Below are positions 1-64,000 of a stretch of DNA of 64,000 nt, piece by piece. This stretch comes from Pontibacter lucknowensis (GTDB taxonomy: Bacteria > Bacteroidota > Bacteroidia > Cytophagales > Hymenobacteraceae). A model generated the notes under the pieces. It worked only from the letters and a program-made list of their open reading frames with translations. It was not told where the DNA came from and made no database searches. Numbering within the stretch: the stretch's first letter is position 1; each line of letters begins with the position of its first letter. The translations under genes and the position numbers were made by a program. Where the stretch lies: contig NZ_FTNM01000001.1 in the NCBI RefSeq assembly GCF_900156415.1, positions 1,054,001-1,118,000 of the forward strand, written 5' to 3'.

Positions 1-1
1 T

Positions 2-1300
2 TTAAAATACGCCATCTGCCTGTAAGTCTGGATCTTTGAAGAGCTTCACTGCATTGATGCGGTTATCATCCATCGACAGGATAGTGATCGTGAAGGGCCG
101 CAGCTCCACCACATCGCCCGGCTTCGGTATTTCGCCCAGTACCGAAAAAATAAGTCCGCCCAGGGTTTCGTAATCCCCTTCAGGCAGATTGAGCTCGTAT
201 TTATCGTTGAGGTAATCGATCTCGTGACGGGCACTTAGCAGGTACAGGTGCTTCGCCGGGAAAACCTGCTCAAGCAGGGCTTCGTAGTCGTACTCGTCCT
301 GTATCTCGCCTACTATCTCCTCGATCACGTCTTCCACGGTTACGATGCCTGACGTGCCGCCAAACTCGTCCACTACCACGGCCACGGTACGATGCTCTGT
401 ACCAAAGCGCAGAAACAACTCGCTGGCCAGCATACTCTCCGGCACCAGGCTCACCGGCGACAGGATCTCACGGATCTGGCGTGGCTGCTGGAACATGGCC
501 AGTTGGTGGCAGTATCCGATGATATTGTCAATAGAGTCCTCGTACACCAGTATCTTGGAATGTCCCGTTTTGATGAAGGTATCGCGCAGCAACTCCACTG
601 GTTCGTTTACCTCGACCGCTTCCACCTCCGTGCGGGGCACCATACATTCCTTCACACGCACTTTCTTAAACTCGAGCGCATTATGAAATATCTCCTGGTT
701 TACCTCCGGAGCGCCTTCCTCTACCGGATTGTACAGCCTGTTCTTGATGTAGGCGTTCAGGTCCGTTACCCCAAACACCGGGTGCTCATCTGAAAACTCT
801 ATCTTGAGTATCCGCTCGGCAATCCATTTGCTTAACCCTACCAGTACAATCACAACAGGGTATAGCAGATAGTGCAGCACCAGCATAGGTATAGCCAGCA
901 CATCCAGCATACGGTTTGGGTTAATGGCAAAGAGGCTGCGCGGCAGAAATTCCGCTGTAAGCAACACGATAACCGAAGCTACCAGTACTTGTAGCAGCAG
1001 TATAAGGGGTGCCAGTTGCATTGCAGTTGGCAGAAAGGCCTGAAACAAGGTATAGAGTATACCCGCTATCACAAAGCCATAAAGCACCAGTGAGATTACA
1101 TAGCCGATCAGTGTAGTACCCATTAGCCTGGCAGGATGCCGGAGCAGGTGCGTCAGGATACGGCCGGAGAGCACGTTGTTTTTCTCGTCAAGCTCTATCT
1201 GCAGTTTATTGGCAGCCGTAAAAGCGATCTCTATACCTGAGAAAAAAGCACAGGCCAGCAGCGCAATAAACAACAACAGTATCTGGTCGGGGTCTATCAT
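2..1300 (-). CDS. CNNM/CBS/CorC_HlyC membrane protein (hemolysin family, GldE-like)
   Basis: Complete 432-residue protein whose stop codon lies at the very edge of the window. The first ~170 residues form a DUF21/CNNM membrane domain with about four hydrophobic segments. A paired CBS region follows at about 200-325, beginning near the MVPRTEV motif that is typical of this family, and then a CorC_HlyC domain from about 345 to the end. Family members are linked to magnesium/cobalt homeostasis; the Bacteroidota paralogue GldE is tied to gliding motility, and sequence alone cannot decide between the two roles. It is the last visible gene of a minus-strand run coming from coaX and lptC. The 57-residue frame just upstream ends 13 bases before its ATG, suggesting cotranscription. 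In related genomes a SurA-type isomerase often follows, but that lies outside the window. Confidence 0.9.
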   Translation of the reverse strand: MIDPDQILLLFIALLACAFFSGIEIAFTAANKLQIELDEKNNVLSGRILTHLLRHPARLMGTTLIGYVISLVLYGFVIAGILYTLFQAFLPTAMQLAPLILLLQVLVASVIVLLTAEFLPRSLFAINPNRMLDVLAIPMLVLHYLLYPVVIVLVGLSKWIAERILKIEFSDEHPVFGVTDLNAYIKNRLYNPVEEGAPEVNQEIFHNALEFKKVRVKECMVPRTEVEAVEVNEPVELLRDTFIKTGHSKILVYEDSIDNIIGYCHQLAMFQQPRQIREILSPVSLVPESMLASELFLRFGTEHRTVAVVVDEFGGTSGIVTVEDVIEEIVGEIQDEYDYEALLEQVFPAKHLYLLSARHEIDYLNDKYELNLPEGDYETLGGLIFSVLGEIPKPGDVVELRPFTITILSMDDNRINAVKLFKDPDLQADGVF

Positions 1301-1313
1301 AAGATGCTACAGA

Positions 1314-1487
1314 CTATTCGGTCTGTTTCTTCTTGCGGTAATGGTACACGATGTACAGCATAAAGCCGATCATGTAAATCCAGTAATTGCCTGCTATATC
1401 AGACTCTTGTATACTTCTGTGCACGCCAATCACCATGGCCACAAAAGCTAACGATAGTAAAATAGTATTAACCAGTTTTTGGTTCAT
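1314..1487 (-). CDS. Small membrane protein, 57 aa, unknown function
   Basis: Short frame read directly from the sequence: ATG at 1487, TAG at 1314-1316. Its ATG shares one base with the TAA stop of lptC (TAATG overlap), a strong sign of translational coupling. The product has two hydrophobic segments (about residues 7-21 and 35-48) separated by the polar stretch HRSIQESD, and a basic tail HYRKKKQTE, consistent with a two-pass inner-membrane protein with its tail in the cytoplasm. It lies between lptC and the CNNM/CorC gene, so it probably belongs to that envelope operon. I do not recognise a named family. The coupling and the clean hydrophobicity pattern make it likely to be real. Confidence 0.7.
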   Translation of the reverse strand: MNQKLVNTILLSLAFVAMVIGVHRSIQESDIAGNYWIYMIGFMLYIVYHYRKKKQTE

Positions 1488-2023
1488 TATTCCTTCAGGC
1501 TAAATACGCCCGTCACTTTTTTGATTCTATAATTTGTAAAGTCCTGGTTTGCCTCCAGGCCGTGACCCATCAGAATTTCCTCAGGCGTCGTGATCTTAAC
1601 AAACTTGTCTGTATAGATCTGGGCTTTGGCTTTGTTCCAGTAAAGCTCCTCTGTCTCGAGTTTTTCCTGCTTCTGCAGGTTATGTACAATCACATTGCCC
1701 CGCACCAGGTATAAGTCTTTGTTTCGCTCCTGCTTGCCGTAGTTGGCCCGCAGCGTAGAGGTCACGCTTTCTCCCTTTTCCAGAAACTCGACATCAATTC
1801 CGTCCGGAAAAATCACATCGCCGTTTTCGTAGTCTGCCTGCATGGGTGCCTGCAGCCTGATGAGCACCTTGGCTGAGTCGCTGTAGAGCGTCAGCACATT
1901 GGCTGTCTCCCTAAACGGGCCATCATATTTCTTTTCCTGGTCCGGGTCTCTCAGGTCTGTACCGCAAGCAGCTGTCAACATGACTAGCAAAGCGACCAGC
2001 ACTGAAAAAATAGATCTCGGCAT
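1487..2023 (-). CDS. lptC: LPS export ABC transporter periplasmic protein LptC
   Basis: 178 residues beginning with a lipoprotein-type signal peptide whose lipobox is LTAAC, so the mature N-terminus would be Cys20. The body has the LptC/OstA-like periplasmic beta-jellyroll pattern (alternating strands such as LYSDSAKVLIRLQAP and DLYLVRGNVIVHN) and a C-terminal block ILMGHGLEANQDFTNYRIKKVTGVF that is conserved in Bacteroidota LptC. LptC bridges the LptBFG transporter to the LptA periplasmic bridge during lipopolysaccharide export. Unlike proteobacterial LptC, which is membrane-anchored, it is predicted here to be a lipoprotein. It is followed by a coupled 57-aa membrane protein and preceded at 95 bases by an outer-membrane protein gene, in the order usual for this phylum. 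Confidence 0.88.
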   Translation of the reverse strand: MPRSIFSVLVALLVMLTAACGTDLRDPDQEKKYDGPFRETANVLTLYSDSAKVLIRLQAPMQADYENGDVIFPDGIDVEFLEKGESVTSTLRANYGKQERNKDLYLVRGNVIVHNLQKQEKLETEELYWNKAKAQIYTDKFVKITTPEEILMGHGLEANQDFTNYRIKKVTGVFSLKE

Positions 2024-2117
2024 GCTTTTTTACTTATCTAAAGTGAAGATACTAAAAATTAAAAAAGACCGTCGTCAGAACGGCCTGTTTTAATAATGCT
2101 TTTAAGGTCGGAATAGT

Positions 2118-3413
2118 TTACTCTATCCTGCGTTTTACGAACCAGCGCGTATTAACTGTCACGCCCGCACCGAACTGAAAGTAGTCCTCAGCGATCAGGC
2201 CGTTGTCTGTTGTGCCTCTCTTGCCGTAGCCCATCATAATGTTGAACTGGTAAGGCGGTTCGAAATAATTACCTCGCCCGATCGGGAGCGTCAGACCACC
2301 TGTAACAGCCATGTCCTTGATGTTTTCTCCGTTAATGACATACGGGCTTTGGCCATAGCGAAGACCGGCACGGTAAGTTACGCGCTTCAGGTAACTGTCA
2401 ATGGCGGTAGGGTTAGGCGTATACTCTGCACCCAGGCCGATTTTATAGCTGTTGCCCATTCTCTGCTCCCCATCCAGGTTGCGGTAGTCGGACCAGTCCT
2501 GCATCATAAACTCCGTACCGATGGTCAGGTTAGATCCATTGTCGTAGCTGATGGAAGCGTTCAGACTAGGTGGAACATTCACGGAGGCTTCTACACTGTC
2601 AGGCAGCATAGGACTTCCCTTGAGAGCATCTCCCAGGTCACGGCGCTCGTAAGCAGACATCCGCTTCGCATTCATGTCTACGCCCAGGGTATAAACTGCA
2701 CCCGCGCTCAGAAAAGCCTTATCGGCGACTTTCTTACGGTAGTTGGCTCCAGCTCTGAAAAGGAAATCAGTATAACGGGTACGCTCTACATAGGCAACCC
2801 GCTCCAGCGAGGTGTTGCTAATAGAGGTATCGGCTACGATAGAAGAAGATTCCTGAGAAACAGTACCAAACAGGTAAGAGGCGCTTGCTCCGATTGTCAG
2901 TCCATTCGTGATCCGGAAACCATGCCCGAAGTAGATCTCTGAAATTCCGCCTTCGCCGCTGTACTCGTTTATCACAACTGCTTCCTGCCGGTTAGGCAGC
3001 GAGCCCATGTTTCTGATGTTATAGTCAACTGAGCTGTAGGGTCTCAGGCTAACGGCTGAGCTCCAGCGCTTGGTAATAGGCACACCCAGTGTCAGGTAAG
3101 ATAAGTTGCCATCGCCATCCCGCTGTGACTGGGTCGCGTTTCTGAGGGTTTTATACCTGCCGGTTACACCGACATCGAATACGGTAATGCTGTTGTAGTA
3201 TAGCAGTGCCGGGTTGGCGGTGTTGGAATGGAAGCTGTTGCCTGTGCTTACGCCCACATCGCCCATGCCTGCCGTTCTTAAGTTACCTAAGTTTGTGTTG
3301 AGTTCTCCCAGTCCGTAACGGGAATAAGGCGAGTTACCGATGCTTTGCGCCTGCACGCCCTGCGCCAGGCACAGCACGGATGCGCAAATAAGTAAACGGA
3401 GCGTTTTATACAT
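2118..3413 (-). CDS. Outer-membrane beta-barrel protein of unknown substrate
   Basis: 431 residues with a Sec signal peptide (cleavage after VQAQ, about residue 23) and repeated amphipathic strands throughout, resembling FadL/PorV-like barrels of Bacteroidota. The N-terminal mature motif SIGNSPYSRYGLGEL and the GMGDVGVSTGN stretch are characteristic of a conserved family encoded next to lptC. The C-terminus ends with an aromatic-containing strand. Its start overlaps the end of coaX by 8 bases, which indicates translational coupling within the rluB-coaX-OMP-lptC operon. The linkage with lptC suggests a role in envelope biogenesis, but no substrate can be inferred from the sequence. Confidence 0.8.
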   Translation of the reverse strand: MYKTLRLLICASVLCLAQGVQAQSIGNSPYSRYGLGELNTNLGNLRTAGMGDVGVSTGNSFHSNTANPALLYYNSITVFDVGVTGRYKTLRNATQSQRDGDGNLSYLTLGVPITKRWSSAVSLRPYSSVDYNIRNMGSLPNRQEAVVINEYSGEGGISEIYFGHGFRITNGLTIGASASYLFGTVSQESSSIVADTSISNTSLERVAYVERTRYTDFLFRAGANYRKKVADKAFLSAGAVYTLGVDMNAKRMSAYERRDLGDALKGSPMLPDSVEASVNVPPSLNASISYDNGSNLTIGTEFMMQDWSDYRNLDGEQRMGNSYKIGLGAEYTPNPTAIDSYLKRVTYRAGLRYGQSPYVINGENIKDMAVTGGLTLPIGRGNYFEPPYQFNIMMGYGKRGTTDNGLIAEDYFQFGAGVTVNTRWFVKRRIE

Positions 3414-4128
3414 TATGTCTTAATATTCTTTGAAGCCCAATCAGGACCAGTTCAGGAATTACAAAGATGGGGTGTTTTATGGTACTTTCAAAAAATCCTG
3501 CGTCTCCTCCACAAAGTATAACCACCAGTTTATCTGATTTTTGGCGATATGCGCTGATTATACCCTCTACTTCCGCCACCGTTCCGCCCAACACACCGCT
3601 CTCCAGTGACTCCTGCGTGGTCTGTCCGATCAAAGGAAAATTTTCATGGATTCCTTGTACTAACGGAAGGCGGCCTGTAAAATTATGCAGTGCCTTGAAT
3701 TTCATTTGAATGCCGGGCGCTATACCTCCGCCCTGGTAATGGCCGCGCTCATCGATGAAGTCGTACGTGATCGCCGTACCCGCATCAATAGTCAGGCAAT
3801 TGCGGCCCGGGAAGAAATAATTTGCCGCCACAGCCGCTGCAATACGGTCTGCCCCAAGTGTACCTGGAGTTTTGTAATCATTAGAAACAGGCAGGGCTGT
3901 CTGCGCCGAAAGCAATACGATGCTTCCGGACACTGACAGCCCTGTCTTTATTTGCTCTACTGCGCCGCCACTCACCGAGGCAATAATGGCATGGTCAAAG
4001 GCCTGGGATACTACTTCTTGTGGCAGCCCTTCCTGCTCTTTGAAATACCCTTGTGAGACAAGGGCATCATCTTCAAAAATGCCGTATTTGCCTCCCGTAT
4101 TACCGATATCAATGGCGATGCTGCGCAT
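3406..4128 (-). CDS. coaX: Type III pantothenate kinase
   Basis: 240 residues, normal for CoaX, which phosphorylates pantothenate in the first committed step of coenzyme A synthesis. The ASKHA-fold phosphate motif DIGNTGGKYG is at residues 7-16. The family motifs GADRIAAAVAA and TIDAGTAITYDFI follow, with the GGIAPGIQMKFKALHNFTGRLP block in the second half. The ATG at 4128 lies three bases downstream of the pseudouridine synthase stop, and its own stop overlaps the next gene by 8 bases, so it is in the middle of a tight operon. I see no missing key residue. Confidence 0.93.
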   Translation of the reverse strand: MRSIAIDIGNTGGKYGIFEDDALVSQGYFKEQEGLPQEVVSQAFDHAIIASVSGGAVEQIKTGLSVSGSIVLLSAQTALPVSNDYKTPGTLGADRIAAAVAANYFFPGRNCLTIDAGTAITYDFIDERGHYQGGGIAPGIQMKFKALHNFTGRLPLVQGIHENFPLIGQTTQESLESGVLGGTVAEVEGIISAYRQKSDKLVVILCGGDAGFFESTIKHPIFVIPELVLIGLQRILRHNV

Positions 4129-4131
4129 ATA

Positions 4132-5814
4132 TTACATGAAGTACTTCAGACGAATCACTTCTTTTTCGGTGAGGTAACGCCACTCGCTGCGTGGCAGGTC
4201 CTTTTTGGTCAAGCCGGCATACTGCACGCGGTCCAGTGTTACCACTTCGTAGCCCAGGTGCTCAAATATGCGGCGCACGATGCGGTTACGGCCGATGTGG
4301 ATTTCCAGCCCCAGGAACTTCTTGGAGTCTCCCAGCATGGCCACATCGTCTACCATCGCTTTGCCGTCTTCCAGCTCCACACCTTCCACTACTTTCTGGA
4401 AGTCGTCTTTGGTGATCGGCTTATCCAACTCTACCTGGTATATCTTCTTGATCTCGTTAGAAGGGTGCGTCAGCTTCTGGGCCAACTCTCCGTCGTTGGT
4501 GAACAGCAACAGACCGGTTGTGTTACGGTCCAGGCGACCTACCGGGAAGATACGCTCCTTAGATGCTTTCTCCACCAGGCTCATCACGGTCTTGCGACCT
4601 TCAGGGTCTTCAGTCGTCGTGATAAAGTCTTTCGGCTTGTTGAGCAGCACGTACACCATCTTCTCACGGTTCAGCACTTTCTTGCCGTACATCACGGTAT
4701 CAGAAGGCTGTACTTTGAAGCCCATTTCCGTCACTACTTCACCATTCACTTTGATTTCACCTGACAGGATCAGTTCATCTGCCTCGCGACGAGAACACAC
4801 CCCGGCATTGGCGATATAGCGGTTCAAACGGATGCTTCCGTCTTCATCCTCACCTTTGCGGTTGGTTTTCTTGATACGTGGGTTGTCTTTGTAGCGACGC
4901 AGGTCGTAGTTTGGCGTCTCCGGGTTGTGCTCTGAATCCGAGTTACGGTCAAAGCTGCGGCCACGGCGCTCTCCGTCCCCTTTACTGAATTTGTCTTTAC
5001 GGTCGAATGATCTGCGTTCGCCGCCTTCACGTCGATCACCAAAGCTGCGACGCTCACCGCCTTCTCTGCGATCACCCCCTTCGCGGCGGTCACCGAAGCT
5101 ACGGCGGTCACCACGCTCTTCTCTTTCTCCGCCTTCTTTGCGGTCACCGTATGGCTTGCGCTCGCGATCACCTCCGAATGAACGACGCTCACCGCCTTCT
5201 CTACGGTCGTTGCCATAAGAACGGCGTTCGCCTCTTTCCTCGCGGTTCTCACCAAATGAACGGCGTTCGCCTCTCTCCTCTCTGTTGTCGCGGCCAAAGG
5301 ACTTCCTCTCACCACGCTCCGAATCAAAGCGACGTTCTCCGCCTTCTCCACCTTCACGACGATCGCCGTATGATTTGCGTTCGCCACCCTCGTTGCGGTC
5401 ACTGTATGGCTTGCGCTCCCGGTCTCCTCCAAAAGAGCGACGTTCGCCACCCTCTCTTCTGTCGCCGTATGGCTTACGCTCGCGGTCACCGCCGAAAGAG
5501 CGTCTTTCTCCGCCTTCTCTGCGATCTCCGTATGGCTTGCGGTCACCACCTTCGCGGCGCTCTCTGTCGCCTCCAAAGCTGCGGCGCTCGCCGCCTTCAC
5601 GGCGGTCACCGTATGGTTTGCGATCTCCGCGGTCTTCTCTTCTATCGTTTCCGTAAGAGCGACGCTCACCGCCATCTCTTCCTTCGCCTTTATCTCTTCT
5701 GTTAAAGATTTTCTTTTCGCCGCGATCATTGTACGGCCGGCCTGACTCGTTTCTGTCAGACGATCTTCTGCCTTCTCCGTCGTTGCGGGATGGTCTTTCG
5801 TTTTCTGTTGCCAT
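4132..5814 (-). CDS. RluB/RsuA-family rRNA pseudouridine synthase with giant Arg/Gly-rich N-terminal tail
   Basis: 560 residues, about twice the usual length. The C-terminal ~240 residues are a normal enzyme: an S4 RNA-binding domain (about 325-385, RLNRYIANAGVCSRREADELI) and a PseudoU_synth_2 domain with the catalytic motif GRLDRNTTGLLLF, whose Asp is about residue 429. The N-terminal ~300 residues are low-complexity repeats of units such as GGERRSFGGDRERKPYGDRR, strongly charged and surely disordered. The enzyme should isomerise a uridine in rRNA; the tail probably adds nonspecific RNA binding (inference). The start codon is the ATG opening MATENERPSRND. The gene is first in the run leading to coaX and lptC. 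The repeats also exist as DNA tandem repeats, so length variation between strains is likely. Confidence 0.9.
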   Translation of the reverse strand: MATENERPSRNDGEGRRSSDRNESGRPYNDRGEKKIFNRRDKGEGRDGGERRSYGNDRREDRGDRKPYGDRREGGERRSFGGDRERREGGDRKPYGDRREGGERRSFGGDRERKPYGDRREGGERRSFGGDRERKPYSDRNEGGERKSYGDRREGGEGGERRFDSERGERKSFGRDNREERGERRSFGENREERGERRSYGNDRREGGERRSFGGDRERKPYGDRKEGGEREERGDRRSFGDRREGGDRREGGERRSFGDRREGGERRSFDRKDKFSKGDGERRGRSFDRNSDSEHNPETPNYDLRRYKDNPRIKKTNRKGEDEDGSIRLNRYIANAGVCSRREADELILSGEIKVNGEVVTEMGFKVQPSDTVMYGKKVLNREKMVYVLLNKPKDFITTTEDPEGRKTVMSLVEKASKERIFPVGRLDRNTTGLLLFTNDGELAQKLTHPSNEIKKIYQVELDKPITKDDFQKVVEGVELEDGKAMVDDVAMLGDSKKFLGLEIHIGRNRIVRRIFEHLGYEVVTLDRVQYAGLTKKDLPRSEWRYLTEKEVIRLKYFM

Positions 5815-5904
5815 TGTATAATTATTATCGATGCAGTATCGCTACTGTACCTGTGTGTGCAGTATATGTAAGAATAGTATACTCTAATGAATGATGGGGG
5901 TTCG

Positions 5905-6465
5905 CTAATCGGCTATTTCGCCAATCATGTTTTCTTCTGAGGCGAAATCCTTTAGCTGCGGAAGGTCCTTGATGTGGTTAATACCGAAGTAGTCCATGAA
6001 TTTTTGAGACGTGCCGTATAGTACGGGTCTCCCTATGGTATCGGCTTTACCCTTGATCTCGATAAGCTCTTTCTCTAATAGTTTGTGGATGGCGTAGTCA
6101 CAGCCCACGCCACGAATCTGCTCTACGGCCGAGCGGGTAATCGGCTGCTTGTAGGCAATAATTGCCAGCGTCTCCAGAGAAGACGCTGACAATTTCTTTT
6201 TTGACTTATGTTTCAGGTAGGTGCTCACCGTTTCCTGGTACTCCGGCTTCGTCAGAAACTGGTACCCGCCCCCGATAGCGTATATCTGAAAGGCAAAACC
6301 TGCATCGGTCAGCTGCTCATTGATGTTCTCAACGGCTTCCAGCACGTCGCTCACCAGCACCTCCATTTGCAGCGACTCCGTAAGGCAGCGCTGTATCTCT
6401 TCGATGCTTATTGGCGATTGGGCACAGAAAACCAGTGCCTGAATGTGGTTTTGCAGTATATTCAA
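5905..6465 (-). CDS. scpB: SMC-ScpAB complex winged-helix subunit ScpB
   Basis: 186 residues. The family-typical opening NILQNHIQALVFCAQSPIS and the central block SSLETLAIIAYKQPITRSAVEQIRGV identify ScpB, the kleisin-binding winged-helix protein of the SMC condensin complex, which acts in chromosome organisation and segregation. The frame starts at TTG (6465); no in-frame ATG is available upstream, and the TTG places the start exactly where homologues begin. It lies 12 bases downstream of the DksA-like gene, so the two are probably cotranscribed. ScpA and SMC are not in the window. Confidence 0.9.
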   Translation of the reverse strand: MNILQNHIQALVFCAQSPISIEEIQRCLTESLQMEVLVSDVLEAVENINEQLTDAGFAFQIYAIGGGYQFLTKPEYQETVSTYLKHKSKKKLSASSLETLAIIAYKQPITRSAVEQIRGVGCDYAIHKLLEKELIEIKGKADTIGRPVLYGTSQKFMDYFGINHIKDLPQLKDFASEENMIGEIAD

Positions 6466-6477
6466 GGTATAAGTGTA

Positions 6478-6867
6478 CTAGTCGTTACGCTGAAGCTTGG
6501 CTTCGATGGTATGCTGTGTATGTGGCACGGCGCGAAGTCTCTCTTTCGGGATCAGCTTGCCTGTCACGATGCAAACACCGTATGTGCCGTTTTTGATGCG
6601 GATAAGCGCATTCTCCAACTGCTGGATGAACTTCATCTGACGTGAGGCCAGCTGGTTCAGGCTTTCCTTCTCCGCTGTGTCTGCACCATCTTCCAATACT
6701 TTGGTTGGAGATGCCGTGTTATCGGTGCCGGAGTCGTTACGACGGCTCAGGGTCTCTTTGATAAACGTTACTTCCTTACGCGCATTGGTTAGCTTCTCAA
6801 GAATGATTGCTTCAAACTCTGCCAATTCCTCACGGGAATACCGCTGTTTCTCTTCGTTTGTATTCAT
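6478..6867 (-). CDS. TraR/DksA-family regulator with degenerate zinc finger
   Basis: 129 residues. It has the DksA/TraR architecture: an N-terminal coiled-coil of about 80 residues rich in Glu/Lys, followed by the zinc-finger region IKNGTYGVCIVTGKLIPKERLRAVPHTQHTIEAK. Only one of the four expected finger cysteines is present (in YGVC); the others are replaced by Thr/Gly, Val/Pro and Thr. This loss is common in Bacteroidota members. DksA-type proteins bind RNA polymerase through the secondary channel and tune transcription; whether this one does so is inferred from the family. It precedes scpB by 12 bases. Confidence 0.85.
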   Translation of the reverse strand: MNTNEEKQRYSREELAEFEAIILEKLTNARKEVTFIKETLSRRNDSGTDNTASPTKVLEDGADTAEKESLNQLASRQMKFIQQLENALIRIKNGTYGVCIVTGKLIPKERLRAVPHTQHTIEAKLQRND

Positions 6868-7214
6868 TATACTATCTTAGAACTAGGTTGTAGTTTCTTG
6901 TCTGGTAAGCTAAAAAACCTCTTCCTGTTAAGAGCAACGCTCTCGTGCTTATCAACAGCAACAAGGATGATTAAGTTTAAAGCTTAAATTTTAAGCCCAA
7001 AAACCGAACCACTCTGATGTTCAGGTTATTATTTAAGCTAAATTTCGTGCAAAAATAGAAGTTATATCTATAATTTGCTACCTGCCTTCTTTATTTTAAT
7101 TATAATTTTGTCTTTCCGCTCTTTTATTTGATTTACTCCAATACTGGAATGGAACTTGCAGGCAGCCTGAAATACACCCAGGCTAATTAAGTTTTGGATT
7201 ACTCACTTTAATAT
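6868..7214. other. Divergent intergenic region between the DksA-like and beta-barrel genes
   Basis: 347 bases, AT-rich and without a credible reading frame. It must carry promoters for both divergent genes. On the plus strand a perfect TAnnTTTG match lies at 7103-7110. On the minus strand CAAAAATA at 7051-7058 reads as TATTTTTG, also a match, about 185 bases upstream of the DksA-like start. I see no further structure. Confidence 0.6.
7103..7110 (+). promoter_or_regulatory. Candidate -7 promoter element for the beta-barrel gene
   Basis: TAATTTTG matches the Bacteroidota consensus TAnnTTTG. A TTTG at 7075-7078 is a possible -33 element with a slightly long 24-base gap. It predicts a start near 7117 and a 5' leader of about 100 bases before the gene at 7215. 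Confidence 0.4.
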
Positions 7215-7811
7215 ATGAAAAACAAAATAATACTCGCCTTTGCCGCTGCGGCTCTTTTTTTTATACCTACGCAACAAGCTTATGCTCAAGCACAACAGCC
7301 AAAGAGGGCAGTTATTAAGGTAAATCCACTGAGCGCCTTTGCGCTGACAGGTTCTGGGTTCCTGGAGTATGCCATCACGGACAACCTGAGTGCACAGCTT
7401 GGAGCCTCTGTTACAGGTGTCTCTATTTCAAATATCAAGTTCAAAGGTTACGGTTTTACACCCGAAGTGCGCTATTATTTCTCTGAAAACAAAGTGGCAC
7501 CTATGGGCCCTTATGTGGCGGGCTATGGTCGTATCAGGAGTTTTAAGCTGACAGTAGAGAAGCAGGATGAAGAAGGCCGTGACTACAGCGCTACTTACAA
7601 CCCGGTAGGTGCCGGCGTGGCTATCGGTAATCAATGGGTGTTTAACAGCGGCTTTACGTTTGATGTGTTTTTGGGCGCCGGCTACAACGGGGGCAACCTG
7701 AAGGTGAATGTTGGCACCGAAGAGGACTTCGACACAGGTATCATCGGCGATATGATTTTGGGAGGAGGTTTCAGCGTTCGGCCAGGTATAACCTTAGGGT
7801 ATAATTTCTAG
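7215..7811 (+). CDS. Outer-membrane beta-barrel protein (DUF3575/porin-like)
   Basis: 198 residues with a clear signal peptide (hydrophobic core IILAFAAAALFFIPT, cleavage near AYAQA, residue 24). The mature part alternates hydrophobic and polar residues in about eight strands and ends in an aromatic residue (TLGYNF), as expected for a small eight-stranded outer-membrane barrel. The strand pattern resembles DUF3575 / OmpW-like families of Bacteroidota. It is monocistronic and is closed by a very strong hairpin at 7842-7887. The function is unknown; structural or porin roles are both possible. Confidence 0.75.
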   Translation: MKNKIILAFAAAALFFIPTQQAYAQAQQPKRAVIKVNPLSAFALTGSGFLEYAITDNLSAQLGASVTGVSISNIKFKGYGFTPEVRYYFSENKVAPMGPYVAGYGRIRSFKLTVEKQDEEGRDYSATYNPVGAGVAIGNQWVFNSGFTFDVFLGAGYNGGNLKVNVGTEEDFDTGIIGDMILGGGFSVRPGITLGYNF

Positions 7812-7841
7812 GCCTGCCTATACCTATACCCACTCAATCAA

Positions 7842-7887
7842 ATAAAAAACGGGTCCCTGCTCAGCTGAGCAGGGACCCGTTTTTTAT
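7842..7887. terminator. Perfect palindromic bidirectional terminator
   Basis: A 46-base perfect palindrome centred between 7864 and 7865 (core ACGGGTCCCTGCTCAG and its complement), flanked by A-runs on the left and T-runs on the right. It lies between the convergent beta-barrel gene (+) and ribH (-), so it can stop transcription in both directions. Confidence 0.92.
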
Positions 7888-7903
7888 AACTATACCCGAG
7901 CCA

Positions 7904-8380
7904 TTAGAAGCTCAGCATTTGAATAACTGCTGCTGCTGCCTCTATACCTTTGTTACCATGCTTGCCGCCGGCTCTGTCCAGCGCTTGCTCCAGGTTATTG
8001 GTTGTAACCAGACCAAACGAAACCGGCTTGTTAAACTTAAGCGAAACATTGGTCAGGCCATTGGCCACGGCATGATTAATATAGTCATCGTGCTTCGTGT
8101 CGCCTTTGATAACCACACCGATACAGATCACAGCATCGATCTCCTCCTGCAAGGCCAGGAACTGCGCACCTAAAGTTAGCTCGAAACTGCCAGGCACTGT
8201 ATTCCGGAAAATGTTCTCCTTCTTAGCACCATGCTGCAGCAGAGTTTCGATAGCACCAGCACACAATACATCCGTGATCTCGCTGTGCCAGTCAGCCACT
8301 ACAATGCCGAACTTCTTATCAGATATGTCGCCGAAGCCCTCTTTCTTGTAATCGTTCAGGTTTTTGAGAGAAGTAGCCAT
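7904..8380 (-). CDS. ribH: 6,7-dimethyl-8-ribityllumazine synthase
   Basis: 158 residues from the ATG at 8380 (MATSLKNLNDYKK); the frame extends upstream to 8428, but that extension is not conserved-looking. RibH condenses 5-amino-6-ribitylaminouracil with 3,4-dihydroxy-2-butanone 4-phosphate, the penultimate riboflavin step. Visible motifs are the substrate-binding VPGSFEL, the GVVIKGDTKHDDYI loop with the catalytic-site His, and a NGLTNVSLKFNKPVSFGLVTTNNLEQALDRAGGKHGNKG block, which is family-diagnostic. It is convergent with the beta-barrel gene; a TPR protein gene lies upstream on the same strand. Confidence 0.95.
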   Translation of the reverse strand: MATSLKNLNDYKKEGFGDISDKKFGIVVADWHSEITDVLCAGAIETLLQHGAKKENIFRNTVPGSFELTLGAQFLALQEEIDAVICIGVVIKGDTKHDDYINHAVANGLTNVSLKFNKPVSFGLVTTNNLEQALDRAGGKHGNKGIEAAAAVIQMLSF

Positions 8381-8501
8381 ATGATTATTTTTGATGGTTA
8401 AATGGTTGATTGTTGAGCCTGCAGACACAAGTTATTAGGTATAAATTAGGTATAGCACCGTTTCATACACCTTTATAGCGCTCTGCACTAGCCCATGAAC
8501 T

Positions 8502-8546
8502 TAAAAAAAGAAGCGCTTCTGCCGGAGAGACAAAAGCGCTTTTTAT
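8502..8546 (-). terminator. Rho-independent-type terminator after the TPR gene
   Basis: Read on the minus strand, AAGCGCTT pairs with a second AAGCGCTT across a ~14-base loop, followed by a run of seven T. It lies 25 bases past the stop codon of the TPR gene. Confidence 0.7.
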
Positions 8547-8570
8547 AACTAGGCATTAGCCTGTCAGATC

Positions 8571-9290
8571 TTAGTTGGCAGCTGCGCCAGACATTGCCTC
8601 AGCGCGTGCTTTAAACTTCTTGGCATCTGTTACTTCAGCTGATGTTACAAAATCCTTGATGATCTTGTCATACGTGTTAGCAGCGGCCTGGAAGTCGTTG
8701 GCAGCTTCGTAAGCTACGGCAGCCTTCATCAGGTACTGTGGCGAGAAGTACGGGTTGCTGTTGTGGTTAGCGGCTTTGTTATACAGGTCAGCCGCTTCCT
8801 TATACTTGCCTTGCTCAGAAAGTGCATCGCCTGTCAGGCTGTAAGCGCGCGCCTGCATCAGGTAGTCATCAGACTTGAAGTCCTCCAGGTGAGACTGCGC
8901 CTCAGCGAAGTTACCCTGCTTCAGCAAAGCAACACCAGCATAGAATTTAGCCAGATTACCTGCTTCAGTTCCACTGTACTCGTCTACAATACTCAACAAA
9001 CCATCGTACTGACCATCGCCGTTCAGTGCTTTGTTCAAAGAGTCTGCTTCGAAATAATACACTGCCTGGAACATAGCTTCGTGCGCTTCCTGGTTCTGGG
9101 TAGTGCGGTGGTTGTAATACAGGAAACCTGCAACAATGATAGCGGCAATGGCGGCAAACACACCGAGCAGCTTGGTTTTGTTTTTCTTCACGAAATCCTC
9201 AGATCCTGTTGTCAGGCGCTCTGCCAACGCATCCGGATTTTCTACCAGCTCCTCAAACTCGCTGTGCTTCTGTACTGTCTCTTTTGCCAT
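8571..9290 (-). CDS. Tetratricopeptide-repeat membrane-anchored protein (YfgM-like)
   Basis: 239 residues from the ATG at 9290 (MAKETVQKHSEF); the longer frame to 9314 adds eight unlikely residues. A single transmembrane helix sits at about 41-58 (LLGVFAAIAAIIVAGFLYY) after a charged cytoplasmic N-terminus. Three to four TPR-like helical pairs follow (for example ARAYSLTGDALSEQGKYKEAADLYNKAANHN). This is the layout of YfgM/Tol-Pal-associated TPR proteins, which act as periplasmic chaperone or complex partners. The C-terminus is Ala-rich. It has its own terminator; no operon partner is evident. Confidence 0.82.
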   Translation of the reverse strand: MAKETVQKHSEFEELVENPDALAERLTTGSEDFVKKNKTKLLGVFAAIAAIIVAGFLYYNHRTTQNQEAHEAMFQAVYYFEADSLNKALNGDGQYDGLLSIVDEYSGTEAGNLAKFYAGVALLKQGNFAEAQSHLEDFKSDDYLMQARAYSLTGDALSEQGKYKEAADLYNKAANHNSNPYFSPQYLMKAAVAYEAANDFQAAANTYDKIIKDFVTSAEVTDAKKFKARAEAMSGAAAN

Positions 9291-9408
9291 TAGTTTATTG
9301 AAATAAGAACTCAAAAATAGAAATTAAAAGCGATTCGTTCCAAATCTCATATAAGATCAGAACATCAAATTTATGTTTTTTAATTCCTAATCCTTAAATA
9401 TTTAGAAT

Positions 9409-10455
9409 TTAGTCCATTATATATGGATAGTCCGGCTCCACATAAATGTCGGTGTATAGCTCAGATGGATCCGGATATGGAGACTCCTCGGCAAACTTCA
9501 CCGCCTCGGCCACGATCTGCTTCTGCTTCTCGTCGATCTCGTCCAGCTCCTCTTCTGTCGCCCAGCCGTTCTTCAGGATAGTCGCTTTCACAGATTCGAT
9601 AGAGTCACGGCCTTTGTAGTCCTCCAGTTCTTCTTTGGTTCTGTACTTGGCAGGATCCGACATAGAGTGACCTTTGTAGCGGTAAGTCTTGAACTCGAGC
9701 AAAGTAGGTCCTTCACCGGCACGGGCACGCTCAGCAGCTTTCGCTACAGCATTGTGCACGTTCTCCACGCTCATGGCCTCTACTGGCTCCGATGGCATTT
9801 CGTAAGCGTGACCCAGTTTGTACAGGTCGTTTACGTTAGAGGTACGCGTTACTGAAGTACCCATCGCGTAGCCGTTGTTCTCAATCACAAAGATCACAGG
9901 TAGCTTCCAGGTCATGGCCATGTTCAGGGCCTCGTGGAACGCACCCTGGCGCACCGCACCGTCACCCATGTAGCAAATGCACAGCTTGCCGGTCTTGTTA
10001 TACTTCTCAGCGAAGGCAAGTCCTGCGCCCAGTGGCACCTGGCCGCCTACGATACCGTGACCGCCAACGAAATTTACTTCTTTGTCGAACATGTGCATCG
10101 ATCCGCCTTTGCCTTTAGAGCAACCGGTAGACTTGGCAAACATTTCAGCCATTACAGCGCCTGGCGATGTGCCGAGGGCCAGTGGGTGTGCGTGGTCACG
10201 GTAAGCAGTAATCCACTTATCGCCTTTCTCCAGGGCTGTTACGGCACCTGCCACACAGGCTTCCTGGCCGATGTAAAGGTGGCAAAAGCCTTTGATTTTC
10301 TGCTGGCCATAGAGCTGGCCTGTTTTTTCTTCGAAGCGGCGGATGAGTTTCATCGACTCGTACCACCACATGTAAGTCTCTTTTGAAAATGTTGGTTCAG
10401 CCTGTACCTTTGCTTTCTGCGACTTCGCTTTTGCCTTTTCTTTCGTATCAGCCAT
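9409..10455 (-). CDS. pdhA: Pyruvate dehydrogenase E1 component, alpha subunit
   Basis: 348 residues of the heterotetrameric-type E1 alpha. The thiamine diphosphate motif begins at GDGAVRQGAFHEALNMA and ends in the ENNGYAMGT pair of asparagines. The phosphorylation-loop region TYRYKGHSMSDPAKYRTKEE is also conserved. With the beta subunit (not in the window) it decarboxylates pyruvate and acetylates lipoamide of E2. An N-terminal Lys/Ala-rich stretch of about 20 residues (KEKAKAKSQKAKVQAE) precedes the domain. It is divergently transcribed from recF, with 132 bases between them, and appears monocistronic. Confidence 0.95.
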   Translation of the reverse strand: MADTKEKAKAKSQKAKVQAEPTFSKETYMWWYESMKLIRRFEEKTGQLYGQQKIKGFCHLYIGQEACVAGAVTALEKGDKWITAYRDHAHPLALGTSPGAVMAEMFAKSTGCSKGKGGSMHMFDKEVNFVGGHGIVGGQVPLGAGLAFAEKYNKTGKLCICYMGDGAVRQGAFHEALNMAMTWKLPVIFVIENNGYAMGTSVTRTSNVNDLYKLGHAYEMPSEPVEAMSVENVHNAVAKAAERARAGEGPTLLEFKTYRYKGHSMSDPAKYRTKEELEDYKGRDSIESVKATILKNGWATEEELDEIDEKQKQIVAEAVKFAEESPYPDPSELYTDIYVEPDYPYIMD

Positions 10456-10587
10456 GGGTATTTGTGTATCGTTATTGTTGTCCGTACAGCTTTTTTAGCG
10501 AGATTCGGGCCTCAATTGGCGGCAAATCAGGTTACTGTCGGGTTTTAGCATGCGAAATTAAGGAAAAAGTAATCAAAGAAGAAACTA

Positions 10588-11694
10588 ATGCTCCTCGAAA
10601 ATCTAAGTCTGCTGTTTTTCAAGAACTACGACGAAGCTAACATTAGTTTCTCGCCGCACATCAATTGCTTTATCGGCGACAATGGCAGCGGCAAGACCAA
10701 CCTGCTCGACGCCATCCATTACCTCTCCATGACGCGCAGTGCTTTCAACAGCTCCGACGCCCTTAATATCAAGCAGGGCGAGGAGTATTTTATGGTGAAG
10801 GGCCGCTTTAAGATCGATAAAGAGAAGCACACCGTGACCTGCAGCCTGAAGCAGGGCCAGAAAAAGACGGTGGTACACAACAAGGTGGCCTATGAGAAGA
10901 TGAGTGACCATATCGGCCGCTTTCCGGTGGTGCTCATCTCGCCCTACGATACGGACCTGATCCGAGAGGGTAGCGAGGAGCGCCGCAAGTACTTCGACAG
11001 CCTCATCTCGCAGCTCAACCATAGTTATCTGGAGCAGTTGATCCAGTACAACTACATACTCAAGCAGCGCAACTCTTTGCTCAAGCAGTTTGCCGAGCGC
11101 CGTTACTTCGATCGCGACTACCTGCACATCCTCAACGAGCAACTGGTGCCGTTGGGTGAGCAGCTGGCGCAGGAGCGTATGGCTTTCCTGGAGACCTTTG
11201 AGCCGGTTTTTCAGAAGCACTACCGCCACATCTCTGACAGCAGCGAAACCGTGACGCTCACTTATAAAAGTCAGCTACCCGGTGCCAACTTCGCGCAACT
11301 GCTGGAGCAGGCCGAACAGAAGGACCGCGCCCTGCAGCGCACCACCGTGGGCACGCACAAAGACGACTTCGTGTTCCTGATGGACGGTAACCCGGTGAAA
11401 AGCTTCGGCTCACAGGGCCAGCAGAAGAGCTACGTCATCGCCCTCAAGCTAGCGCACTTCGAGGTCATGGACGAACGCCAGCATCACAAGCCCCTCCTTC
11501 TCCTCGATGACATCTTCGACCGTCTCGACGAGAAGCGCATCACCAAACTCATGCAAATGGTCGCCGCTCATACCTTCGGCCAGATCTTCCTGACTGATAC
11601 GCATCTGGAGCGTACTGACAAAATACTCGAGAACCTGTCAGAAAGTATCTGTAGATTTGATGTAAAGGAAGGAACGGTGAAGTTGATTGCTTAA
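10588..11694 (+). CDS. recF: DNA replication and repair protein RecF
   Basis: 368 residues, the normal length. Walker A is GDNGSGKTN near residue 31, an ABC-type signature lies near SFGSQGQQKSYVIALKLA, and Walker B is LLLLDDIFDRLDEKR. RecF loads RecA at gapped DNA through RecFOR. The start ATG gives MLLENLSLLFFKNYDEA, which aligns with family starts. A DUF721 gene follows after 56 bases, a pairing that is common in bacteria (recF or dnaN followed by a DciA-like gene). In many other phyla recF lies by dnaA; dnaA is not visible here. Confidence 0.95.
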   Translation: MLLENLSLLFFKNYDEANISFSPHINCFIGDNGSGKTNLLDAIHYLSMTRSAFNSSDALNIKQGEEYFMVKGRFKIDKEKHTVTCSLKQGQKKTVVHNKVAYEKMSDHIGRFPVVLISPYDTDLIREGSEERRKYFDSLISQLNHSYLEQLIQYNYILKQRNSLLKQFAERRYFDRDYLHILNEQLVPLGEQLAQERMAFLETFEPVFQKHYRHISDSSETVTLTYKSQLPGANFAQLLEQAEQKDRALQRTTVGTHKDDFVFLMDGNPVKSFGSQGQQKSYVIALKLAHFEVMDERQHHKPLLLLDDIFDRLDEKRITKLMQMVAAHTFGQIFLTDTHLERTDKILENLSESICRFDVKEGTVKLIA

Positions 11695-11750
11695 TTTTGC
11701 ATCTGTGATTCACTCATTCACTCTACCAATCATTCAAAAACCAACCACCC

Positions 11751-12074
11751 GTGCGCTACTACAAGAAGAAAGAGGAGATTGCGAAGCGAAAGGCTGACGT
11801 GCAAACCATCGGCGACAGCATCAAAGGGTTGCTGAAGGCTTACCGGCTGCAAGGCAAACTAAATGAAGTGGACCTGGTACAGCGCTGGGAGGAAATCATG
11901 GGGAAACCAATCGCACTCAAAACAAAGGAGCTATACTTTAAAGACCAGAAGCTTTTTGTGCGCCTCACCTCTGCCCCACTCAAGCACGAGCTCAATATGT
12001 CGAAAAGCAAGGTTGTGGAACTGCTCAATCGCGCCATGGGCGATGAAGTGGTAAAAGAAGTGGTGTTTTTATAA
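11751..12074 (+). CDS. DUF721 (DciA-like) protein
   Basis: 107 residues. The pattern LLKAYRLQGKLNEVDLVQRWEEIMGKPIALKTKELYFKDQKLFVRLTSAPLKHELNMSKSKVVELLNRAMG is the classic DUF721 fold. Homologous DciA proteins load or regulate the DnaB replicative helicase in bacteria lacking DnaC, so a helicase-loader role is a family-based inference. The reading frame opens with GTG at 11751; no ATG fits better. It lies 56 bases after recF on the same strand and is probably cotranscribed with it, linking two replication/repair functions. Confidence 0.85.
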   Translation: MRYYKKKEEIAKRKADVQTIGDSIKGLLKAYRLQGKLNEVDLVQRWEEIMGKPIALKTKELYFKDQKLFVRLTSAPLKHELNMSKSKVVELLNRAMGDEVVKEVVFL

Positions 12075-12170
12075 GCCTCTTACCTCCTGGTTATACCTCC
12101 CTTGGTGCAGTCTCCACATCCTTTTTAAGGCATAGCCCCGTATACCTGCCAAAACCTATTGCGCATACCT

Positions 12171-12731
12171 ATGGCTATACCTGCATTCCGACCTGTTTCC
12201 TACTCCCGCACTACTCTTACTGAGCTCATGATCCCGAGCTATGCCAACTTCGGTGGCAAGATTCATGGTGGCATTCTGCTCTCCCTCATGGACAAAGTGG
12301 CCTATGCCTGTTCTGCCAAACATGCCGGCAACTACTGCGTAACCGTAACAGTAGACGGCGTGCATTTTCTGCAGCCCGTAGAGGTAGGTGAACTGGTATC
12401 GTTGCTGGCTTCTGTAAACTATGTGGGCAACACCTCGCTGATGGTAGGTATAAAAGTAATCGCTGAAAACGTGAAGACAGGTATAGTCAAGCATACCAAC
12501 ACCTCATACTTCACCATGGTGGCCAAAGGTGACGACGATAAGCCCACCCAAGTACCCGGCCTCACACTGGAAAACCACGAGGATGCCCGCCGGTTTCTGG
12601 AGGCCATCAAGCGCCGCGAACTGGCGCAGCGCTACCAGACAGAGTTGGCAGAGGCCAAACATGGAATCGCTGTCGAAGCAGAACTGTACAAGCTGGAGGG
12701 AGAACGTTGTCAGCTGGCTTATACACTGTAG
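12171..12731 (+). CDS. Acyl-CoA thioesterase (hotdog fold)
   Basis: 186 residues from the ATG at 12171 (MAIPAFRPVSYS); the longer frame begins at a TTG at 12159 that I consider less likely. A single hotdog domain covers about residues 10-130, with the family motif NFGGKIHGGILLSLMDKVAYACSAKHAG containing the catalytic-site residues, and VDGVHFLQPVEVGELVSLLASVNYVGNTSL. A charged helical tail of ~55 residues follows, as in Bacteroidota YciA-type enzymes. It should hydrolyse acyl-CoA thioesters in the cytoplasm; chain-length preference cannot be read. Confidence 0.9.
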   Translation: MAIPAFRPVSYSRTTLTELMIPSYANFGGKIHGGILLSLMDKVAYACSAKHAGNYCVTVTVDGVHFLQPVEVGELVSLLASVNYVGNTSLMVGIKVIAENVKTGIVKHTNTSYFTMVAKGDDDKPTQVPGLTLENHEDARRFLEAIKRRELAQRYQTELAEAKHGIAVEAELYKLEGERCQLAYTL

Positions 12732-12820
12732 ACTAGCTGGAGAGACTTTCACTTTTCTGCTATACCTGTGCTCACTTAGGCTTTGGCACGGCTATTCTTT
12801 TCATTCTTTCCTGAAGCTGC

Positions 12821-12843
12821 TTATATTTAGAATCTAAATATAA
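12821..12843. promoter_or_regulatory. AT-rich inverted repeat upstream of M28 peptidase
   Basis: Eleven bases TTATATTTAGA and their exact complement flank a single central A. It lies 36 bases before the peptidase ATG, in promoter position, and has no T-tract, so it looks like a repressor or activator site rather than a terminator. The binding protein is unknown. Confidence 0.45.
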
Positions 12844-12878
12844 ACGAACAAGCACTTTACCGATCTCACCTTACACAA

Positions 12879-14258
12879 ATGACTTACAAAACGAAGTTCA
12901 CCCGACTACTGGCGCTTTGCATGCTGGCAGGGCTATACCTTAGCCAAACAGTGGCAGCACAAGCACCCGCTACGCACGACGAAGAAATCCAGAAAATGGT
13001 AAACGAAGTTTCGGCAGATAACCTGCGGACACTCGTGGAGAAAATGGTGTCCTTTGAAACACGCCACTCCCTGAGCTCCACCACCGACAAAAAAAGAGGT
13101 ATAGGCGCAGCCCGCGAATGGGTAAAATCAGAATTCGAGAAATATGCCAAGGCCTCTAACGGCCGCATGACCGTGGACATGGACCGCTATACCGTAAAGG
13201 GTGACGGCCGCCGCATTCCGCAGGATGTAGAAATGGCTAACGTAGTTGCTACGCTCAAAGGCACTGACCCTAAAGATGACCGTGTGATCATTGTGGCAGG
13301 CCACCTCGACTCCCGCGCGACCGACGTGATGGACGCCAAAAGCAAAGCGCCCGGTGCCAACGATGACGCCTCCGGTGTGGCCATTGTGATGGAGATGGCC
13401 CGTGTGATGGCTTCGCGCCAGTTCCCGGCAACACTTGTGTTTGTAGCATTCCAGGGCGAGGAACAAGGCCTGTACGGCTCCCGCCACATGGCGGAGCGTG
13501 TAAAGAAAGAGGGTTGGAACCTGGTGGCTGTGCTCAACAACGACATCGTGGGCAACTCATATTCTGCCGAGATGGGCATCCACGACAACACCCGCGTGCG
13601 TGTGTTCAGCGAAGCCACTCCTTCCAACGAAACAGAAGAGCAGGCGAGGCTGCGCCGCACACTGGGCTCCGAGAACGACGGCCCGAGCCGCAACCTGGCC
13701 CGCTACATGAAAATGACCGGCGAGACGTATGTAGACCAGATCGAGGTAGTGCTCGGCTACCGCCCGGACCGTTTCCTGCGCGGTGGTGACCATACGCCGT
13801 TTAACCAGCAGGGCTACGCAGCGGTGCGTATGAGCGAAATGAACGAGGACTTTGACCACCAGCACCAGGATGTGCGCAAAGAAAACGGCAAGCAGTACGG
13901 CGACCTGACAGAGTTCATGGACTTTGAGTACCTGCGCAAGAACACGGCCGTGAACCTGGCCACCATGGCGAATCTGGGCCGGGCACCGCATGCTCCTGAG
14001 AAAGTGGGCGTGCTCACCGCCAACCTCACCAACAAGACAGACCTGAAATGGGACGCTCCTGCCAAAGGCAAGAAACCAGCTGGATACTATATCCTGATGC
14101 GCGAAACCAGCAGCCAGACCTGGGACAAGAAGTTTTTTGTAAAAGACACGAAAGTGACGCTGCCTTATTCGAAAGACAATTACTTCTTTGCCGTACAGGC
14201 AGCTGACGAGTTGGGTCACACCAGTCTGCCAGTGCTGCCGGTTCCAGTACGCCAATAG
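12879..14258 (+). CDS. Secreted M28-family zinc aminopeptidase
   Basis: 459 residues with a Sec signal peptide (cleavage near VAAQA, about residue 29). The peptidase domain has the M28 di-zinc ligands in order: His/Asp of AGHLDSRATD, Asp of GANDDASGVA, the catalytic-base Glu pair of FQGEEQGLYGSRH, Asp of NNDIVGNS, and His of RGGDHTPF. The last ~100 residues (GVLTANLTNKTDLKWDAPAKGKKPAGYYILMRE and on) resemble a fibronectin type III module. It should release N-terminal amino acids from peptides in the periplasm or outside the cell. An AT-rich palindrome sits 36 bases upstream, and a strong terminator follows at 14278-14306. Confidence 0.92.
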   Translation: MTYKTKFTRLLALCMLAGLYLSQTVAAQAPATHDEEIQKMVNEVSADNLRTLVEKMVSFETRHSLSSTTDKKRGIGAAREWVKSEFEKYAKASNGRMTVDMDRYTVKGDGRRIPQDVEMANVVATLKGTDPKDDRVIIVAGHLDSRATDVMDAKSKAPGANDDASGVAIVMEMARVMASRQFPATLVFVAFQGEEQGLYGSRHMAERVKKEGWNLVAVLNNDIVGNSYSAEMGIHDNTRVRVFSEATPSNETEEQARLRRTLGSENDGPSRNLARYMKMTGETYVDQIEVVLGYRPDRFLRGGDHTPFNQQGYAAVRMSEMNEDFDHQHQDVRKENGKQYGDLTEFMDFEYLRKNTAVNLATMANLGRAPHAPEKVGVLTANLTNKTDLKWDAPAKGKKPAGYYILMRETSSQTWDKKFFVKDTKVTLPYSKDNYFFAVQAADELGHTSLPVLPVPVRQ

Positions 14259-14277
14259 GTATAGAATAACGCAAAAG

Positions 14278-14306
14278 AAAAGGGCAACCCAGCGGGCTGC
14301 CCTTTT
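14278..14306. terminator. Terminator between convergent genes
   Basis: AAAAGGGCA pairs with TGCCCTTTT around an 11-base loop. The A-rich left flank and T-rich right flank let it serve both the M28 gene (+) and the GIN-domain gene (-), which converge here. Confidence 0.85.
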
Positions 14307-14330
14307 CTGCTTTATATGCGATGTATTCTC

Positions 14331-15062
14331 TTACATTTTAGAAATTTTGGCTGCGGCCGATACATTGGACGACACGCTAGGGTCGCCTTTGTAAGCGACT
14401 TTAGTAGCACCTGAAGCATTCACGTTCAGCTTGTTCTGTGCAAACACTTTCACATTGCTGGCACCGCTTGCTTCCACATGCACATTCTTCGCCTCCAGCT
14501 CAGATGCGTCTATCTTGGATGCTCCTGACATGTCCATGCGCATTTCATCGGCACGTCCTCTTAGCTCTACTTTACTGGCGCCGCTCATGTTGGCTGTCAG
14601 CTTCTTAGTGTTGAGTGCCAGTATTACTTTGGAGCCGCCGCTCAGGTCCATACTAAATGCATCGGATTTAAAAGTAGAGTTACCCATTACTTTCACGCCG
14701 CCGCTTATATCAATCATGTTTAACTCTTTGATTGACACATAAGCTTTCAGACCTTTGGTTGTACTGATGTTGTCGGAAGTATAAATGTGGAGCACACCAT
14801 TTTTTACTTCTGTCCGAATACTGTTAAGCAGGTTTTCCTGCGCCTCGATGCGCACGCCTTCCTTGCTACCCTGTGTCAGCTCCACTGCAAATCCGCCGCT
14901 CACGTTGATACCTTTAAACCCTGAGGCCGTTCTGTTCTGCGATACGGGTTCGCCTTCGCCCTTCAGGTTACGGCGGTTTTGCGCCGCTGCTGTCAGGCTT
15001 GTCAGCATAAAGGCCATTACAAGAATAGAGGCAAACGTTCTGTAGATGTTGATGGTGTTCAT
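14331..15062 (-). CDS. Head GIN domain (DUF2807) secreted protein
   Basis: 243 residues with a signal peptide (hydrophobic FASILVMAFMLTSLTAAAQ, cleavage near residue 28). The mature protein is a right-handed beta-helix-like array of short repeats such as SGGSKV, SGASKV, SGASKI, SGASNV, SGATKV, which is the DUF2807 signature. Ligand and role are unknown; family members in Bacteroidota are exported or lipid-anchored and often lie by stress or envelope genes. It is monocistronic and convergent with the M28 peptidase. Confidence 0.88.
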   Translation of the reverse strand: MNTINIYRTFASILVMAFMLTSLTAAAQNRRNLKGEGEPVSQNRTASGFKGINVSGGFAVELTQGSKEGVRIEAQENLLNSIRTEVKNGVLHIYTSDNISTTKGLKAYVSIKELNMIDISGGVKVMGNSTFKSDAFSMDLSGGSKVILALNTKKLTANMSGASKVELRGRADEMRMDMSGASKIDASELEAKNVHVEASGASNVKVFAQNKLNVNASGATKVAYKGDPSVSSNVSAAAKISKM

Positions 15063-15242
15063 AGTTTTATTTCGTTTGATGATTTCCGGTTAAGAGTTTG
15101 TCAGTTCAGCAGCAGGCTATACCTCTCCTGAAGCTCCTCACTGCCTAATAGATGCACAGATTTACAAAAGGTTGCTTGAGTTCCATAAAAAAACCATACT
15201 TTTTGATAATGTCCTGCAAAAAAGGCCATGAGCAGGTATAGG

Positions 15243-15614
15243 CTAGCACCTGTGAGAGGTACGCGATAAAGGTTTGTTAATAGTAAATTGAAAAACCAGC
15301 GCACCCAAGGTATAGGCCAGTACATCGACCCAGTCGGCAGTGTGTTTTGAGGAGATGGGCGGGAGCAGAAGCTCAAAGAAGATGCTGAAAGCCACGACCG
15401 CCATCACCAACCAGGCAAGTGGCAACACAAACTTGTCATTCTGAAAGTAGCTTCGCTCAGCAGCCAGTATGATGGTGAGCACAATGGGCATGGCAAGCAG
15501 ATCGTCGAGGTAGCTGAAGAGTAGGGGAAAGTAAAAGCCAGCCAGTTCCAGCACCTGGTTACCGACAAAAAGCAGCACACAAACCAGAAAGACCGGATGC
15601 AGAAGCGTGCGCAT
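15243..15614 (-). CDS. Small integral membrane protein, VanZ-like topology
   Basis: 123 residues with about four transmembrane segments (near 8-25, 38-50, 63-82 and 95-112). The motif DWVDVLAYTLGALVFQFTINKP near the end resembles the D-DV-N/Y-xxG pattern of VanZ-like or related small membrane proteins. Comparable proteins in Hymenobacteraceae carry the automatic name magnesium citrate secondary transporter, which I would not trust. It lies 6 bases downstream of the zinc-ribbon gene, so the two form a small operon. Function unknown. Confidence 0.65.
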   Translation of the reverse strand: MRTLLHPVFLVCVLLFVGNQVLELAGFYFPLLFSYLDDLLAMPIVLTIILAAERSYFQNDKFVLPLAWLVMAVVAFSIFFELLLPPISSKHTADWVDVLAYTLGALVFQFTINKPLSRTSHRC

Positions 15615-15620
15615 GACCTG

Positions 15621-15800
15621 CTAAAAGGCTACCAAACCTACCATCAGCATAATAGAGCCAAGGATGGCCAGGAAAATCTCCGTCGGGGTCATTTTCGGAA
15701 TTTTCCACTTCTTCTTTTCGCGCCTGGGCAGATACTGTCCGCAGTTGGGGCAGCGGTTTTTATGCGGCACTTCCTGCCCGCAGTGGGGGCAGATGATCAT
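15621..15800 (-). CDS. Zinc-ribbon single-pass membrane protein, 59 aa
   Basis: From the ATG at 15800 the product starts MIICPHCGQEVPHKNRCPNCGQYLPRREKKKWK. Two CPxCG knuckles form a complete zinc ribbon, followed by a basic linker and one C-terminal transmembrane helix (IFLAILGSIMLMVGLVAF). The open frame extends to a GTG at 15830, adding ten residues; the ATG is preferred. It overlaps nothing and is followed after 6 bases by the small membrane protein. Likely a cytoplasmic zinc-binding head on a tail anchor; role unknown. Confidence 0.7.
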   Translation of the reverse strand: MIICPHCGQEVPHKNRCPNCGQYLPRREKKKWKIPKMTPTEIFLAILGSIMLMVGLVAF

Positions 15801-15913
15801 GTTGTCTTCGGGAATGTCTTTGTAAGGCACGACAGTAGCTTTTTGAGTTAATGGTCAAGTGGAAGCGCGCCCTTATAAGTACCTGATATGAGCCTGTTGG
15901 GTTATCAGCCAGG

Positions 15914-17491
15914 CTACTGTTGCTTTGTTACGATCAAAATTACCCCGTTTTGGGCTTTCTCGCCATACATGGCTACGGCCTCCTCTCCTTTCAGCACCGA
16001 CACCGCCTCAATATCGTTAGGGTCCACATGATCTTCTATATCATCAGGAGCTATACCTTCCAGCACCTCGCCGTCGAGCACAATGAGTGGCTTTGTCTCC
16101 AGGTCAAGACCTGTGGCTTCTTCCAGCGCATCGGGCAGTGGCATCTCGTTCAGGTTTCCGTGCGACGTAGCAGGTTTACCTTCGCGCAGGTTGTTTAGGT
16201 CCTGCACAAACGTGCCGATGGCCCATAGCACCCGTTGCTGCTCCTGGTGCATCCAGGGGCGGTTGTCGCGGATGTCGTCGCGCATCATGGTATAGGATGT
16301 TTTGCGCAGTTGCGTATAGCTGAGCAGTATCTCTACCTCCTTTGCCTGCTGTTCGCCCAGATCAGGTAATTCCTGAAGCGCCATCAGTTCTTGGATACTC
16401 TCGTCCCACAAAATTATACCTTGCTCCAGACCCTCCAGGTATTTGCCGCCATTGATCAGACTGGTATTCTGCTCCATTTCCTGCATCACAGCCATTGCCG
16501 CGGTTTCCCGCTCACCAAAGCGGTCCAGCATGGTCAAATATTTAGCATTCTCTGTAGGTACCTGAAGGTATAGGCCCACAAAACCGCCCAACACCAGCGC
16601 CACCGTTACGATACTACCCCTCAAATCGTAGTGTTGCGTAAAAAACCTGCCGGAGCGCAGCATTAACACAGCACCGTAAGCGGTACCCAGCACCAATCCG
16701 CCTGTGTGCGCTGCATTGTCTATACCGCCTTTCAGGCCGAAAAGCAGGTTCACTACAATCACACCAAGCAAATTGAGCACCATGCCTTTCTTCTCAGTCC
16801 AACTCATCTGCCGCTCCAGCAGTACCATGGTCATGAACATACCGAACATGCCAAAGATGGCTCCGGATGCTCCGGCACTGATGCGCTGCTGGTCCCACCA
16901 AAGGCTTGCCAGACTGCCCGCCAGCCCACAAAGCACATAGGCTATGATAAACTGCCTGCGGCCCACCAGCGGCTCCAGCGCACCACCTATACTAGCCAGC
17001 GCATACATGTTCACGAGCAGGTGTATGATGCCAATGTGCAAAAACATGGACGTAAACAGGCGCCATGGTTCGCCCGTCAGGGTATAAGGCCCAAAGTTGG
17101 CTCCTGCATTCACTAGGTCTTCCCCTTCAGGTGAGAGCACGTGCATACCTGCCAGCGCCAGCAGCACGAAAATAAGGATATTGGTATTGATCAGGATGGG
17201 CGTGACAAAGTAGTGCCGCTGTGGCACGAAGAGTGTCCAGAAGTCTTTGAGCTTATCTGTGAAGGAAGTTGGTGCGGCGGGGTTTGGATTGACTTGTTTT
17301 TCGCGCAACTCCAGTGCTTGCAGAGTTTCCTGCTTTATCTGCTCCAGGTCTGGAGCCGCTATGCTTCTTCTTTCAATCTCAGCGATTACAGCCAGTATCG
17401 CTTCCGGCTCATACGCTGCACGTTCCCCTAGTATTTCCAGCAGTTGACTGTCCCCTTTTTCGGAGGCCACTGCTGCATAGCTGTTTTCCAT
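15914..17491 (-). CDS. Rhomboid intramembrane serine protease with C-terminal TonB-plug-like tail
   Basis: 525 residues from the ATG at 17491; the longer frame starts with TTG. After a ~95-residue cytoplasmic N-terminus comes a six-helix rhomboid domain (about 95-300). It has the HIGIIHLLVNMYAL helix, the catalytic Ser in GASGAIFGMFG (about 209) and the catalytic His in NAAHTGGLVLG (about 260). The C-terminal ~225 residues lie outside the membrane. They end in a segment KPLIVLDGEVLEGI...IEAVSVLKGEEAVAMYGEKAQNGVILIVTK, which is the recognisable core of TonB-dependent-receptor plug domains. This fusion is unusual for rhomboids. It should cleave membrane-spanning substrates; the substrate is unknown. 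Confidence 0.85.
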   Translation of the reverse strand: MENSYAAVASEKGDSQLLEILGERAAYEPEAILAVIAEIERRSIAAPDLEQIKQETLQALELREKQVNPNPAAPTSFTDKLKDFWTLFVPQRHYFVTPILINTNILIFVLLALAGMHVLSPEGEDLVNAGANFGPYTLTGEPWRLFTSMFLHIGIIHLLVNMYALASIGGALEPLVGRRQFIIAYVLCGLAGSLASLWWDQQRISAGASGAIFGMFGMFMTMVLLERQMSWTEKKGMVLNLLGVIVVNLLFGLKGGIDNAAHTGGLVLGTAYGAVLMLRSGRFFTQHYDLRGSIVTVALVLGGFVGLYLQVPTENAKYLTMLDRFGERETAAMAVMQEMEQNTSLINGGKYLEGLEQGIILWDESIQELMALQELPDLGEQQAKEVEILLSYTQLRKTSYTMMRDDIRDNRPWMHQEQQRVLWAIGTFVQDLNNLREGKPATSHGNLNEMPLPDALEEATGLDLETKPLIVLDGEVLEGIAPDDIEDHVDPNDIEAVSVLKGEEAVAMYGEKAQNGVILIVTKQQ

Positions 17492-17554
17492 CTGCAAACC
17501 TTATTCTCTTTCTGTAAAGATAAGGCAGCAGACGTATTATACAAGCCGGAAAAG

Positions 17555-17737
17555 CTAACGGGTATAGGCAAGCATTACCCTGCCCGTCACCAAAGCGCCG
17601 GTCAGCCCAATGGCATACCATAAACCCAGTGGCAGTGTTTCTGCCAGGTATAGTCCACTATTCCTAAGGCTCTGCATCAGCAGGATCAGTAAGAAAATCA
17701 CAATAGCTAATAGCGTATTCTTGTAAATCTGACGCAT
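17555..17737 (-). CDS. Small two-pass membrane protein, 60 aa
   Basis: From ATG at 17737 the product is MRQIYKNTLLAIVIFLLILL followed by a polar loop and a second hydrophobic helix (LPLGLWYAIGLTGALVTGRVML). The open frame reaches back to 17764 but the added residues look unlike a start. It is 63 bases upstream of the rhomboid gene on the same strand. No family is recognised; the clean two-helix pattern makes a real microprotein plausible but not proven. Confidence 0.45.
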   Translation of the reverse strand: MRQIYKNTLLAIVIFLLILLMQSLRNSGLYLAETLPLGLWYAIGLTGALVTGRVMLAYTR

Positions 17738-17969
17738 AGGCACCTCTGATTTATGGTGAAACAATTGGTATATAGCTATACTTTGTAATATCTTAATTTG
17801 TTATAGTCTTTTAAATCTATTCATTTCAAGTCAATCTGCCAACTATATCACACTAAGCTTTTACATGATAACTATGATTTGTTCGTGACTGAATATCAAG
17901 GTTTAAACAAATAAGTCTATCCAATAACCTTAGAGATTCATATCGGGTAAAAGTTTTCAAAAAGATTTT

Positions 17970-18779
17970 ATGCCTGACCCTACACAAGCACAATCATATT
18001 ATTCTATCACTACCGGGCGTAGCCCTCTCATTGCCACAGCCATACACGATGGGCACCGGGTGCGCGAAAATATCCAAAGCCTTTTTTCGCTCAACTCCGA
18101 TGAACGACTTCGCGAGGAAGACCCTTTTACGGAGGGCTGGGTAGGTATAACAGACAACCAGATTATTGGTTTAAACTCGCGCTTCGAGATGGACCTGAAC
18201 CGCTCCCGCGACAAAGCCATCTACCGCAAACCTGAGGACGCCTGGGGGCTCACTGTCTGGAAAGACGAGCTGCCTGAGGAACTGGCGCAGGAGTCGCTGG
18301 CCCGCTATGACCGGTTTTATGCCGATGTGAAGCAGATGCTGCAAGGTATAGCCGACCGGCATGGCTGCTTTGTGGTTTACGACTTACATACCTACAACCA
18401 CCGCCGCGAAGGAGCCGATGGCCCAGAGGCCGACCCGCAGGAAAACCCGGAAGTAAACCTCGGCACCGGCAACATGAACCGCCAGCTCTGGGCTCCAGTC
18501 GTAGATGCCTTCACCCAAAGCCTGCAGCAATACGACTATCAGGGTCGTCACCTGGATGTGCGTGAGAACGTGAAATTTGAGGGAGGACACTTCATGCGCT
18601 GGATTCACGATACCTTCCCGGACCGTGCCTGTGTCATCTCCATCGAGTTCAAGAAGTTCTTTATGGACGAGTGGACCGGCAAGCCTGACGAGGCACAATT
18701 GCAGGAAATCAAAAGCGCACTGCAAAGTACGACTGAACCTGTCCTTCAGGCGCGGGAGCAGGTATGCAAAACCCTATAA
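17970..18779 (+). CDS. N-formylglutamate amidohydrolase-family protein
   Basis: 269 residues. The FGase (PF05013) pattern is visible: an early IATAIHDGHRVRE, then TDNQIIGLNSRFEMDLNRSRDKAIY, VVYDLHTYNHRRE and the FEGGHFMRWIHDTF block, supplying candidate zinc ligands (His/Asp/Glu). Classical members hydrolyse N-formylglutamate in histidine breakdown, but no hut genes are nearby. Its start overlaps nothing upstream, and its end overlaps or abuts the QEGLA gene, with which it forms a three-gene operon ending in an ATP-grasp ligase. In that setting it more likely acts on a related amide or amino-acid conjugate (inference). Confidence 0.85.
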   Translation: MPDPTQAQSYYSITTGRSPLIATAIHDGHRVRENIQSLFSLNSDERLREEDPFTEGWVGITDNQIIGLNSRFEMDLNRSRDKAIYRKPEDAWGLTVWKDELPEELAQESLARYDRFYADVKQMLQGIADRHGCFVVYDLHTYNHRREGADGPEADPQENPEVNLGTGNMNRQLWAPVVDAFTQSLQQYDYQGRHLDVRENVKFEGGHFMRWIHDTFPDRACVISIEFKKFFMDEWTGKPDEAQLQEIKSALQSTTEPVLQAREQVCKTL

Positions 18780-20638
18780 AGATGCCCGACACGATCTCTG
18801 ACATATTCATAAAAGGCATCGTTCGGACTTTGAAGCGGGGTAGCCGGGTGCGACGCCGGCTGCCTGAGGGCGGCTTGCTGCACATCGACAGACCACTGCC
18901 CTTTCTGGTGCTTTACCGCCACCCGGCAGGCCAGCCCGACCATGCTACCGCTGACTTTGTGAAGGCCGAAGCCGCCTACATCATCGCTCGCGAAGAGCAG
19001 ACACCCGAACTGCGACAACTGGTGCAGGCTATTGCCAAAGCCATGGCCGATGAGTTTGGCGCTTTCATGGTGCTCGAACTCTTTGCCGCACCGGATATAA
19101 GTGCCGCTGACAGCCCGACTTTCAGAGTGCTCGGGCCGGAACAGGCGCTGCCAGCCACCATCCGCACACTCAAAACTGAATTGGCCAGCATCAAGATCAG
19201 CGGCCTACCTGTTACAGTAGCCACAGCCTCTAACCAGGCTTTGCTGGAAGGCTCCAACAGCCTGATGAGCGAAGAAGAGCTGAAGCAGCACAGTACCCTA
19301 ATGCTGGGGCTGGAACTAAAACCAATCTATCGCCAGGCTAATTCCGGGCAGGTATACCCCATGCTGCAGCGCACACTCCGCGGCCATGTGTCGAGTGCTA
19401 TCAAAAAGGCCGTGTTCGACTTTGTGCGGGTGCAGACGACGCATCAGCCCAAGCATTTTCAGGCACTGGGCCGACAAGCGGTGGTACCTGCCGTCTGGCG
19501 CATCGACAAGCAGCTCACTTCCATCAGCGATCAGTTCCGGTTTCTGTTGCTCGTCACACCTGTCAACGCTGATGAGGCCTGGGAGGAGTTCCGCCAGAAG
19601 AAGTTTAAGCAGGCGCCTAACTTCCATTACCGCCTTATGCCCATGGATGCCGACCTGCTCAAGCGCAAACTCTACAATATACCGATCGAGAAGGTGGAGG
19701 ACCCGACGTTGGCTTTCCTGTTTCGCGACAAGCGCCACGAGTTAGACAAGACCCTGACCATGCTCGCCGACCGCAATACCCCTGACTTCCTGTACAGTAG
19801 TCTGCAGTTGTTTGGCGGCGTGGACGAGCAGCTGCTCAAAGTGGCCGAAGGTATACTGGCCGCTATACCTGAGCCGATGCGGGAACAGGACGTGCCGCTT
19901 ATACCTGTAGACGAGTTTGCCACACTGGCTGAGCAGGAGATAGCCTTTCTGAAGGGTCAGTATCCGGCGCTTGATTCAGGGGTGGACATTCGCAAAGACA
20001 TTGTGGGGTTGATCGTTTCCAAAGGGAGGCTCAACATCGGCACTGATGCCAAAATCCCCAGGCACAGGGCGCGGGCGCTGATTCAGCACGAAGTCGGTAC
20101 GCACATCCTCACCTACTTCAACGGAAAGGCACAGCCACTGCAGCAGCTCTATGTGGGCGTGCCGGGCTACGAGGAGCTGCAGGAAGGACTGGCTGTGCTA
20201 AGTGAGTATCTGGTGGGCGGCCTCGACCAGGACCGGCTTCGAATACTGGCCGCCCGGGTAGTGGCCGTGCATCACCTCACCAAAGGCTGCAGCTTCACCG
20301 ACAACTTCTGCCGGCTCAAAGAGGAATATAACTTTGATGAGGAAACGGCCTTTAACGTAACCATGCGGGTGCATCGGGGCGGAGGGCTCACCAAAGATGC
20401 CGTGTACCTGCGCGGGCTCGTGCACCTTTTGCAGTACCTCAAAGAAGGCCACGAGCTGGAGCCGCTCCTGATCGGCAAGATCCGGCAGGAGTATATTCCC
20501 ATTGTGCAGGAACTGATCTACCGCCAGGTGCTGCGCCCCGTTCCCATACGGCCCCGCTACCTCACCGATCCGGCCGCGCAGCCCAAATTGCAAAAACTAA
20601 AAGCAGGGATATCAGTATTTAACTTACTGGAAAATTAA
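18764..20638 (+). CDS. DUF1704 / QEGLA-motif metallopeptidase-like protein (TIGR02421)
   Basis: 624 residues. The zinc motif HEVGTH at about 441-446 and the family motif QEGLA at about 473-477 (YEELQEGLAVLSEYLVGG) define DUF1704, named flavohemoglobin expression-modulating QEGLA proteins in bacteria. Eukaryotic DUF1704 members (MATCAP/TMCP) are zinc carboxypeptidases that remove the C-terminal tyrosine of tubulin. This suggests that the bacterial protein removes an amino acid from a peptide or protein end (inference). Two starts are possible: ATG at 18764, overlapping the upstream stop by 16 bases, or ATG at 18782, two bases after it. Either implies coupling. A glutathione-synthetase-like ligase follows after 25 bases. 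Confidence 0.88.
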   Translation: MQNPIKMPDTISDIFIKGIVRTLKRGSRVRRRLPEGGLLHIDRPLPFLVLYRHPAGQPDHATADFVKAEAAYIIAREEQTPELRQLVQAIAKAMADEFGAFMVLELFAAPDISAADSPTFRVLGPEQALPATIRTLKTELASIKISGLPVTVATASNQALLEGSNSLMSEEELKQHSTLMLGLELKPIYRQANSGQVYPMLQRTLRGHVSSAIKKAVFDFVRVQTTHQPKHFQALGRQAVVPAVWRIDKQLTSISDQFRFLLLVTPVNADEAWEEFRQKKFKQAPNFHYRLMPMDADLLKRKLYNIPIEKVEDPTLAFLFRDKRHELDKTLTMLADRNTPDFLYSSLQLFGGVDEQLLKVAEGILAAIPEPMREQDVPLIPVDEFATLAEQEIAFLKGQYPALDSGVDIRKDIVGLIVSKGRLNIGTDAKIPRHRARALIQHEVGTHILTYFNGKAQPLQQLYVGVPGYEELQEGLAVLSEYLVGGLDQDRLRILAARVVAVHHLTKGCSFTDNFCRLKEEYNFDEETAFNVTMRVHRGGGLTKDAVYLRGLVHLLQYLKEGHELEPLLIGKIRQEYIPIVQELIYRQVLRPVPIRPRYLTDPAAQPKLQKLKAGISVFNLLEN

Positions 20639-20663
20639 TCCCAACAAATACTTATATATAGAC

Positions 20664-21713
20664 ATGACAATAGGATTCGTAGTTAACGATATACATACAG
20701 AAAGACCGGGCTATGCCACCATATTTTTAGCCCAGCGAATGCATAATCTGGGCCATACTGTGTTTTTGATGGGTGTGGGAGACCTCGCCTACTACCCTGA
20801 TGGCTACATGGGGGCCACTGCCGTGCAGGCCGACCCAAAGCATAAGTATAAATCACCTGCCACTTACCTGGATGCCATACAGGGCGAGAAGGCCATTCAG
20901 GTACGTGTCACAGCTCCAGACCTGGATGCGCTGATGCTGCGCAACGACCCTTCTGCTGAAGGAGAAGGCAGAGCCTGGGCACAGAATGCGGGTATTATTT
21001 TCGGGCAGTTGGCCCTACGCCATGGTGTAATCGTGCTCAACGACCCCACCTCGCTCTCCGATGCGGTGAATAAGATGTACTTCCAGCATTTCCCGGAGGC
21101 TGTACGTCCCCGCACCCTGATCACCCGCGACAAAGAGGAAATAAAGCAATTCTTCCAAGAGCAGAAAAACAACATCATCCTGAAGCCGCTACAAGGTTCA
21201 GGCGGCTCAGGTGTGTTTATGGTAAAGAAGAACGATTCTACTAACCTGAACCAGATTGTGGAAGCTATCAGTCGCGACGGTTACGTGATTGCGCAGGAGT
21301 ACCTGCCACAGGCCACTGAAGGCGATGTGCGCCTGTTTGTGGTAAACGGCGAGGCATTGCAGCACAAAGGAAAATACTGCGCCCTGCGCCGTGTGGGCGC
21401 CAAAGATGACATACGAAGCAACCTGCATGCAGGAGGTTCGGCGCAGTCGGTGAAAGTAGACCAGACTATGCTGGACCTCGTAGAACTGGTGCGCCCTAAA
21501 CTGATTCAGGATGGCATGTTCATGGTGGGCCTTGATATAGTGGGCAATAAACTGATGGAAATAAATGTATTCAGCCCCGGAGGCCTTTCCGATGTAAGCG
21601 AACTGGAAGGCGTTGACTTCTCTACCCCTATTATTGAGGCAATAGAACGCAAGGTGCACTACAAAAACACCTACGGCACCCAGATCGACAATAAGACGGT
21701 CGCTATGATTTAG
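20664..21713 (+). CDS. Glutathione-synthetase-like ATP-grasp ligase
   Basis: 349 residues. It has an N-terminal pre-ATP-grasp domain (RPGYATIFLAQRMHNLGHTVFLM), then the ATP-grasp core with the nucleotide loop IILKPLQGSGGSGVFMV, the YVIAQEYLPQATEGDVRLFVVNGE strand and the metal-binding MFMVGLDIVGNKLMEINVFSPGG. GshB and RimK relatives form a peptide-like bond between a carboxylate and an amine. No gshA is present in the window and the context is the FGase/QEGLA pair. A glutathione-specific role is therefore uncertain; it may ligate amino acids to another acceptor. It is closed by a strong terminator at 21733-21785. Confidence 0.85.
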   Translation: MTIGFVVNDIHTERPGYATIFLAQRMHNLGHTVFLMGVGDLAYYPDGYMGATAVQADPKHKYKSPATYLDAIQGEKAIQVRVTAPDLDALMLRNDPSAEGEGRAWAQNAGIIFGQLALRHGVIVLNDPTSLSDAVNKMYFQHFPEAVRPRTLITRDKEEIKQFFQEQKNNIILKPLQGSGGSGVFMVKKNDSTNLNQIVEAISRDGYVIAQEYLPQATEGDVRLFVVNGEALQHKGKYCALRRVGAKDDIRSNLHAGGSAQSVKVDQTMLDLVELVRPKLIQDGMFMVGLDIVGNKLMEINVFSPGGLSDVSELEGVDFSTPIIEAIERKVHYKNTYGTQIDNKTVAMI

Positions 21714-21732
21714 AGTTGAGCCAGGGCAGAGT

Positions 21733-21785
21733 AAAAGGCAGGCAAAAGAGCGGCGTCAGCAGCTGTATCTTTGCCTGCCTTTTTT
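21733..21785 (+). terminator. Terminator of the FGase-QEGLA-ligase operon
   Basis: AAAAGGCAGGCAAA pairs perfectly with TTTGCCTGCCTTTT around a 23-base loop, and the T-run continues to 21785. It lies 20 bases after the ligase stop. Confidence 0.9.
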
Positions 21786-21941
21786 ATGCAAAGGATTTGG
21801 CAAAGCGCAGCAGATATTTTACGCCTGCTTCAAGCATTTCATGGTTAGTGAAAGAGCATACCCAGACCAACGCCTAGGTTACAACGAGCTACTGCTAAAG
21901 GGTGACGGGAAAGAAAATCGAGGAGAATTAAAAAATTATAC

Positions 21942-21956
21942 GTCTGACAGTCAGAC
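21942..21956. promoter_or_regulatory. Inverted repeat GTCTGAC-A-GTCAGAC
   Basis: Perfect 7-bp dyad with one central base, in a gene-free stretch. The form resembles TetR-type operators. It lies about 60 bases upstream of a TAnnTTTG match at 22016, so it could control the candidate small transcript there. No regulator gene is adjacent. Confidence 0.35.
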
Positions 21957-22015
21957 ACATACATAAAGTGCAAAAATATTTATACGTTTTGCTTTTTTTT
22001 AGAAAAACAAAATCA

Positions 22016-22023
22016 TAATTTTG
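22016..22023 (+). promoter_or_regulatory. Candidate -7 promoter element
   Basis: TAATTTTG matches TAnnTTTG exactly; a TTG at 21989-21991 could be the -33 element. No reading frame follows before the hairpin at 22214, so it may drive a non-coding RNA. Confidence 0.4.
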
Positions 22024-22029
22024 CACCCG

Positions 22030-22256
22030 ATTTGAGAGAGATACATAACCGGAAAGCTAATATGTAAAGCAATTTCCAAAATCACAAATCTCACTCTGAT
22101 TTTTTTGAATTTTATTAGCTGTGTCCAGCATAGTTTTGAAAAAATGATATACAATCTGCCAAGGCAGGTATAAAGATAAGGTTAGTTAAAGTTTAGATTA
22201 GTTTGTTTTAAGGTGAGAGAAGGCCCCGGTCATTTTGACGGGGCTTTTCTCATTTT
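22030..22256 (+). ncRNA. Candidate small non-coding RNA
   Basis: This is a stretch of about 225 bases without a credible reading frame. It starts just after a TAnnTTTG promoter match and ends in a strong GC hairpin (22214-22252) followed by TTTT. Within it lies the small dyad CTGCC-AA-GGCAG (about 22156-22167), and the 5' end has GAGAGAGAT partly complementary to ATCTCACTC. A 6S-like or trans-acting RNA is possible, but I do not recognise a named family. The whole gap 21714-22324 has no other gene. Confidence 0.35.
22214..22256 (+). terminator. Terminator-like hairpin with no upstream ORF
   Basis: AAGGCCCC and GTCA pair with TGAC and GGGGCTTT around a three-base loop, followed by TTTT after a short pyrimidine stretch. 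It is too far from the upstream ligase gene, which has its own terminator, to belong to it. Confidence 0.7.
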
Positions 22257-22324
22257 AACCCTGTACCTTTCTGACTCAAATCCCTTTTCATCCTCTCTAT
22301 TCGCTCCCAATTATAGCATTACCA

Positions 22325-22777
22325 CTAGGCATACAGCACATAAGCCGCGCCCAGGGTTACAGGTATAGCTGCCAGCAACAGTTTTAGCACCAGCCCTGGC
22401 GAGGAGGTGCCTCTCCCCCATGGTATCTTAGACTTGAAAACGTAGCGCAGGCTTGTCATCAGGGTCACCATGGCCAGCAGCCCAGCGACCAAGTGCGTAA
22501 TGGCGATCGCTGAATCAAAAACCGTATCCTGGCCCATGCTATGCTCGGCAGTACGGAGGTTCCAGTAAATAAGCACCAGTAACGAAGGCAAAGACACCAG
22601 TGCCCCCAGTCGCATACTAAAAAGTGTGAGCCACGATGAGAAAGCAAATAACGGAACCGCCGCCATTAACCCCATTTTCCTGTAAAACAGGGCTTCGTCT
22701 CCTGTCAGATCTGTGTAAAGCAGGATTAGCAGTGCATGGGCAAAGCCCGTCAGGAAAAGCAGCAAGTAGCGCGTCAT
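22325..22777 (-). CDS. Integral membrane protein, unknown function
   Basis: 150 residues with four or five hydrophobic segments (near 4-20, 36-53, 58-70, 88-106 and 128-148) and few charged residues. There is no recognisable motif. It starts with MTRYLLLFLTGFAHALLILLY at an ATG 27 bases downstream of the lipoprotein gene stop, so the two may be cotranscribed. The even hydrophobicity supports a real gene; I cannot assign a family. Confidence 0.6.
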   Translation of the reverse strand: MTRYLLLFLTGFAHALLILLYTDLTGDEALFYRKMGLMAAVPLFAFSSWLTLFSMRLGALVSLPSLLVLIYWNLRTAEHSMGQDTVFDSAIAITHLVAGLLAMVTLMTSLRYVFKSKIPWGRGTSSPGLVLKLLLAAIPVTLGAAYVLYA

Positions 22778-22804
22778 AGGCTACTATACTGCAGAAGCCG
22801 GCTT

Positions 22805-23737
22805 TCAGATTTCCTCCAAGGTATAATAGGTATAGGTACTTCGCAAAAGCGGTAGCTTCTCGTACAAGTTGATATTGTAGATTAGTACCTGATTGGCTTT
22901 GCCGCTAGTATCATAAATATATTCCTCCTGTATGTAAGGTCTGTCGCTTCGTAGGATGGTACGCTGGCTTAGCCTGCCTTCTTCGTCATAAGCATAGTTT
23001 ATCTCTTCCGACATGTCTTTCAGGCTTTTGATACGGATTCGCTTCAGGCGTCTGAATGTATCGTAGTCGAACTCCATACTCTTTTGTAGCATACCATCTC
23101 TGTGGAGTTGCCGCTCTACCACATAACCTTCCTGCATACGATGCGACCAGCCAGCCCCGGACTGACGCAGGTTTTGCATGGTGTACTTGCCAATGTAGTT
23201 GTTATACATGGCGGCTGCATTCTCGTGCAGTTCTTCCTTTTCCTGTATTTCTCCATTAGGAGTAAAAGCGAGCGTAAGCACCGGCTGGAATGTATTTGTA
23301 GCCGGATCGTATACCTCTACCTGCTGGTGTTTGGGCATCAGGCCTGTATCCAGGTTCTTCCTATACTTAATGGCTATAGCTGATAATATAGACCACCTGG
23401 CAGTCTCTATATTACCTACTCTGTTAGAGTACACATCCCCGGTAAGATTATTCTCCTGTACCATTACCGCATCGGCTCCATAGCGCCTGGCTTTCATCTG
23501 CAGCCCCCTAACCAGATCAATATAGGCCGTATTTTCACCTCCGTGCACCTCAATTGCTGCCAATTTAATGTACTCTTCCTGTGGCCACTCTCCCCTGAAC
23601 AATACTTCTATCTCGTTGTTGTGCGGCTGTGTTGGAATGGTGGTTAGTCGCTCGTCTATTTCAGGATACAGGGATGATGTGCAACCGACAAGTGAAAAGG
23701 TGCTCCAGGCCAGTGCTACTAGTACAGTTTTTTTCAT
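22805..23737 (-). CDS. Lipoprotein, unknown function
   Basis: 310 residues with a type II signal peptide (MKKTVLVALAWSTFSLVGC, lipobox LVGC, mature Cys19). The first half of the mature part contains a small alpha/beta region (IEVLFRGEWPQEEYIKLAAIEVHGGENT and on, ending near VQENNLTGDVY). The second half has YD-type beta strand repeats (YDTFRRLKRIRIKSL, NYAYDEEGRLSQRTI, EYIYDTSGKANQVLI) like those in RHS/YD proteins and MORN-like lipoproteins. It is probably anchored in the outer or inner membrane facing the periplasm. No pathway can be named. Confidence 0.7.
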   Translation of the reverse strand: MKKTVLVALAWSTFSLVGCTSSLYPEIDERLTTIPTQPHNNEIEVLFRGEWPQEEYIKLAAIEVHGGENTAYIDLVRGLQMKARRYGADAVMVQENNLTGDVYSNRVGNIETARWSILSAIAIKYRKNLDTGLMPKHQQVEVYDPATNTFQPVLTLAFTPNGEIQEKEELHENAAAMYNNYIGKYTMQNLRQSGAGWSHRMQEGYVVERQLHRDGMLQKSMEFDYDTFRRLKRIRIKSLKDMSEEINYAYDEEGRLSQRTILRSDRPYIQEEYIYDTSGKANQVLIYNINLYEKLPLLRSTYTYYTLEEI

Positions 23738-23876
23738 AGGTTTTGACTTAATGTTCTAACCTTATTCTGCTCAAACATCGTGCTGTATTTGTGCAGGATA
23801 TGCCTGTACTAAAAAAATATAGTAAAAATTTATATTAAGAGGATGCTGCTTATAAAGCTATCACCCTTGCAAAAGC

Positions 23877-26516
23877 CTAAACCATATTATTATTACTCAC
23901 TTCTACCTCGTTCGCTATTTCTACCACTGGTTGATCAAACTCCTCTTCCAAAGGTGGTTGCAGCATTTTTACGAAGGTGTCTTTCACGCGATGGGACAAG
24001 TGGAAGTAGGGCACCCAGATTGCCGCCAGTATAACAGCACGAACAGCTTGGGAAGGACTGGTTTTATCCATCTCAAATGGCAAATGCATGGATTCAAGCG
24101 CCACGTATTCACCTATTACGAACAAGGCATTCGCAACATAGAATGCTTTCATCAGTTCAGGTACACTACTGCGCTTCTTCAGAAAGAGGATTAGCAACAG
24201 GATACTGAACACCACAAAACCTATGTTCAGAATCAGCTCAACCAGTATAAGGCCGGCCAACTCGGGAGCGAACGTCTGTGAGGAGGGCAGAACCAGTTTC
24301 TCCCACATAGTTTGGTTGAAATAGTTGCTGCGCAGTACTGTTATTATACCTCCCAGTGGCGTTACGAAAAGAACGATAAGCGGCACGAGCAGCCAGCCGC
24401 CAATAGTTTCCGCCTCCCCTAAGCTAAAACCCGGTGCCGGATTAGGGTCGTAATAGTATAGCCTATAGCCCCCATAAATTGCCGCTCCCAATGCCAGTAG
24501 CGCCACTACCAGCATGATCCAACTGAACCCGGTGCCGTTTCCGGCTGCCGTGCCGGTATTATAGTTCAGGCTGTAGCCCATGTCATCCAGCATGAGCTTC
24601 TGGTTGCGCATGAAAGCACTCATATTCTCTGGCAATACATGGTCCTGCAGTATGCTGTAGGTATAGTGGAGTGTAAGCAAGTTGCCCGTGCTGGCATAGG
24701 AAACGACACTTTTGTAAGTAAAGGCATCGTCTTTTACTTCTTTGACCTCTGGGTTCACCGGCCAGGGCTCCGGCAGGAACAGCTGTATCTCGTGTTCCAC
24801 GTTTACCGGGTAGGACAAGCCCATGGGCATGGTGCGCTTGCTGGTACGTGGCGTGTTAATATAATCACGCAACACTTTTGGAAAGAAGGTCGCCCGTACC
24901 TGCCCATTTATACCCTCCAGTTCCTCCCAAAGATTATCAATGCTGTACTCTTCCAGTATCGTGAACTTATTACCCTGCTCGTAGTCAATAAAATCTACGG
25001 GTTGGGTCATTTCGATATCCGGAAAATTGTTGGCGTAAAAGTTCAGATAAGCCTTTTGGATCTCCTTTAGGCTGGTAGTCGCAAAACGGCTGCGCTGCAT
25101 GTCCGCTTCCCACCCAGTGTATTCTGTCTTCACCTGCAGCGTGACGGCCCCACCCACATCATCAAACAGGAAGGTTTCCAGCACTTTTATACCGCCATTG
25201 TTCGCAATCGGCGGTATCACTTCTGTCAGGCCCTTTGAGGAAGGGCTGAGCACAAGCGCCTGTTGGTAGTCGGGTATGTAGTTGGAGTGGGAAGTGCCGC
25301 GCTGCTTGCTGATGGTAGGATCGTACCAGAGCCTGGAGCCTCGCAGATTGACCTGCACAATGCAATGGTTAAAAGCATAGGGCGATGGCAAGCCGTTTTT
25401 GACCTGCCCTTTGGAACTGGAGTTTACCAGAGCCGGGTAGGCCTCAATGCCAAGGTGTTTGAGCATGGTGGCCAACAGCAGCGACTTGTCTTTGCAGTCA
25501 CCGAAACGCTGCGCAAATACCTGGGAGGGAGATCGTGGTTTATACCCGCCTATACCGGCTTCCATACCCAGATAGCGCACATCGTCCTGCACAAAGCGCA
25601 AAGCAGATACCAGCCACTCCTCCTTCGTTCTGGCTGTCGTTCTGATGCTGTCAATCACAGCTTGGAGTGCTTTAGACGGCGTCTCGTTCAATTCGTACAT
25701 GGGTAGCGCCCAATCCACTACTTCTTTCCAGGAATTGTATTCTGAGACCATGGCGCTCGGATAGGGATCATACCAGCCAGGCACGTCGCTGTCTACGGTG
25801 GTGGCTGGCAGGTTTGTCAAATGCCAGGTATAGCTGGTGTTACCGTTAGCCGTAACAACAGTTGGTTTATGTTCCGTCTTATGAAGTTTGTAGTGCAACT
25901 TGCGCTGCTCAGGCATCAGAATGTGCACCAGCAGCTCATCTACCGGGTCGTAAAACTGCAGATAAAAGGAGGCAAAGAATTTGCCTTCAAAAACCGGGTT
26001 ACGCCCTTTAGTGCTCCAGGCATACTCCACCAGGTCACCTACCCGAATATCCTCCAAAACAAGAAGGGCGGTAAGGCTTTCATCAAAAATGCGCTGCTCT
26101 AGTCCCTGCTCCCGCTGAATGACCTTCACTTTGCTTAGGTCCAGCTTGTCGATGGGCTTTCCATTACGCCAAACTGTTACCTTGTGCAGGTATAGCTTTT
26201 CATGGTTAGGGTCGAAGGAAAGTTGCAGTTCAGAGCTGTTCTGCACGCCTTCTTCTGTCGTAATCTTATAGGTGTTGTGAAAATAGGCTTCCTCCCGCGC
26301 CACTTCCCACTGAATGGAGCGTTGCAGGTAATGGTACCCATCGTTCACATCTTCGGGAGCAACGTTTGTCTGCAAACGTAGTGGTATTTGCTTCGTCCAG
26401 GAAGGTATAGGAGCCGTTGAGATTGTTTTAGGAGCCGCACTAGCCGCCAGTTGGCAAAACAGGAAGATGGCGGACAGACAAAGTGTACGGAAAGTTTGTT
26501 TGTAAAAGTGAGCCAT
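23877..26516 (-). CDS. DUF3857 - transglutaminase-like - DUF2569 membrane protein
   Basis: 879 residues from ATG at 26516; the longer frame begins with TTG. A signal peptide is followed by a DUF3857 beta domain (about 60-230). A transglutaminase-like domain comes next, with Cys in RFGDCKDKSLLLA (about 340), His in FNHCIVQV (about 383) and Asp in WYDPTIS (about 397), so the catalytic triad is complete. A beta-rich DUF3858-like part follows, then one transmembrane helix near 660 and a four-helix DUF2569 domain (about 700-855). The protein is therefore periplasmic with a membrane tail. DUF3857/transglutaminase proteins are common in Bacteroidota, and fusion to DUF2569 is less usual. The enzymatic substrate is unknown. 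Confidence 0.85.
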   Translation of the reverse strand: MAHFYKQTFRTLCLSAIFLFCQLAASAAPKTISTAPIPSWTKQIPLRLQTNVAPEDVNDGYHYLQRSIQWEVAREEAYFHNTYKITTEEGVQNSSELQLSFDPNHEKLYLHKVTVWRNGKPIDKLDLSKVKVIQREQGLEQRIFDESLTALLVLEDIRVGDLVEYAWSTKGRNPVFEGKFFASFYLQFYDPVDELLVHILMPEQRKLHYKLHKTEHKPTVVTANGNTSYTWHLTNLPATTVDSDVPGWYDPYPSAMVSEYNSWKEVVDWALPMYELNETPSKALQAVIDSIRTTARTKEEWLVSALRFVQDDVRYLGMEAGIGGYKPRSPSQVFAQRFGDCKDKSLLLATMLKHLGIEAYPALVNSSSKGQVKNGLPSPYAFNHCIVQVNLRGSRLWYDPTISKQRGTSHSNYIPDYQQALVLSPSSKGLTEVIPPIANNGGIKVLETFLFDDVGGAVTLQVKTEYTGWEADMQRSRFATTSLKEIQKAYLNFYANNFPDIEMTQPVDFIDYEQGNKFTILEEYSIDNLWEELEGINGQVRATFFPKVLRDYINTPRTSKRTMPMGLSYPVNVEHEIQLFLPEPWPVNPEVKEVKDDAFTYKSVVSYASTGNLLTLHYTYSILQDHVLPENMSAFMRNQKLMLDDMGYSLNYNTGTAAGNGTGFSWIMLVVALLALGAAIYGGYRLYYYDPNPAPGFSLGEAETIGGWLLVPLIVLFVTPLGGIITVLRSNYFNQTMWEKLVLPSSQTFAPELAGLILVELILNIGFVVFSILLLILFLKKRSSVPELMKAFYVANALFVIGEYVALESMHLPFEMDKTSPSQAVRAVILAAIWVPYFHLSHRVKDTFVKMLQPPLEEEFDQPVVEIANEVEVSNNNMV

Positions 26517-26680
26517 ACGCAAAAAGAATATTCAGCTAAATATAGAACTATTTCTTAAAATATGATCAGGCAAAAACCAGCCGTTCGCATATATTTTGCA
26601 GAAGGAAGCCAGAACATTAAGTGATGCCACAGGTATATGATGAGCGACTGTAACCAAAAATATAATTTGAAATAAAATAC

Positions 26681-28537
26681 ATGAACACCCCCCAAAAAGG
26701 AGCAAGAGCAGCCTCCAGCAGAGCAAATCAGGACAAGAAAAGCTTTCGCGAGCAGGTAGGCGCCTTGAAGAACCTGCCCAAATTTTTCCGCCTGATCTGG
26801 GAGACGAGCCGCAGCATGACCATCGGAAACCTGCTGCTGCGCCTTGTCAAATCGGCTATACCGCTCGCCATGCTCTATGTGGGCAAGCTGATCATTGACG
26901 AGGTGATTGGGCTGATCGATGTGTCAGGCGAGCGCGACCTGAGCTTTCTCTGGATGCTGGTTGCAGCGGAACTGGGCTTGGCGGTGCTTTCGGATATCAT
27001 TAACCGGGGCATTACGCTGCTCGACAGTTTGCTCGGAGACCTCTTCTCCAACAGAACCTCCGTGCAACTCATCGAACACGCTGCCCGGCTGGACCTGGCG
27101 CAGTTTGAGGACGCTACTTTCTATGACAAACTTGAACGGGCCCGGCGGCAGACCATCACGCGGGTGGTACTGATGTCGCAGGTGCTCTCGCAGCTGCAGG
27201 ATATGGTGACGATCGGCTTTCTGGCGGTAGGTCTGATTGCGTTCAATCCATGGCTCATCCTGATCTTGCTGGTGGCTGTTATACCTTCTTTTCTGGGCGA
27301 AACGCACTTTAACGAGCGCACCTACTCCCTCTCCCGCTCCTGGACACCCGAGCGCCGCGAACTTGACTACCTGCGCTACATCGGGGCCTCCGACGAAACC
27401 GCTAAAGAGATCAAGACCTTTAACTTGTCAGGGTTTCTGGCCAGTCGCTTCAAAGAGCTCTCGGACCGCTACTATGCCCTGAACAAAAGCCTGATCGTGC
27501 GGAGGGCGGTATGGGGCAGCGCCCTCTCCTCTTTGGGCACATTAGCATATTACGGAGCCTACATTTTCATCCTATTCCAAACGGTGGCAGGAGCTATTAC
27601 AGTGGGTACACTGACCTTTCTGGCGGGTTCGTTTAGTAACATGCGCGGCCTGTTGCAGGGTATCATGACTCGCTTTTCACAGATCGCTGAGAGTGCGCTA
27701 TACCTGCAGGACCTCTTTGATTTTCTGGAGCTCAAGCCGCAGATTACGCCGCCTGTCAATCCTTTGCAAATACCTCGTCCTATACAAGAGGGTTTCACCT
27801 TTGAGGATGTTGGTTTTAAGTACCACAACAGCGAAAAATGGGCCGTGCGGCACCTCTCCTTTCACCTGCGGGCCGGCGAGAAACTGGCATTGGTGGGCGA
27901 GAATGGAGCAGGCAAAACCACCCTGGTCAAGCTGTTGGCCCGACTCTACGAACCCACTGAGGGCCGCATCCTGCTCGATGGTATAGACTTGCGCGAGTAT
28001 GACCTGAACGACCTGCGCCACCAGGTGGGCATCATCTTTCAGGATTATGTGCGCTTTCAGATGACCGCCTCTGACAACATTGCCATCGGCCAGATCAGCA
28101 ACATCAGTGACCGCGACCGCATACAGGGCTCCGCACAGAAAAGCCTGGCCGACCCTGTCATTCAGCGACTGCCTGACGGCTACGAACAGGTGTTGGGCAA
28201 GCGCTTCAACAAAGGCGTAGAGCTATCGGGCGGAGAATGGCAAAAGGTGGCGCTGGCCAGGGCCTACATGCGCGACGCACAGCTGCTCATACTCGACGAG
28301 CCTACCTCCGCCCTTGATGCCCGTGCCGAACACGAGGTGTTCCTGCGCTTCTCCGAACTGATTGCCGGCAAAACCGCCGTGCTCATCTCTCACCGTTTCT
28401 CGACGGTACGCATGGCCGACCGCATTTTGTTTTTGGAGCAAGGGCAACTGAAAGAGCTGGGTTCGCATGAAGAACTCTTGGCGCAGAATGGTAAATACGC
28501 AGAACTCTTCACACTGCAAGCAAAGGGTTATCTGTAA
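26681..28537 (+). CDS. ABC exporter-type transporter (fused permease and ATPase)
   Basis: 618 residues: a six-helix type-I exporter domain (about 40-345) followed by an ATPase domain. Walker A is GENGAGKTT (about 405-413), the Q-loop lies in GIIFQDYVRFQM, the signature is LSGGEWQK, Walker B is LLILDEPTSALD and the H-loop is ISHRFSTV, all intact. Such half-transporters work as dimers to export lipids, peptides or drugs; nothing here indicates the cargo. It is transcribed divergently from the transglutaminase-like gene. The ATG at 26681 is close behind a TATAATTTG-like promoter element. Confidence 0.9.
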   Translation: MNTPQKGARAASSRANQDKKSFREQVGALKNLPKFFRLIWETSRSMTIGNLLLRLVKSAIPLAMLYVGKLIIDEVIGLIDVSGERDLSFLWMLVAAELGLAVLSDIINRGITLLDSLLGDLFSNRTSVQLIEHAARLDLAQFEDATFYDKLERARRQTITRVVLMSQVLSQLQDMVTIGFLAVGLIAFNPWLILILLVAVIPSFLGETHFNERTYSLSRSWTPERRELDYLRYIGASDETAKEIKTFNLSGFLASRFKELSDRYYALNKSLIVRRAVWGSALSSLGTLAYYGAYIFILFQTVAGAITVGTLTFLAGSFSNMRGLLQGIMTRFSQIAESALYLQDLFDFLELKPQITPPVNPLQIPRPIQEGFTFEDVGFKYHNSEKWAVRHLSFHLRAGEKLALVGENGAGKTTLVKLLARLYEPTEGRILLDGIDLREYDLNDLRHQVGIIFQDYVRFQMTASDNIAIGQISNISDRDRIQGSAQKSLADPVIQRLPDGYEQVLGKRFNKGVELSGGEWQKVALARAYMRDAQLLILDEPTSALDARAEHEVFLRFSELIAGKTAVLISHRFSTVRMADRILFLEQGQLKELGSHEELLAQNGKYAELFTLQAKGYL

Positions 28538-28587
28538 GGTATAGGAAAACCGTGTGAGTAGCTACTTCCAATCTGCAATAGGTATAG

Positions 28588-29355
28588 CTACTGCGCTTCT
28601 TTAACACTGTTTTTGCTCAGATCGATTCTGTGATAGATGGCCAGATTGATGATGTGCCTGCTGTAGAACTGATATCCGGATCTGCGCTGCTGGTACCAAT
28701 GCTGATAAGCTGCCTCAAACTCCAGATTATCCAGGATAGCATAGTTTAGGCCAGCATAGACACGGTTTTGATCGAATCTGTTATACAGTATCCTCTTCCC
28801 TGCGTTGACAAGGAGTTCATTGTTCACTTTCAGCTTGAGCGGCTGTTCGCGAATCGCTGTCAGCTTATACTCTATCCCTACCCTATACCTAAACCTGTAA
28901 TTGCTATTATAGCCATTTGTCAGCCTGTCGTCAGAGGCATTTCGGAAATAGCGCTTTTCTGCCCTGTATCGGTGCGCAATGGTCAGGTTGCTTAGGGGTT
29001 GGTTATAGTTAAGTTGAAGGTGTGGCCGGAGTTCCGGGATGGTAAGACGCACCAGGGCATCCGGCTCATTCGGACTTTGGAGGAAATACGTAAAACCTGC
29101 AGATGCTTCCCAGCCCTCCCCTACTTTCCGGCGAATGCTGTTGCGTACCAAAAACTGATGATGCCTGTCAGGATTGAAGAACCGTCGCTCATGCAATTCT
29201 GTGCCAAATGACCATTTGGAATTTAATAAGAGTGTGTTATTATAAGAGTACCAGATCAACTGCTGCTGGGTTACCTGCCGCTGACTAGGCTGGGCCATGG
29301 CGTATGCACCCACCGACAACAGGAGAATAACCAGGAATAAAACGCGTGAGGCCAT
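28588..29355 (-). CDS. DUF2490 outer-membrane-type beta-barrel protein
   Basis: 255 residues from the ATG at 29355 (MASRVLFLVILLLSVGAYAMAQP); the frame extends 7 residues further. After the signal peptide it has the DUF2490 pattern: WYSYNNTLLLNSKWSFGTELHERRFF, then paired strands including HRYRAEKRYF, RFRYRVGIEY and INLAIYHRIDL. It is probably an outer-membrane barrel of about 10-12 strands. Family function is unknown. It converges with the ABC exporter gene. Confidence 0.8.
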   Translation of the reverse strand: MASRVLFLVILLLSVGAYAMAQPSQRQVTQQQLIWYSYNNTLLLNSKWSFGTELHERRFFNPDRHHQFLVRNSIRRKVGEGWEASAGFTYFLQSPNEPDALVRLTIPELRPHLQLNYNQPLSNLTIAHRYRAEKRYFRNASDDRLTNGYNSNYRFRYRVGIEYKLTAIREQPLKLKVNNELLVNAGKRILYNRFDQNRVYAGLNYAILDNLEFEAAYQHWYQQRRSGYQFYSRHIINLAIYHRIDLSKNSVKEAQ

Positions 29356-29385
29356 ATAGAGCGTAAGGATGGGCAAAGTGTTAGA

Positions 29386-29475
29386 TTATTCTTCTTCCGC
29401 CATGAAGTGCCACACCAGTATCACACAGGCCAGACTCAGAATCGCCAGAAAAATCAGGAACAGGTCTTCTCCCAT
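29386..29475 (-). CDS. Candidate 29-residue membrane microprotein
   Basis: ATG at 29475 and TAA at 29386-29388 give a peptide that begins MGEDLFLIFLAILSLACVIL and ends VWHFMAEEE. A single hydrophobic helix is flanked by acidic ends, like known regulatory microproteins (CydX/KdpF style). It lies upstream of the DUF2490 gene on the same strand. Such short frames can arise by chance; the composition is the only support. Confidence 0.35.
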   Translation of the reverse strand: MGEDLFLIFLAILSLACVILVWHFMAEEE

Positions 29476-29525
29476 AGTTACGAAGGTATGGTATAAACAG
29501 TATGTATACGATTAGCCTGCTCTTC

Positions 29526-29541
29526 TGTCCCACGTGGAACA
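29526..29541. other. parS-like palindrome
   Basis: TGTCCCACGTGGAACA differs at two positions from the bacterial parS consensus TGTTNCACGTGAAACA, and at one from the fully symmetrical TGTTCCACGTGGAACA. It is intergenic, between the SLC13 permease stop and the microprotein. A second, perfect site is at 59663-59678. ParB would bind here to organise and segregate the chromosome (inference). Confidence 0.6.
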
Positions 29542-29544
29542 GTA

Positions 29545-31323
29545 TTAAAACGGAAAGAAGAACGGGATGATAAGCGAAGCCAATAACCAAAAAAGAATGT
29601 TCAGGGGCGTGCCTACCCGAAGGTAATCTACAAATTTATAATTGCCCGGCCCGTAAATCATGGTATTGGTCTGGTAACCCATAGGCGTCATGAAGCTTAG
29701 TGAGGCTGCGAAGGTAACCGCCACTAAAAATGGCCGAACGCTTACGCCCATTTCCTTAGCCGCCACTATAGCGATTGGTGCTAGCAAGGCCGCCGTAGCA
29801 TTGTTCGACATGAAGTTGGTGGACATGAACGTGATAAAGAAAAAAGCTGATAGCAAAGCATGCGGCCCATAACTACCGATAGAGTCCACCAGAAAACCTG
29901 AAAGCAGACCGGCGGCTCCTGTCTTTTCCAGCGCAGTACCCATCGAGAGCACTCCAGCCAACATAAAGATCACCTTCCACTCAATGGCTTTGTAGAGTTC
30001 GTCGAGTCGTATACACTTGGTCAGCACCAATAGCACCACACCCACCAGGGCGCTCAGCACAATGTGCGCCAGCCCGGTAGCGGCTGTAAACACAACGCCA
30101 GCTCCTATCAGCAGTACCGGTATGATCTTACTGTAATCGTATTGGCTTCGCTCCGTCTCAGAAATTAGCAGAATGTCCTCATTGTTGCGAAGGTTCAGGG
30201 CCTGGTCTTTGTCGGCGGCAATCAAAAGTACGTCACCGGCCGACAGACGGGTATGGGTAAGCTTTTCGTGCAGAATTTCGTCACGATGTCGTATTGCCAC
30301 CACTGTGGCGCCATGGTTGTGTGCTCTGAAATCAAGCTGCTTCAAGGACTTATCTACCATGTAGGAGTTAGGCGTCACAATCGCTTCGTAAAGCTTTGTG
30401 GAAGTATTGTTCAGGTCTTCTTCTTTTAGCTTCCGCTCTGATTTCAGCTTGATCCCCTTCTCCTCTTTCATCTTTTTGAGCTTCTCCACGTCGCAGCGCA
30501 CCTTCAGCACATCGCCTACACGCAGCATGGTGTAGGGTGTGGCATTCAGCAAATACTTGTCGCGGGTGATCTGCAGCACGTCTATGTCCAGGTTCTGCAC
30601 CAGGCTGGAGCTGCTGAGTGGCATACCTGCCGACGGAGACTCAGGCTGGATAACAATCTCAGTCAGATAGTCACCCATATTAAAATCATCGGTCAGGTCA
30701 TCAGCCAACTTGCGGCTAGGCAGTAAAAAACGACCCGCCAGCAGCATGTACAGCACCCCAATAATCAGGAACCAGACGCCAGCTGCAGTGAGCTCAAACA
30801 TACCGATAGGGGCCTCACCCTGCGCCTCGGCTATACCACTCACCAGGATGTTAGTGGAGGTACCGATAAGCGTGCATACGCCCCCCAGCAGTGCTCCAAA
30901 AGAGAGCGGCATGAGCAATTTGGCCGGGCTGATGCGTGTGTCACGGGCTACTTGTATCACTACGGGCATCAACAGGGCTACTACAGCGGTGTCGTTGATA
31001 AATGCGGAAAGCAGACCTGCCACCAACATAACGGCCAGCAAACAAAGCAGATAATTACGACGACCTACCCGCGTGAGGAGCACCCCTACGCTGCTTAGTG
31101 CGCCCGATTTAAAGATGGCCGTACTGATAACGAACATGCAGGCAACGGTGATGGTGGCTGGATTGCTGAAACCAGCAAGGCCTTCGGCAGGCGTGAGTAT
31201 GCCAAGCACCATGAAAAGAGACATAACCAGAATGGCCGTCGTGTCGATAGAGAGCTTCTCGCTGACGAAAAGCACTACAGCTACCGCTATCACAGACAGA
31301 ACTACGCCAATCTCGTACGTCAT
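29545..31323 (-). CDS. SLC13-family permease with two TrkA-C domains
   Basis: 592 residues from ATG at 31323 (MTYEIGVVLSVIAVAVVLF); the open frame continues upstream to 31407 but that part is not membrane-like. N-terminal helices with the GLAGFSNPATITVACMFV re-entrant motif are followed by a soluble insert (about 190-350) containing two RCK_C/TrkA-C domains (PSAGMPLSSSSLV, DKSLKQLDFRAHNHGATVVAIRH). The second half has the matching SNNATAALLAPIAI motif. Proteins of this build are sodium-coupled anion (sulfate, dicarboxylate) transporters. The specific substrate cannot be told. Confidence 0.9.
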   Translation of the reverse strand: MTYEIGVVLSVIAVAVVLFVSEKLSIDTTAILVMSLFMVLGILTPAEGLAGFSNPATITVACMFVISTAIFKSGALSSVGVLLTRVGRRNYLLCLLAVMLVAGLLSAFINDTAVVALLMPVVIQVARDTRISPAKLLMPLSFGALLGGVCTLIGTSTNILVSGIAEAQGEAPIGMFELTAAGVWFLIIGVLYMLLAGRFLLPSRKLADDLTDDFNMGDYLTEIVIQPESPSAGMPLSSSSLVQNLDIDVLQITRDKYLLNATPYTMLRVGDVLKVRCDVEKLKKMKEEKGIKLKSERKLKEEDLNNTSTKLYEAIVTPNSYMVDKSLKQLDFRAHNHGATVVAIRHRDEILHEKLTHTRLSAGDVLLIAADKDQALNLRNNEDILLISETERSQYDYSKIIPVLLIGAGVVFTAATGLAHIVLSALVGVVLLVLTKCIRLDELYKAIEWKVIFMLAGVLSMGTALEKTGAAGLLSGFLVDSIGSYGPHALLSAFFFITFMSTNFMSNNATAALLAPIAIVAAKEMGVSVRPFLVAVTFAASLSFMTPMGYQTNTMIYGPGNYKFVDYLRVGTPLNILFWLLASLIIPFFFPF

Positions 31324-31512
31324 GCTAGAAAAGTTAAGAACAGGACTGGCCGCATGTGCTGCCAGGCAGAAGGTATAGGCTATACTACCCTGACCGAAAC
31401 GGGACAATTGGTAGCTATAACTACATTTATACCTAAACGGTTACAAAAGATAGGGATAAGCGGATAGGAAAAAAATAGCTGAACAAAAAGAAAATAGAGG
31501 GGAGCTACGGTG

Positions 31513-31944
31513 TTATACCATGGATTCGTTTAGCCACTGCTCTGCGGCTTCGCAGGTTTCGAAGGTATGGAGTGGTAAATGGCTGCGAGATGCTATTTCG
31601 CTTACCTGCAAATTGGCTATTTTGTCAACAGGCATGACATTGGCAATCCGGCTCACTCCGACTGCTTTCATTCTGCGCTGCGATTCTTCGTGCAGACTAT
31701 TGAGTGGCTGCGGGTGGGTGATCATGGTACGCATATCGACGAGAAGAGTAAAGCCTGAAGAGACCAGTTGCAATGCCTTGTCCCAATCATTCAGGAAATC
31801 AGGTACGCTGTCTGCGCTCTTCCAAAAGCCCAATATACTGTAGTAAATTCTGTTCCTGACTCCGTCATAGCCTATCTCGTAGCACTTATTCCGTGCTACA
31901 TACTGCCTGGTGGTTGCGTCGTTATGGTGCGTTTTACTATCCAT
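31513..31944 (-). CDS. STAS/SpoIIAA-like protein
   Basis: 143 residues without signal or membrane segment. The alternating pattern RNRIYYSILGFWKSADSVPDFLNDWDKALQLVSSGFTLLVDMRTM is typical of SpoIIAA-like (STAS-related) domains that mix beta strands with helices. The second half ends in TFETCEAAEQWLNES, the usual last helix of that fold. No phosphorylatable Ser of an anti-anti-sigma factor stands out, so a signalling role is uncertain. It stands alone between the permease and the FAS1 gene. Confidence 0.6.
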   Translation of the reverse strand: MDSKTHHNDATTRQYVARNKCYEIGYDGVRNRIYYSILGFWKSADSVPDFLNDWDKALQLVSSGFTLLVDMRTMITHPQPLNSLHEESQRRMKAVGVSRIANVMPVDKIANLQVSEIASRSHLPLHTFETCEAAEQWLNESMV

Positions 31945-32065
31945 GGGAGGTTCTCGTATAGCATACGCAATTGGTTGCCAAACGCATTATACCTATTCAA
32001 GGATGAATAGGCTGATAAAGGGCAAAATGGTGCAATTCAGAATTCGGACAGGATATCTTCTGTTT

Positions 32066-32539
32066 TTAAGGTTGTAACATTCCTTCCAGTTCGTGCACCA
32101 TACCATTTCGCAAGGTAATGTCTGTCGTGCGCAGCTTCACACCGTTCAGCAGGGTGTTCTCCCTCTTGCGGCACACATACAGTTTTTCTCCTCCATAGGT
32201 CTGCAGGTAGCTCCCTTCTTTAAAGTCTGCACCTGTTAGAGCTCCTTTGACCAGGTGCGCGGCCATCATGGAGCGTATCTTCTCTACAGATTGGCCTTTC
32301 AGTTCTTGCAAACGTGCTTCTGGGGGCATCAATAAGGTATAAGAGGAGCTACCAGAGAGAGCAGGCGCCATACCAGCAGTGGTCAGTAGCTCGGCCAGCA
32401 AGGGCCGCTCGTTGATGACATACTCCATTATAGTGGTCCGCTCCAGGCTGATATTCTGGGCAGCGGCTGGCTTACTAACCAGAAGAAAGGCTAGAATAAG
32501 TACTACTCCAAGGTATATATAATATAGTTTCGATTTCAT
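32066..32539 (-). CDS. Secreted FAS1 (fasciclin) domain protein
   Basis: 157 residues with a signal peptide (VVLILAFLLVSKPAAAQ, cleavage near residue 28). A single FAS1 domain follows, with the H1-like SYTLLMPPEARLQEL and the H2-like HLVKGALTGADF motifs and a closing NGMVHELEGMLQP. FAS1 domains mediate adhesion or protein binding at the cell surface. It is short (one domain) and monocistronic. Confidence 0.78.
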   Translation of the reverse strand: MKSKLYYIYLGVVLILAFLLVSKPAAAQNISLERTTIMEYVINERPLLAELLTTAGMAPALSGSSSYTLLMPPEARLQELKGQSVEKIRSMMAAHLVKGALTGADFKEGSYLQTYGGEKLYVCRKRENTLLNGVKLRTTDITLRNGMVHELEGMLQP

Positions 32540-32640
32540 TCGTACAAATGCTTGTCTTTTGCATTTATACGGAATTCACGACCTATCAGCCTGATTTTAA
32601 GAAAGAAGAATCAGGCCAATAAAGTGCAATTATACTTCCC

Positions 32641-33270
32641 CTATAAAAAAGGCAAACGCCAGTTGCTGATTTGCTCAATAAACAAAGGGCCTGCCTTCGG
32701 TACTAAAGCTAAGCTTATGACCATACCATACACTGCACCATAAAAGTGGGCATCGTGGTTGATGTTATCACCCATGCGCTTACCTTGGAAGTAAGAGTAC
32801 ATCAGGTATAGAATGCCCAGGATGAAGCCAGGTATACAAAGAATAGCATAAAGGCAGATATCCTGCGTCGGGTAAAAGAGAATGCTCGAAAATACAACAG
32901 AAGCAACGCCACCGGAAGCACCTAGGGCACGGTAAGAAGGATCATCGCGATGTTTCAGAAAGGTAGGTATATCAGACACGATAATACCGCCCAGGTAGAT
33001 CAGCATGTAGATCAGGATACCCGTTACATCCCCGAAAATAGCGCTAAACGTCATTTCAACAGCATTTCCGAAGAAAAACAGTGTGAACATGTTGAAGAAC
33101 AGGTGGGTATAGTCGGCGTGCAGGAAACCCGAAGTCAGGAAACGATGCCAGGAATTGTCACGCGCAACAGAATAAGGATGAAAGATCCAGTTCTGCATGA
33201 GCTCGTGATTTTTCCAGGCATACCACGAAATGCCTACTGTAATGATGATCAGGATGACGGTAACGCTCAT
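32641..33270 (-). CDS. Rhomboid family intramembrane serine protease
   Basis: 209 residues with six transmembrane helices. The catalytic Ser lies in LGASGGVASVVF (about 118) and the catalytic His in DAHFYGAVYGMV (about 175). The conserved HADYTHLFFNMFTLFFFG helix carries the oxyanion-hole residues. It is the compact bacterial rhomboid form, unlike the fused one at 15.9-17.5 kb. It lies about 100 bases downstream of the polyprenyl synthase gene on the same strand. Confidence 0.9.
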   Translation of the reverse strand: MSVTVILIIITVGISWYAWKNHELMQNWIFHPYSVARDNSWHRFLTSGFLHADYTHLFFNMFTLFFFGNAVEMTFSAIFGDVTGILIYMLIYLGGIIVSDIPTFLKHRDDPSYRALGASGGVASVVFSSILFYPTQDICLYAILCIPGFILGILYLMYSYFQGKRMGDNINHDAHFYGAVYGMVISLALVPKAGPLFIEQISNWRLPFL

Positions 33271-33377
33271 TTATATAGAGTTTGAGAATTTAGGAGTTTG
33301 TGATTTTAAGAGTTTAGGTAACTGAATTGTAGCGGCGTTATACTGTAATGCTGTTAGGGCTAATACAATCAGCAATT

Positions 33378-34352
33378 CTAGCTATCCCGCTCCATCAATT
33401 GTAGTGCTAAGCCATGTATGGTGGCTTTACGCTCGATTGGTACCTGCACGGCCTCTAAGTGGTACAGTGCCTGCTGGAAGTAGTAATCGATTTGCTGTTC
33501 GGTTTGTTTGCGGATGTTGAGCTGGTCGTACACGGCGGTGATGGCCTGTACCTTTTCCTCGGCCGTATCAGCATCGGTTTTGTCACGCCAGTCGAGGATG
33601 GTTTGCAGTTGCTCGTTGTTGGCTTGCTCCAGTGCAGTCAGCATCAGGAAGGTCTTTTTGTCTGAGAGGATATCACCGCCTACCTGCTTACCAAATTTGT
33701 CTTTGTCGCCATATACATCGAGCAAGTCGTCGCGTAGTTGGAAGGCTATACCTACATTGTCGCCGAATTGCTTCAGGTGCTCGGCGTCGCTGTCAGGGGC
33801 TCCCTGCAGAATGGCTCCCAGTTCCAGACTAAAGCCTAAAAGTACCGCCGTCTTGAGCGTGATCATCTGGATGTACTCCTCAATGCTCACCTGCTGGCGG
33901 CGCTCAAAGTTCATGTCGAGTTGCTGGCCCTCACATACCTCGGCGGCTGTCTTGCTGAAGAGCTGCAGCACCTTGCCCAGTTTGTCGGGGGCTATACCTA
34001 GCATCATTTCGTAGGCGCGTACCAGCATCACGTCACCACTCAGGATAGCGGTGTTGGCATCCCACTTTTCGTGCACGGTGGGGTTGCCGCGGCGCAGTGG
34101 GGCCTTGTCCATGATATCGTCGTGCATGAGCGTGAAGTTGTGGAAAACCTCTACGGCCGCAGCGGGCAATAGCACGTTTTCCACATCATCATCATACATT
34201 TTTGCAGCCAGAAGCACCAGTAAAGGCCTTATTCGCTTTCCGCCCAAGGACATAATATAGCGGATGGGCTCGTACAATTCCGCAGGCTGTTCGCCATAGC
34301 GGAGGGTATTCAGGGTTTGGTTAAGCTGGGTTGAAAGCTGCGTGATATCCAC
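33378..34352 (-). CDS. Polyprenyl (trans-isoprenyl) diphosphate synthase
   Basis: 324 residues. First Asp-rich motif DDIMDKAPLRRG and second Asp-rich motif QLRDDLLDVYGD are intact, with the GGKRIRPLLVLL start region. It condenses isopentenyl diphosphate with an allylic primer to make medium-chain prenyl diphosphates for quinones. The frame starts with GTG at 34352, 7 bases downstream of the rnr stop, so the two are cotranscribed. Chain length cannot be set with confidence. Confidence 0.92.
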   Translation of the reverse strand: MDITQLSTQLNQTLNTLRYGEQPAELYEPIRYIMSLGGKRIRPLLVLLAAKMYDDDVENVLLPAAAVEVFHNFTLMHDDIMDKAPLRRGNPTVHEKWDANTAILSGDVMLVRAYEMMLGIAPDKLGKVLQLFSKTAAEVCEGQQLDMNFERRQQVSIEEYIQMITLKTAVLLGFSLELGAILQGAPDSDAEHLKQFGDNVGIAFQLRDDLLDVYGDKDKFGKQVGGDILSDKKTFLMLTALEQANNEQLQTILDWRDKTDADTAEEKVQAITAVYDQLNIRKQTEQQIDYYFQQALYHLEAVQVPIERKATIHGLALQLMERDS

Positions 34353-34359
34353 AGGGGTG

Positions 34360-36618
34360 TTAATGTGTTTTAAGGGTTTCTACCAGTTCCATGTCGATGG
34401 TGCGCTCGGCCATGTTGGCGCTCACAATCTCGACCATTACTTCGTCACCAAACGAGATAATGCGCTTCGACTGACGACCAATGATGCGGTAGTTGTTCGC
34501 GTCCAGCTCGTAATAGTCGTCGTTCAGACTCGACAGGCGCACCATACCTTCGCACTTGTTCTCTTCAATCTCCACAAATATACCCCATTCTGTTACACCA
34601 GACACAATTCCTTTGTATTGGTTGCCGATGGTGTCCTTCATGAACTCCACCTGCTTGTACTTAATGGAAGCACGCTCGGCGTCTGCGGCTCGTTTCTCCA
34701 TCTCGGATGAATGGCGGCAACGCTCCTCGTAGGCCTCTTTGTCTTCTGACTGACCACCATCCAGGTAGTGCTGCAATAGGCGATGGGCCATCATGTCGGG
34801 GTAGCGGCGAATCGGCGACGTGAAGTGTGAGTAGTGGTCAAACGCCAGACCGAAGTGCCCCTCGGGCTCGGTGCTGTACTTGGCCTTGGCCATCGTACGG
34901 ATCGCAAGGTTCTGCAGTACGCTTTGCTCCGGCTTGCCCTCGATTTCGTGTGTCAGGTTGTTCAGCTCTTCCGAAATGTCGCCGTCTGGATCCACCTTAT
35001 ACCCGAATTTGCGGGCGAAAACAGAGAAAGTATTCAGTTTGTCGGGGTCTGGTGAGCCGTGCGTACGGTATACCATGGTCGGGCGCTTCTTGCCTTTGCC
35101 TTTGTTGTAGACAAACTCGGCCACCTTTTTGTTTGCCAACAGCATGAATTCTTCAATCAGCTTGTGCGCGTCTTTGCGCTCTTTCACATAGATGGAAAGC
35201 GGCTTGCCATTTTCGTCCAGTTTGAACTTCACCTCCGTGGTTTCGAAGCTGATGGCGCCGTTTTTAAAGCGCTTGGCCTGTAGTTTCTTGGCAATGTTGT
35301 TCAGGACATTGATCTCTTCAGCAAAGTCTCCCTCGCCTGTTTCAATGCGTTCCTGCGCCTCTTCGTAAGCAAAGCGGCGGTCGGAGTAAGTTACCGTGCG
35401 GCCATACCAGGTATCGTATAGTTTACCGTTGTCGTCGATCTCAAACACTACTGAAAACGTGAATTTCTCTTCGTTTGGTCTGAGTGAGCAAAGGCCGTTT
35501 GAGAGCCTCTCAGGCAGCATTGGGATGGTCCTATCCACCAGGTATACCGAAGTGGCTCTGTGGAATGCTTCCTTCTCGAGTAAGCTACGCGGGTGCACGT
35601 AATGGGTCACATCGGCAATGTGTACGCCTATTTCCCAATTGCCATTCTCGAGTTTCTGTATCGAGAGGGCATCGTCGAAGTCTTTGGCGTCAGCAGGGTC
35701 AATCGTGAAAGTGGTGACGTCGCGCATGTCGCGACGCTTGGCTATTTCGCCAGCCGGTATCTTGTCTGAGATCTGATTGGCTTCTTCTTCCACAGCTTCC
35801 GGAAACTCAAACGGTAGTCCGAACTCGGCCATAATGGAGTGAATCTCAGCCTCGTGCTCTCCGGCAGGACCAAACACACGAATTACCTCACCGGTTGGGT
35901 TCTTGCCTGGCTCCTTCGGCCATTCTACTATCTTCACGAGTACCTTATCGCCAGCTTCAGCCCCGTTCAGGTTGCGTTCGCCTACAAATACGTCAAAGTA
36001 AAGCTTTTTGAAATCAGGCACTACGAAACCGAAGTTTTTGGAAAGCTCCATGATGCCCACCAGTTCGGTGCGGGAGCGCTCAAGCACTTCCACCACAATG
36101 CCTTCGGCACGGCCTCCCTGCATGGTCGGCAATACTTCCACTTTCACTAGGTCGCCGTCCATGGCATACTTTAGGTGCTCGCGGAACACGCGTACATCGT
36201 CTTCTGTCTCTTCCGACACGATGTAGGCATATTTGCTGTTAGCCAGATCCACACGGCCTGTGATAATGTTCACACGCAGGTTAAGTTGGTACTTGTCGCC
36301 GTCTATCAGCAACAACTTATTTTCACGTATCAGGTTCACCAATATGCTTTGCAACTGGTCGCGGCCTTTTTTGTCGACGATGCCTAGCTTGCGGGTAATC
36401 TGGCGCTGCGTGAACACTGTGTCGGGGCTGTTGGAGAACATCTCCAGCACGATGCCTTTGGCCGATTTATCTTTACCGCCACCTCTGCGGTCGTCGCCTC
36501 TGCGTGAACTGCTTCTGGCCGATGGTTCTCTTCTGGAAGACTCGCCTCTGCGGGAGCCGCCTTTTTCGTTGCGGCTGTCTTTATCTCTGCCGCTTTTGCT
36601 TGGTCTTTTACTTCTCAT
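34360..36618 (-). CDS. rnr: Ribonuclease R with Arg/Ser-rich N-terminal tail
   Basis: 752 residues. After a disordered basic tail of ~55 residues (RRGESSRREPSARSSSRRGDDRRGGGKD) come a winged-helix-like segment, two cold-shock domains, the RNB catalytic domain with DPADAKDFDDALSI (metal-binding Asp cluster near 315) and a C-terminal S1 domain. RNase R degrades structured RNA 3' to 5'. Usual RNase R length is 700-820, so nothing is missing. The tail resembles that of the pseudouridine synthase at 4.1-5.8 kb in composition. It is the first gene of an operon with the polyprenyl synthase. Confidence 0.95.
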   Translation of the reverse strand: MRSKRPSKSGRDKDSRNEKGGSRRGESSRREPSARSSSRRGDDRRGGGKDKSAKGIVLEMFSNSPDTVFTQRQITRKLGIVDKKGRDQLQSILVNLIRENKLLLIDGDKYQLNLRVNIITGRVDLANSKYAYIVSEETEDDVRVFREHLKYAMDGDLVKVEVLPTMQGGRAEGIVVEVLERSRTELVGIMELSKNFGFVVPDFKKLYFDVFVGERNLNGAEAGDKVLVKIVEWPKEPGKNPTGEVIRVFGPAGEHEAEIHSIMAEFGLPFEFPEAVEEEANQISDKIPAGEIAKRRDMRDVTTFTIDPADAKDFDDALSIQKLENGNWEIGVHIADVTHYVHPRSLLEKEAFHRATSVYLVDRTIPMLPERLSNGLCSLRPNEEKFTFSVVFEIDDNGKLYDTWYGRTVTYSDRRFAYEEAQERIETGEGDFAEEINVLNNIAKKLQAKRFKNGAISFETTEVKFKLDENGKPLSIYVKERKDAHKLIEEFMLLANKKVAEFVYNKGKGKKRPTMVYRTHGSPDPDKLNTFSVFARKFGYKVDPDGDISEELNNLTHEIEGKPEQSVLQNLAIRTMAKAKYSTEPEGHFGLAFDHYSHFTSPIRRYPDMMAHRLLQHYLDGGQSEDKEAYEERCRHSSEMEKRAADAERASIKYKQVEFMKDTIGNQYKGIVSGVTEWGIFVEIEENKCEGMVRLSSLNDDYYELDANNYRIIGRQSKRIISFGDEVMVEIVSANMAERTIDMELVETLKTH

Positions 36619-36813
36619 GTATCTTCTTTCTATTGGCCGGTGCAGGTATACAGCACTTCAGGCCATGGCAATCATTGGTTGTAATAGTTTAGCCTCTATA
36701 CGCCCACAAGGCAGACTAAGGTTAAAGCCAACTTAATTTCAGGTGAATTTATAGAGAAAAGTCTATATATGGGCTATGTGGATGGGTTTATTAATAATGA
36801 TAGGGGCCTATAG

Positions 36814-36975
36814 CCAATGCCGTCACTAAAGCAAGTGCCTGTCATTTCGAACCGGGGGTAAGGGCCCTCTATTAGTGAGAAATCTGAAATGTAGCCAGGT
36901 TCTTGAGATCAACCAGATCTCTCCATCCTGTCGAGATGACAGTTAAGATATTATTTCTCTTTAATTGACGGCAAT
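36814..36975. repeat. Imperfect inverted-repeat element, copy A
   Basis: This intergenic element has outer ends ATGCCGTCA (left) and TTGACGGCA (right) and inner arms that begin TGTCATTTCGA (36840) and end TCGAGATGACA. The right arm 36913-36941, read in reverse, matches 46345-46373 at 28 of 29 bases. It fills the gap 36619-36980 between rnr and the ABC gene; the rest of that gap holds nothing I can name. Confidence 0.75.
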
Positions 36976-36980
36976 AGGGT

Positions 36981-38816
36981 CTATGCCTGATAGTGCGCTA
37001 TACCTGATTGCAGAGTTGCTCGCTTCTCCTGTGCCGCCATAATGGCCTCGGGCTCACCACTGGGGATAGCCCGCAGTAAGGCTCGGGTATAATCGTGCTG
37101 TGGGTTCTGGAAGAGTTGTGCAGGTATACCCTGTTCCACAATCCTTCCTTCGTGCATGACTATTATGCGGTCGGCCATGTGCTTGGCCACAGCCAGGTCG
37201 TGGGTGATGAAGATATAGGTCATGTTGAAATCTCGCTTGAGTTCGTTGAGCAAATTGAGCACCTGCGCCTGCACAGACACATCCAGTGCCGACACTGATT
37301 CGTCGCAGATCAACAGCTTGGGTTGCAGTGCCAGGGCCCGTGCAATGGCGATGCGCTGCCGCTGCCCTCCTGAAAAGGCCTGTGGATAACGCTGCGCATG
37401 CTCTGTCGTAAGTCCTACCTTCTCAAGCAGTTCCGTCATCTTCAAAAGGCGTTCCTTGTCGCTTCCGTGCAGTTTATGCACACGCATAGGCTCCAGGATA
37501 GCTCCGCCTACGGTATGCATGGGGTTAAGTGAGGTATAGGGGTCCTGGAAAATCATCTGAAAGTAGCGGCGGTTTTGGCGCAGGGTCGCCGCATCCATGC
37601 TGCCGATATCCGCTCCCTCAAACAGTACGCTCCCTGCCGTAGGCTCCACCAGTCGCAGTATAGCCCGACCTAGCGTTGTCTTGCCACTTCCCGACTCTCC
37701 TACCAGCGCAATTGTTTCCCCGTGCTTCACATCAAAGCTTACCCCGTCCACGGCTTTCACATGACCTGTGGTGCGGGAAAAGATTCCTTTCTTTATCGGA
37801 AAATGCACCTGTAGGTCCTCCACCTGCAGCAATGGAGGTTTCTGGCTGTTGTCGCGCTGCTGTTTTATACCTGCGACTGTGCCTACATAGGCATTCACCA
37901 CATCCACCAAAGAGGGCTCACATACCTGTGGCCGCTTCTCGTGAACGTTGCCTTGTGCATCTTCCTCCATGAAATCAGCCACCGTCGGCAGTTTGGCTTG
38001 CGACTTAATGCTCAATGTGGGGCGGCAGGCCAGCAGGCCTTTGGTATAGGGGTGCTGCGGATTGGTGAAAATATCGAGCACTTTACCTTGCTCCACGATG
38101 CGGCCTTTGTACATCACCAGCACGCGGTCGGCTACCTCGGCCACCACTCCTAAATCGTGAGAAATAAACAGCACGGCCATGTTTTGCTTCACCCGCAGTT
38201 CGTCGATCAGCGACAGCATGCGGGCCTGCACCGTCACGTCCAAAGCGGTGGTGGGTTCATCGGCAATCAAGATAGCGGGCTCGCAGGCCATGGCCATCGC
38301 AATCATCACCCGCTGCTTTTGCCCGCCTGAAATCTGGTGTGGATAACTGTCGTAAATTAGCTCCGGTCGTGGAAGCTTGGCTTGCTCAAAAAGATGCAAT
38401 ACACGTTCCTTTGCCTCTTTTTTAGAAATTTCCAGGTGCCACAGGAGCACCTCCGCCACCTGTTGTCCACAGGTATAGACAGGGTTGAGCGAGGACATTG
38501 GGTCTTGAAAAATCATCCCCATTTCCTGCCCACGAATCTGTTGCAATTGCTTCTCCTTTAGCTGTAGCAGGTCTACTTCCCCAAGGCACTGCGACTGAAA
38601 GACCGCCTTCCCTCCTACCTGCGCATTCGTGTCAAGCAGTTGCATCAGCGACAATGCCGTCACTGTCTTTCCTGATCCCGATTCACCAACAATCGCCACT
38701 GCCTCTCCTGCATATACTGTAAAAGAAACTCCCTCCACCGCATGCACTATCCCTTGGCGTGTAGTGAAAGTAGTTTTCAGATCCGTGACCTGCAGTATAG
38801 GCGTAGGTATAGACAA
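36981..38816 (-). CDS. Peptide/nickel ABC importer ATPase, two fused ATP-binding domains (DppD-DppF type)
   Basis: 611 residues if started at TTG (38816), which gives [16 protein letters not shown] directly, as in homologues. The frame stays open to an ATG at 38954, but that would overlap the divergent HAD gene, so I reject it. Two complete ABC domains each have GESGSGKT (Walker A), a signature ([18 protein letters not shown]) and Walker B ([24 protein letters not shown]). Each is followed by an oligopeptide-type C-terminal zone. Permease and binding-protein genes are not adjacent. The second Walker B has Ser instead of Pro after the catalytic Glu, a common variant. Confidence 0.9.
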
Positions 38817-38923
38817 AGGTATAGGAATAAGGTGCTTCTGGTAAAAATAAGCTTTTTTGAATGATTGCGATATCTTTCTTGTTTTCGTTTTTCGCAGTAC
38901 ATTTAAGATCGACGCTAAAACAT

Positions 38924-39586
38924 ATGGAAAACACTTCTGAAAACACGCTGACAAGCAACAGTACCTCTACCAAAACAAATACTAAAAGCACCATCATTTG
39001 GGATCTTGGCGCTGTACTGATCGATTGGAACCCTCATCATCTTTACCGTAAGATCTTTGATGACGAAGCACAGATGCTGCACTTCCTGGAGAATGTCTGC
39101 ACATTTGAGTGGAACGAGGAACAGGATGGCGGCCGCACGATACAAGAAGCCAATGAATACCTGATCGCAAAGCATCCCGAGCACGAAGAGCATATCAAAG
39201 CCTACTACGGTCGTTGGGAAGAAATGCTGGGTGGCCCGATTGAGGGCACTGTCGAGATCTTCAGGGAGATGAAGAACCGTGGCGAACATAAGTTATATGC
39301 TCTCACCAACTGGTCAGCAGAGCTCTTCCCAATTGCGCTGGAGCGTTATGATTTTCTCAGCTGGTTCGATGGGATTGTTGTTTCGGGTACTGAAAAAGAC
39401 CGCAAGCCCAATCACAGTTTTTACCATACCTTGCTCAACAGGTATAAGCTGCAGCCTGCCGAAGCACTTTTCATTGATGACAACCTGCGCAATATAAAAG
39501 CTGCCGAGCAATTAGGTATAGAATCGATTCATTTTACTTCTCCTGAGGACTTGAGGGTGAGGTTGGAGCGCTTGGGTATCTTATAA
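38924..39586 (+). CDS. HAD-superfamily hydrolase (YihX/subfamily IA-like)
   Basis: 220 residues from ATG at 38924 (MENTSENTLTS); the open frame begins earlier at 38861, but the extension overlaps the divergent gene. HAD motif I is WDLGAVLIDWNP (nucleophile Asp, with Gly at the second position as in YihX-like phosphatases), motif II is ALTNWS, the Lys of motif III is in KDRKPNHSFY, and motif IV is LFIDDNLRN. It should remove phosphate from a sugar or nucleotide. A Ser/Thr/Asn-rich ~20-residue leader is unusual. Confidence 0.88.
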   Translation: MENTSENTLTSNSTSTKTNTKSTIIWDLGAVLIDWNPHHLYRKIFDDEAQMLHFLENVCTFEWNEEQDGGRTIQEANEYLIAKHPEHEEHIKAYYGRWEEMLGGPIEGTVEIFREMKNRGEHKLYALTNWSAELFPIALERYDFLSWFDGIVVSGTEKDRKPNHSFYHTLLNRYKLQPAEALFIDDNLRNIKAAEQLGIESIHFTSPEDLRVRLERLGIL

Positions 39587-39610
39587 GACCTTCTGAAGGT
39601 AGCAATAAAA

Positions 39611-39642
39611 GAGGCGGCTGCTCCATGTGGAGCAGCCGCCTC
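39611..39642. terminator. Perfect 14-bp hairpin between HAD gene and lspA
   Basis: GAGGCGGCTGCTCC pairs perfectly with its complement around the loop ATGT. Flanked on the left by AAAA (T-run on the minus strand), so it best terminates lspA, while also lying behind the HAD gene. Confidence 0.88.
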
Positions 39643-39664
39643 TCTGTTTACTTATACCTATACC

Positions 39665-40285
39665 TTAGAATCCCTGTTGCTCAGCCGCTGGTTGCTTAGC
39701 TGGCTCATCATAATGTGCGAAGAAGCGCTTCTGATTAAAGAGGATGATCAGTACACCAATGAAGATAGCTGAGTCTGCTACATTAAAAATTGGCCATAAG
39801 GACATAGGTTTGCCGCCTAAAATAGGCACCCAATTCGGAACGATACCTTCCCAAATATCAAAATAGAACATATCGATTACCTGCCCATGGAACCATGGGG
39901 TTGGAGAGCCATAAGGATGGTTGTCGAACAACACACCGTAGAAAGTACTGTCGATCAGGTTGCCGATAGCGCCGCCCAGTATCAGGCCGATGCACCAGAT
40001 CAAGCCTTTCGGTGCTTTCGTTTTTACCAAATGGTAGATGTAATAGGCAATACCGAACACCGCCACTAGTCGGAACAAAGACAGAATCAGCTTGCCGTAA
40101 TCAGAGCCGAGCTGCACACCAAAGGCCATACCCGGGTTGAGGGTATAGTGCAGCTTCAACCAGTCGCCCAGGAGCACGATCTCGCCTGGCATACCCATTT
40201 CCATGTTGTAATGCACGATAAGCTTCACAGCTTGGTCGATGATGATGACGATCAGGGCCACCAGGTAGTACTTCCAATATTTCAT
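39665..40285 (-). CDS. lspA: Lipoprotein signal peptidase
   Basis: 206 residues with four transmembrane helices. The catalytic aspartates lie in GGAIGNLIDS and FNVADSAIF, and conserved DQAVK and NPGMAFG motifs are present. A long periplasmic insertion (about residues 115-155) between helices three and four is usual in Bacteroidota. LspA cleaves the signal peptide of prolipoproteins after lipid addition. It is downstream of ileS, a pairing widespread in bacteria, here with 96 bases between them. Confidence 0.95.
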   Translation of the reverse strand: MKYWKYYLVALIVIIIDQAVKLIVHYNMEMGMPGEIVLLGDWLKLHYTLNPGMAFGVQLGSDYGKLILSLFRLVAVFGIAYYIYHLVKTKAPKGLIWCIGLILGGAIGNLIDSTFYGVLFDNHPYGSPTPWFHGQVIDMFYFDIWEGIVPNWVPILGGKPMSLWPIFNVADSAIFIGVLIILFNQKRFFAHYDEPAKQPAAEQQGF

Positions 40286-40347
40286 GTTTCGTCAATTAGG
40301 CTGCAGGAGCTCTGTTGCGCCGCTGCAGGATAAAGGTATAAGGTATA

Positions 40348-40374
40348 GCCCCGGCCATTTCATAGAGCCGGGGC
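40348..40374. terminator. GC-rich hairpin between ileS and lspA
   Basis: GCCCCGGC pairs with GCCGGGGC around an 11-base loop, 7 bases past the ileS stop. There is no T-run, so it may be an attenuating or processing hairpin rather than a full terminator. Confidence 0.5.
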
Positions 40375-40381
40375 TTGCAAT

Positions 40382-43300
40382 TTATGCTACTACCGCTTCG
40401 GTGCGGATGTGGATGTTCACTTGGTAATCGTCCACTTCAAGGATAGTGCCATCTACCACATGGTCAGCCAGTTCAAGGCTCAAGGCTTGTGTCTCGGCCT
40501 GTATGTAGTCGCGGAAGTTTTCCACAGCGGCATTTACCTCAGGCACCGAGGCCTGTAGCACGATGTGTATCTTGTCCTGCACCTCCAAGTTGCTGTCTTT
40601 GCGCAGGTTCTGGATACGGTTCACCAGTTCGCGGGCAATGCCTTCCTGCTTCAGCTCTTCCGTGATGGTCACGTCGAGCGCCACAGTCAGTTTGCCCTCG
40701 CTGGCTACCAACCAGCCCGGGATGTCCTCCGAAGAGATTTCCACGTCCTCAGGCGTCAGCACGGCGGTTTCCTCGTCGCTTATCTGCAGCTCGATTCCGC
40801 CTTCACGCTCTAGCGTAGCGATATCCTCCTGGTTCATTTGCTGCACGGCTGCGGCCACCAGTTTCATCTTCGGACCGAATACCTGACCCAGCTTCTTGAA
40901 GTTCGGCTTGATCTTCTTCACCAATATGCCCGACGTATCGTCGATGTACTCTACATGCTTGATGTTCACCTCACTCATGATCAGGTCTTCTACAGCCTGT
41001 ATCTGTTGACGGGTCTTGTCGTTCAACACAGGTATAAGGATACGCTGCAGCGGCTGACGCACTTTGATGAAGTGCTTCTTGCGCAGCGAGTGCACCAGCG
41101 ACGAAATGGTCTGGGCCAGCGCCATGCGCTCTTCCAAATCCTCATCGATAGCCGTGTGCTCAACCTCTGGGTAGTAAGCCAAATGTACGGACTCTTCCTT
41201 ATGTTTGCCGCTCACGTTGTTAAGGTCGCGGTAGAGCTGCTCGGTATAGAACGGCGCGATAGGCGAAGCCAGCTTGGCGATAACTTCCAGACAGGTATAG
41301 AGCGTCTGGTAAGCGGCCATCTTGTCTTCGTTGTACTCGCCTTTCCAGAAGCGCTTGCGGTTCAGACGCACGTACCAGTTGCTCAAGTCGTCCACCACGA
41401 AATCCTGGATAGCACGGGCGGCACGGGTTGGGTCGTAGTCTTCTAGGAAGGTGTCAACGTCCTTAACCAGCGTGTTCAGCTTTGAGATAATCCAGCGGTC
41501 GCTTTCGGTTCTGCGCTCCAGCGGCACTTCGTCCTCGGCAAAGGTGAAGTTGTCCAGGTTAGCGTATAGCGCGAAGAAAGAGTAGGTATTCTGCAGCGTG
41601 CCGAAGAAACGGCGCTGCGTTTCCACCACACCCTCCGGGTTGAACTTCAGGTTGTCCCAAGGTGGTGCATTGGCAATCATGTACCAGCGCACAGCGTCCG
41701 GGCCGTACTTGCCGATCATCTCAAACGGGTCGATGGCGTTGCCAAGGCGCTTACTCATCTTGTTGCCGTTCTTGTCGAGCACCAGACCGTTGGCGATTAC
41801 GTTCTTGTAGGCTACGCTATCCTCCAGCATAACCGCCAGAGCATGCAGCGTGAAGAACCAACCACGCGTCTGGTCAACGCCCTCGGCGATGTAGTCGGCA
41901 GGGAAGTTCTGACGGAAGATATCTTCGTTCTCGATTGGGTAGTGCCACTGTGCATAAGGCATGGCACCCGAGTCGAACCAAACGTCGATAAGGTCTGTCT
42001 CTCTGTACATTGGCTGTCCAGACGAACTCACCAGCACGATGTTGTCCACATACGGACGGTGCAGGTCATTGATCTCCACGGAAGCCTCCATCAGGCCAGC
42101 GTCCACGGCACGGTCTATCTCTTCGCTCAATTGCTGGATAGAGCCAATGCAGATCTCCTCCTCGCCGTCTTCGGTTCGCCATATAGGCAGCGGTGTACCC
42201 CAGTAGCGCGAGCGCGACAGGTTCCAGTCCACCAAGTTCTCCAGCCAGTTTCCGAAACGGCCCGAGCCCGTAGACTCCGGTTTCCAGTTGATGGTCTTGT
42301 TCAGCTCGATTAGCCTGTCCTTTACAGCCGTGGTCTTGATGAACCAGCTGTCCAGCGGATAGTATAATACAGGCTTGTCCGTACGCCAGCAATGCGGGTA
42401 GGTGTGCTCGTATTTCTCTACTTTAAAGGCTCTGCCCTCCTCTTTCAGTTTGATTGCAATCAGTACGTCGGTTGGCTTGTAGTCAGGGGCCGACTCGTCC
42501 TCACCGGTGTAGTTCTTCACATACATGCCGGCAAAGTCGGTCACCTCTTTCACGAAGCGGCCTTGCTTGTCCACGAGTGGCATCGGCTTGCCATTCTCGT
42601 CCTCTACCAATAGCGCAGGTATATCGTTCTGGGCAGCTACCCTGAAGTCGTCCGAACCAAAGGTTGGGGAGATGTGCACGATACCCGTACCGTCTTCCGT
42701 GGTCACGAAATCGCCTACCACCACGCGGAAAGCGGGTTTATCAGGCTGCACGTACGGCATTAACTGGTGGTATTCCACACCTGCCAAATCGCGGCCCTCG
42801 AACTCCTCTACTATCTTGTAAGGGATTAGCTTGTCGCCGGAGCTATACTCTGTCAACGGAATACCATCTGCCTTCGGGTTGAAGAAGCGGCTTACCAAGT
42901 CTTTCGCCAGGATAACCGAGATCGGCTCGTAGGTATAGGGGTTGTAGGTACGCACCTTCACGTACTTGATACCCTTGCCCACCGCCAGCGCCGTGTTGGC
43001 AGGAAGCGTCCAAGGCGTGGTCGTCCAGGCCAGGAAGAACACTTTCTCCTCCTCGTACTCGAACAGGAACATGTTGCGGGTGATTTTCTTCACCTCGAAC
43101 TGCGCCACAATGGTCGTATCCTTCACCATCTTGTAGCAACCCGGCTGGTTAAGCTCATGTGAACTCAGACCCGTGCCTGCGCCCGGCGAGTAAGGCTGGA
43201 TGGTATAGCCCTTGTACAAGTAGCCTTTGTCGTATAGGCGCTTCAACAGAGCCCATACCGACTCAATGTATTCGTTCTCAAATGTGATGTACGGATTGTC

Positions 43301-43735
43301 CAAGTCCACCCAGTAACCCATCTTCTCAGTCAGGTCGTCCCACTGGCTCTTGAAACGCATCACCGTTTCGCGGCAGCGCTGGTTGTACTCCTCTACCGTT
43401 ATCTTCTTGCCGATATCCTCTTTCGTGATACCCAGCTCTTTCTCCACCTGCAGCTCCACGGGCAGACCATGCGTATCCCAGCCGCCTTTGCGGTTCACCT
43501 GGAATCCTTTCAGGGTCTTGTAGCGGCAGAAAATGTCTTTCACGGCGCGGGCCATCACGTGGTGGATACCCGGCGTACCGTTCGCCGACGGCGGTCCTTC
43601 ATAAAACACGAAAGGCTTGTGCCCCTCTCTTGTCGTCACCGACCGCTGGAAGATGTTGTGCTCCTTCCAGAATGCCAGCACGTCTTCGCCTACCTGGGCG
43701 TAGTTCAGGTTTTTGTACTCGTTATACTTTGCCAT
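40382..43735 (-). CDS. ileS: Isoleucyl-tRNA synthetase
   Basis: 1117 residues from ATG at 43735 (MAKYNEYKNLNYAQ). The class I HIGH-type motif appears as GTPGIHHVMAR and the KMSKR loop is intact (about 658), with the editing domain between them and a C-terminal anticodon-binding region. The long form with the GIHH variant is typical of Bacteroidota and of the IleS2-like type. The longer frame adds three residues upstream that overlap the RND stop. Its ATG is one base after the RND gene stop, so ileS is translated from the same message. Confidence 0.96.
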   Translation of the reverse strand: MAKYNEYKNLNYAQVGEDVLAFWKEHNIFQRSVTTREGHKPFVFYEGPPSANGTPGIHHVMARAVKDIFCRYKTLKGFQVNRKGGWDTHGLPVELQVEKELGITKEDIGKKITVEEYNQRCRETVMRFKSQWDDLTEKMGYWVDLDNPYITFENEYIESVWALLKRLYDKGYLYKGYTIQPYSPGAGTGLSSHELNQPGCYKMVKDTTIVAQFEVKKITRNMFLFEYEEEKVFFLAWTTTPWTLPANTALAVGKGIKYVKVRTYNPYTYEPISVILAKDLVSRFFNPKADGIPLTEYSSGDKLIPYKIVEEFEGRDLAGVEYHQLMPYVQPDKPAFRVVVGDFVTTEDGTGIVHISPTFGSDDFRVAAQNDIPALLVEDENGKPMPLVDKQGRFVKEVTDFAGMYVKNYTGEDESAPDYKPTDVLIAIKLKEEGRAFKVEKYEHTYPHCWRTDKPVLYYPLDSWFIKTTAVKDRLIELNKTINWKPESTGSGRFGNWLENLVDWNLSRSRYWGTPLPIWRTEDGEEEICIGSIQQLSEEIDRAVDAGLMEASVEINDLHRPYVDNIVLVSSSGQPMYRETDLIDVWFDSGAMPYAQWHYPIENEDIFRQNFPADYIAEGVDQTRGWFFTLHALAVMLEDSVAYKNVIANGLVLDKNGNKMSKRLGNAIDPFEMIGKYGPDAVRWYMIANAPPWDNLKFNPEGVVETQRRFFGTLQNTYSFFALYANLDNFTFAEDEVPLERRTESDRWIISKLNTLVKDVDTFLEDYDPTRAARAIQDFVVDDLSNWYVRLNRKRFWKGEYNEDKMAAYQTLYTCLEVIAKLASPIAPFYTEQLYRDLNNVSGKHKEESVHLAYYPEVEHTAIDEDLEERMALAQTISSLVHSLRKKHFIKVRQPLQRILIPVLNDKTRQQIQAVEDLIMSEVNIKHVEYIDDTSGILVKKIKPNFKKLGQVFGPKMKLVAAAVQQMNQEDIATLEREGGIELQISDEETAVLTPEDVEISSEDIPGWLVASEGKLTVALDVTITEELKQEGIARELVNRIQNLRKDSNLEVQDKIHIVLQASVPEVNAAVENFRDYIQAETQALSLELADHVVDGTILEVDDYQVNIHIRTEAVVA

Positions 43736-43736
43736 G

Positions 43737-46229
43737 TTAAGCACTTACTTCTTCAGGTAATTCTTCTTCAAATTTCAACTTCAGCTGGTTCAGGTCTAGC
43801 TCCTCGTCCTCGTGCTCCAGATAAAACTCATCGTAGTGCTCTATCAGGGCGTACGGGTCGCGCTTGTACTTGCCGCTATCAAAGCTCATCAGCAAAGTTG
43901 GCAATATAATCAGGTTTGTGAATAATGCAATCAACAAACTCACCGACATCAGCACGCCAAGGGCCTTGGTACCGCCAAATTCAGAGAAGGCGAATATCAC
44001 AAAACCGAAGAACAGGATGATGGACGTGTAAATCATACTCGTGCCCGCCTCTGTCAAACTGGTCGTGATGGCGCGACTCACGTGGAACCCGTTGCTCAGC
44101 AATTCGCTGCGGTACTTGGCCAGAAAGTGAATCGAGTCGTCAATGGCTATACCCAGCGCAATGCTGAAAATCAGCGCCGTGCTCGGCTTCAGCGGTATGT
44201 TGAAAACTCCCATCAATCCGCCCGCAATCAGGAGCGGTATCATGTTGGGAATCACCGAAATAATCACTACCCTCGCCGACTTAAACAACAAAGCGATGAC
44301 AATAGTTACCAACACGAATGCCAGCACCAGGCTCGAGCGCAGATTGTTGATTAAGTATTCGTTTCCTTTGATGAACAGGAGCGTCGTACCCGTCAGGCTG
44401 ACCTTGGTCTCGGCGCCTGTTTCGTCGCGGGTAAAGGTCATGGTGTTGCCCTCTTCCGTCACACTCACGCCTTCGCCGCCGTAAATCTCGTGCAGCTCTG
44501 GTTTTATTTTGCTGATGATTAAGGTGTCGAGCTCTCTTGAACCTGCGTCGGCTACTTTGAGCGAGATTCGGGCGGTCTGACCTGTGCTGTCTACAAACGA
44601 GCGCAACAGGCGCTGGTTGTCGCCGCTGTCCTGTTTGGCCAGATAGCTGAACACGAAGTTGCGCTCCGTGTTGTCAGGCAGGCGGTACGAGTTTGGGTCG
44701 CCTTCATAAAAGGCCTGCGTGGCCGTCTTCACCAGTCCCACAATGGAAATCGGGGCGGACAGGATGGGCTGGGTGCGCAGGAAGTCTTCGAGCTGGTTGA
44801 GTTTGTTCAGGTTCGGCAGCCGCATGACGCCTTGCTTTATACCTGTGTCCACAATGATCTCGAGCGGCATCACCCCGCTGAAGTGGTGCTCAAAGAAAGC
44901 TAAATCCGCATTCACACTGCTCTCGGCTGGCAGATCATCGACCATGTACGAAACCGTCTTTACTTTGTAGATTCCCCAAAACGAAGCCAGCAAAGCCACG
45001 ATGGTAAAGAAGTAAACCAAATGACGCTTGTGGTGCACAAGGTGGTCGAGAAACTCCAGAAACTTGTTGAGCGGCTTGGCGTCCAGGTGGCGCAACTGCC
45101 GTGGCGTTGGCGGCGGCAGATACGAGAACACCACCGGTATCAACACAATGCTGATGATGTAGGTCACAAAGATGTTAATGCCCGCCACGACCCCGAACTC
45201 GTACAGGATGGCCACATGCGTGAAGGTGAACACGATAAAGCCAATGGCTGTGGTCGTGTTCGTCACCAGGTTCACCACCCCAATCTTGCTAATCACCCGG
45301 GCCAACGCCATGATTTTGTTGCCGTGCTTGCGGTAGTCGTAGTGGTAGCGGGTGAGCAGGTAGGTGGTGTTCGGTATACCAATTACCACTAGGATGGCAG
45401 GTATAAGCCCTGTGAGAAGCGATATCTTGTAGTCGAGTATGGCCAGTGTGCCAAGCACCCACACCACCACCATGCTGATCATCAGGAGCGGGAAGATTAC
45501 GGCGTAGAACGAGCGGAAGAAGATGAAGAGCGTGATCCCCGTCACCAGCAAGGCCAGCACCAGGAACATCTTCATCTCAGCGGCTACCTTGGTCGTCATG
45601 ACCGCCCTTACAAAGGGCAGCCCCGCATAATGCAGCTTTATACCTGTCTTCTTCGAAAAGGCCTCGGTATGCGCCATCACATCGTCCATCACCTGCACCC
45701 GACGGGCCGAGTTCAGGTAATCGGGATCAACGGTAACGGCCAGTAAAGTAGCGCCGGTTTTTTGGTTGATGATTTGCCCGTCGTAGAAGCCCTGACTTCG
45801 CACCACCCGTAGCATGCTGTCAAGCTGCGCCTGCGTCTGGGGCATGGGGTTGAAGATGGGAGCCGTGGTGAATTTGCGGTCGGCGGTGTCTTTTACGACC
45901 TGTATCAGGTTGGGGAGCGAGATCACAGCCTTCACGCCCTCTACCGTGTTCAGCTGGTCCGACAGGCTTTTGAGTTCGCGGAAGTTGTCGAGTTTGTAGG
46001 CTTTGGCGCTCTGCATGCCCACCACCAAAATGTTGCCATCTTCACCGAACGTCTCTTTGAAACGCTGGAAGTACACCATGTCAGGGTCATCTGGCGACAC
46101 GACATTGGCGAAATCGTACGACATTTCTGCGTCTTTGGCCTTGTAGCCCATAAACGCAGTAAGCAAGGCAAGCAGGATGAGCAGCCTCAGCCTGTTTTTT
46201 ATAATGAAAATGGCAATCTTATTCCACAT
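43737..46229 (-). CDS. RND-superfamily (MMPL/Patched-like) membrane protein
   Basis: 830 residues from ATG at 46229 (MWNKIAIFIIKNRLRLLI); the longer frame uses TTG. Twelve transmembrane helices in two sets of six, each after a periplasmic loop. The second half has the GIAIDDSIHFLAKYR motif typical of SSD-containing RND proteins; the first has IPNTTYLLTRYHYD. Such proteins export lipids or hopanoid-like compounds using the proton gradient. A TAnnTTTG match lies 17 bases upstream, and ileS follows one base after its stop. Confidence 0.9.
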   Translation of the reverse strand: MWNKIAIFIIKNRLRLLILLALLTAFMGYKAKDAEMSYDFANVVSPDDPDMVYFQRFKETFGEDGNILVVGMQSAKAYKLDNFRELKSLSDQLNTVEGVKAVISLPNLIQVVKDTADRKFTTAPIFNPMPQTQAQLDSMLRVVRSQGFYDGQIINQKTGATLLAVTVDPDYLNSARRVQVMDDVMAHTEAFSKKTGIKLHYAGLPFVRAVMTTKVAAEMKMFLVLALLVTGITLFIFFRSFYAVIFPLLMISMVVVWVLGTLAILDYKISLLTGLIPAILVVIGIPNTTYLLTRYHYDYRKHGNKIMALARVISKIGVVNLVTNTTTAIGFIVFTFTHVAILYEFGVVAGINIFVTYIISIVLIPVVFSYLPPPTPRQLRHLDAKPLNKFLEFLDHLVHHKRHLVYFFTIVALLASFWGIYKVKTVSYMVDDLPAESSVNADLAFFEHHFSGVMPLEIIVDTGIKQGVMRLPNLNKLNQLEDFLRTQPILSAPISIVGLVKTATQAFYEGDPNSYRLPDNTERNFVFSYLAKQDSGDNQRLLRSFVDSTGQTARISLKVADAGSRELDTLIISKIKPELHEIYGGEGVSVTEEGNTMTFTRDETGAETKVSLTGTTLLFIKGNEYLINNLRSSLVLAFVLVTIVIALLFKSARVVIISVIPNMIPLLIAGGLMGVFNIPLKPSTALIFSIALGIAIDDSIHFLAKYRSELLSNGFHVSRAITTSLTEAGTSMIYTSIILFFGFVIFAFSEFGGTKALGVLMSVSLLIALFTNLIILPTLLMSFDSGKYKRDPYALIEHYDEFYLEHEDEELDLNQLKLKFEEELPEEVSA

Positions 46230-46246
46230 GGTCCCCAATAATTCGG

Positions 46247-46254
46247 CAAAGGTA
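46247..46254 (-). promoter_or_regulatory. Candidate -7 element upstream of the RND-ileS operon
   Basis: CAAAGGTA on the plus strand reads TACCTTTG on the minus strand, matching TAnnTTTG. It predicts a leader of about ten bases before the ATG at 46229. A clear -33 TTG is not seen. Confidence 0.38.
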
Positions 46255-46343
46255 AGGAATTTTAATTTTTCCGTGGACTTCGATTCGGGATATGCAGCCT
46301 CCTACCGCCCATTGCTGTCAACTTTAGGTATAGTGAATCGAAC

Positions 46344-46452
46344 CTGTCATCTCGACAGAATGGAGAGATCTGGATTTGTTGGAGGCAGTGACTATACTCC
46401 AGATTTCTCCCGATGGTCGAAATGACACAATAATCATTAAATTGACGGCATT
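46344..46452. repeat. Imperfect inverted-repeat element, copy B
   Basis: The left arm TGTCATCTCGACAGAATGG and right arm (reverse) TGTCATTTCGACCATCGGG form a long imperfect stem, closed by TTGACGGCA as in copy A at 36814-36975. This and the next element fill most of the gap 46230-46730. Confidence 0.75.
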
Positions 46453-46503
46453 GCCCCTACCTCTTGAGACGTTTCATACTGTTCGATTGACATACTCTCT
46501 TTT

Positions 46504-46594
46504 GTCACCCTGATAGAATCTTGGTAAAGGGAGCCCCTACCCCCACGTAGCAGAGGCCAATATCCCCATCAACCAAGATTCTCTGTAGAATGAC
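46504..46594. repeat. Second type of inverted-repeat element
   Basis: GTCACCCTGATAGAATCTTG at the left and the reverse of the right end, GTCATTCTACAGAGAATCTT, are near-complements, giving an imperfect stem of ~22 bases around a ~46-base middle. It lies about 50 bases right of copy B and shares the GTCA ends, so the two may be related mobile or structural elements. Confidence 0.6.
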
Positions 46595-46677
46595 AGGAAG
46601 CTGAATTCTATATTTCAGAATCTATTACATCAGTTCTAGCTCCTGACTATTAGATTTGAATAGATCTGTACAGGTAT

Positions 46678-46710
46678 AAAAAAGCCCCTGCCATATGGAC
46701 AGAGGCTCTC
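46678..46710 (-). terminator. Terminator of the 53-aa gene
   Basis: Read on the minus strand, AGCCTCTG pairs with CAGGGGCT (one mismatch) and is followed by TTTTTT. It is 21 bases past the small-gene stop. Confidence 0.75.
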
Positions 46711-46730
46711 AATCTCTATTTAAAGGTGAA

Positions 46731-46892
46731 TTATTTCTTTTTCCTGGAGGAAGAAGCCGAGTTGGATGATTTGTTCTCAGGCACACAGTTCGGTACCTGC
46801 TTTCCATCCTTCTCTTTCATCCCCACTTGCTCGTAGCCCTTCCAACATGGGTCTTTTTCAGAGCTGTTCTTCGATTTAGATGTGTTTGCCAT
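46731..46892 (-). CDS. Small hydrophilic protein, 53 aa, with PCWKGYEQVGMKEKDGKQVPNC motif
   Basis: ATG at 46892 and TAA at 46731-46733. The core PCWKGYEQVGMKEK plus GKQVPNCVP has two cysteines and matches a short motif (CWKGYxxxGxKxKxGKxVPNC) that recurs in small Bacteroidota and phage-related proteins. Ser/Lys-rich tails flank it. It has its own terminator at 46678-46710. Function unknown; the conserved motif makes a real gene likely. Confidence 0.72.
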   Translation of the reverse strand: MANTSKSKNSSEKDPCWKGYEQVGMKEKDGKQVPNCVPENKSSNSASSSRKKK

Positions 46893-47278
46893 AGCTTTTG
46901 GTTTGATGGTACATACGTGTATAACTCTTGGTTTGCCTCATTTGTTTTGTATTGAGCTTTAGTCTCCTACAGGTTTATACACGCTGTATTTTGCACATTC
47001 ATTAGGTATAGATTTTCACTTCAGCTACACCTTTATTACTCTTGCTAACTACAATTAACTTTTAAGTTATGCCCATGTGCATAAATTGCAATATAATAGA
47101 ATACTTCTCACTGATTATTAATTAATTAAACCCTAAATCAATCCCCTCTTATGTCCATTTTTCCACATAGAACATATTATTACTTAACATAATAATAACA
47201 CTTTCATGCATTTTAGAACAAATATGGACCATAACTAGATATAGCTTATAAATAGCAATAGCTATACCTGCAAAATAA
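46893..47278. other. AT-rich gene-free region
   Basis: About 390 bases, AT-rich, with no credible frame. It presumably holds the promoter of the 53-aa gene. I see no repeat or structured RNA in it, apart from the GlyRS terminator at its right edge. Confidence 0.5.
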
Positions 47279-47310
47279 AACAGCCTGCAACACTTAAGTT
47301 GCAGGCTGTT
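47279..47310 (-). terminator. Terminator of glyS
   Basis: ACAGCCTGCAAC pairs perfectly with GTTGCAGGCTGT around CTTAA-type loop bases, followed on the minus strand by TTTTATTTT. It is about 25 bases past the glycyl-tRNA synthetase stop. Confidence 0.9.
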
Positions 47311-47334
47311 CTTTGTAGCTATACCTAATATAAC

Positions 47335-48837
47335 TTAGGCCAGCTTCTCAAATATGCTCTTGAAGTTAACGGCTTTGTCGATGTAGCTGTGCAACTCGCC
47401 GATTGGCATGCGCACCTGCTCACGGGAGTCACGGTCACGTACGGTTACAGTGTTATCCTCCAATGTTTGGTGGTCCACGGCAATACAGAACGGCGTACCG
47501 ATCAGGTCCTGACGGGTATAGCGCTTGCCGATGGAGTCACGCTCTTCATAAATCATGTTGAAGTCGTAACGCAGCGAGTTGAAGATCTCAGTCGCCTTCT
47601 CCGGCAGTCCGTCTTTCTTCGTCAGTGGCAGGATGGCGGCTTTCACCGGAGCCAGCGCCGGATGGAACTTCAGGAAAGTACGGCTCTTGGTGGCATCGCC
47701 TTCGGTAATCTCTTCTTCAGTATAGGCGCTGCAAAGCGTCATCAGGAACAGGCGGTCAGCGCCTACGGATGTTTCCACCACGTACGGGATGTAGTTACCA
47801 TACGGCTTGCCGTCCTCATTCAGGTCGTTGTCGAAGTACTGCATTTTCTTGCGGCTCAGCTCCTGGTGCTGCGTCAGGTCAAAGTCAGTGCGGGAGTGTA
47901 TACCTTCCACCTCTTTGAAACCGAATGGGAACTTGAACTCGATGTCCACGGCGGCGTTGGCGTAGTGGGCCAGCTTCTCGTGGTCGTGGTAGCGCAGGCT
48001 CTCGGCCGGTATGCCGATGGCCTGGTGCCACTTCTTGCGGGCTTCCTTCCACTGGTTGTACCATTCCATTTCCGTGCCGGGGCGTACGAAGAACTGCATT
48101 TCCATCTGCTCAAACTCGCGCATGCGGAAGATGAACTGACGCGCCACGATCTCGTTACGGAACGCCTTACCGATCTGCGCGATACCAAACGGCACTTTCA
48201 TGCGGCCGGTCTTCTGCACATTCAGGAAGTTCACGAATATACCCTGTGCCGTTTCCGGACGCAGGTAAATGGTGCTTGAGTCTTCGGCCACAGAACCTAC
48301 CTGCGTCGAAAACATCAGGTTGAACTGACGCACTTCGGTCCAGTTGGTGGTACCGGAAATAGGGCATTTAATGTCTTCACGGATGATCAGCTCACGTACT
48401 GCGTCGAGCTCTTCAGCACCCAACAAACGACCCATCTCCACGAGCAGCTCGCTGGCTTTGTCGTAGTGGCCGTCGGCTTCGTACTGAGCGGCTTTCTCTT
48501 CGATCAGCACGTCGGCACGGTAGCGCTTCTTCGAGTCCTTGTTGTCAATCATCGGGTCGTTGAAGCTATCCACGTGACCGGAGGCCTTCCAGGTATGCGG
48601 GTGCATGAAAATGGCGGCGTCTATACCTACCACGTTCTGGTGCAATTGCGTCATAGACTTCCACCACAGGTTCTTAAGGTTATTCTTCAGCTCTACGCCC
48701 ATCTGGCCGTAATCGTACACGGCTTGCAGACCATCATAGATCTCGCTCGACGGGAATACGAAGCCGTACTCCTTTGCGTGCGAGATGATATCTTTTAATT
48801 GTGCGTTTTCTACAGGGGTTTTCTCTTTTGTCGCCAT
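47335..48837 (-). CDS. glyS: Glycyl-tRNA synthetase (homodimeric type)
   Basis: 500 residues of the eukaryote/archaea-like dimeric GlyRS, as in other Bacteroidota. Class II motif 2 FRNEIVARQFIFRMREFEQMEMQFFV and motif 3 region GVDRLFLMTLCSAY-like (SVGADRLFLMTLC) are present, with the C-terminal anticodon domain. Starts with MATKEKTPVENAQLKDI at ATG 48837. A TAnnTTTG match directly upstream (48842-48849) would give an almost leaderless message. Monocistronic. Confidence 0.96.
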   Translation of the reverse strand: MATKEKTPVENAQLKDIISHAKEYGFVFPSSEIYDGLQAVYDYGQMGVELKNNLKNLWWKSMTQLHQNVVGIDAAIFMHPHTWKASGHVDSFNDPMIDNKDSKKRYRADVLIEEKAAQYEADGHYDKASELLVEMGRLLGAEELDAVRELIIREDIKCPISGTTNWTEVRQFNLMFSTQVGSVAEDSSTIYLRPETAQGIFVNFLNVQKTGRMKVPFGIAQIGKAFRNEIVARQFIFRMREFEQMEMQFFVRPGTEMEWYNQWKEARKKWHQAIGIPAESLRYHDHEKLAHYANAAVDIEFKFPFGFKEVEGIHSRTDFDLTQHQELSRKKMQYFDNDLNEDGKPYGNYIPYVVETSVGADRLFLMTLCSAYTEEEITEGDATKSRTFLKFHPALAPVKAAILPLTKKDGLPEKATEIFNSLRYDFNMIYEERDSIGKRYTRQDLIGTPFCIAVDHQTLEDNTVTVRDRDSREQVRMPIGELHSYIDKAVNFKSIFEKLA

Positions 48838-48841
48838 GCTG

Positions 48842-48849
48842 CAAAGATA
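48842..48849 (-). promoter_or_regulatory. Candidate -7 element of glyS
   Basis: CAAAGATA reads TATCTTTG on the minus strand, a TAnnTTTG match only four bases before the ATG codon. If used, transcription would start at or within the start codon (leaderless). The -33 element is not clear. Confidence 0.35.
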
Positions 48850-49065
48850 GAAGATTAAGGTGTGATTATGCCATACGGGATTTATAGTTTTTTATCTATA
48901 CGATTTGGCACTGTACTCATTCATGCTTAGCCATTTACAACTCTACATTGCCAAATAGGTATAAGGATGCATCTGTTAATAATTTCTTAACATTGGATAA
49001 CCAGACTACTCGCCTATTTTATGGTAACTTGCGTCGTTTTTTAAAAACTCACCCAATTCTTTAAA

Positions 49066-50202
49066 ATGGCTAAGACTAAAAAGGGTAAAAAAGCAGTCGT
49101 ACCCACCCAGCCTTACAAGTTCAGAAAGCGTTTTAGCTTGCTGGACGTGCTTTTCCAGAAAGAGAAGAAGTTCCTCTATTTTATTGCCTTCTCCTTCATT
49201 GTTGCCGGTATTGTTTATCCGTATGCATCCATTGCGATGTGGGTAGGCTTCCTGTTTGCCGCTTACTCGGCTATCGCCAACGACAGTATCCAGACAATCG
49301 GTACTTTCATCGTTTCCAATGAAAAGCGGGCCTGGTACTGGCAGTGGCTCTTTATGGGTATCATCTTCCTAGGCACTGTATTTTATAGCTGGTACATGTT
49401 CGACGGCGACGTTACTTACCAGCGACTCTCTTCTAAGGGATTTGACCAGACACCGGATAACTTTGTGTTCCTGCAGCTGGCCGCTCCGATCATTCTCTTG
49501 CTTCTAACACGCTTCCGTATACCTGTATCGACTACCTTCATGCTCCTGAGCGTGTTCACGGTAAGTTCAGGTGCCATCGTAGGCATGATCAATAAAAGTT
49601 TGCTGGGTTATGTGGCAGCTTTTGGTACAGCGCTGATTATATACCTTGCGCTTTCTAAGGTGATCAAGCGTTTCGTGAAAGGCGAGGCGCATAGCTTCTG
49701 GACGGTAGCCCAATGGGTTGTTTCTGGTTTCCTGTGGCATACCTGGCTGGCGCAGGACTTGGCGAACGTAGCCGTATATCTGCCGCGCTCACTCAACATC
49801 TGGGAGTTCGTTGCTTTCGCTGGTTTTATATTCCTGGGTATGGGTTTCCTTTTCTTTAAGAAAGGAGAGAAAATTCAGGAGATTATCAACGAGAAATCAG
49901 ACGTGCGTGATGTACGCAGTGCTACCATCATCGACTTGATCTACGCCATTATCCTTTATTTCTTCAAGGAGCTCAACAACATGCCAATGAGTACAACTTG
50001 GGTATTCATCGGTTTGCTGGCAGGCCGTGAGTTGGGTATGCGTATCAGAGCGCAGGAAGGCAGCGCTAAATTGGCCAAGACCTTCAGCCTGATCGGCAAG
50101 GACATCCTGTCGGTTACCATCGGTCTGATCATCTCGGTTATCATGGCCATTGCCATTAACCCGGTTATCCAGCAGGAGATCTTTAACTTCTTCTTCAAAT
50201 AG
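49066..50202 (+). CDS. PiT-like multi-pass membrane protein
   Basis: 378 residues with about ten transmembrane helices after a basic N-terminus. In the first half ANDSIQTIGTFI (about 71-82) and IPVSTTFMLLSVF (about 153-165) occupy the positions of the two PiT phosphate-transporter signatures (GANDVANA-T and PVSTTH). In the second half MPMSTTWVFIGLLAGRELGMRIR repeats the second signature. The inverted-repeat layout and motifs suggest a divergent PHO4/PiT relative, but the His of PVSTTH is replaced by Phe or Trp and substrate is unknown. It stands alone with its own terminator. Confidence 0.72.
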   Translation: MAKTKKGKKAVVPTQPYKFRKRFSLLDVLFQKEKKFLYFIAFSFIVAGIVYPYASIAMWVGFLFAAYSAIANDSIQTIGTFIVSNEKRAWYWQWLFMGIIFLGTVFYSWYMFDGDVTYQRLSSKGFDQTPDNFVFLQLAAPIILLLLTRFRIPVSTTFMLLSVFTVSSGAIVGMINKSLLGYVAAFGTALIIYLALSKVIKRFVKGEAHSFWTVAQWVVSGFLWHTWLAQDLANVAVYLPRSLNIWEFVAFAGFIFLGMGFLFFKKGEKIQEIINEKSDVRDVRSATIIDLIYAIILYFFKELNNMPMSTTWVFIGLLAGRELGMRIRAQEGSAKLAKTFSLIGKDILSVTIGLIISVIMAIAINPVIQQEIFNFFFK

Positions 50203-50223
50203 GCTATACCTGTTTCGATAATG

Positions 50224-50251
50224 AAAAGGCCCGGCATTTGTCGGGCCTTTT
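50224..50251 (+). terminator. Terminator of the PiT-like gene
   Basis: AAAAGGCCCG pairs with CGGGCCTTTT around a short loop, 21 bases past the stop. The remainder of the 303-base gap 50203-50505 holds nothing I can name apart from the terminator at its right end. Confidence 0.92.
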
Positions 50252-50449
50252 CTATTTTATACCTGCATTGTGAATAGACAATAGCAGAAACCACTTTCCT
50301 ATACCTGTAGCAGCCTTTTCCAGCTGCATTTTCCATAGCCGCATTGCAAACTCAGTTAAACTCAGAACAGTTATAGTTGCGTCTTAAGCTTCCCTCCGGA
50401 TCGATACTGCCATGATTGGGGTATAGCTGGCTACTCTTGCAAGAAAAGC

Positions 50450-50484
50450 AAAAAAAATCCCGGCTCCTTTGCAGAAACCGGGAT
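50450..50484 (-). terminator. Terminator of the acidic-protein gene
   Basis: On the minus strand ATCCCGG pairs with CCGGGAT around a 14-base loop and is followed by seven T. It is 21 bases past the stop at 50506. Confidence 0.9.
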
Positions 50485-50505
50485 CTATGTAGAAATACTG
50501 TTTTC

Positions 50506-50964
50506 TTATTTCTCTGGCCAAACAACTTCCAGGTTGTCATTGATGAACACGCCAAAGTTCACGGCGATCAGCTGGTCTTCGTCAAAGTACAGGTCGATCA
50601 TTTCCTTTTCGTAAGAAATGCGGGTCTCGCCTGTCTCCATTTCTTCTTCTTCAATATCCTCATAGCCGTGATCTGCGAAAAGCCGTTTGAGTTGTTCCTG
50701 GCTCATTTCGAAAATACGCTCTTCCCACAGCTTCACGTCGCGGTTGGCCGTTTCGATGCAGCTCAGTTTGTAATCATCTTCTTTGTCGAAGTATAGCGAA
50801 TAGCCCTCCTCCCAGTAGTTCCAGGCCTGATGCTCAAACTCATCTTCTTCATCAGACTCTTCAATCTCTTCAGGTTCGCCTAGTAGTTGCTCTACTTCTT
50901 CCATTGTAAGGCCAAACTTGATCTTCCCAAGCCCTTTGCCTAACCTGATTTCTTTGTTAACCAT
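50506..50964 (-). CDS. Acidic cytoplasmic protein, unknown function
   Basis: 152 residues, very acidic (runs such as EEIEESDEEDEFEH and EDIEEEEMETGE). The N-terminal LGKGLGKIKFGLTMEEVEQLLGEPEE resembles the helix-turn opening of SmpA/OmlA (BamE-like) or SH3-like immunity folds, where a GLTxEEVxxLLGxP motif is common. There is no signal peptide. It is monocistronic with a strong terminator and a TAnnTTTG match at 50991-50998. I cannot assign a function. Confidence 0.65.
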   Translation of the reverse strand: MVNKEIRLGKGLGKIKFGLTMEEVEQLLGEPEEIEESDEEDEFEHQAWNYWEEGYSLYFDKEDDYKLSCIETANRDVKLWEERIFEMSQEQLKRLFADHGYEDIEEEEMETGETRISYEKEMIDLYFDEDQLIAVNFGVFINDNLEVVWPEK

Positions 50965-50990
50965 GTTGCTCTCTCGTTTTATCTTGTATG

Positions 50991-50998
50991 CAAAGATA
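50991..50998 (-). promoter_or_regulatory. Candidate -7 element of the acidic-protein gene
   Basis: CAAAGATA reads TATCTTTG on the minus strand (TAnnTTTG match), giving a predicted leader of about 20 bases. No good -33 TTG at the expected distance. Confidence 0.38.
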
Positions 50999-51056
50999 TG
51001 TGATTTACTAATTTCGGAATTAAAAGGTTAATTGATACAATGAACAATTCATTTTT

Positions 51057-51563
51057 TTAAGATTCGTATTTCGACCTGAACTCGGCCATCAGTTGCTTAT
51101 ACGTTTCATTCTCTTTTGCCTCATCCCATTTCTCTTTGAAAATGCGTGCTGACTCCGCTTTCACCGGATCGGGATCTAACGGCAGCTGATCTCGACCATG
51201 GGCGCCGCTCTGTCCTTTTTTATCATCCGGCACAGGGCCTTTGTATTTCTGTCCAGTCCGATGGTTGGCGTATCGCCTGGAGCGGGTATAGCCCATCTGC
51301 AAAAACTTGCGGGCCATATCGGCGCCCACAAAGTCGTTCTGACGAAGGTAATCCAAAAACAGTCCGTAGATATGCTCCGATGACTCTTGTGCGATCTCAG
51401 GTGTTTTAAATCGCCAATGCGGCAGTATCTCCGACTTATACGGTTCTACCAGCAGCACCCCCTGCTCTCCTTTTCCTATACGGTACAGCTCCGGATTCTT
51501 TCTGAAATCAGTTTTTTTGAAATCCAGTTCATAGTTAAAAGCTTTCTTTTTCGCTTGTTTCAT
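51057..51563 (-). CDS. DUF4385 protein
   Basis: 168 residues from ATG at 51563 (MKQAKKKAFNYELDFKKTDF); the open frame runs on upstream, but only as a shadow of the antiporter gene. The pattern FNYELDFKKTDFRKNPELYRIGKGEQGVLLVEPYKSEILPHWRFKTPEIAQESSEHIY is the DUF4385 signature. Cytoplasmic, basic, unknown function. Its start overlaps the end of the antiporter gene by 29 bases, so the two are likely cotranscribed. Confidence 0.85.
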   Translation of the reverse strand: MKQAKKKAFNYELDFKKTDFRKNPELYRIGKGEQGVLLVEPYKSEILPHWRFKTPEIAQESSEHIYGLFLDYLRQNDFVGADMARKFLQMGYTRSRRYANHRTGQKYKGPVPDDKKGQSGAHGRDQLPLDPDPVKAESARIFKEKWDEAKENETYKQLMAEFRSKYES

Positions 51564-53613
51564 TGGTATAGCCTGTTGTCTTGAACTGGTTATCCTGGTA
51601 TACATTTGGGTGCTGCTCCGGATAAACGATAATGAAGCTGTTGTCTTTGTAGTTGCGCGACAGCACCCGCGGCACATTATCGAGCATGCCATTATACGAC
51701 ACCGTGCCTCTGCGTGCCGATATAACCACCACCATGTCATCCTTGCCTATACCTGTCTGGTTGTTTTCAAACTCCGCCATGGTTGGCCGTGGCATGTAAG
51801 TAGCGTCAATGGCGGGCTTGCTGCTCTTCACAGTACTTTTTATTTGGTTGTTTGTTCTTCTACCGGCCATAAAAACGACCTTAGCTCCCAGTTGCGTTGA
51901 CAACAGGCGAACGGCACGCATCCAGCGCAGGAAACCTCTCTCCAACTCCGCATTGGCCGGCACGATCACAACCAGGCGGCTTGTCGTATTCAGTGGCTGC
52001 ATGATCTTGCATACCAGAATCATCTGCTCTGTATTCTCAAGCAGGTTATCCAGTATGGTACCAAATATCCGATCACGGGTTGTGATCTTGGCATTCCATC
52101 CGAGCACCACCTCTGTAATCATCAGCTCTTTTATGGCCCTGAGTATACCGCTGGCAATGTTGATGTCGATCTTGGATACCAATTGCACGTCGTTGTCAGT
52201 GGCTGAGGCATGTGTTATCGCCTCCTGCAGCATTTTGTTCTTTTTGAAAATCTCCTCTTCAGCATGCTCATTATCCAGCACCACTGCCAGTGGATAGATC
52301 GGTTCGTGATAATCCGGATTCCGCAGCATCACAGAAAGATCAATCAGGTTCTCGATATTCTGAGGATTGGCGATTGGTACCAGGATACGGTCTGGCTTTT
52401 CACTTAGGTTCGGCTTACGTCTGCTCTCAATGATGGCGAGTCGCTTACCCACTTTTTCTGTCACAAAAGAACTAACCAGACAGGTGACGAGGATCAGTAC
52501 GATGGTACCGTTCAGGGCGTCTTCATTGATGATGCCGATGTTATAACCTACCAGTATCACAGCCAATGTAGCCGCTGCGTGTGCACTGCTAAGTCCGAAG
52601 ATCAGGTTACGTTGCGTACCGCTGTACCCAAATATCTTTTGAGTGATCCAGGCTGCCAGGAATTTAGTCACCAGCGCCACTACCACTATCACGCCTGCGA
52701 TAATCAACGCCTCAGGTCCCCTGAACAGCACGCTCAGATCCACGATCATACCAACATTGATCAGGAAGAAAGGGATGAAGATATTATTGCCCACAAACTC
52801 TATTCTGTTCATCAGAGCCGAGGTATGCGGTATAAGCGGGTTAAGTGCTAGTCCTGCCAGGAATGCTCCGATAATGGCTTCTACTCCTGCCAGCTCCGCC
52901 AGAAAGGCTGCCGCAAACACCAGCGTCAATACGAATATGTACTGGGCTCCTTTTTCACTTTCAATTTGCTTAAAGAACCAGCTTGCTATGCGCGGAAACA
53001 CAAACATGACGATGCCGGCAAAGATGGCCAGGGAACCTGCCAGTTTCACCCAATACCATACATCCAGATCTCCTTGTGAACTACCAGCCACTACGGCGAG
53101 CACAAGGAGTACTGCTGTATCTGTCACGATAGTACCACCTATCGTCACCGTCACTGCTTCGTTTTTACTTATACCCAGTCTACTGGCTATGGGGTAAGCG
53201 ATCAGGGTATGGGACGAAAACATACTTGAGAGCAGTATTGCTGAGAGCAACTGATAATCCATCAAGTAATAAAAGATCAGTGTTCCTGTGGTAATAGGTA
53301 TAAGAAATGTAAGCGCTCCGAAGATTAAGCTTCTGTTTCGGTTCTTTTTAAAATCGATCATATCGATTTCCAGCCCTGCCAGGAACATAATGTATAAAAG
53401 GCCTACTGTTCCGAACAGTATAATACTGGCGTCGCGCAGAAGTAGGTTAAATCCGTTTGGCCCTACTATCACACCTGCCAGGATCAAACCTACTATACCA
53501 GGTATGCGCAATTTGTTTAGTATGATGGGAGCAACCAATATGATGAGCAGCACCATCGTAAATATCAGCACCGGATCCTCAAACGGAGGAACCAGCTTTA
53601 GAAGTAATGTCAT
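51535..53613 (-). CDS. Cation:proton antiporter (CPA2/KefB-like) with C-terminal USP-like domain
   Basis: 692 residues. Twelve to thirteen transmembrane helices cover about 15-405 with the CPA2 pattern (RIPGIVGLILAGVIVGPNGFNLL, FLAGLEIDM, ELAGVEAIIGAFLAGLALNPLI). A soluble C-terminus (about 425-670) resembles universal stress protein modules rather than the TrkA-N domain of true KefB. It should exchange Na+ or K+ for protons at the inner membrane. The ATG at 53613 borders the large gene-free region that I propose as the replication origin. Confidence 0.9.
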   Translation of the reverse strand: MTLLLKLVPPFEDPVLIFTMVLLIILVAPIILNKLRIPGIVGLILAGVIVGPNGFNLLLRDASIILFGTVGLLYIMFLAGLEIDMIDFKKNRNRSLIFGALTFLIPITTGTLIFYYLMDYQLLSAILLSSMFSSHTLIAYPIASRLGISKNEAVTVTIGGTIVTDTAVLLVLAVVAGSSQGDLDVWYWVKLAGSLAIFAGIVMFVFPRIASWFFKQIESEKGAQYIFVLTLVFAAAFLAELAGVEAIIGAFLAGLALNPLIPHTSALMNRIEFVGNNIFIPFFLINVGMIVDLSVLFRGPEALIIAGVIVVVALVTKFLAAWITQKIFGYSGTQRNLIFGLSSAHAAATLAVILVGYNIGIINEDALNGTIVLILVTCLVSSFVTEKVGKRLAIIESRRKPNLSEKPDRILVPIANPQNIENLIDLSVMLRNPDYHEPIYPLAVVLDNEHAEEEIFKKNKMLQEAITHASATDNDVQLVSKIDINIASGILRAIKELMITEVVLGWNAKITTRDRIFGTILDNLLENTEQMILVCKIMQPLNTTSRLVVIVPANAELERGFLRWMRAVRLLSTQLGAKVVFMAGRRTNNQIKSTVKSSKPAIDATYMPRPTMAEFENNQTGIGKDDMVVVISARRGTVSYNGMLDNVPRVLSRNYKDNSFIIVYPEQHPNVYQDNQFKTTGYTNETSEKESF

Positions 53614-53734
53614 AGTTTTATGTTAGCGTTCACTTTTTCTCCAGATAAATATAGCGCTTTTATTTTTTTGCCTTTTCTTGCGCCCTACCTTTCCCTCCCT
53701 TTTTTGATCCTCTCTTTTCTCTTTTTGGTCTGAC

Positions 53735-55140
53735 TTATCCAGCTTTCCACATCTTACCTGACCTTATTAATTTTAATTAGATAAATTTTTAAATAAATCT
53801 TCTTTCATCATTAAGGCTGTTCATAAGTTAATAACTGTGGAACATTCTGAATTGTCCTCATTTTCATTTTATATACCCTTGCTTTGCACCTGGCTACCCA
53901 CATTTTATTTTTCTGTTAATTTTTATCTTTCAGTTACTTAACTGCCTTTTCCACTTTTGCCCATTTTGTGTGCATTACTTTTTTCACATACCTGCCCTGC
54001 CGTGGAAAAGCCTTTTTTCTATATACCTTTGTCAACCCCTTTCCACTTTTTGTGTGTTCCACAGCCCTCTGGCCCCACCTGTAGAACAAGCCCACTCTGA
54101 GTTATCAGATTTGATCCACACTTGTCCACATTTATACCCACCCTTTTTGTGGATTTCTAAACATCTTTTTTGATTCTATATTTCGGAGGCTTTAATTGGC
54201 TCTGATGGTGATCGATTTTACCTATTACGGAAGAGGAGCAGGTTTCTTTGCGAGTTCTGATGTGGTCGCTATTGTTTATGTTTCACAGGTCTCTGGTATG
54301 GCTATTTCTAACCGAAATAATTATCGAATGATGTATCCCTTGAATTAGATCCTGTAGCGGGCAGGTTAGTTATTGCCAAGCAGCTCGAAATGGAATGGAG
54401 ATTTTCAGCTTGTGCTATTCGAACTTCAGAAGAGCTACTGCACGTACTTCAATTAGGTTGGGTGTAATGTATTTGCTAAGGAATACAGCAGGTTAGTAGA
54501 GTCTCAGATCGGCACCCTATTAATCAAAGAGCATTGCTTTTCACCGCTAACTCCGCTCATACATAATTTTGCCCCCTTCTTTAAGATCAGCTTCCCCTTT
54601 TATTCAAGAGGAGTTATAGGGAACATCAGTACCAGGTATAGGTTTTCGTCTTTAGTGTTGCTCTCGAATCTACCTATCACAGATTCATATTTAGATGTAT
54701 ACTGGTAGTATTTGTATCTCCTGTGCACCCGTTAAGCAGATCTTATTTTGAATTTAACTGCTCTGTTCCGTTATACCAATGCATGAGTTTTGGTTAGATT
54801 GTATCACCAATTTTAGGTTATTCCTCATGGCTTTGGGAAGTTGTTTAGCTCTTGAAGAGTATCTAAATGAATGCGATGGTAAGTTATAATCATCGCTTGA
54901 TAGTTCGTTGAATCCGGTTTGTTATCTATATCTGAGTGATAGCTGGCAATTGTTTATTTGTCTTCAGGAGCACAAATCTGAAATCATCAGCTGGTTTTAT
55001 GACCTATTCTTATTTTCGTCTCAGTCTTTCGATCTCAGTTTCTCTTGTGTTCTTTTTATTAGCATGGGTTTCTGTGGACAATTGCTTTGATTTAGGCCCT
55101 GCAGGTAATTTGATCCCTTTTTCGTTGCTTCTTATCCACG
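53735..55140. other. Candidate chromosomal replication origin (oriC)
   Basis: The gap 53614-55206 (1.6 kb) has no convincing gene. DnaA-box-like 9-mers (consensus TTATCCACA) include TTATCCACG (55132), TGATCCACA (54112), TTGTCCACA (54122 and reverse at 55073), TGTTCCACA (54055, reverse 53836), CTTTCCACA (53743), TTTTCCACT (53947), reverse TTTTCCACG (54001) and reverse AAATCCACA (54148). An AT-only-like block at about 53764-53798 could be the unwinding element. By hand count, C exceeds G by about 137 to 59 at 53641-54180, but G exceeds C by about 201 to 175 at 54181-55140. mnmG and a perfect parS lie to the right. Strand bias of genes does not switch across the gap. Confidence 0.6.
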
Positions 55141-55171
55141 TGTTATCGGTTGAACTGTATGTATCAGATAT

Positions 55172-55203
55172 AAAAAAAGGGAGCCAAATCAGCTCCCTTT
55201 TTT
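55172..55203 (-). terminator. Terminator of the Ig-like lipoprotein gene
   Basis: AAAAAAGGGAGC pairs with GCTCCCTTTTTT around a 7-base loop, immediately past the stop codon at 55207; it ends transcription coming from mnmG before the putative origin. Confidence 0.92.
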
Positions 55204-55206
55204 ACT

Positions 55207-56817
55207 CTAGAATTCTATATTTTCTTCCATCTCCCAGTTGGCCCTTATCTCCAGTGGTTTGTCGTGAAGGTATACCTGCTCAGGTTCTCTTACCAGTTCA
55301 GGGTCTCCCCCATCCCATTTACCATTGTTGTTGGCATCCAATATCACGCGTATAAAGTAAGTGCCCGGTTCAATGCTTCGGAAATTGTAGGTCCTTGTAT
55401 TCCGCACCTGGTGCTTCACCTTGTATTGGTTATCTACTAATTGGATGATGTAGCTCTTTTGCTCTGTTTTCACTGCCCCTCTTAGACTTCCTGCTCCTCT
55501 TGCTTCCGCCACCGTTACCTGTAGGGTTGGCATTGTAAAACGTTCACCCTGTACCGGCACTATACCTACACTATCCAGCACGATGGAAGCCTGTCGGTTA
55601 TTGTTTGTCCATTTAGGCATTACAAAGCTTATCTCTGTTGCCGTGCGATCAAGTGCCACTTGTTCCGGATACGTCAGTCTGGCCACCTCTATGCTGTCAG
55701 CTAAAAGACGTATTGGAGTTTTTGATTGAATTCTAACCGGTGTTTCCAATTCAATTATGACACGCTGTCCTTCACTAATTGCCCCGTTGCTTGTATTGCC
55801 GTTTTCTTTCAGACGTGCACCCTGCACCCGCTGCGCTCTTTTGCCTTCGAACGCTATCTGTACTGTATCTACTGTTCGGTTAGCTGCTGAGTCCAGGGCC
55901 GTCAGTATAGCTCTTCCACCAGCGAAACGGCTGTCGCCAAATAGATCCACTATCTTGCCATCTGTTGATACTTTATGAATCAGAGTGTCTTTTGGTGAGT
56001 CTGCCGGTCTGGCTATAAAGCTTTCTATACCTTCATTGTAATTGGCCACAAAGCGATCTGTATACCTTTCACGACGCTGCAGGATGGGGCGTTTTGTATC
56101 TATCCCAACAGTCTGCAGCACTACTTCCTGTTCCTCGCTTGTCACGCTTATCGGCTCTGCTTTATAAGCGATTCGCTCTTCCTCCGTGTCATAAAGGGAG
56201 TTATTGTTTTTATCAGTCAGCGCATAGATTCTGTACTCACCATCCCTTATGTTTTCGAAGGTGAACTCCCCATTAGCATTGGTTTGCGTCTGGTAATATG
56301 GTCTGCTTTTCCTGATGCTGAGTGTGTCGCTTGTAGGGTATAAAGCCACCACGGCTTCGTTCTCCGGTTCCTGTGTAAGCAGTCTTACTACTTGCCCGCT
56401 TACTCTGCTCGAGTCTATGAAACTGCCTGTGCTAAACGTTAATACCAATCCTTCTGCAATGTTTTTTTCCGTGATATCCTGTATGCCTTTTCTGAAGTTT
56501 AAGGTATAGGTCGTGTTTTCCTCGAAGGGTTGCTCAAATACTAACTCCATCCTGGTTCGGCTCGATCGCACCTGATATTTGTTGTCGGTAAACGGTGTGA
56601 TCAGGAGTTCTTTCTGCAGGTTGTTTTGCTGAACCTCTTCATTAAAATCAAGCGTGATAGTACGGGTACTTACATTCAGTTCCTGCGACTTCGGATTGCT
56701 ATTCAGAAGCTCCGGTGCGTCTTCGTCTTTAGGTCCTCCTTCCGGGTTGTTTATACTAGCGCATGAAGAGATGCTAATTACTGAAGCTGCAAGTAAAAGG
56801 CTGTTGACAATTTTCAT
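55207..56817 (-). CDS. Lipoprotein with N-terminal Ig-like (Big_5) domain
   Basis: 536 residues with a lipobox (SVISISSC, mature Cys19). The first ~110 mature residues form a Big_5-like bacterial Ig domain (STRTITLDFNEEVQQNNLQKELLITPF, TYTLNFRKGIQDI). Later segments include a carboxypeptidase-regulatory/CNA-B-like beta sandwich (TNANGEFTFENIRDGEYRIYALTDKNNNSLYD) and a similar C-terminal module (PGTYFIRVILDANNNGKWDGGD). It is a conserved Bacteroidota surface or periplasmic lipoprotein of unknown role, here last in the mnmG operon before the origin gap. Confidence 0.82.
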   Translation of the reverse strand: MKIVNSLLLAASVISISSCASINNPEGGPKDEDAPELLNSNPKSQELNVSTRTITLDFNEEVQQNNLQKELLITPFTDNKYQVRSSRTRMELVFEQPFEENTTYTLNFRKGIQDITEKNIAEGLVLTFSTGSFIDSSRVSGQVVRLLTQEPENEAVVALYPTSDTLSIRKSRPYYQTQTNANGEFTFENIRDGEYRIYALTDKNNNSLYDTEEERIAYKAEPISVTSEEQEVVLQTVGIDTKRPILQRRERYTDRFVANYNEGIESFIARPADSPKDTLIHKVSTDGKIVDLFGDSRFAGGRAILTALDSAANRTVDTVQIAFEGKRAQRVQGARLKENGNTSNGAISEGQRVIIELETPVRIQSKTPIRLLADSIEVARLTYPEQVALDRTATEISFVMPKWTNNNRQASIVLDSVGIVPVQGERFTMPTLQVTVAEARGAGSLRGAVKTEQKSYIIQLVDNQYKVKHQVRNTRTYNFRSIEPGTYFIRVILDANNNGKWDGGDPELVREPEQVYLHDKPLEIRANWEMEENIEF

Positions 56818-56893
56818 CTAATATTCATTTAAATGAAAAACAGGCAAACTTTCGCTTGCCTTGTTCTTATTTATTAACACTATTTGGTGGTGT

Positions 56894-57781
56894 TTATTTT
56901 CTCTTTGCTACAAAGATCAGGCTCGAGTAATCGTTACCGTTTTTCTCTGCATAGCTGTTAGACTTAAACCCATTGACCACACTGCTGATTACTTTTGTCT
57001 TCCCTTCTTTCTGTTTCTCGCTGAGCATGCTCACGTAATAGGCATCAAACTTCATGGGTAACACTTCCTCTAGTTTCATTTTGTGTTTCTTGAGTAAGCG
57101 CTTCATGGTTGGTTGTGTGAAGTGATACAGGTGACGTGGCACATCGTAAGCCGCCCAATCTGCTTTGTATTGCTGTGCGTCATGTGAATCAGCATTGGGA
57201 ACAGCTATGATCAGGGTGCCGTCTTCCTGCAGCAGATTGATGAGTTCCGAAAGTGTTTCATTCAAAGTATGGATATGCTCCAACACATGCCAGAGTGTGA
57301 TTACTTCAAATTTCTCCCCTTCTATCTCACTAAGTTCTTTCGCTATTATTTCACCTGTCTGGCCTGAAGCTTCCTCACGGGCACGCGTATTTGGCTCCAC
57401 TCCTCTTATTTCCCAACCGTCGTTTTTACAGGCATTCAGGAATACGCCTGTTCCGCAGCCATAATCCAGTATAGCTCCTTTGGCTGGAGTATGCCTGTTG
57501 ATAAGCTCTACCTTTTGCTTCGTCGTAATGGAGCGCACCACATGATAGGCTCTGTTGATAATGCCTGTCTTGATGTTGCTGTGCGATATGTATTCTTCAG
57601 ATTCGTAATATTTATCAATACTGGCAGCATCAGGTCGCGGGTTCGTAAACTTGAATGTGCAATTCTCACATTCCACAATTACGAAGCTCTCTTTTGAGAC
57701 CGCGTTGTCTGTTACTACCAGAAAGTTTTTAAAATCTTCTTTGCCACATATCGGGCAATGCTCCAGTCTTTCGTAGCTCAT
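56894..57781 (-). CDS. Class I SAM-dependent methyltransferase with N-terminal zinc knuckles
   Basis: 295 residues. CPIC near residue 9 and CENC near residue 38 form a zinc-binding head, followed by a Rossmann methyltransferase with SAM loop ILDYGCGTGVFLNAC and the VITLWHVLEHIHT acidic motif. A C-terminal basic segment follows. Substrate unknown; similar proteins modify sugars or small molecules. Its ATG directly abuts the mnmG stop (no gap), so the two are translated from the same message. Confidence 0.88.
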   Translation of the reverse strand: MSYERLEHCPICGKEDFKNFLVVTDNAVSKESFVIVECENCTFKFTNPRPDAASIDKYYESEEYISHSNIKTGIINRAYHVVRSITTKQKVELINRHTPAKGAILDYGCGTGVFLNACKNDGWEIRGVEPNTRAREEASGQTGEIIAKELSEIEGEKFEVITLWHVLEHIHTLNETLSELINLLQEDGTLIIAVPNADSHDAQQYKADWAAYDVPRHLYHFTQPTMKRLLKKHKMKLEEVLPMKFDAYYVSMLSEKQKEGKTKVISSVVNGFKSNSYAEKNGNDYSSLIFVAKRK

Positions 57782-59644
57782 TTATTTTCCAAGGTATACC
57801 ATTAGTACAGATATGTCAGCAGGTGAAACTCCACTGATACGTGATGCCTGGCCGATTGTCTCAGGCTGTATACGTAGCAATTTCTCACGCGCCTCAGCTG
57901 ACAAGGCAGGTATGTTGCGGTAGTCTATTTTCTCTTTGATATTATAGTTTTCGAGTTCACCCATTTTGGCAGCCATGGTGTGCTCCTTCTCAATGTAGCT
58001 TTCGTACTTCACGGCTATCTCAGCTTGCTCTACACTGTCAGCTTTGAACTTGCTCAGGTACTCTGCTACGGCTGGCACGGCCTCAGCGATATGCTTGATC
58101 TCGATGTTTGGACGTTTGATTAACTGACCTGCACGCTGCTTTTCTACAATTGGTGCTGAGCCCATTTGCTCCAGCATGCTGTTGATATCACCCGGCTCAA
58201 TCGGTTTGTTACTCAGGTAAGCGATGATTTCAGCCGTTTCTTTGATCTTCTTATCCACAGCAGCCAAACGGCTTTCGTCAGCCAATCCAAGCTCGTAGCC
58301 TAGCTTTGTAAGGCGGATATCAGCATTGTCCTGACGTAGCAGGATACGGTGCTCTGCTCTGGAAGTAAACATACGGTATGGCTCATCGGTACCCTTGTTT
58401 ACCAGGTCGTCGATCAATACGCCGATGTAAGCTTCTGATCGCTTTAGAATAAACGGCGCTTTTTCGTTTATCTTGTTATGCGCATTTATACCTGCCATTA
58501 ATCCTTGGCAAGCTGCTTCTTCGTATCCCGTTGTTCCGTTGATCTGGCCAGCAAAGTACAGGTTCTGCACCAGCTTTGTTTCCAGCGTTAGGCTCAGCTG
58601 CGTTGGCGGGAAGAAGTCGTATTCTATTGCATAACCAGGGCGGAACATTTTGGCGTTCTCAAATCCCACGATCTTACGCAGTGCTTTCAGCTGCACATCT
58701 TCCGGCAGTGAGCTGGAGAAACCGTTCACGTATACCTCTACTGTATTCCAGCCTTCCGGTTCCACAAAGATCTGGTGACGGTCACGATCGGCAAAGCGAT
58801 TAATCTTGTCTTCAATAGATGGGCAGTAACGCGGGCCCAATCCCTGGATACGACCCTGGAACATAGGCGACTTTTCGAAGCCAGTTTTAAGGATTTCGTG
58901 TACGTCTGAATTTGTATAAGTGATATAGCAGCTACGTTGCTTAGCCAACGGCGTGGTTTCAGTATAAGAGAACTTTGAAGGATTCTCGTCGCCGAATTGC
59001 TCTTCCATACGGCTGTAGTCGAGCGAGCGACCATCAACACGCGGAGGTGTTCCGGTCTTCATGCGGCCTGCCTCAAAGCCCAGTTGAATGAGTTGCTCTG
59101 TTATGCCTTTTGCTGATTTTTCTGCTGAGCGACCACCACCCATCTGTTTTTCGCCGATGTGGATAATGCCATTCAAAAATGTGCCGTTCGTTAAAATTAC
59201 GGCCTTTCCACGTATAGTTATCCCCAGGCTAGTGCGTACACCAACGGCTCTGCCATCCTCTACTTCTATACCTGTCACCATCTCTTGCCAGAAGTCAACG
59301 TTCTCAGTTTGCTCCAGTGTCAGTCGCCAGGCTTCGGCAAATCGCATGCGGTCACTCTGTGCACGAGGGCTCCACATGGCAGGTCCTTTTGATTTGTTCA
59401 GCATGCGGAACTGGATCATGGTCTCGTCGGTAATGATACCGCTCATACCACCCAGCGCATCAACTTCACGCACAATCTGTCCTTTTGCTACGCCACCCAT
59501 AGCCGGGTTGCAGGACATCTGCGCAATGGTATTCATATTCATGGTCGCCAAAAGGACTTTAGAGCCCATTTTGGCAGCTGCGGCAGCGGCTTCACAGCCT
59601 GCATGGCCCGCACCTACAACTATGATATCGTATTCTGGAAACAT
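57782..59644 (-). CDS. mnmG: tRNA uridine-5-carboxymethylaminomethyl(34) synthesis protein MnmG
   Basis: 620 residues. FAD-binding [15 protein letters not shown] at the N-terminus, [15 protein letters not shown] and the [24 protein letters not shown] block are diagnostic. With MnmE it installs the cmnm5 group on wobble U34 of tRNAs. In many bacteria this gene (gidA) flanks the replication origin. Here a perfect parS lies 18 bases upstream of its ATG and a candidate oriC lies downstream, beyond the methyltransferase and lipoprotein genes. It follows ybeY after 67 bases. Confidence 0.97.
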
Positions 59645-59662
59645 GTATTCTGGATTTAGAGA

Positions 59663-59678
59663 TGTTTCACGTGAAACA
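59663..59678. other. parS centromere site
   Basis: TGTTTCACGTGAAACA matches the ParB-binding consensus TGTTNCACGTGAAACA at every position and is extended to the 20-base palindrome GATGTTTCACGTGAAACATC (59661-59680). It lies between mnmG and ybeY. ParB spreads from such sites to load SMC and move origins apart. No parAB genes are visible. The position, next to a gidA-type locus, is classic for origin-proximal parS. Confidence 0.88.
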
Positions 59679-59711
59679 TCAAAGGGAGGTTGGTAATTCC
59701 CTTATTTGCGA

Positions 59712-60140
59712 TTAAAATTTCCGCAAAGATAAGGAAGAATCTTCGAGTTTGCGCATAGCTGCTTCCTGCTCAGGGGTTTTATCTTTGAAACCAAGCAAGT
59801 GAAGAACGCCGTGGATGAGGACGCGGTGAAGTTCGTCATTAAAAGAAGTGCCGTGCGTCATGGCGTTGTCGCGCACACGATCAATGCTAATAAAAATATC
59901 ACCTTCGATAGTGCCTTCTATGTCGGCATTGTCGAAGGTGATGATGTCTGTGAGCGTGTCATGATCGAGATACTCCACATTGATCTGGTGCAGGTAATCG
60001 TCAGAACAGAATATGTAGGTAAGGCTTACCAGTTCTTGCTCATGTTGCTCGATAATGTCTGCAATCCAATCGGAGATCTGCTCTGGGTTTTCCAGCGAGA
60101 AATCAATGTCCTCGCTGAAGAACTCAATTGGATGATCCAT
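59712..60140 (-). CDS. ybeY: rRNA maturation RNase YbeY
   Basis: 142 residues. The metal motif reads HGVLHLLGFKDKTPEQEAAM: the first two His are present, but the third His of the canonical HGxLHLxGxDH is replaced (KDK), as is common in Bacteroidota. YbeY is a single-strand endoribonuclease acting in 16S rRNA 3' processing and ribosome quality control. Its ATG lies inside the end of the upstream RsbW-like gene (17-base overlap), so the genes are coupled. Confidence 0.92.
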   Translation of the reverse strand: MDHPIEFFSEDIDFSLENPEQISDWIADIIEQHEQELVSLTYIFCSDDYLHQINVEYLDHDTLTDIITFDNADIEGTIEGDIFISIDRVRDNAMTHGTSFNDELHRVLIHGVLHLLGFKDKTPEQEAAMRKLEDSSLSLRKF

Positions 60141-60549
60141 TCTGTGATTGTGTGATGTTAAATATTAGCTGCACCTTTTTGCCGTTGTCCAGGAAGTTTA
60201 CCTCGTCACATAGGTTACGCATCAGGAAGATACCGCGACCACCAGGGTTCTCCAGGTTCTCAGGAGCGGTAGGATCAGGCAGGGTGTCATAATCAAAACC
60301 AGGTCCTTCATCTTCAATTTCAAAAAGAAGCTGATTATTCTCTACCTGGAGCGTAAGGTATACTAATTTTTCCTTGTCGAATTTATTGCCGTGGCGGATG
60401 GCATTGTTCACAGACTCTGTAACGGCTACCATAATGTTGCCATACACATCGTCTTCAAACTCGAATTCTTCCTTTGAATTGTCTATGAAGCTTTCTATAA
60501 CTCGGATGTTCTCGATTAAGGAAGGAATCTGAATTTTAACCTGATTCAT
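60124..60549 (-). CDS. RsbW-like histidine-kinase-fold ATPase (anti-sigma-type)
   Basis: 141 residues of a GHKL/HATPase domain: N-box VAVTESVNNAIRHGN, G1 region EDEGPGFDY, and G2-type GGRGIFLMRNLCDEV are all present. It lacks a His-phosphotransfer domain, as in RsbW/SpoIIAB anti-sigma kinases or stand-alone regulators. Partner unknown; no sigma factor or anti-anti-sigma gene is adjacent (a STAS-like gene is 29 kb away). It is coupled to ybeY by overlap and follows the DUF4175 gene after 31 bases. Confidence 0.86.
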   Translation of the reverse strand: MNQVKIQIPSLIENIRVIESFIDNSKEEFEFEDDVYGNIMVAVTESVNNAIRHGNKFDKEKLVYLTLQVENNQLLFEIEDEGPGFDYDTLPDPTAPENLENPGGRGIFLMRNLCDEVNFLDNGKKVQLIFNITQSQNGSSN

Positions 60550-60580
60550 ATTACTTGTTAGTGATGCTATAAGGTGCGTA

Positions 60581-63500
60581 TTAGTTATTCATATTTTGGA
60601 AATACTCGCTAACCTTCTGTTTGTAGTAGGGTGTAAGCGCCGGTGATACGGTTTGAAGCAATTCCGTTTGTTTCTCTTTTGTTCTTAAATACTTTTCGAA
60701 TGATGGAGGAACTCTTCTGGCAACATCCTGAGCGCTCTTGGCCTCGCGTTTATTATCCAGTTCCCGCTCCTTCATTGACTTCTCTGCTTCCAGCAAACGA
60801 GTAAGAATTTCGCGCTGCCGCATGATGGTCTGCTCAGTCAAACGTTTATTAACGAGATCAGTCTCGCTTTGTTCCATCATCTTGCTGATATTTCCCAACT
60901 CACCGTTGCCGCCCTTTTCGCCAGGTTTCTGTCCCTGTTTCTCCATTTCTTTGAGGGCGTTACGCAAAGCCTCTTGCTCCGCAGCTAATTTAGCTAATTC
61001 TTCAGACAGTGCCTTACCTGACTTGCCACCTTTTTTTAATTCTTCGATTTTTTTGTTCAAAGCATCCTGCATCTGGCCAAAATCGCCGGGTTGGGGCTTA
61101 CTGCCTTTCTGTTTTGAGGCCATGCTGCCCTGCATTTGCTGCATGGCTTGCTGCATTTGCTTCAGCGCATCGTTGAGCATCAGGGCCAGGTTGTTCATAG
61201 ACGTCATGGCAAGCTGCTGCTGAGCGGTGGCTCGGCCAACGTTACGGTCACGTAGCTCTTTCATGCTGTTGTCCATGCTCTGGTTCATCTGGGCCACCTC
61301 ACGTGTTACAAATGACTCGAGTTGGAAAACCTTCTTAGCAAGAGCAAAAAGGCTGTCTTCAATTACCTTGGCATTGTCGCGGAGTGATAGCTGTTGCTGT
61401 GACAGGGAAATAAAACGAGGATCGCTTTGGTTAACTCCACGGAATGATTTCATCAGCCCTTCCTGGTCAAACGACAGCTTGATCAGGTTTTCCAGGATGT
61501 CTCGGAGGTTGTCGAGGTTCTGCTGCATGCCGTCCATGCTCATGCTGCTCTGCATCTGCTCCATCTGCTGGGCCATCTGCTTCATCTTCTCCCCTGCCTT
61601 CTGCTGCGACTCGCTGGCTTTCTTATTTTGGTTCTTTTCAAGCTGCTGCTGCCCCTGTTCCATGTCCTGCTCTATTTGCTGCTGTTCCTGCTGCATTTGT
61701 TGCTCGTCCATTTGGTTCGGATTCTGAAGCTTATCATTGAGTTCTTTCAGGTCCTTCATGTCCTGCTTCAGCTGCTCAAATTCTTGCTTTATATTTTCCT
61801 GCTCCTGTTGTAGCTGCTTGTTGTCTTCCTGCTTTTGAGCTGTTTTATCGGCCAATTCCTCCTGTTCCTTGGCCATCTCCTCCAGCTTATTGGTAATATT
61901 ATCGAGTTTTTGCTCAAACTGAAGCTGCTTGAATAACTCAAGGGCTCTTTCAAGCTCACGCTCCAGGTTGCGCTCACGGTTATCCAATTTACTCAGTAGC
62001 TTTTGTAGCTCCGAGTCTTTCGGATTTTGCTCCTGCAGCAGTTTTTCGAGCTCTTCGTACAACTTCTTGGTTTCCTCGTCCAGGAGGCTATCCATGAGCT
62101 TCTTCAGTTCCTGTGCTTTCTCGGCCAGTTGCTTGTCCTGCTCTGATAGCATGTTCTGTTTCTTGTTGAGCTCATCAAACAGTTCTTTCATAGAAGAAAT
62201 ATCCTGCTCCAGCTGCTTGCGCTTCTCTGCCAGGTCCTCCAGCTGCTTTTTGTCCTGCCAATTCAGATCGCGCTTCGTTTTCATTTTTTCCTCAGACTGG
62301 GCCAACTCTTCTTTCAGCTTGGTACTTCTTTCCAACGATTTACTCAGCTGGCTCTCCACCGACTGGGCATTGCTGTTCAGTTCCTGCTCCAGGTCACGGC
62401 GGCTTGGCACACGCAGTTCAAAGGAGCGGGTACGGGCACTCTTAGGTCCATTCAAGCCATCATTGTCCCATACCTGCACAAAGTACTCCAGCTTGTCGCC
62501 AGGGTTCAGTTGCAAGCTGGCTGTGTTCCACTGGTGATAATAAGTCTGGCTGAGCTGCTGCCGGTTCAAGCCGATCGGAACACTCTTATACTTGGCTTGC
62601 GGGTTCTTGTCGTTGGTCACTTTGTAGTTCAGTGCGAGTCGTGTCAAACCATAGTCGTCAGATATTTCGCCAGCCAATACCACAAAGCGATATAGGGCAG
62701 AGTCGTGGTACTGCTCTAGCGAGATCTGCGGGTGTCGGTCAGGTATAGTTGTGATCTGATAATTGATCTCTTCTTTGTTGGTGCTATGTGCATTTCGTAG
62801 GTCTACACCATAGTTTTGGCTTTCGGTAAACTGCTTGCTGGCTGTGAATAAGTTCTCTTTGAATTGGGCTACAAGCGATTCAGAGGCGTTTTCAAAATTG
62901 ATTTCAACACGTTCAGTTTCGGTTGCATCGAAGTTCCAGGTGATGGTACTACCTGCAGGTATAGTGGCATTCCCCGTATTCTGAATAAGATCAGGCTTTC
63001 GCTTCAGGTAGGCAGGGTATGCCACTTCCATATGGAAGTTCTTCAGATTTGGTCTTGAGAGCAGCTTCAGGTTATAATCATCAGACATAAAGCCGGAGCC
63101 CTCCAACTGAAACTCCACAGGACGTTGCAGCTGCTTAAAGGTATAGGTATAGCCATTGCCGCTCTTCTGGAGTCGCTGGCGTCTACCGTTGTAGTGTATA
63201 TATACCTCGTTAGGTATCGTCTTGCCTTCCAACTGCACTTGCAGCTCAAAGTCCTCTCCTCTATAAGTCTGCAGCGACTCATTCTCTACCACAAACCGAA
63301 AAGGTGCCAACGGAGTATAGTGTTTCTTGTAATTGATGATACGCTCCGTGCCCTGCACAAATATAGTAGGGTATAGCAAAGCGATCAGCAGCATGATAAC
63401 CGCCGGCAGCGCAATGTATTTGAGAAGCGGCTTGTTCTCACGGTAGGTAACGGCCTCTTCGAACGGATAATTAATAAGCTGGGAGGATCGCTGGGCTATA

Positions 63501-63889
63501 CTGGCGGCAATCAGTTCATTTGTCCTGTCAAGGTCTTTTAACTGAATGGCATTCAGTAGTTTATCTTTTATTTCAGGATAATGGTCCCCTACCCTGGCGG
63601 CTGCCTGTTCATCAGAGAGCAGCTTCCGAAGATTGGTGAGCGCTGAGATTGGGAGGATGATCCAGCGAACGAGTGCATAAATCGTAAGGCCTACGAACGA
63701 GAACAGCAGAAAGGCCCGTACAAACACCGGGAAGTAAAAGATATACTCCAGCAAACTGTAGACGATGTAAATCGACATCAGCAAGCCTATGGCGAAAATG
63801 CTCCCCCGCAACAACAGGTTGAGGTAGAACTTTTTCTTAAAGGCCTGCAGCTGGTATAACAGCCTGTCCATCGCATCGTGCTGATTCAT
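60581..63889 (-). CDS. DUF4175 giant membrane protein with coiled-coil
   Basis: 1102 residues. Three N-terminal transmembrane helices (near 32-52, 58-80 and 157-176), then a beta-rich periplasmic part (about 190-500). A very long charged coiled-coil follows (about 505-810), highly rich in Glu, Lys and Gln (for example EQQMQQEQQQIEQDMEQGQQQ), and then Met/Gln- and Gly-rich segments. This is the DUF4175 family, common in Bacteroidota; its function is unknown, and a scaffold or envelope-spanning role is possible. The start ATG at 63889 gives MNQHDAMDRLLYQLQAFKKK. It heads the operon running to mnmG. Confidence 0.85.
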   Translation of the reverse strand: MNQHDAMDRLLYQLQAFKKKFYLNLLLRGSIFAIGLLMSIYIVYSLLEYIFYFPVFVRAFLLFSFVGLTIYALVRWIILPISALTNLRKLLSDEQAAARVGDHYPEIKDKLLNAIQLKDLDRTNELIAASIAQRSSQLINYPFEEAVTYRENKPLLKYIALPAVIMLLIALLYPTIFVQGTERIINYKKHYTPLAPFRFVVENESLQTYRGEDFELQVQLEGKTIPNEVYIHYNGRRQRLQKSGNGYTYTFKQLQRPVEFQLEGSGFMSDDYNLKLLSRPNLKNFHMEVAYPAYLKRKPDLIQNTGNATIPAGSTITWNFDATETERVEINFENASESLVAQFKENLFTASKQFTESQNYGVDLRNAHSTNKEEINYQITTIPDRHPQISLEQYHDSALYRFVVLAGEISDDYGLTRLALNYKVTNDKNPQAKYKSVPIGLNRQQLSQTYYHQWNTASLQLNPGDKLEYFVQVWDNDGLNGPKSARTRSFELRVPSRRDLEQELNSNAQSVESQLSKSLERSTKLKEELAQSEEKMKTKRDLNWQDKKQLEDLAEKRKQLEQDISSMKELFDELNKKQNMLSEQDKQLAEKAQELKKLMDSLLDEETKKLYEELEKLLQEQNPKDSELQKLLSKLDNRERNLERELERALELFKQLQFEQKLDNITNKLEEMAKEQEELADKTAQKQEDNKQLQQEQENIKQEFEQLKQDMKDLKELNDKLQNPNQMDEQQMQQEQQQIEQDMEQGQQQLEKNQNKKASESQQKAGEKMKQMAQQMEQMQSSMSMDGMQQNLDNLRDILENLIKLSFDQEGLMKSFRGVNQSDPRFISLSQQQLSLRDNAKVIEDSLFALAKKVFQLESFVTREVAQMNQSMDNSMKELRDRNVGRATAQQQLAMTSMNNLALMLNDALKQMQQAMQQMQGSMASKQKGSKPQPGDFGQMQDALNKKIEELKKGGKSGKALSEELAKLAAEQEALRNALKEMEKQGQKPGEKGGNGELGNISKMMEQSETDLVNKRLTEQTIMRQREILTRLLEAEKSMKERELDNKREAKSAQDVARRVPPSFEKYLRTKEKQTELLQTVSPALTPYYKQKVSEYFQNMNN

Positions 63890-64000
63890 CTGCCTAGTTA
63901 TTTAATCGTTACTAACTCATGCTTACAGCTAATGATTAACTTGGGAGGTATAAGTTGTTAAAATATAGAAATTTAAGAGAATCTCCTAAAGCCTCTATTA

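Follow-up and report, generated by a model that had tools for sequence, protein, structure and literature searches.

In the present study, positions 53735 to 54165 of a 64,000-nucleotide stretch of Pontibacter lucknowensis DNA (the window; C5:1054001-1118000, from a 19-contig assembly of 4.47 Mb) were recognised, as judged from the sequence, as very probably the oriC of this Pontibacter chromosome. The original prediction had placed the origin in the whole gene-free 1.6-kb spacer. An origin here was supported by DnaA-box enrichment, by conservation in 37 of 37 Pontibacter genomes and by a skew switch and a parS site nearby, but its extent was narrowed. Only 53735-54165 is both box-enriched and conserved, the right-hand kilobase being variable, and the 1.6-kb spacer as a whole was therefore rejected as the origin. 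Overall, the region combines a box cluster, an AT-rich element, a skew minimum 10-30 kb away, a single occurrence per chromosome and a nearby parS, while dnaA does not lie close to it. Several observations were counted against this reading: the skew switch is displaced to one side and does not place the related module in every genome, the core of this genome holds no exact box, and other sites are denser in boxes with at most one mismatch.

Gene context and DnaA boxes of the spacer

The left neighbour of the spacer is a CPA2-type antiporter gene (Na+/H+ exchanger family; 51535-53613, minus strand), and the right neighbour encodes a Big_5/DUF2141 protein (55207-56817, minus strand), relatives of which adjoin the module described below in other families. 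This protein is 77-97% identical to nine Pontibacter records, a tenth record being distant (33%). Beyond it follow a methyltransferase-like gene, mnmG (gidA; 57782-59644, minus strand; TIGR00136, E 4.9e-255) and ybeY. A parS site, TGTTTCACGTGAAACA, is located at 59663-59678, about 6 kb from the core. In addition, a near-perfect parS palindrome, TGTCCCACGTGGAACA, was seen at 29526-29541, 24 kb to the left of the core. A perfect 12-bp inverted repeat at 55173-55203 (minus strand), absent from the terminator-scan list, looks like a terminator at the end of the minus-strand gene. That the spacer contains no credible gene was borne out, as the longest stop-free frame within 54181-55206 has 90 codons; a 139-codon ORF on the plus strand (54936-55355) runs antisense into the next gene. 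No tRNA was found in the window.

Since the antiporter gene starts at 53613 and the core is directly upstream of it, the conserved sequence might be a regulatory leader or promoter of that gene, or a noncoding RNA, conserved as such. The window gave no Rfam match above the gathering score, by which an RNA gene was rejected, and promoter-like sites were at chance level (4 versus 4.3 expected, in a scan limited to the sigma-70 type), by which a sigma-70 promoter was rejected. Moreover, the frames left of the module differ in other genera and families, as judged from translated frames. We consider a leader, promoter or RNA very improbable.

For the counting of DnaA boxes, the consensus was TTATCCACA and a near box was defined by at most 2 mismatches. 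The exact TTATCCACA does not occur in 53614-55206. The cluster of about twelve near boxes that had been claimed, mostly at 53.7-54.2 kb, amounted to 16 in 53614-54180, far above the 2.45 +/- 1.5 expected from dinucleotide-preserving shuffles, none of which (0/500) reached the count. In 54181-55206 there was no excess, with 3 near boxes against about 3.5 expected and 349 of 500 shuffles reaching the count. The two further boxes that had been placed near 55.1 kb are real; these one-mismatch boxes, at 55073 and 55132, exceed the 0.25 expected (9/500 shuffles). The left part of the spacer is T- and C-rich, which favours CCAC-like words, and a chance cluster in a pyrimidine-rich spacer could be imagined on this ground. 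The shuffles, which yield 2.45 boxes where 16 are present, and the box enrichment in 37/37 species make such an accident hardly credible.

The 500-bp interval at C5:1107651 contained 15 near boxes and was the top of 8990 overlapping intervals read in the genome (mean 1.37, sd 1.26, next best 10). Whether equal box density exists elsewhere was thus answered differently at the two levels of stringency. At most 2 mismatches being allowed, no other interval reached 15; with at most 1 mismatch, four places were denser per 500 bp than this interval, which has 2 (C10:105351 with 6, C5:1202401 with 5, C5:808901 with 4 and C5:1087851 with 3). In the whole genome, 43 exact boxes were present (18 forward, 25 reverse), compared with 23 for the word read backwards.

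Apart from the core, further spots dense in boxes with at most one mismatch were observed at C5:808901-809400, C5:1202401-1202900 and C5:1087851-1088350. The places at C5:808.9 kb and C5:1202.4 kb were rejected as origins because, in the stretches sampled, the skew has one sign on both sides of each. The place at C10:105.35-105.85 kb was likewise rejected, as it lies upstream of mraZ in a 19-kb stretch with a mean skew of +0.063. The array there (C10:105766-105812) precedes the MraZ domain by 100-150 bp, and mraZ heads the cluster of division and cell-wall genes. A search over 48 genomes with MraZ was used, from which 30 loci were read out, 23 from Pontibacter and 7 from outside the genus. In all 23 Pontibacter loci, a 50-bp interval before mraZ contained two or more exact boxes together with a box of one mismatch, the spacing being fixed, and 21 of these loci had three exact boxes; such an array was found in none of the 7 loci outside the genus, one of which has a single exact box. 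This suggests that DnaA may control the division cluster in Pontibacter.

Architecture and conservation of the core

The core is a 430-bp noncoding block (53735-54165) conserved in 37/37 Pontibacter genomes, and conservation drops after about 54160. It begins with a putative DUE module (53738-53842, plus strand), composed of a left DnaA-like site, an AT-rich stretch and right DnaA-like sites, and used as the basis of the model R1. The left DnaA-like box, CTTTCCACA (53743-53751, plus strand), points right, into the AT-rich stretch; seven of its nine bases are invariant in 37 species and the other two are at least 90% conserved. The AT-rich stretch itself (53764-53798) is the putative DNA unwinding element, with 86-97% A+T in 37/37 species, the remainder of the core averaging 62%. 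It had been described as AT-only, which is not exact, since a G at 53780 separates the runs 53764-53779 and 53781-53798. The right edge, ATTAAGGCTGTTCATAAGTTAATAAC (53810-53835), carries on the minus strand two DnaA-like sites that span 53818-53835 and point left, into the AT-rich stretch. Eleven of its 26 bases are invariant in 37 species, and it is recognisable in other families. The inward facing of these bracketing sites was read from the sequence.

Adjoining the right edge is a minus-strand DnaA-like box (plus-strand TGTGGAACA, 53836-53844) that is shared by close relatives only, TGTGGAA being present in 10/37 rows of alignment A1. It is followed by plus-strand DnaA-like boxes at 53894-53902 (CTACCCACA), 53947-53955 (TTTTCCACT) and 53980-53988 (TTTTTCACA) and by a minus-strand box at 54001-54009 (plus-strand CGTGGAAAA). 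The plus-strand word CTTTCCACT at 54039-54047 (repeat D4) has 3 mismatches to the consensus, yet is strongly conserved, and the plus-strand box TGTTCCACA at 54055-54063 is not kept through the genus. Three plus-strand boxes stand in a row at 54112-54140, TGATCCACA, TTGTCCACA and TTATACCCA, the middle one being the exact TTATCCACA in 13/37 species. A minus-strand box (plus-strand TGTGGATTT, 54148-54156) forms the right end of the core. The basal unwinding system also includes the DnaA-trio, a repeated trinucleotide next to a DnaA box. By eye, no clear trinucleotide run was seen near the core boxes, and a literature search for the DnaA-trio together with Bacteroidetes found none.

Outside the conserved core, the sequence from 54181 to 55172 is a variable spacer. 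The nearest relative, G005, retains both one-mismatch boxes (55073 and 55132) and is about 60% identical over 54400-55000. The length also varies: the distance corresponding to 53560-55170 is 1610 here, about 680 in G018 and G027, and 2796 in G022 when measured to a slightly different anchor.

The core was found beside the antiporter gene in 37/37 Pontibacter genomes, our own (G000) included. A DNA search over 59 genomes, again including our own, gave a match in 33/36 congeners. For the remaining three, the core was reached by way of the antiporter protein (G014, G025) or by reading the region itself (G001). Outside the genus this search gave two short matches, which were given no weight. Each of the 37 cores contained 9-16 near boxes against a shuffle mean of 1.5-2.75, with 0/100 shuffles reaching the count in any of them; in sum, there were 474 near boxes versus 77 expected. 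The mean top-base frequency was 0.80 in near-box columns and 0.66 elsewhere in the core, a difference reached by 0/430 rotations, where boxes defined in one species bias the result to columns in which the others resemble that species, and the rotation control preserves relatedness but not the choice of the box-defining species.

Position on the chromosome

The skew was obtained from sampled stretches and not as a whole-genome curve; for our own genome these were contig C5 and one 19-kb stretch elsewhere. On contig C5 the skew was negative in 16/16 segments to the left of 1.118 Mb and positive in 7/7 to the right, and the minimum within a gap-free read of 184 kb was at C5:1119970, at a distance of 12 kb from the core. 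G031, a complete genome of 4.34 Mb, showed a change of skew from negative to positive between the stretch with the element and the next one. The minimum there (G031:C1:3320108) is 14 kb from the core on the mnmG side, and the skew turns back roughly half-way round the circle, 2.2-2.4 Mb left of the element; three of 25 stretches had the opposite sign to that of their arm (+0.017, +0.032, -0.009). In the complete genome G022 (5.46 Mb) the element is reversed, the switch is 10-30 kb away, also on the mnmG side, and the skew falls to zero about 2.8 Mb from the element. With regard to a skew minimum elsewhere, then, the minimum is near the core in its own contig and in two complete congeners, but is offset by 12-14 kb or 10-30 kb.

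In other genomes with the module, the switch was 10-110 kb from it (G112 and G070) or the skew was compatible with its position (G356); there was no clear switch at the module in G082 and G073, and the skew of G506 was irregular. For the composition switch that had been noted near 54.18 kb, the hand counts of 137 C/59 G followed by 175 C/201 G were close to ours, which gave 141 C/62 G for 53614-54180 and 186 C/213 G for 54181-55206. This switch marks only the end of the pyrimidine-rich core and not the genomic skew minimum, which is about 12 kb to its right.

In all five genomes in which it could be placed (G000, G031, G022, G112 and G070), the skew switch is displaced towards the right-hand gene, the side on which the box array also lies. 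Because of this displacement, our confidence in oriC was set slightly lower than it would otherwise have been. The same displacement, together with the mostly weak boxes of this genome, favours another explanation, namely that the core is a DnaA-titrating or regulatory site (datA- or DARS-like) near the origin and that the true origin is nearer the skew minimum at C5:1.120 Mb. Against this, the 264 kb around the core had no comparable cluster (15 near boxes versus 8 in the next best 500 bp with at most 2 mismatches, although two places within the 264 kb have more boxes with at most 1 mismatch), and the local skew could be shifted by the coding bias of genes on the minus strand in the interval from the core to 1.118 Mb. 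In addition, datA and DARS sites are not known to contain an AT-rich opening element bracketed by boxes. A titrating or regulatory site is thus regarded as improbable, and the oriC reading is preferred.

The perfect parS core GTTTCACGTGAAAC was present once in each of 7/7 genomes, about 5-7 kb from the element, in line with the expected proximity of parS to an origin. The gene dnaA was 0.70-1.05 Mb from the element in 7/7 genomes, three of the seven distances being measured across the end of a contig on the assumption that it is circular. An origin close to dnaA is common in many phyla and is not a defining feature in Bacteroidota. The DnaA of this genome has GGRDHSTV in its C-terminal part, which we take to be the DnaA-box-binding signature. 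The exact TTATCCACA was also seen at C5:298912-298920, some 150 bp ahead of dnaA (minus strand, C5:297385-298764), and this fits self-regulation, as expected. The absence of dnaA near the spacer, which the original prediction had held against an origin, was confirmed; it is normal for the phylum, since a large distance between oriC and dnaA is stated to be common in Bacteroidetes (PMC4755523).

A related module beyond the genus

The model R1 is a sequence-only model of 53738-53842 from 37 Pontibacter species, applied with a cut-off of E <= 0.001. It matched 86/291 genomes of the order, with exactly one match each, including 6 of the genus itself (G000 among them) and 39 others of the same family; four of the 86 had been in the model (G000, G019, G025 and G030). 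No genome of the same family was among the 20 non-matching genomes listed, a further 185 being non-matching. An alignment of 46 matches (A2), eight of them additional matches to sources already represented, was set aside. In its place a wider alignment (A3) was made with one sequence each from 35/38 loci of several families (all but L144, L149 and L155), with a number of ends extended by hand. A3 shows a TTTCCACA-like site, an AT-rich stretch and then ATTAGGGCTGTTNATAAGTGGATAA, which on the minus strand consists of two DnaA-like sites facing back into the AT-rich stretch.

From these 35 sequences the model R2 was constructed, and the identical sequences read backwards served as the reversed control, R3. 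R2 matched 127/291 genomes of the order, 29 of which were in the model. More than one match was obtained in 10 of the 127; in nine of these the matches were the two strands of one place, as a nearly symmetric module would be expected to give. Thus 126/127 genomes have a single place, and G044 has three. In the phylum, R2 matched 67/395 genomes (three in the model) versus 10/395 for R3, and outside the order the numbers were 56 and 10. Since the control also finds matches, some low-score matches of R2 must be accidental, G352 and G576 being hit by both models. The best R3 match reached 24.4 bits, a score that R2 exceeded in 22 genomes outside the order. The other 328/395 phylum genomes had no R2 match, and in its modelled form the module is by no means universal.

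Gene content was read at seven loci of other genera and families. A gene resembling the right-hand neighbour lies to the right of the module in six of them (L146, L148, L153, L158, L162 and L168), and in L147 no frame resembling the right-hand neighbour was found within the stretch read. Five of the six neighbours had a DUF2141 match (E <= 0.001), two above the Pfam cut-off, and that of L148 had none; three are homologous to the protein in the window (L168, E 1e-22; L162, 1e-22; L148, 2e-32).

The surroundings of the module were also scanned for boxes in ten genomes, over 20 kb each except for 110 kb in G031 and 264 kb in G000. With at most 2 mismatches, the densest 500-bp interval overlapped or adjoined the module in 10/10 neighbourhoods, a result favoured by the fact that some of the boxes counted belong to the module itself. 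With at most 1 mismatch, the densest interval adjoined it in 7/10, the exceptions being G000, G031 and G070. Among the ten, G356, of the same class, and G506, of another class, are outside the order and absent from both models. Near the module, 11 boxes with no more than one mismatch were counted in G082. An exceptionally dense, origin-like cluster was observed in G073 (L190, about 10.0-10.6 kb), where 500 bp held 9 exact boxes and as many as 17 boxes when one mismatch was allowed.

From this arrangement, a course of initiation may be proposed for the Pontibacter oriC. DnaA would occupy the box array at 53894-54156, which consists mostly of weak sites, and also the bracketing sites, that is, CTTTCCACA pointing right and the two minus-strand sites at 53818-53835, which point left. 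Once assembled, DnaA would open 53764-53798, helicases would be loaded on the two strands for bidirectional replication, and the new origins would be segregated by ParB bound at parS, 6 kb away. More broadly, and with somewhat more doubt than conviction, we put forward that the origins of much of Bacteroidota may descend from one ancestral oriC with a nearly symmetric opening module of about 100 bp, in which inward-facing DnaA sites flank AT-rich DNA and ATTAGGGCTGTTNATAAGTGGATAA forms the right edge. DnaA filaments would enter its AT-rich DNA from both sides, one per strand, each placing one helicase, and the module would have been kept while the gene neighbours and dnaA moved away. The guiding of one helicase by each side is offered as a proposal only.

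The oriC of E. coli and B. subtilis represents the type with DnaA boxes and an AT-rich DUE, and in the usual arrangement the AT-rich stretch is at one edge. The Pontibacter core shares with this type the DnaA-like boxes, the adjoining AT-rich stretch, the lack of genes and the nearby skew switch and parS. It differs in not lying beside dnaA, in that all boxes of our genome are inexact, and in that its AT-rich stretch is bracketed by inward-facing DnaA-like sites. Cytophaga belongs to the order Cytophagales, and oriC plasmids of Cytophaga hutchinsonii were reportedly described by Xu et al. in 2012. The likeness to that species, by description and not by sequence, is in the shared order and in the use of its oriC on plasmids, an oriC plasmid having an entry in a table of PMC5891637. 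For Prevotella intermedia, the oriC was predicted by Ori-Finder, and there and in other Bacteroidetes (DoriC) it is described as a site of multiple DnaA boxes that coincides with a GC-skew transition and lies far from dnaA (PMC4755523). Our core is similar in these three respects, again by description and not by sequence, and the part of that report considered here mentions no shared sequence module.

A literature search of titles and abstract starts, in which subscription journals were mostly uncovered and DoriC was outside, found neither a Pontibacter or Hymenobacter origin nor a shared opening module of Bacteroidota. Taken alone, the spacer being an origin is an expected kind of result and the element is an ordinary one. 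What appears to be new here is a module that, by sequence comparison, is shared across families and possibly across the phylum. Origins in Bacteroidetes can be hard to place, because dnaA is commonly far away (PMC4755523) and the skew was uninformative in some of the genomes read here. A module marking the densest DnaA-box cluster would locate oriC from sequence in the genomes that carry it. It would also supply origin fragments for replicating vectors, and it makes a two-sided mechanism of origin opening testable.
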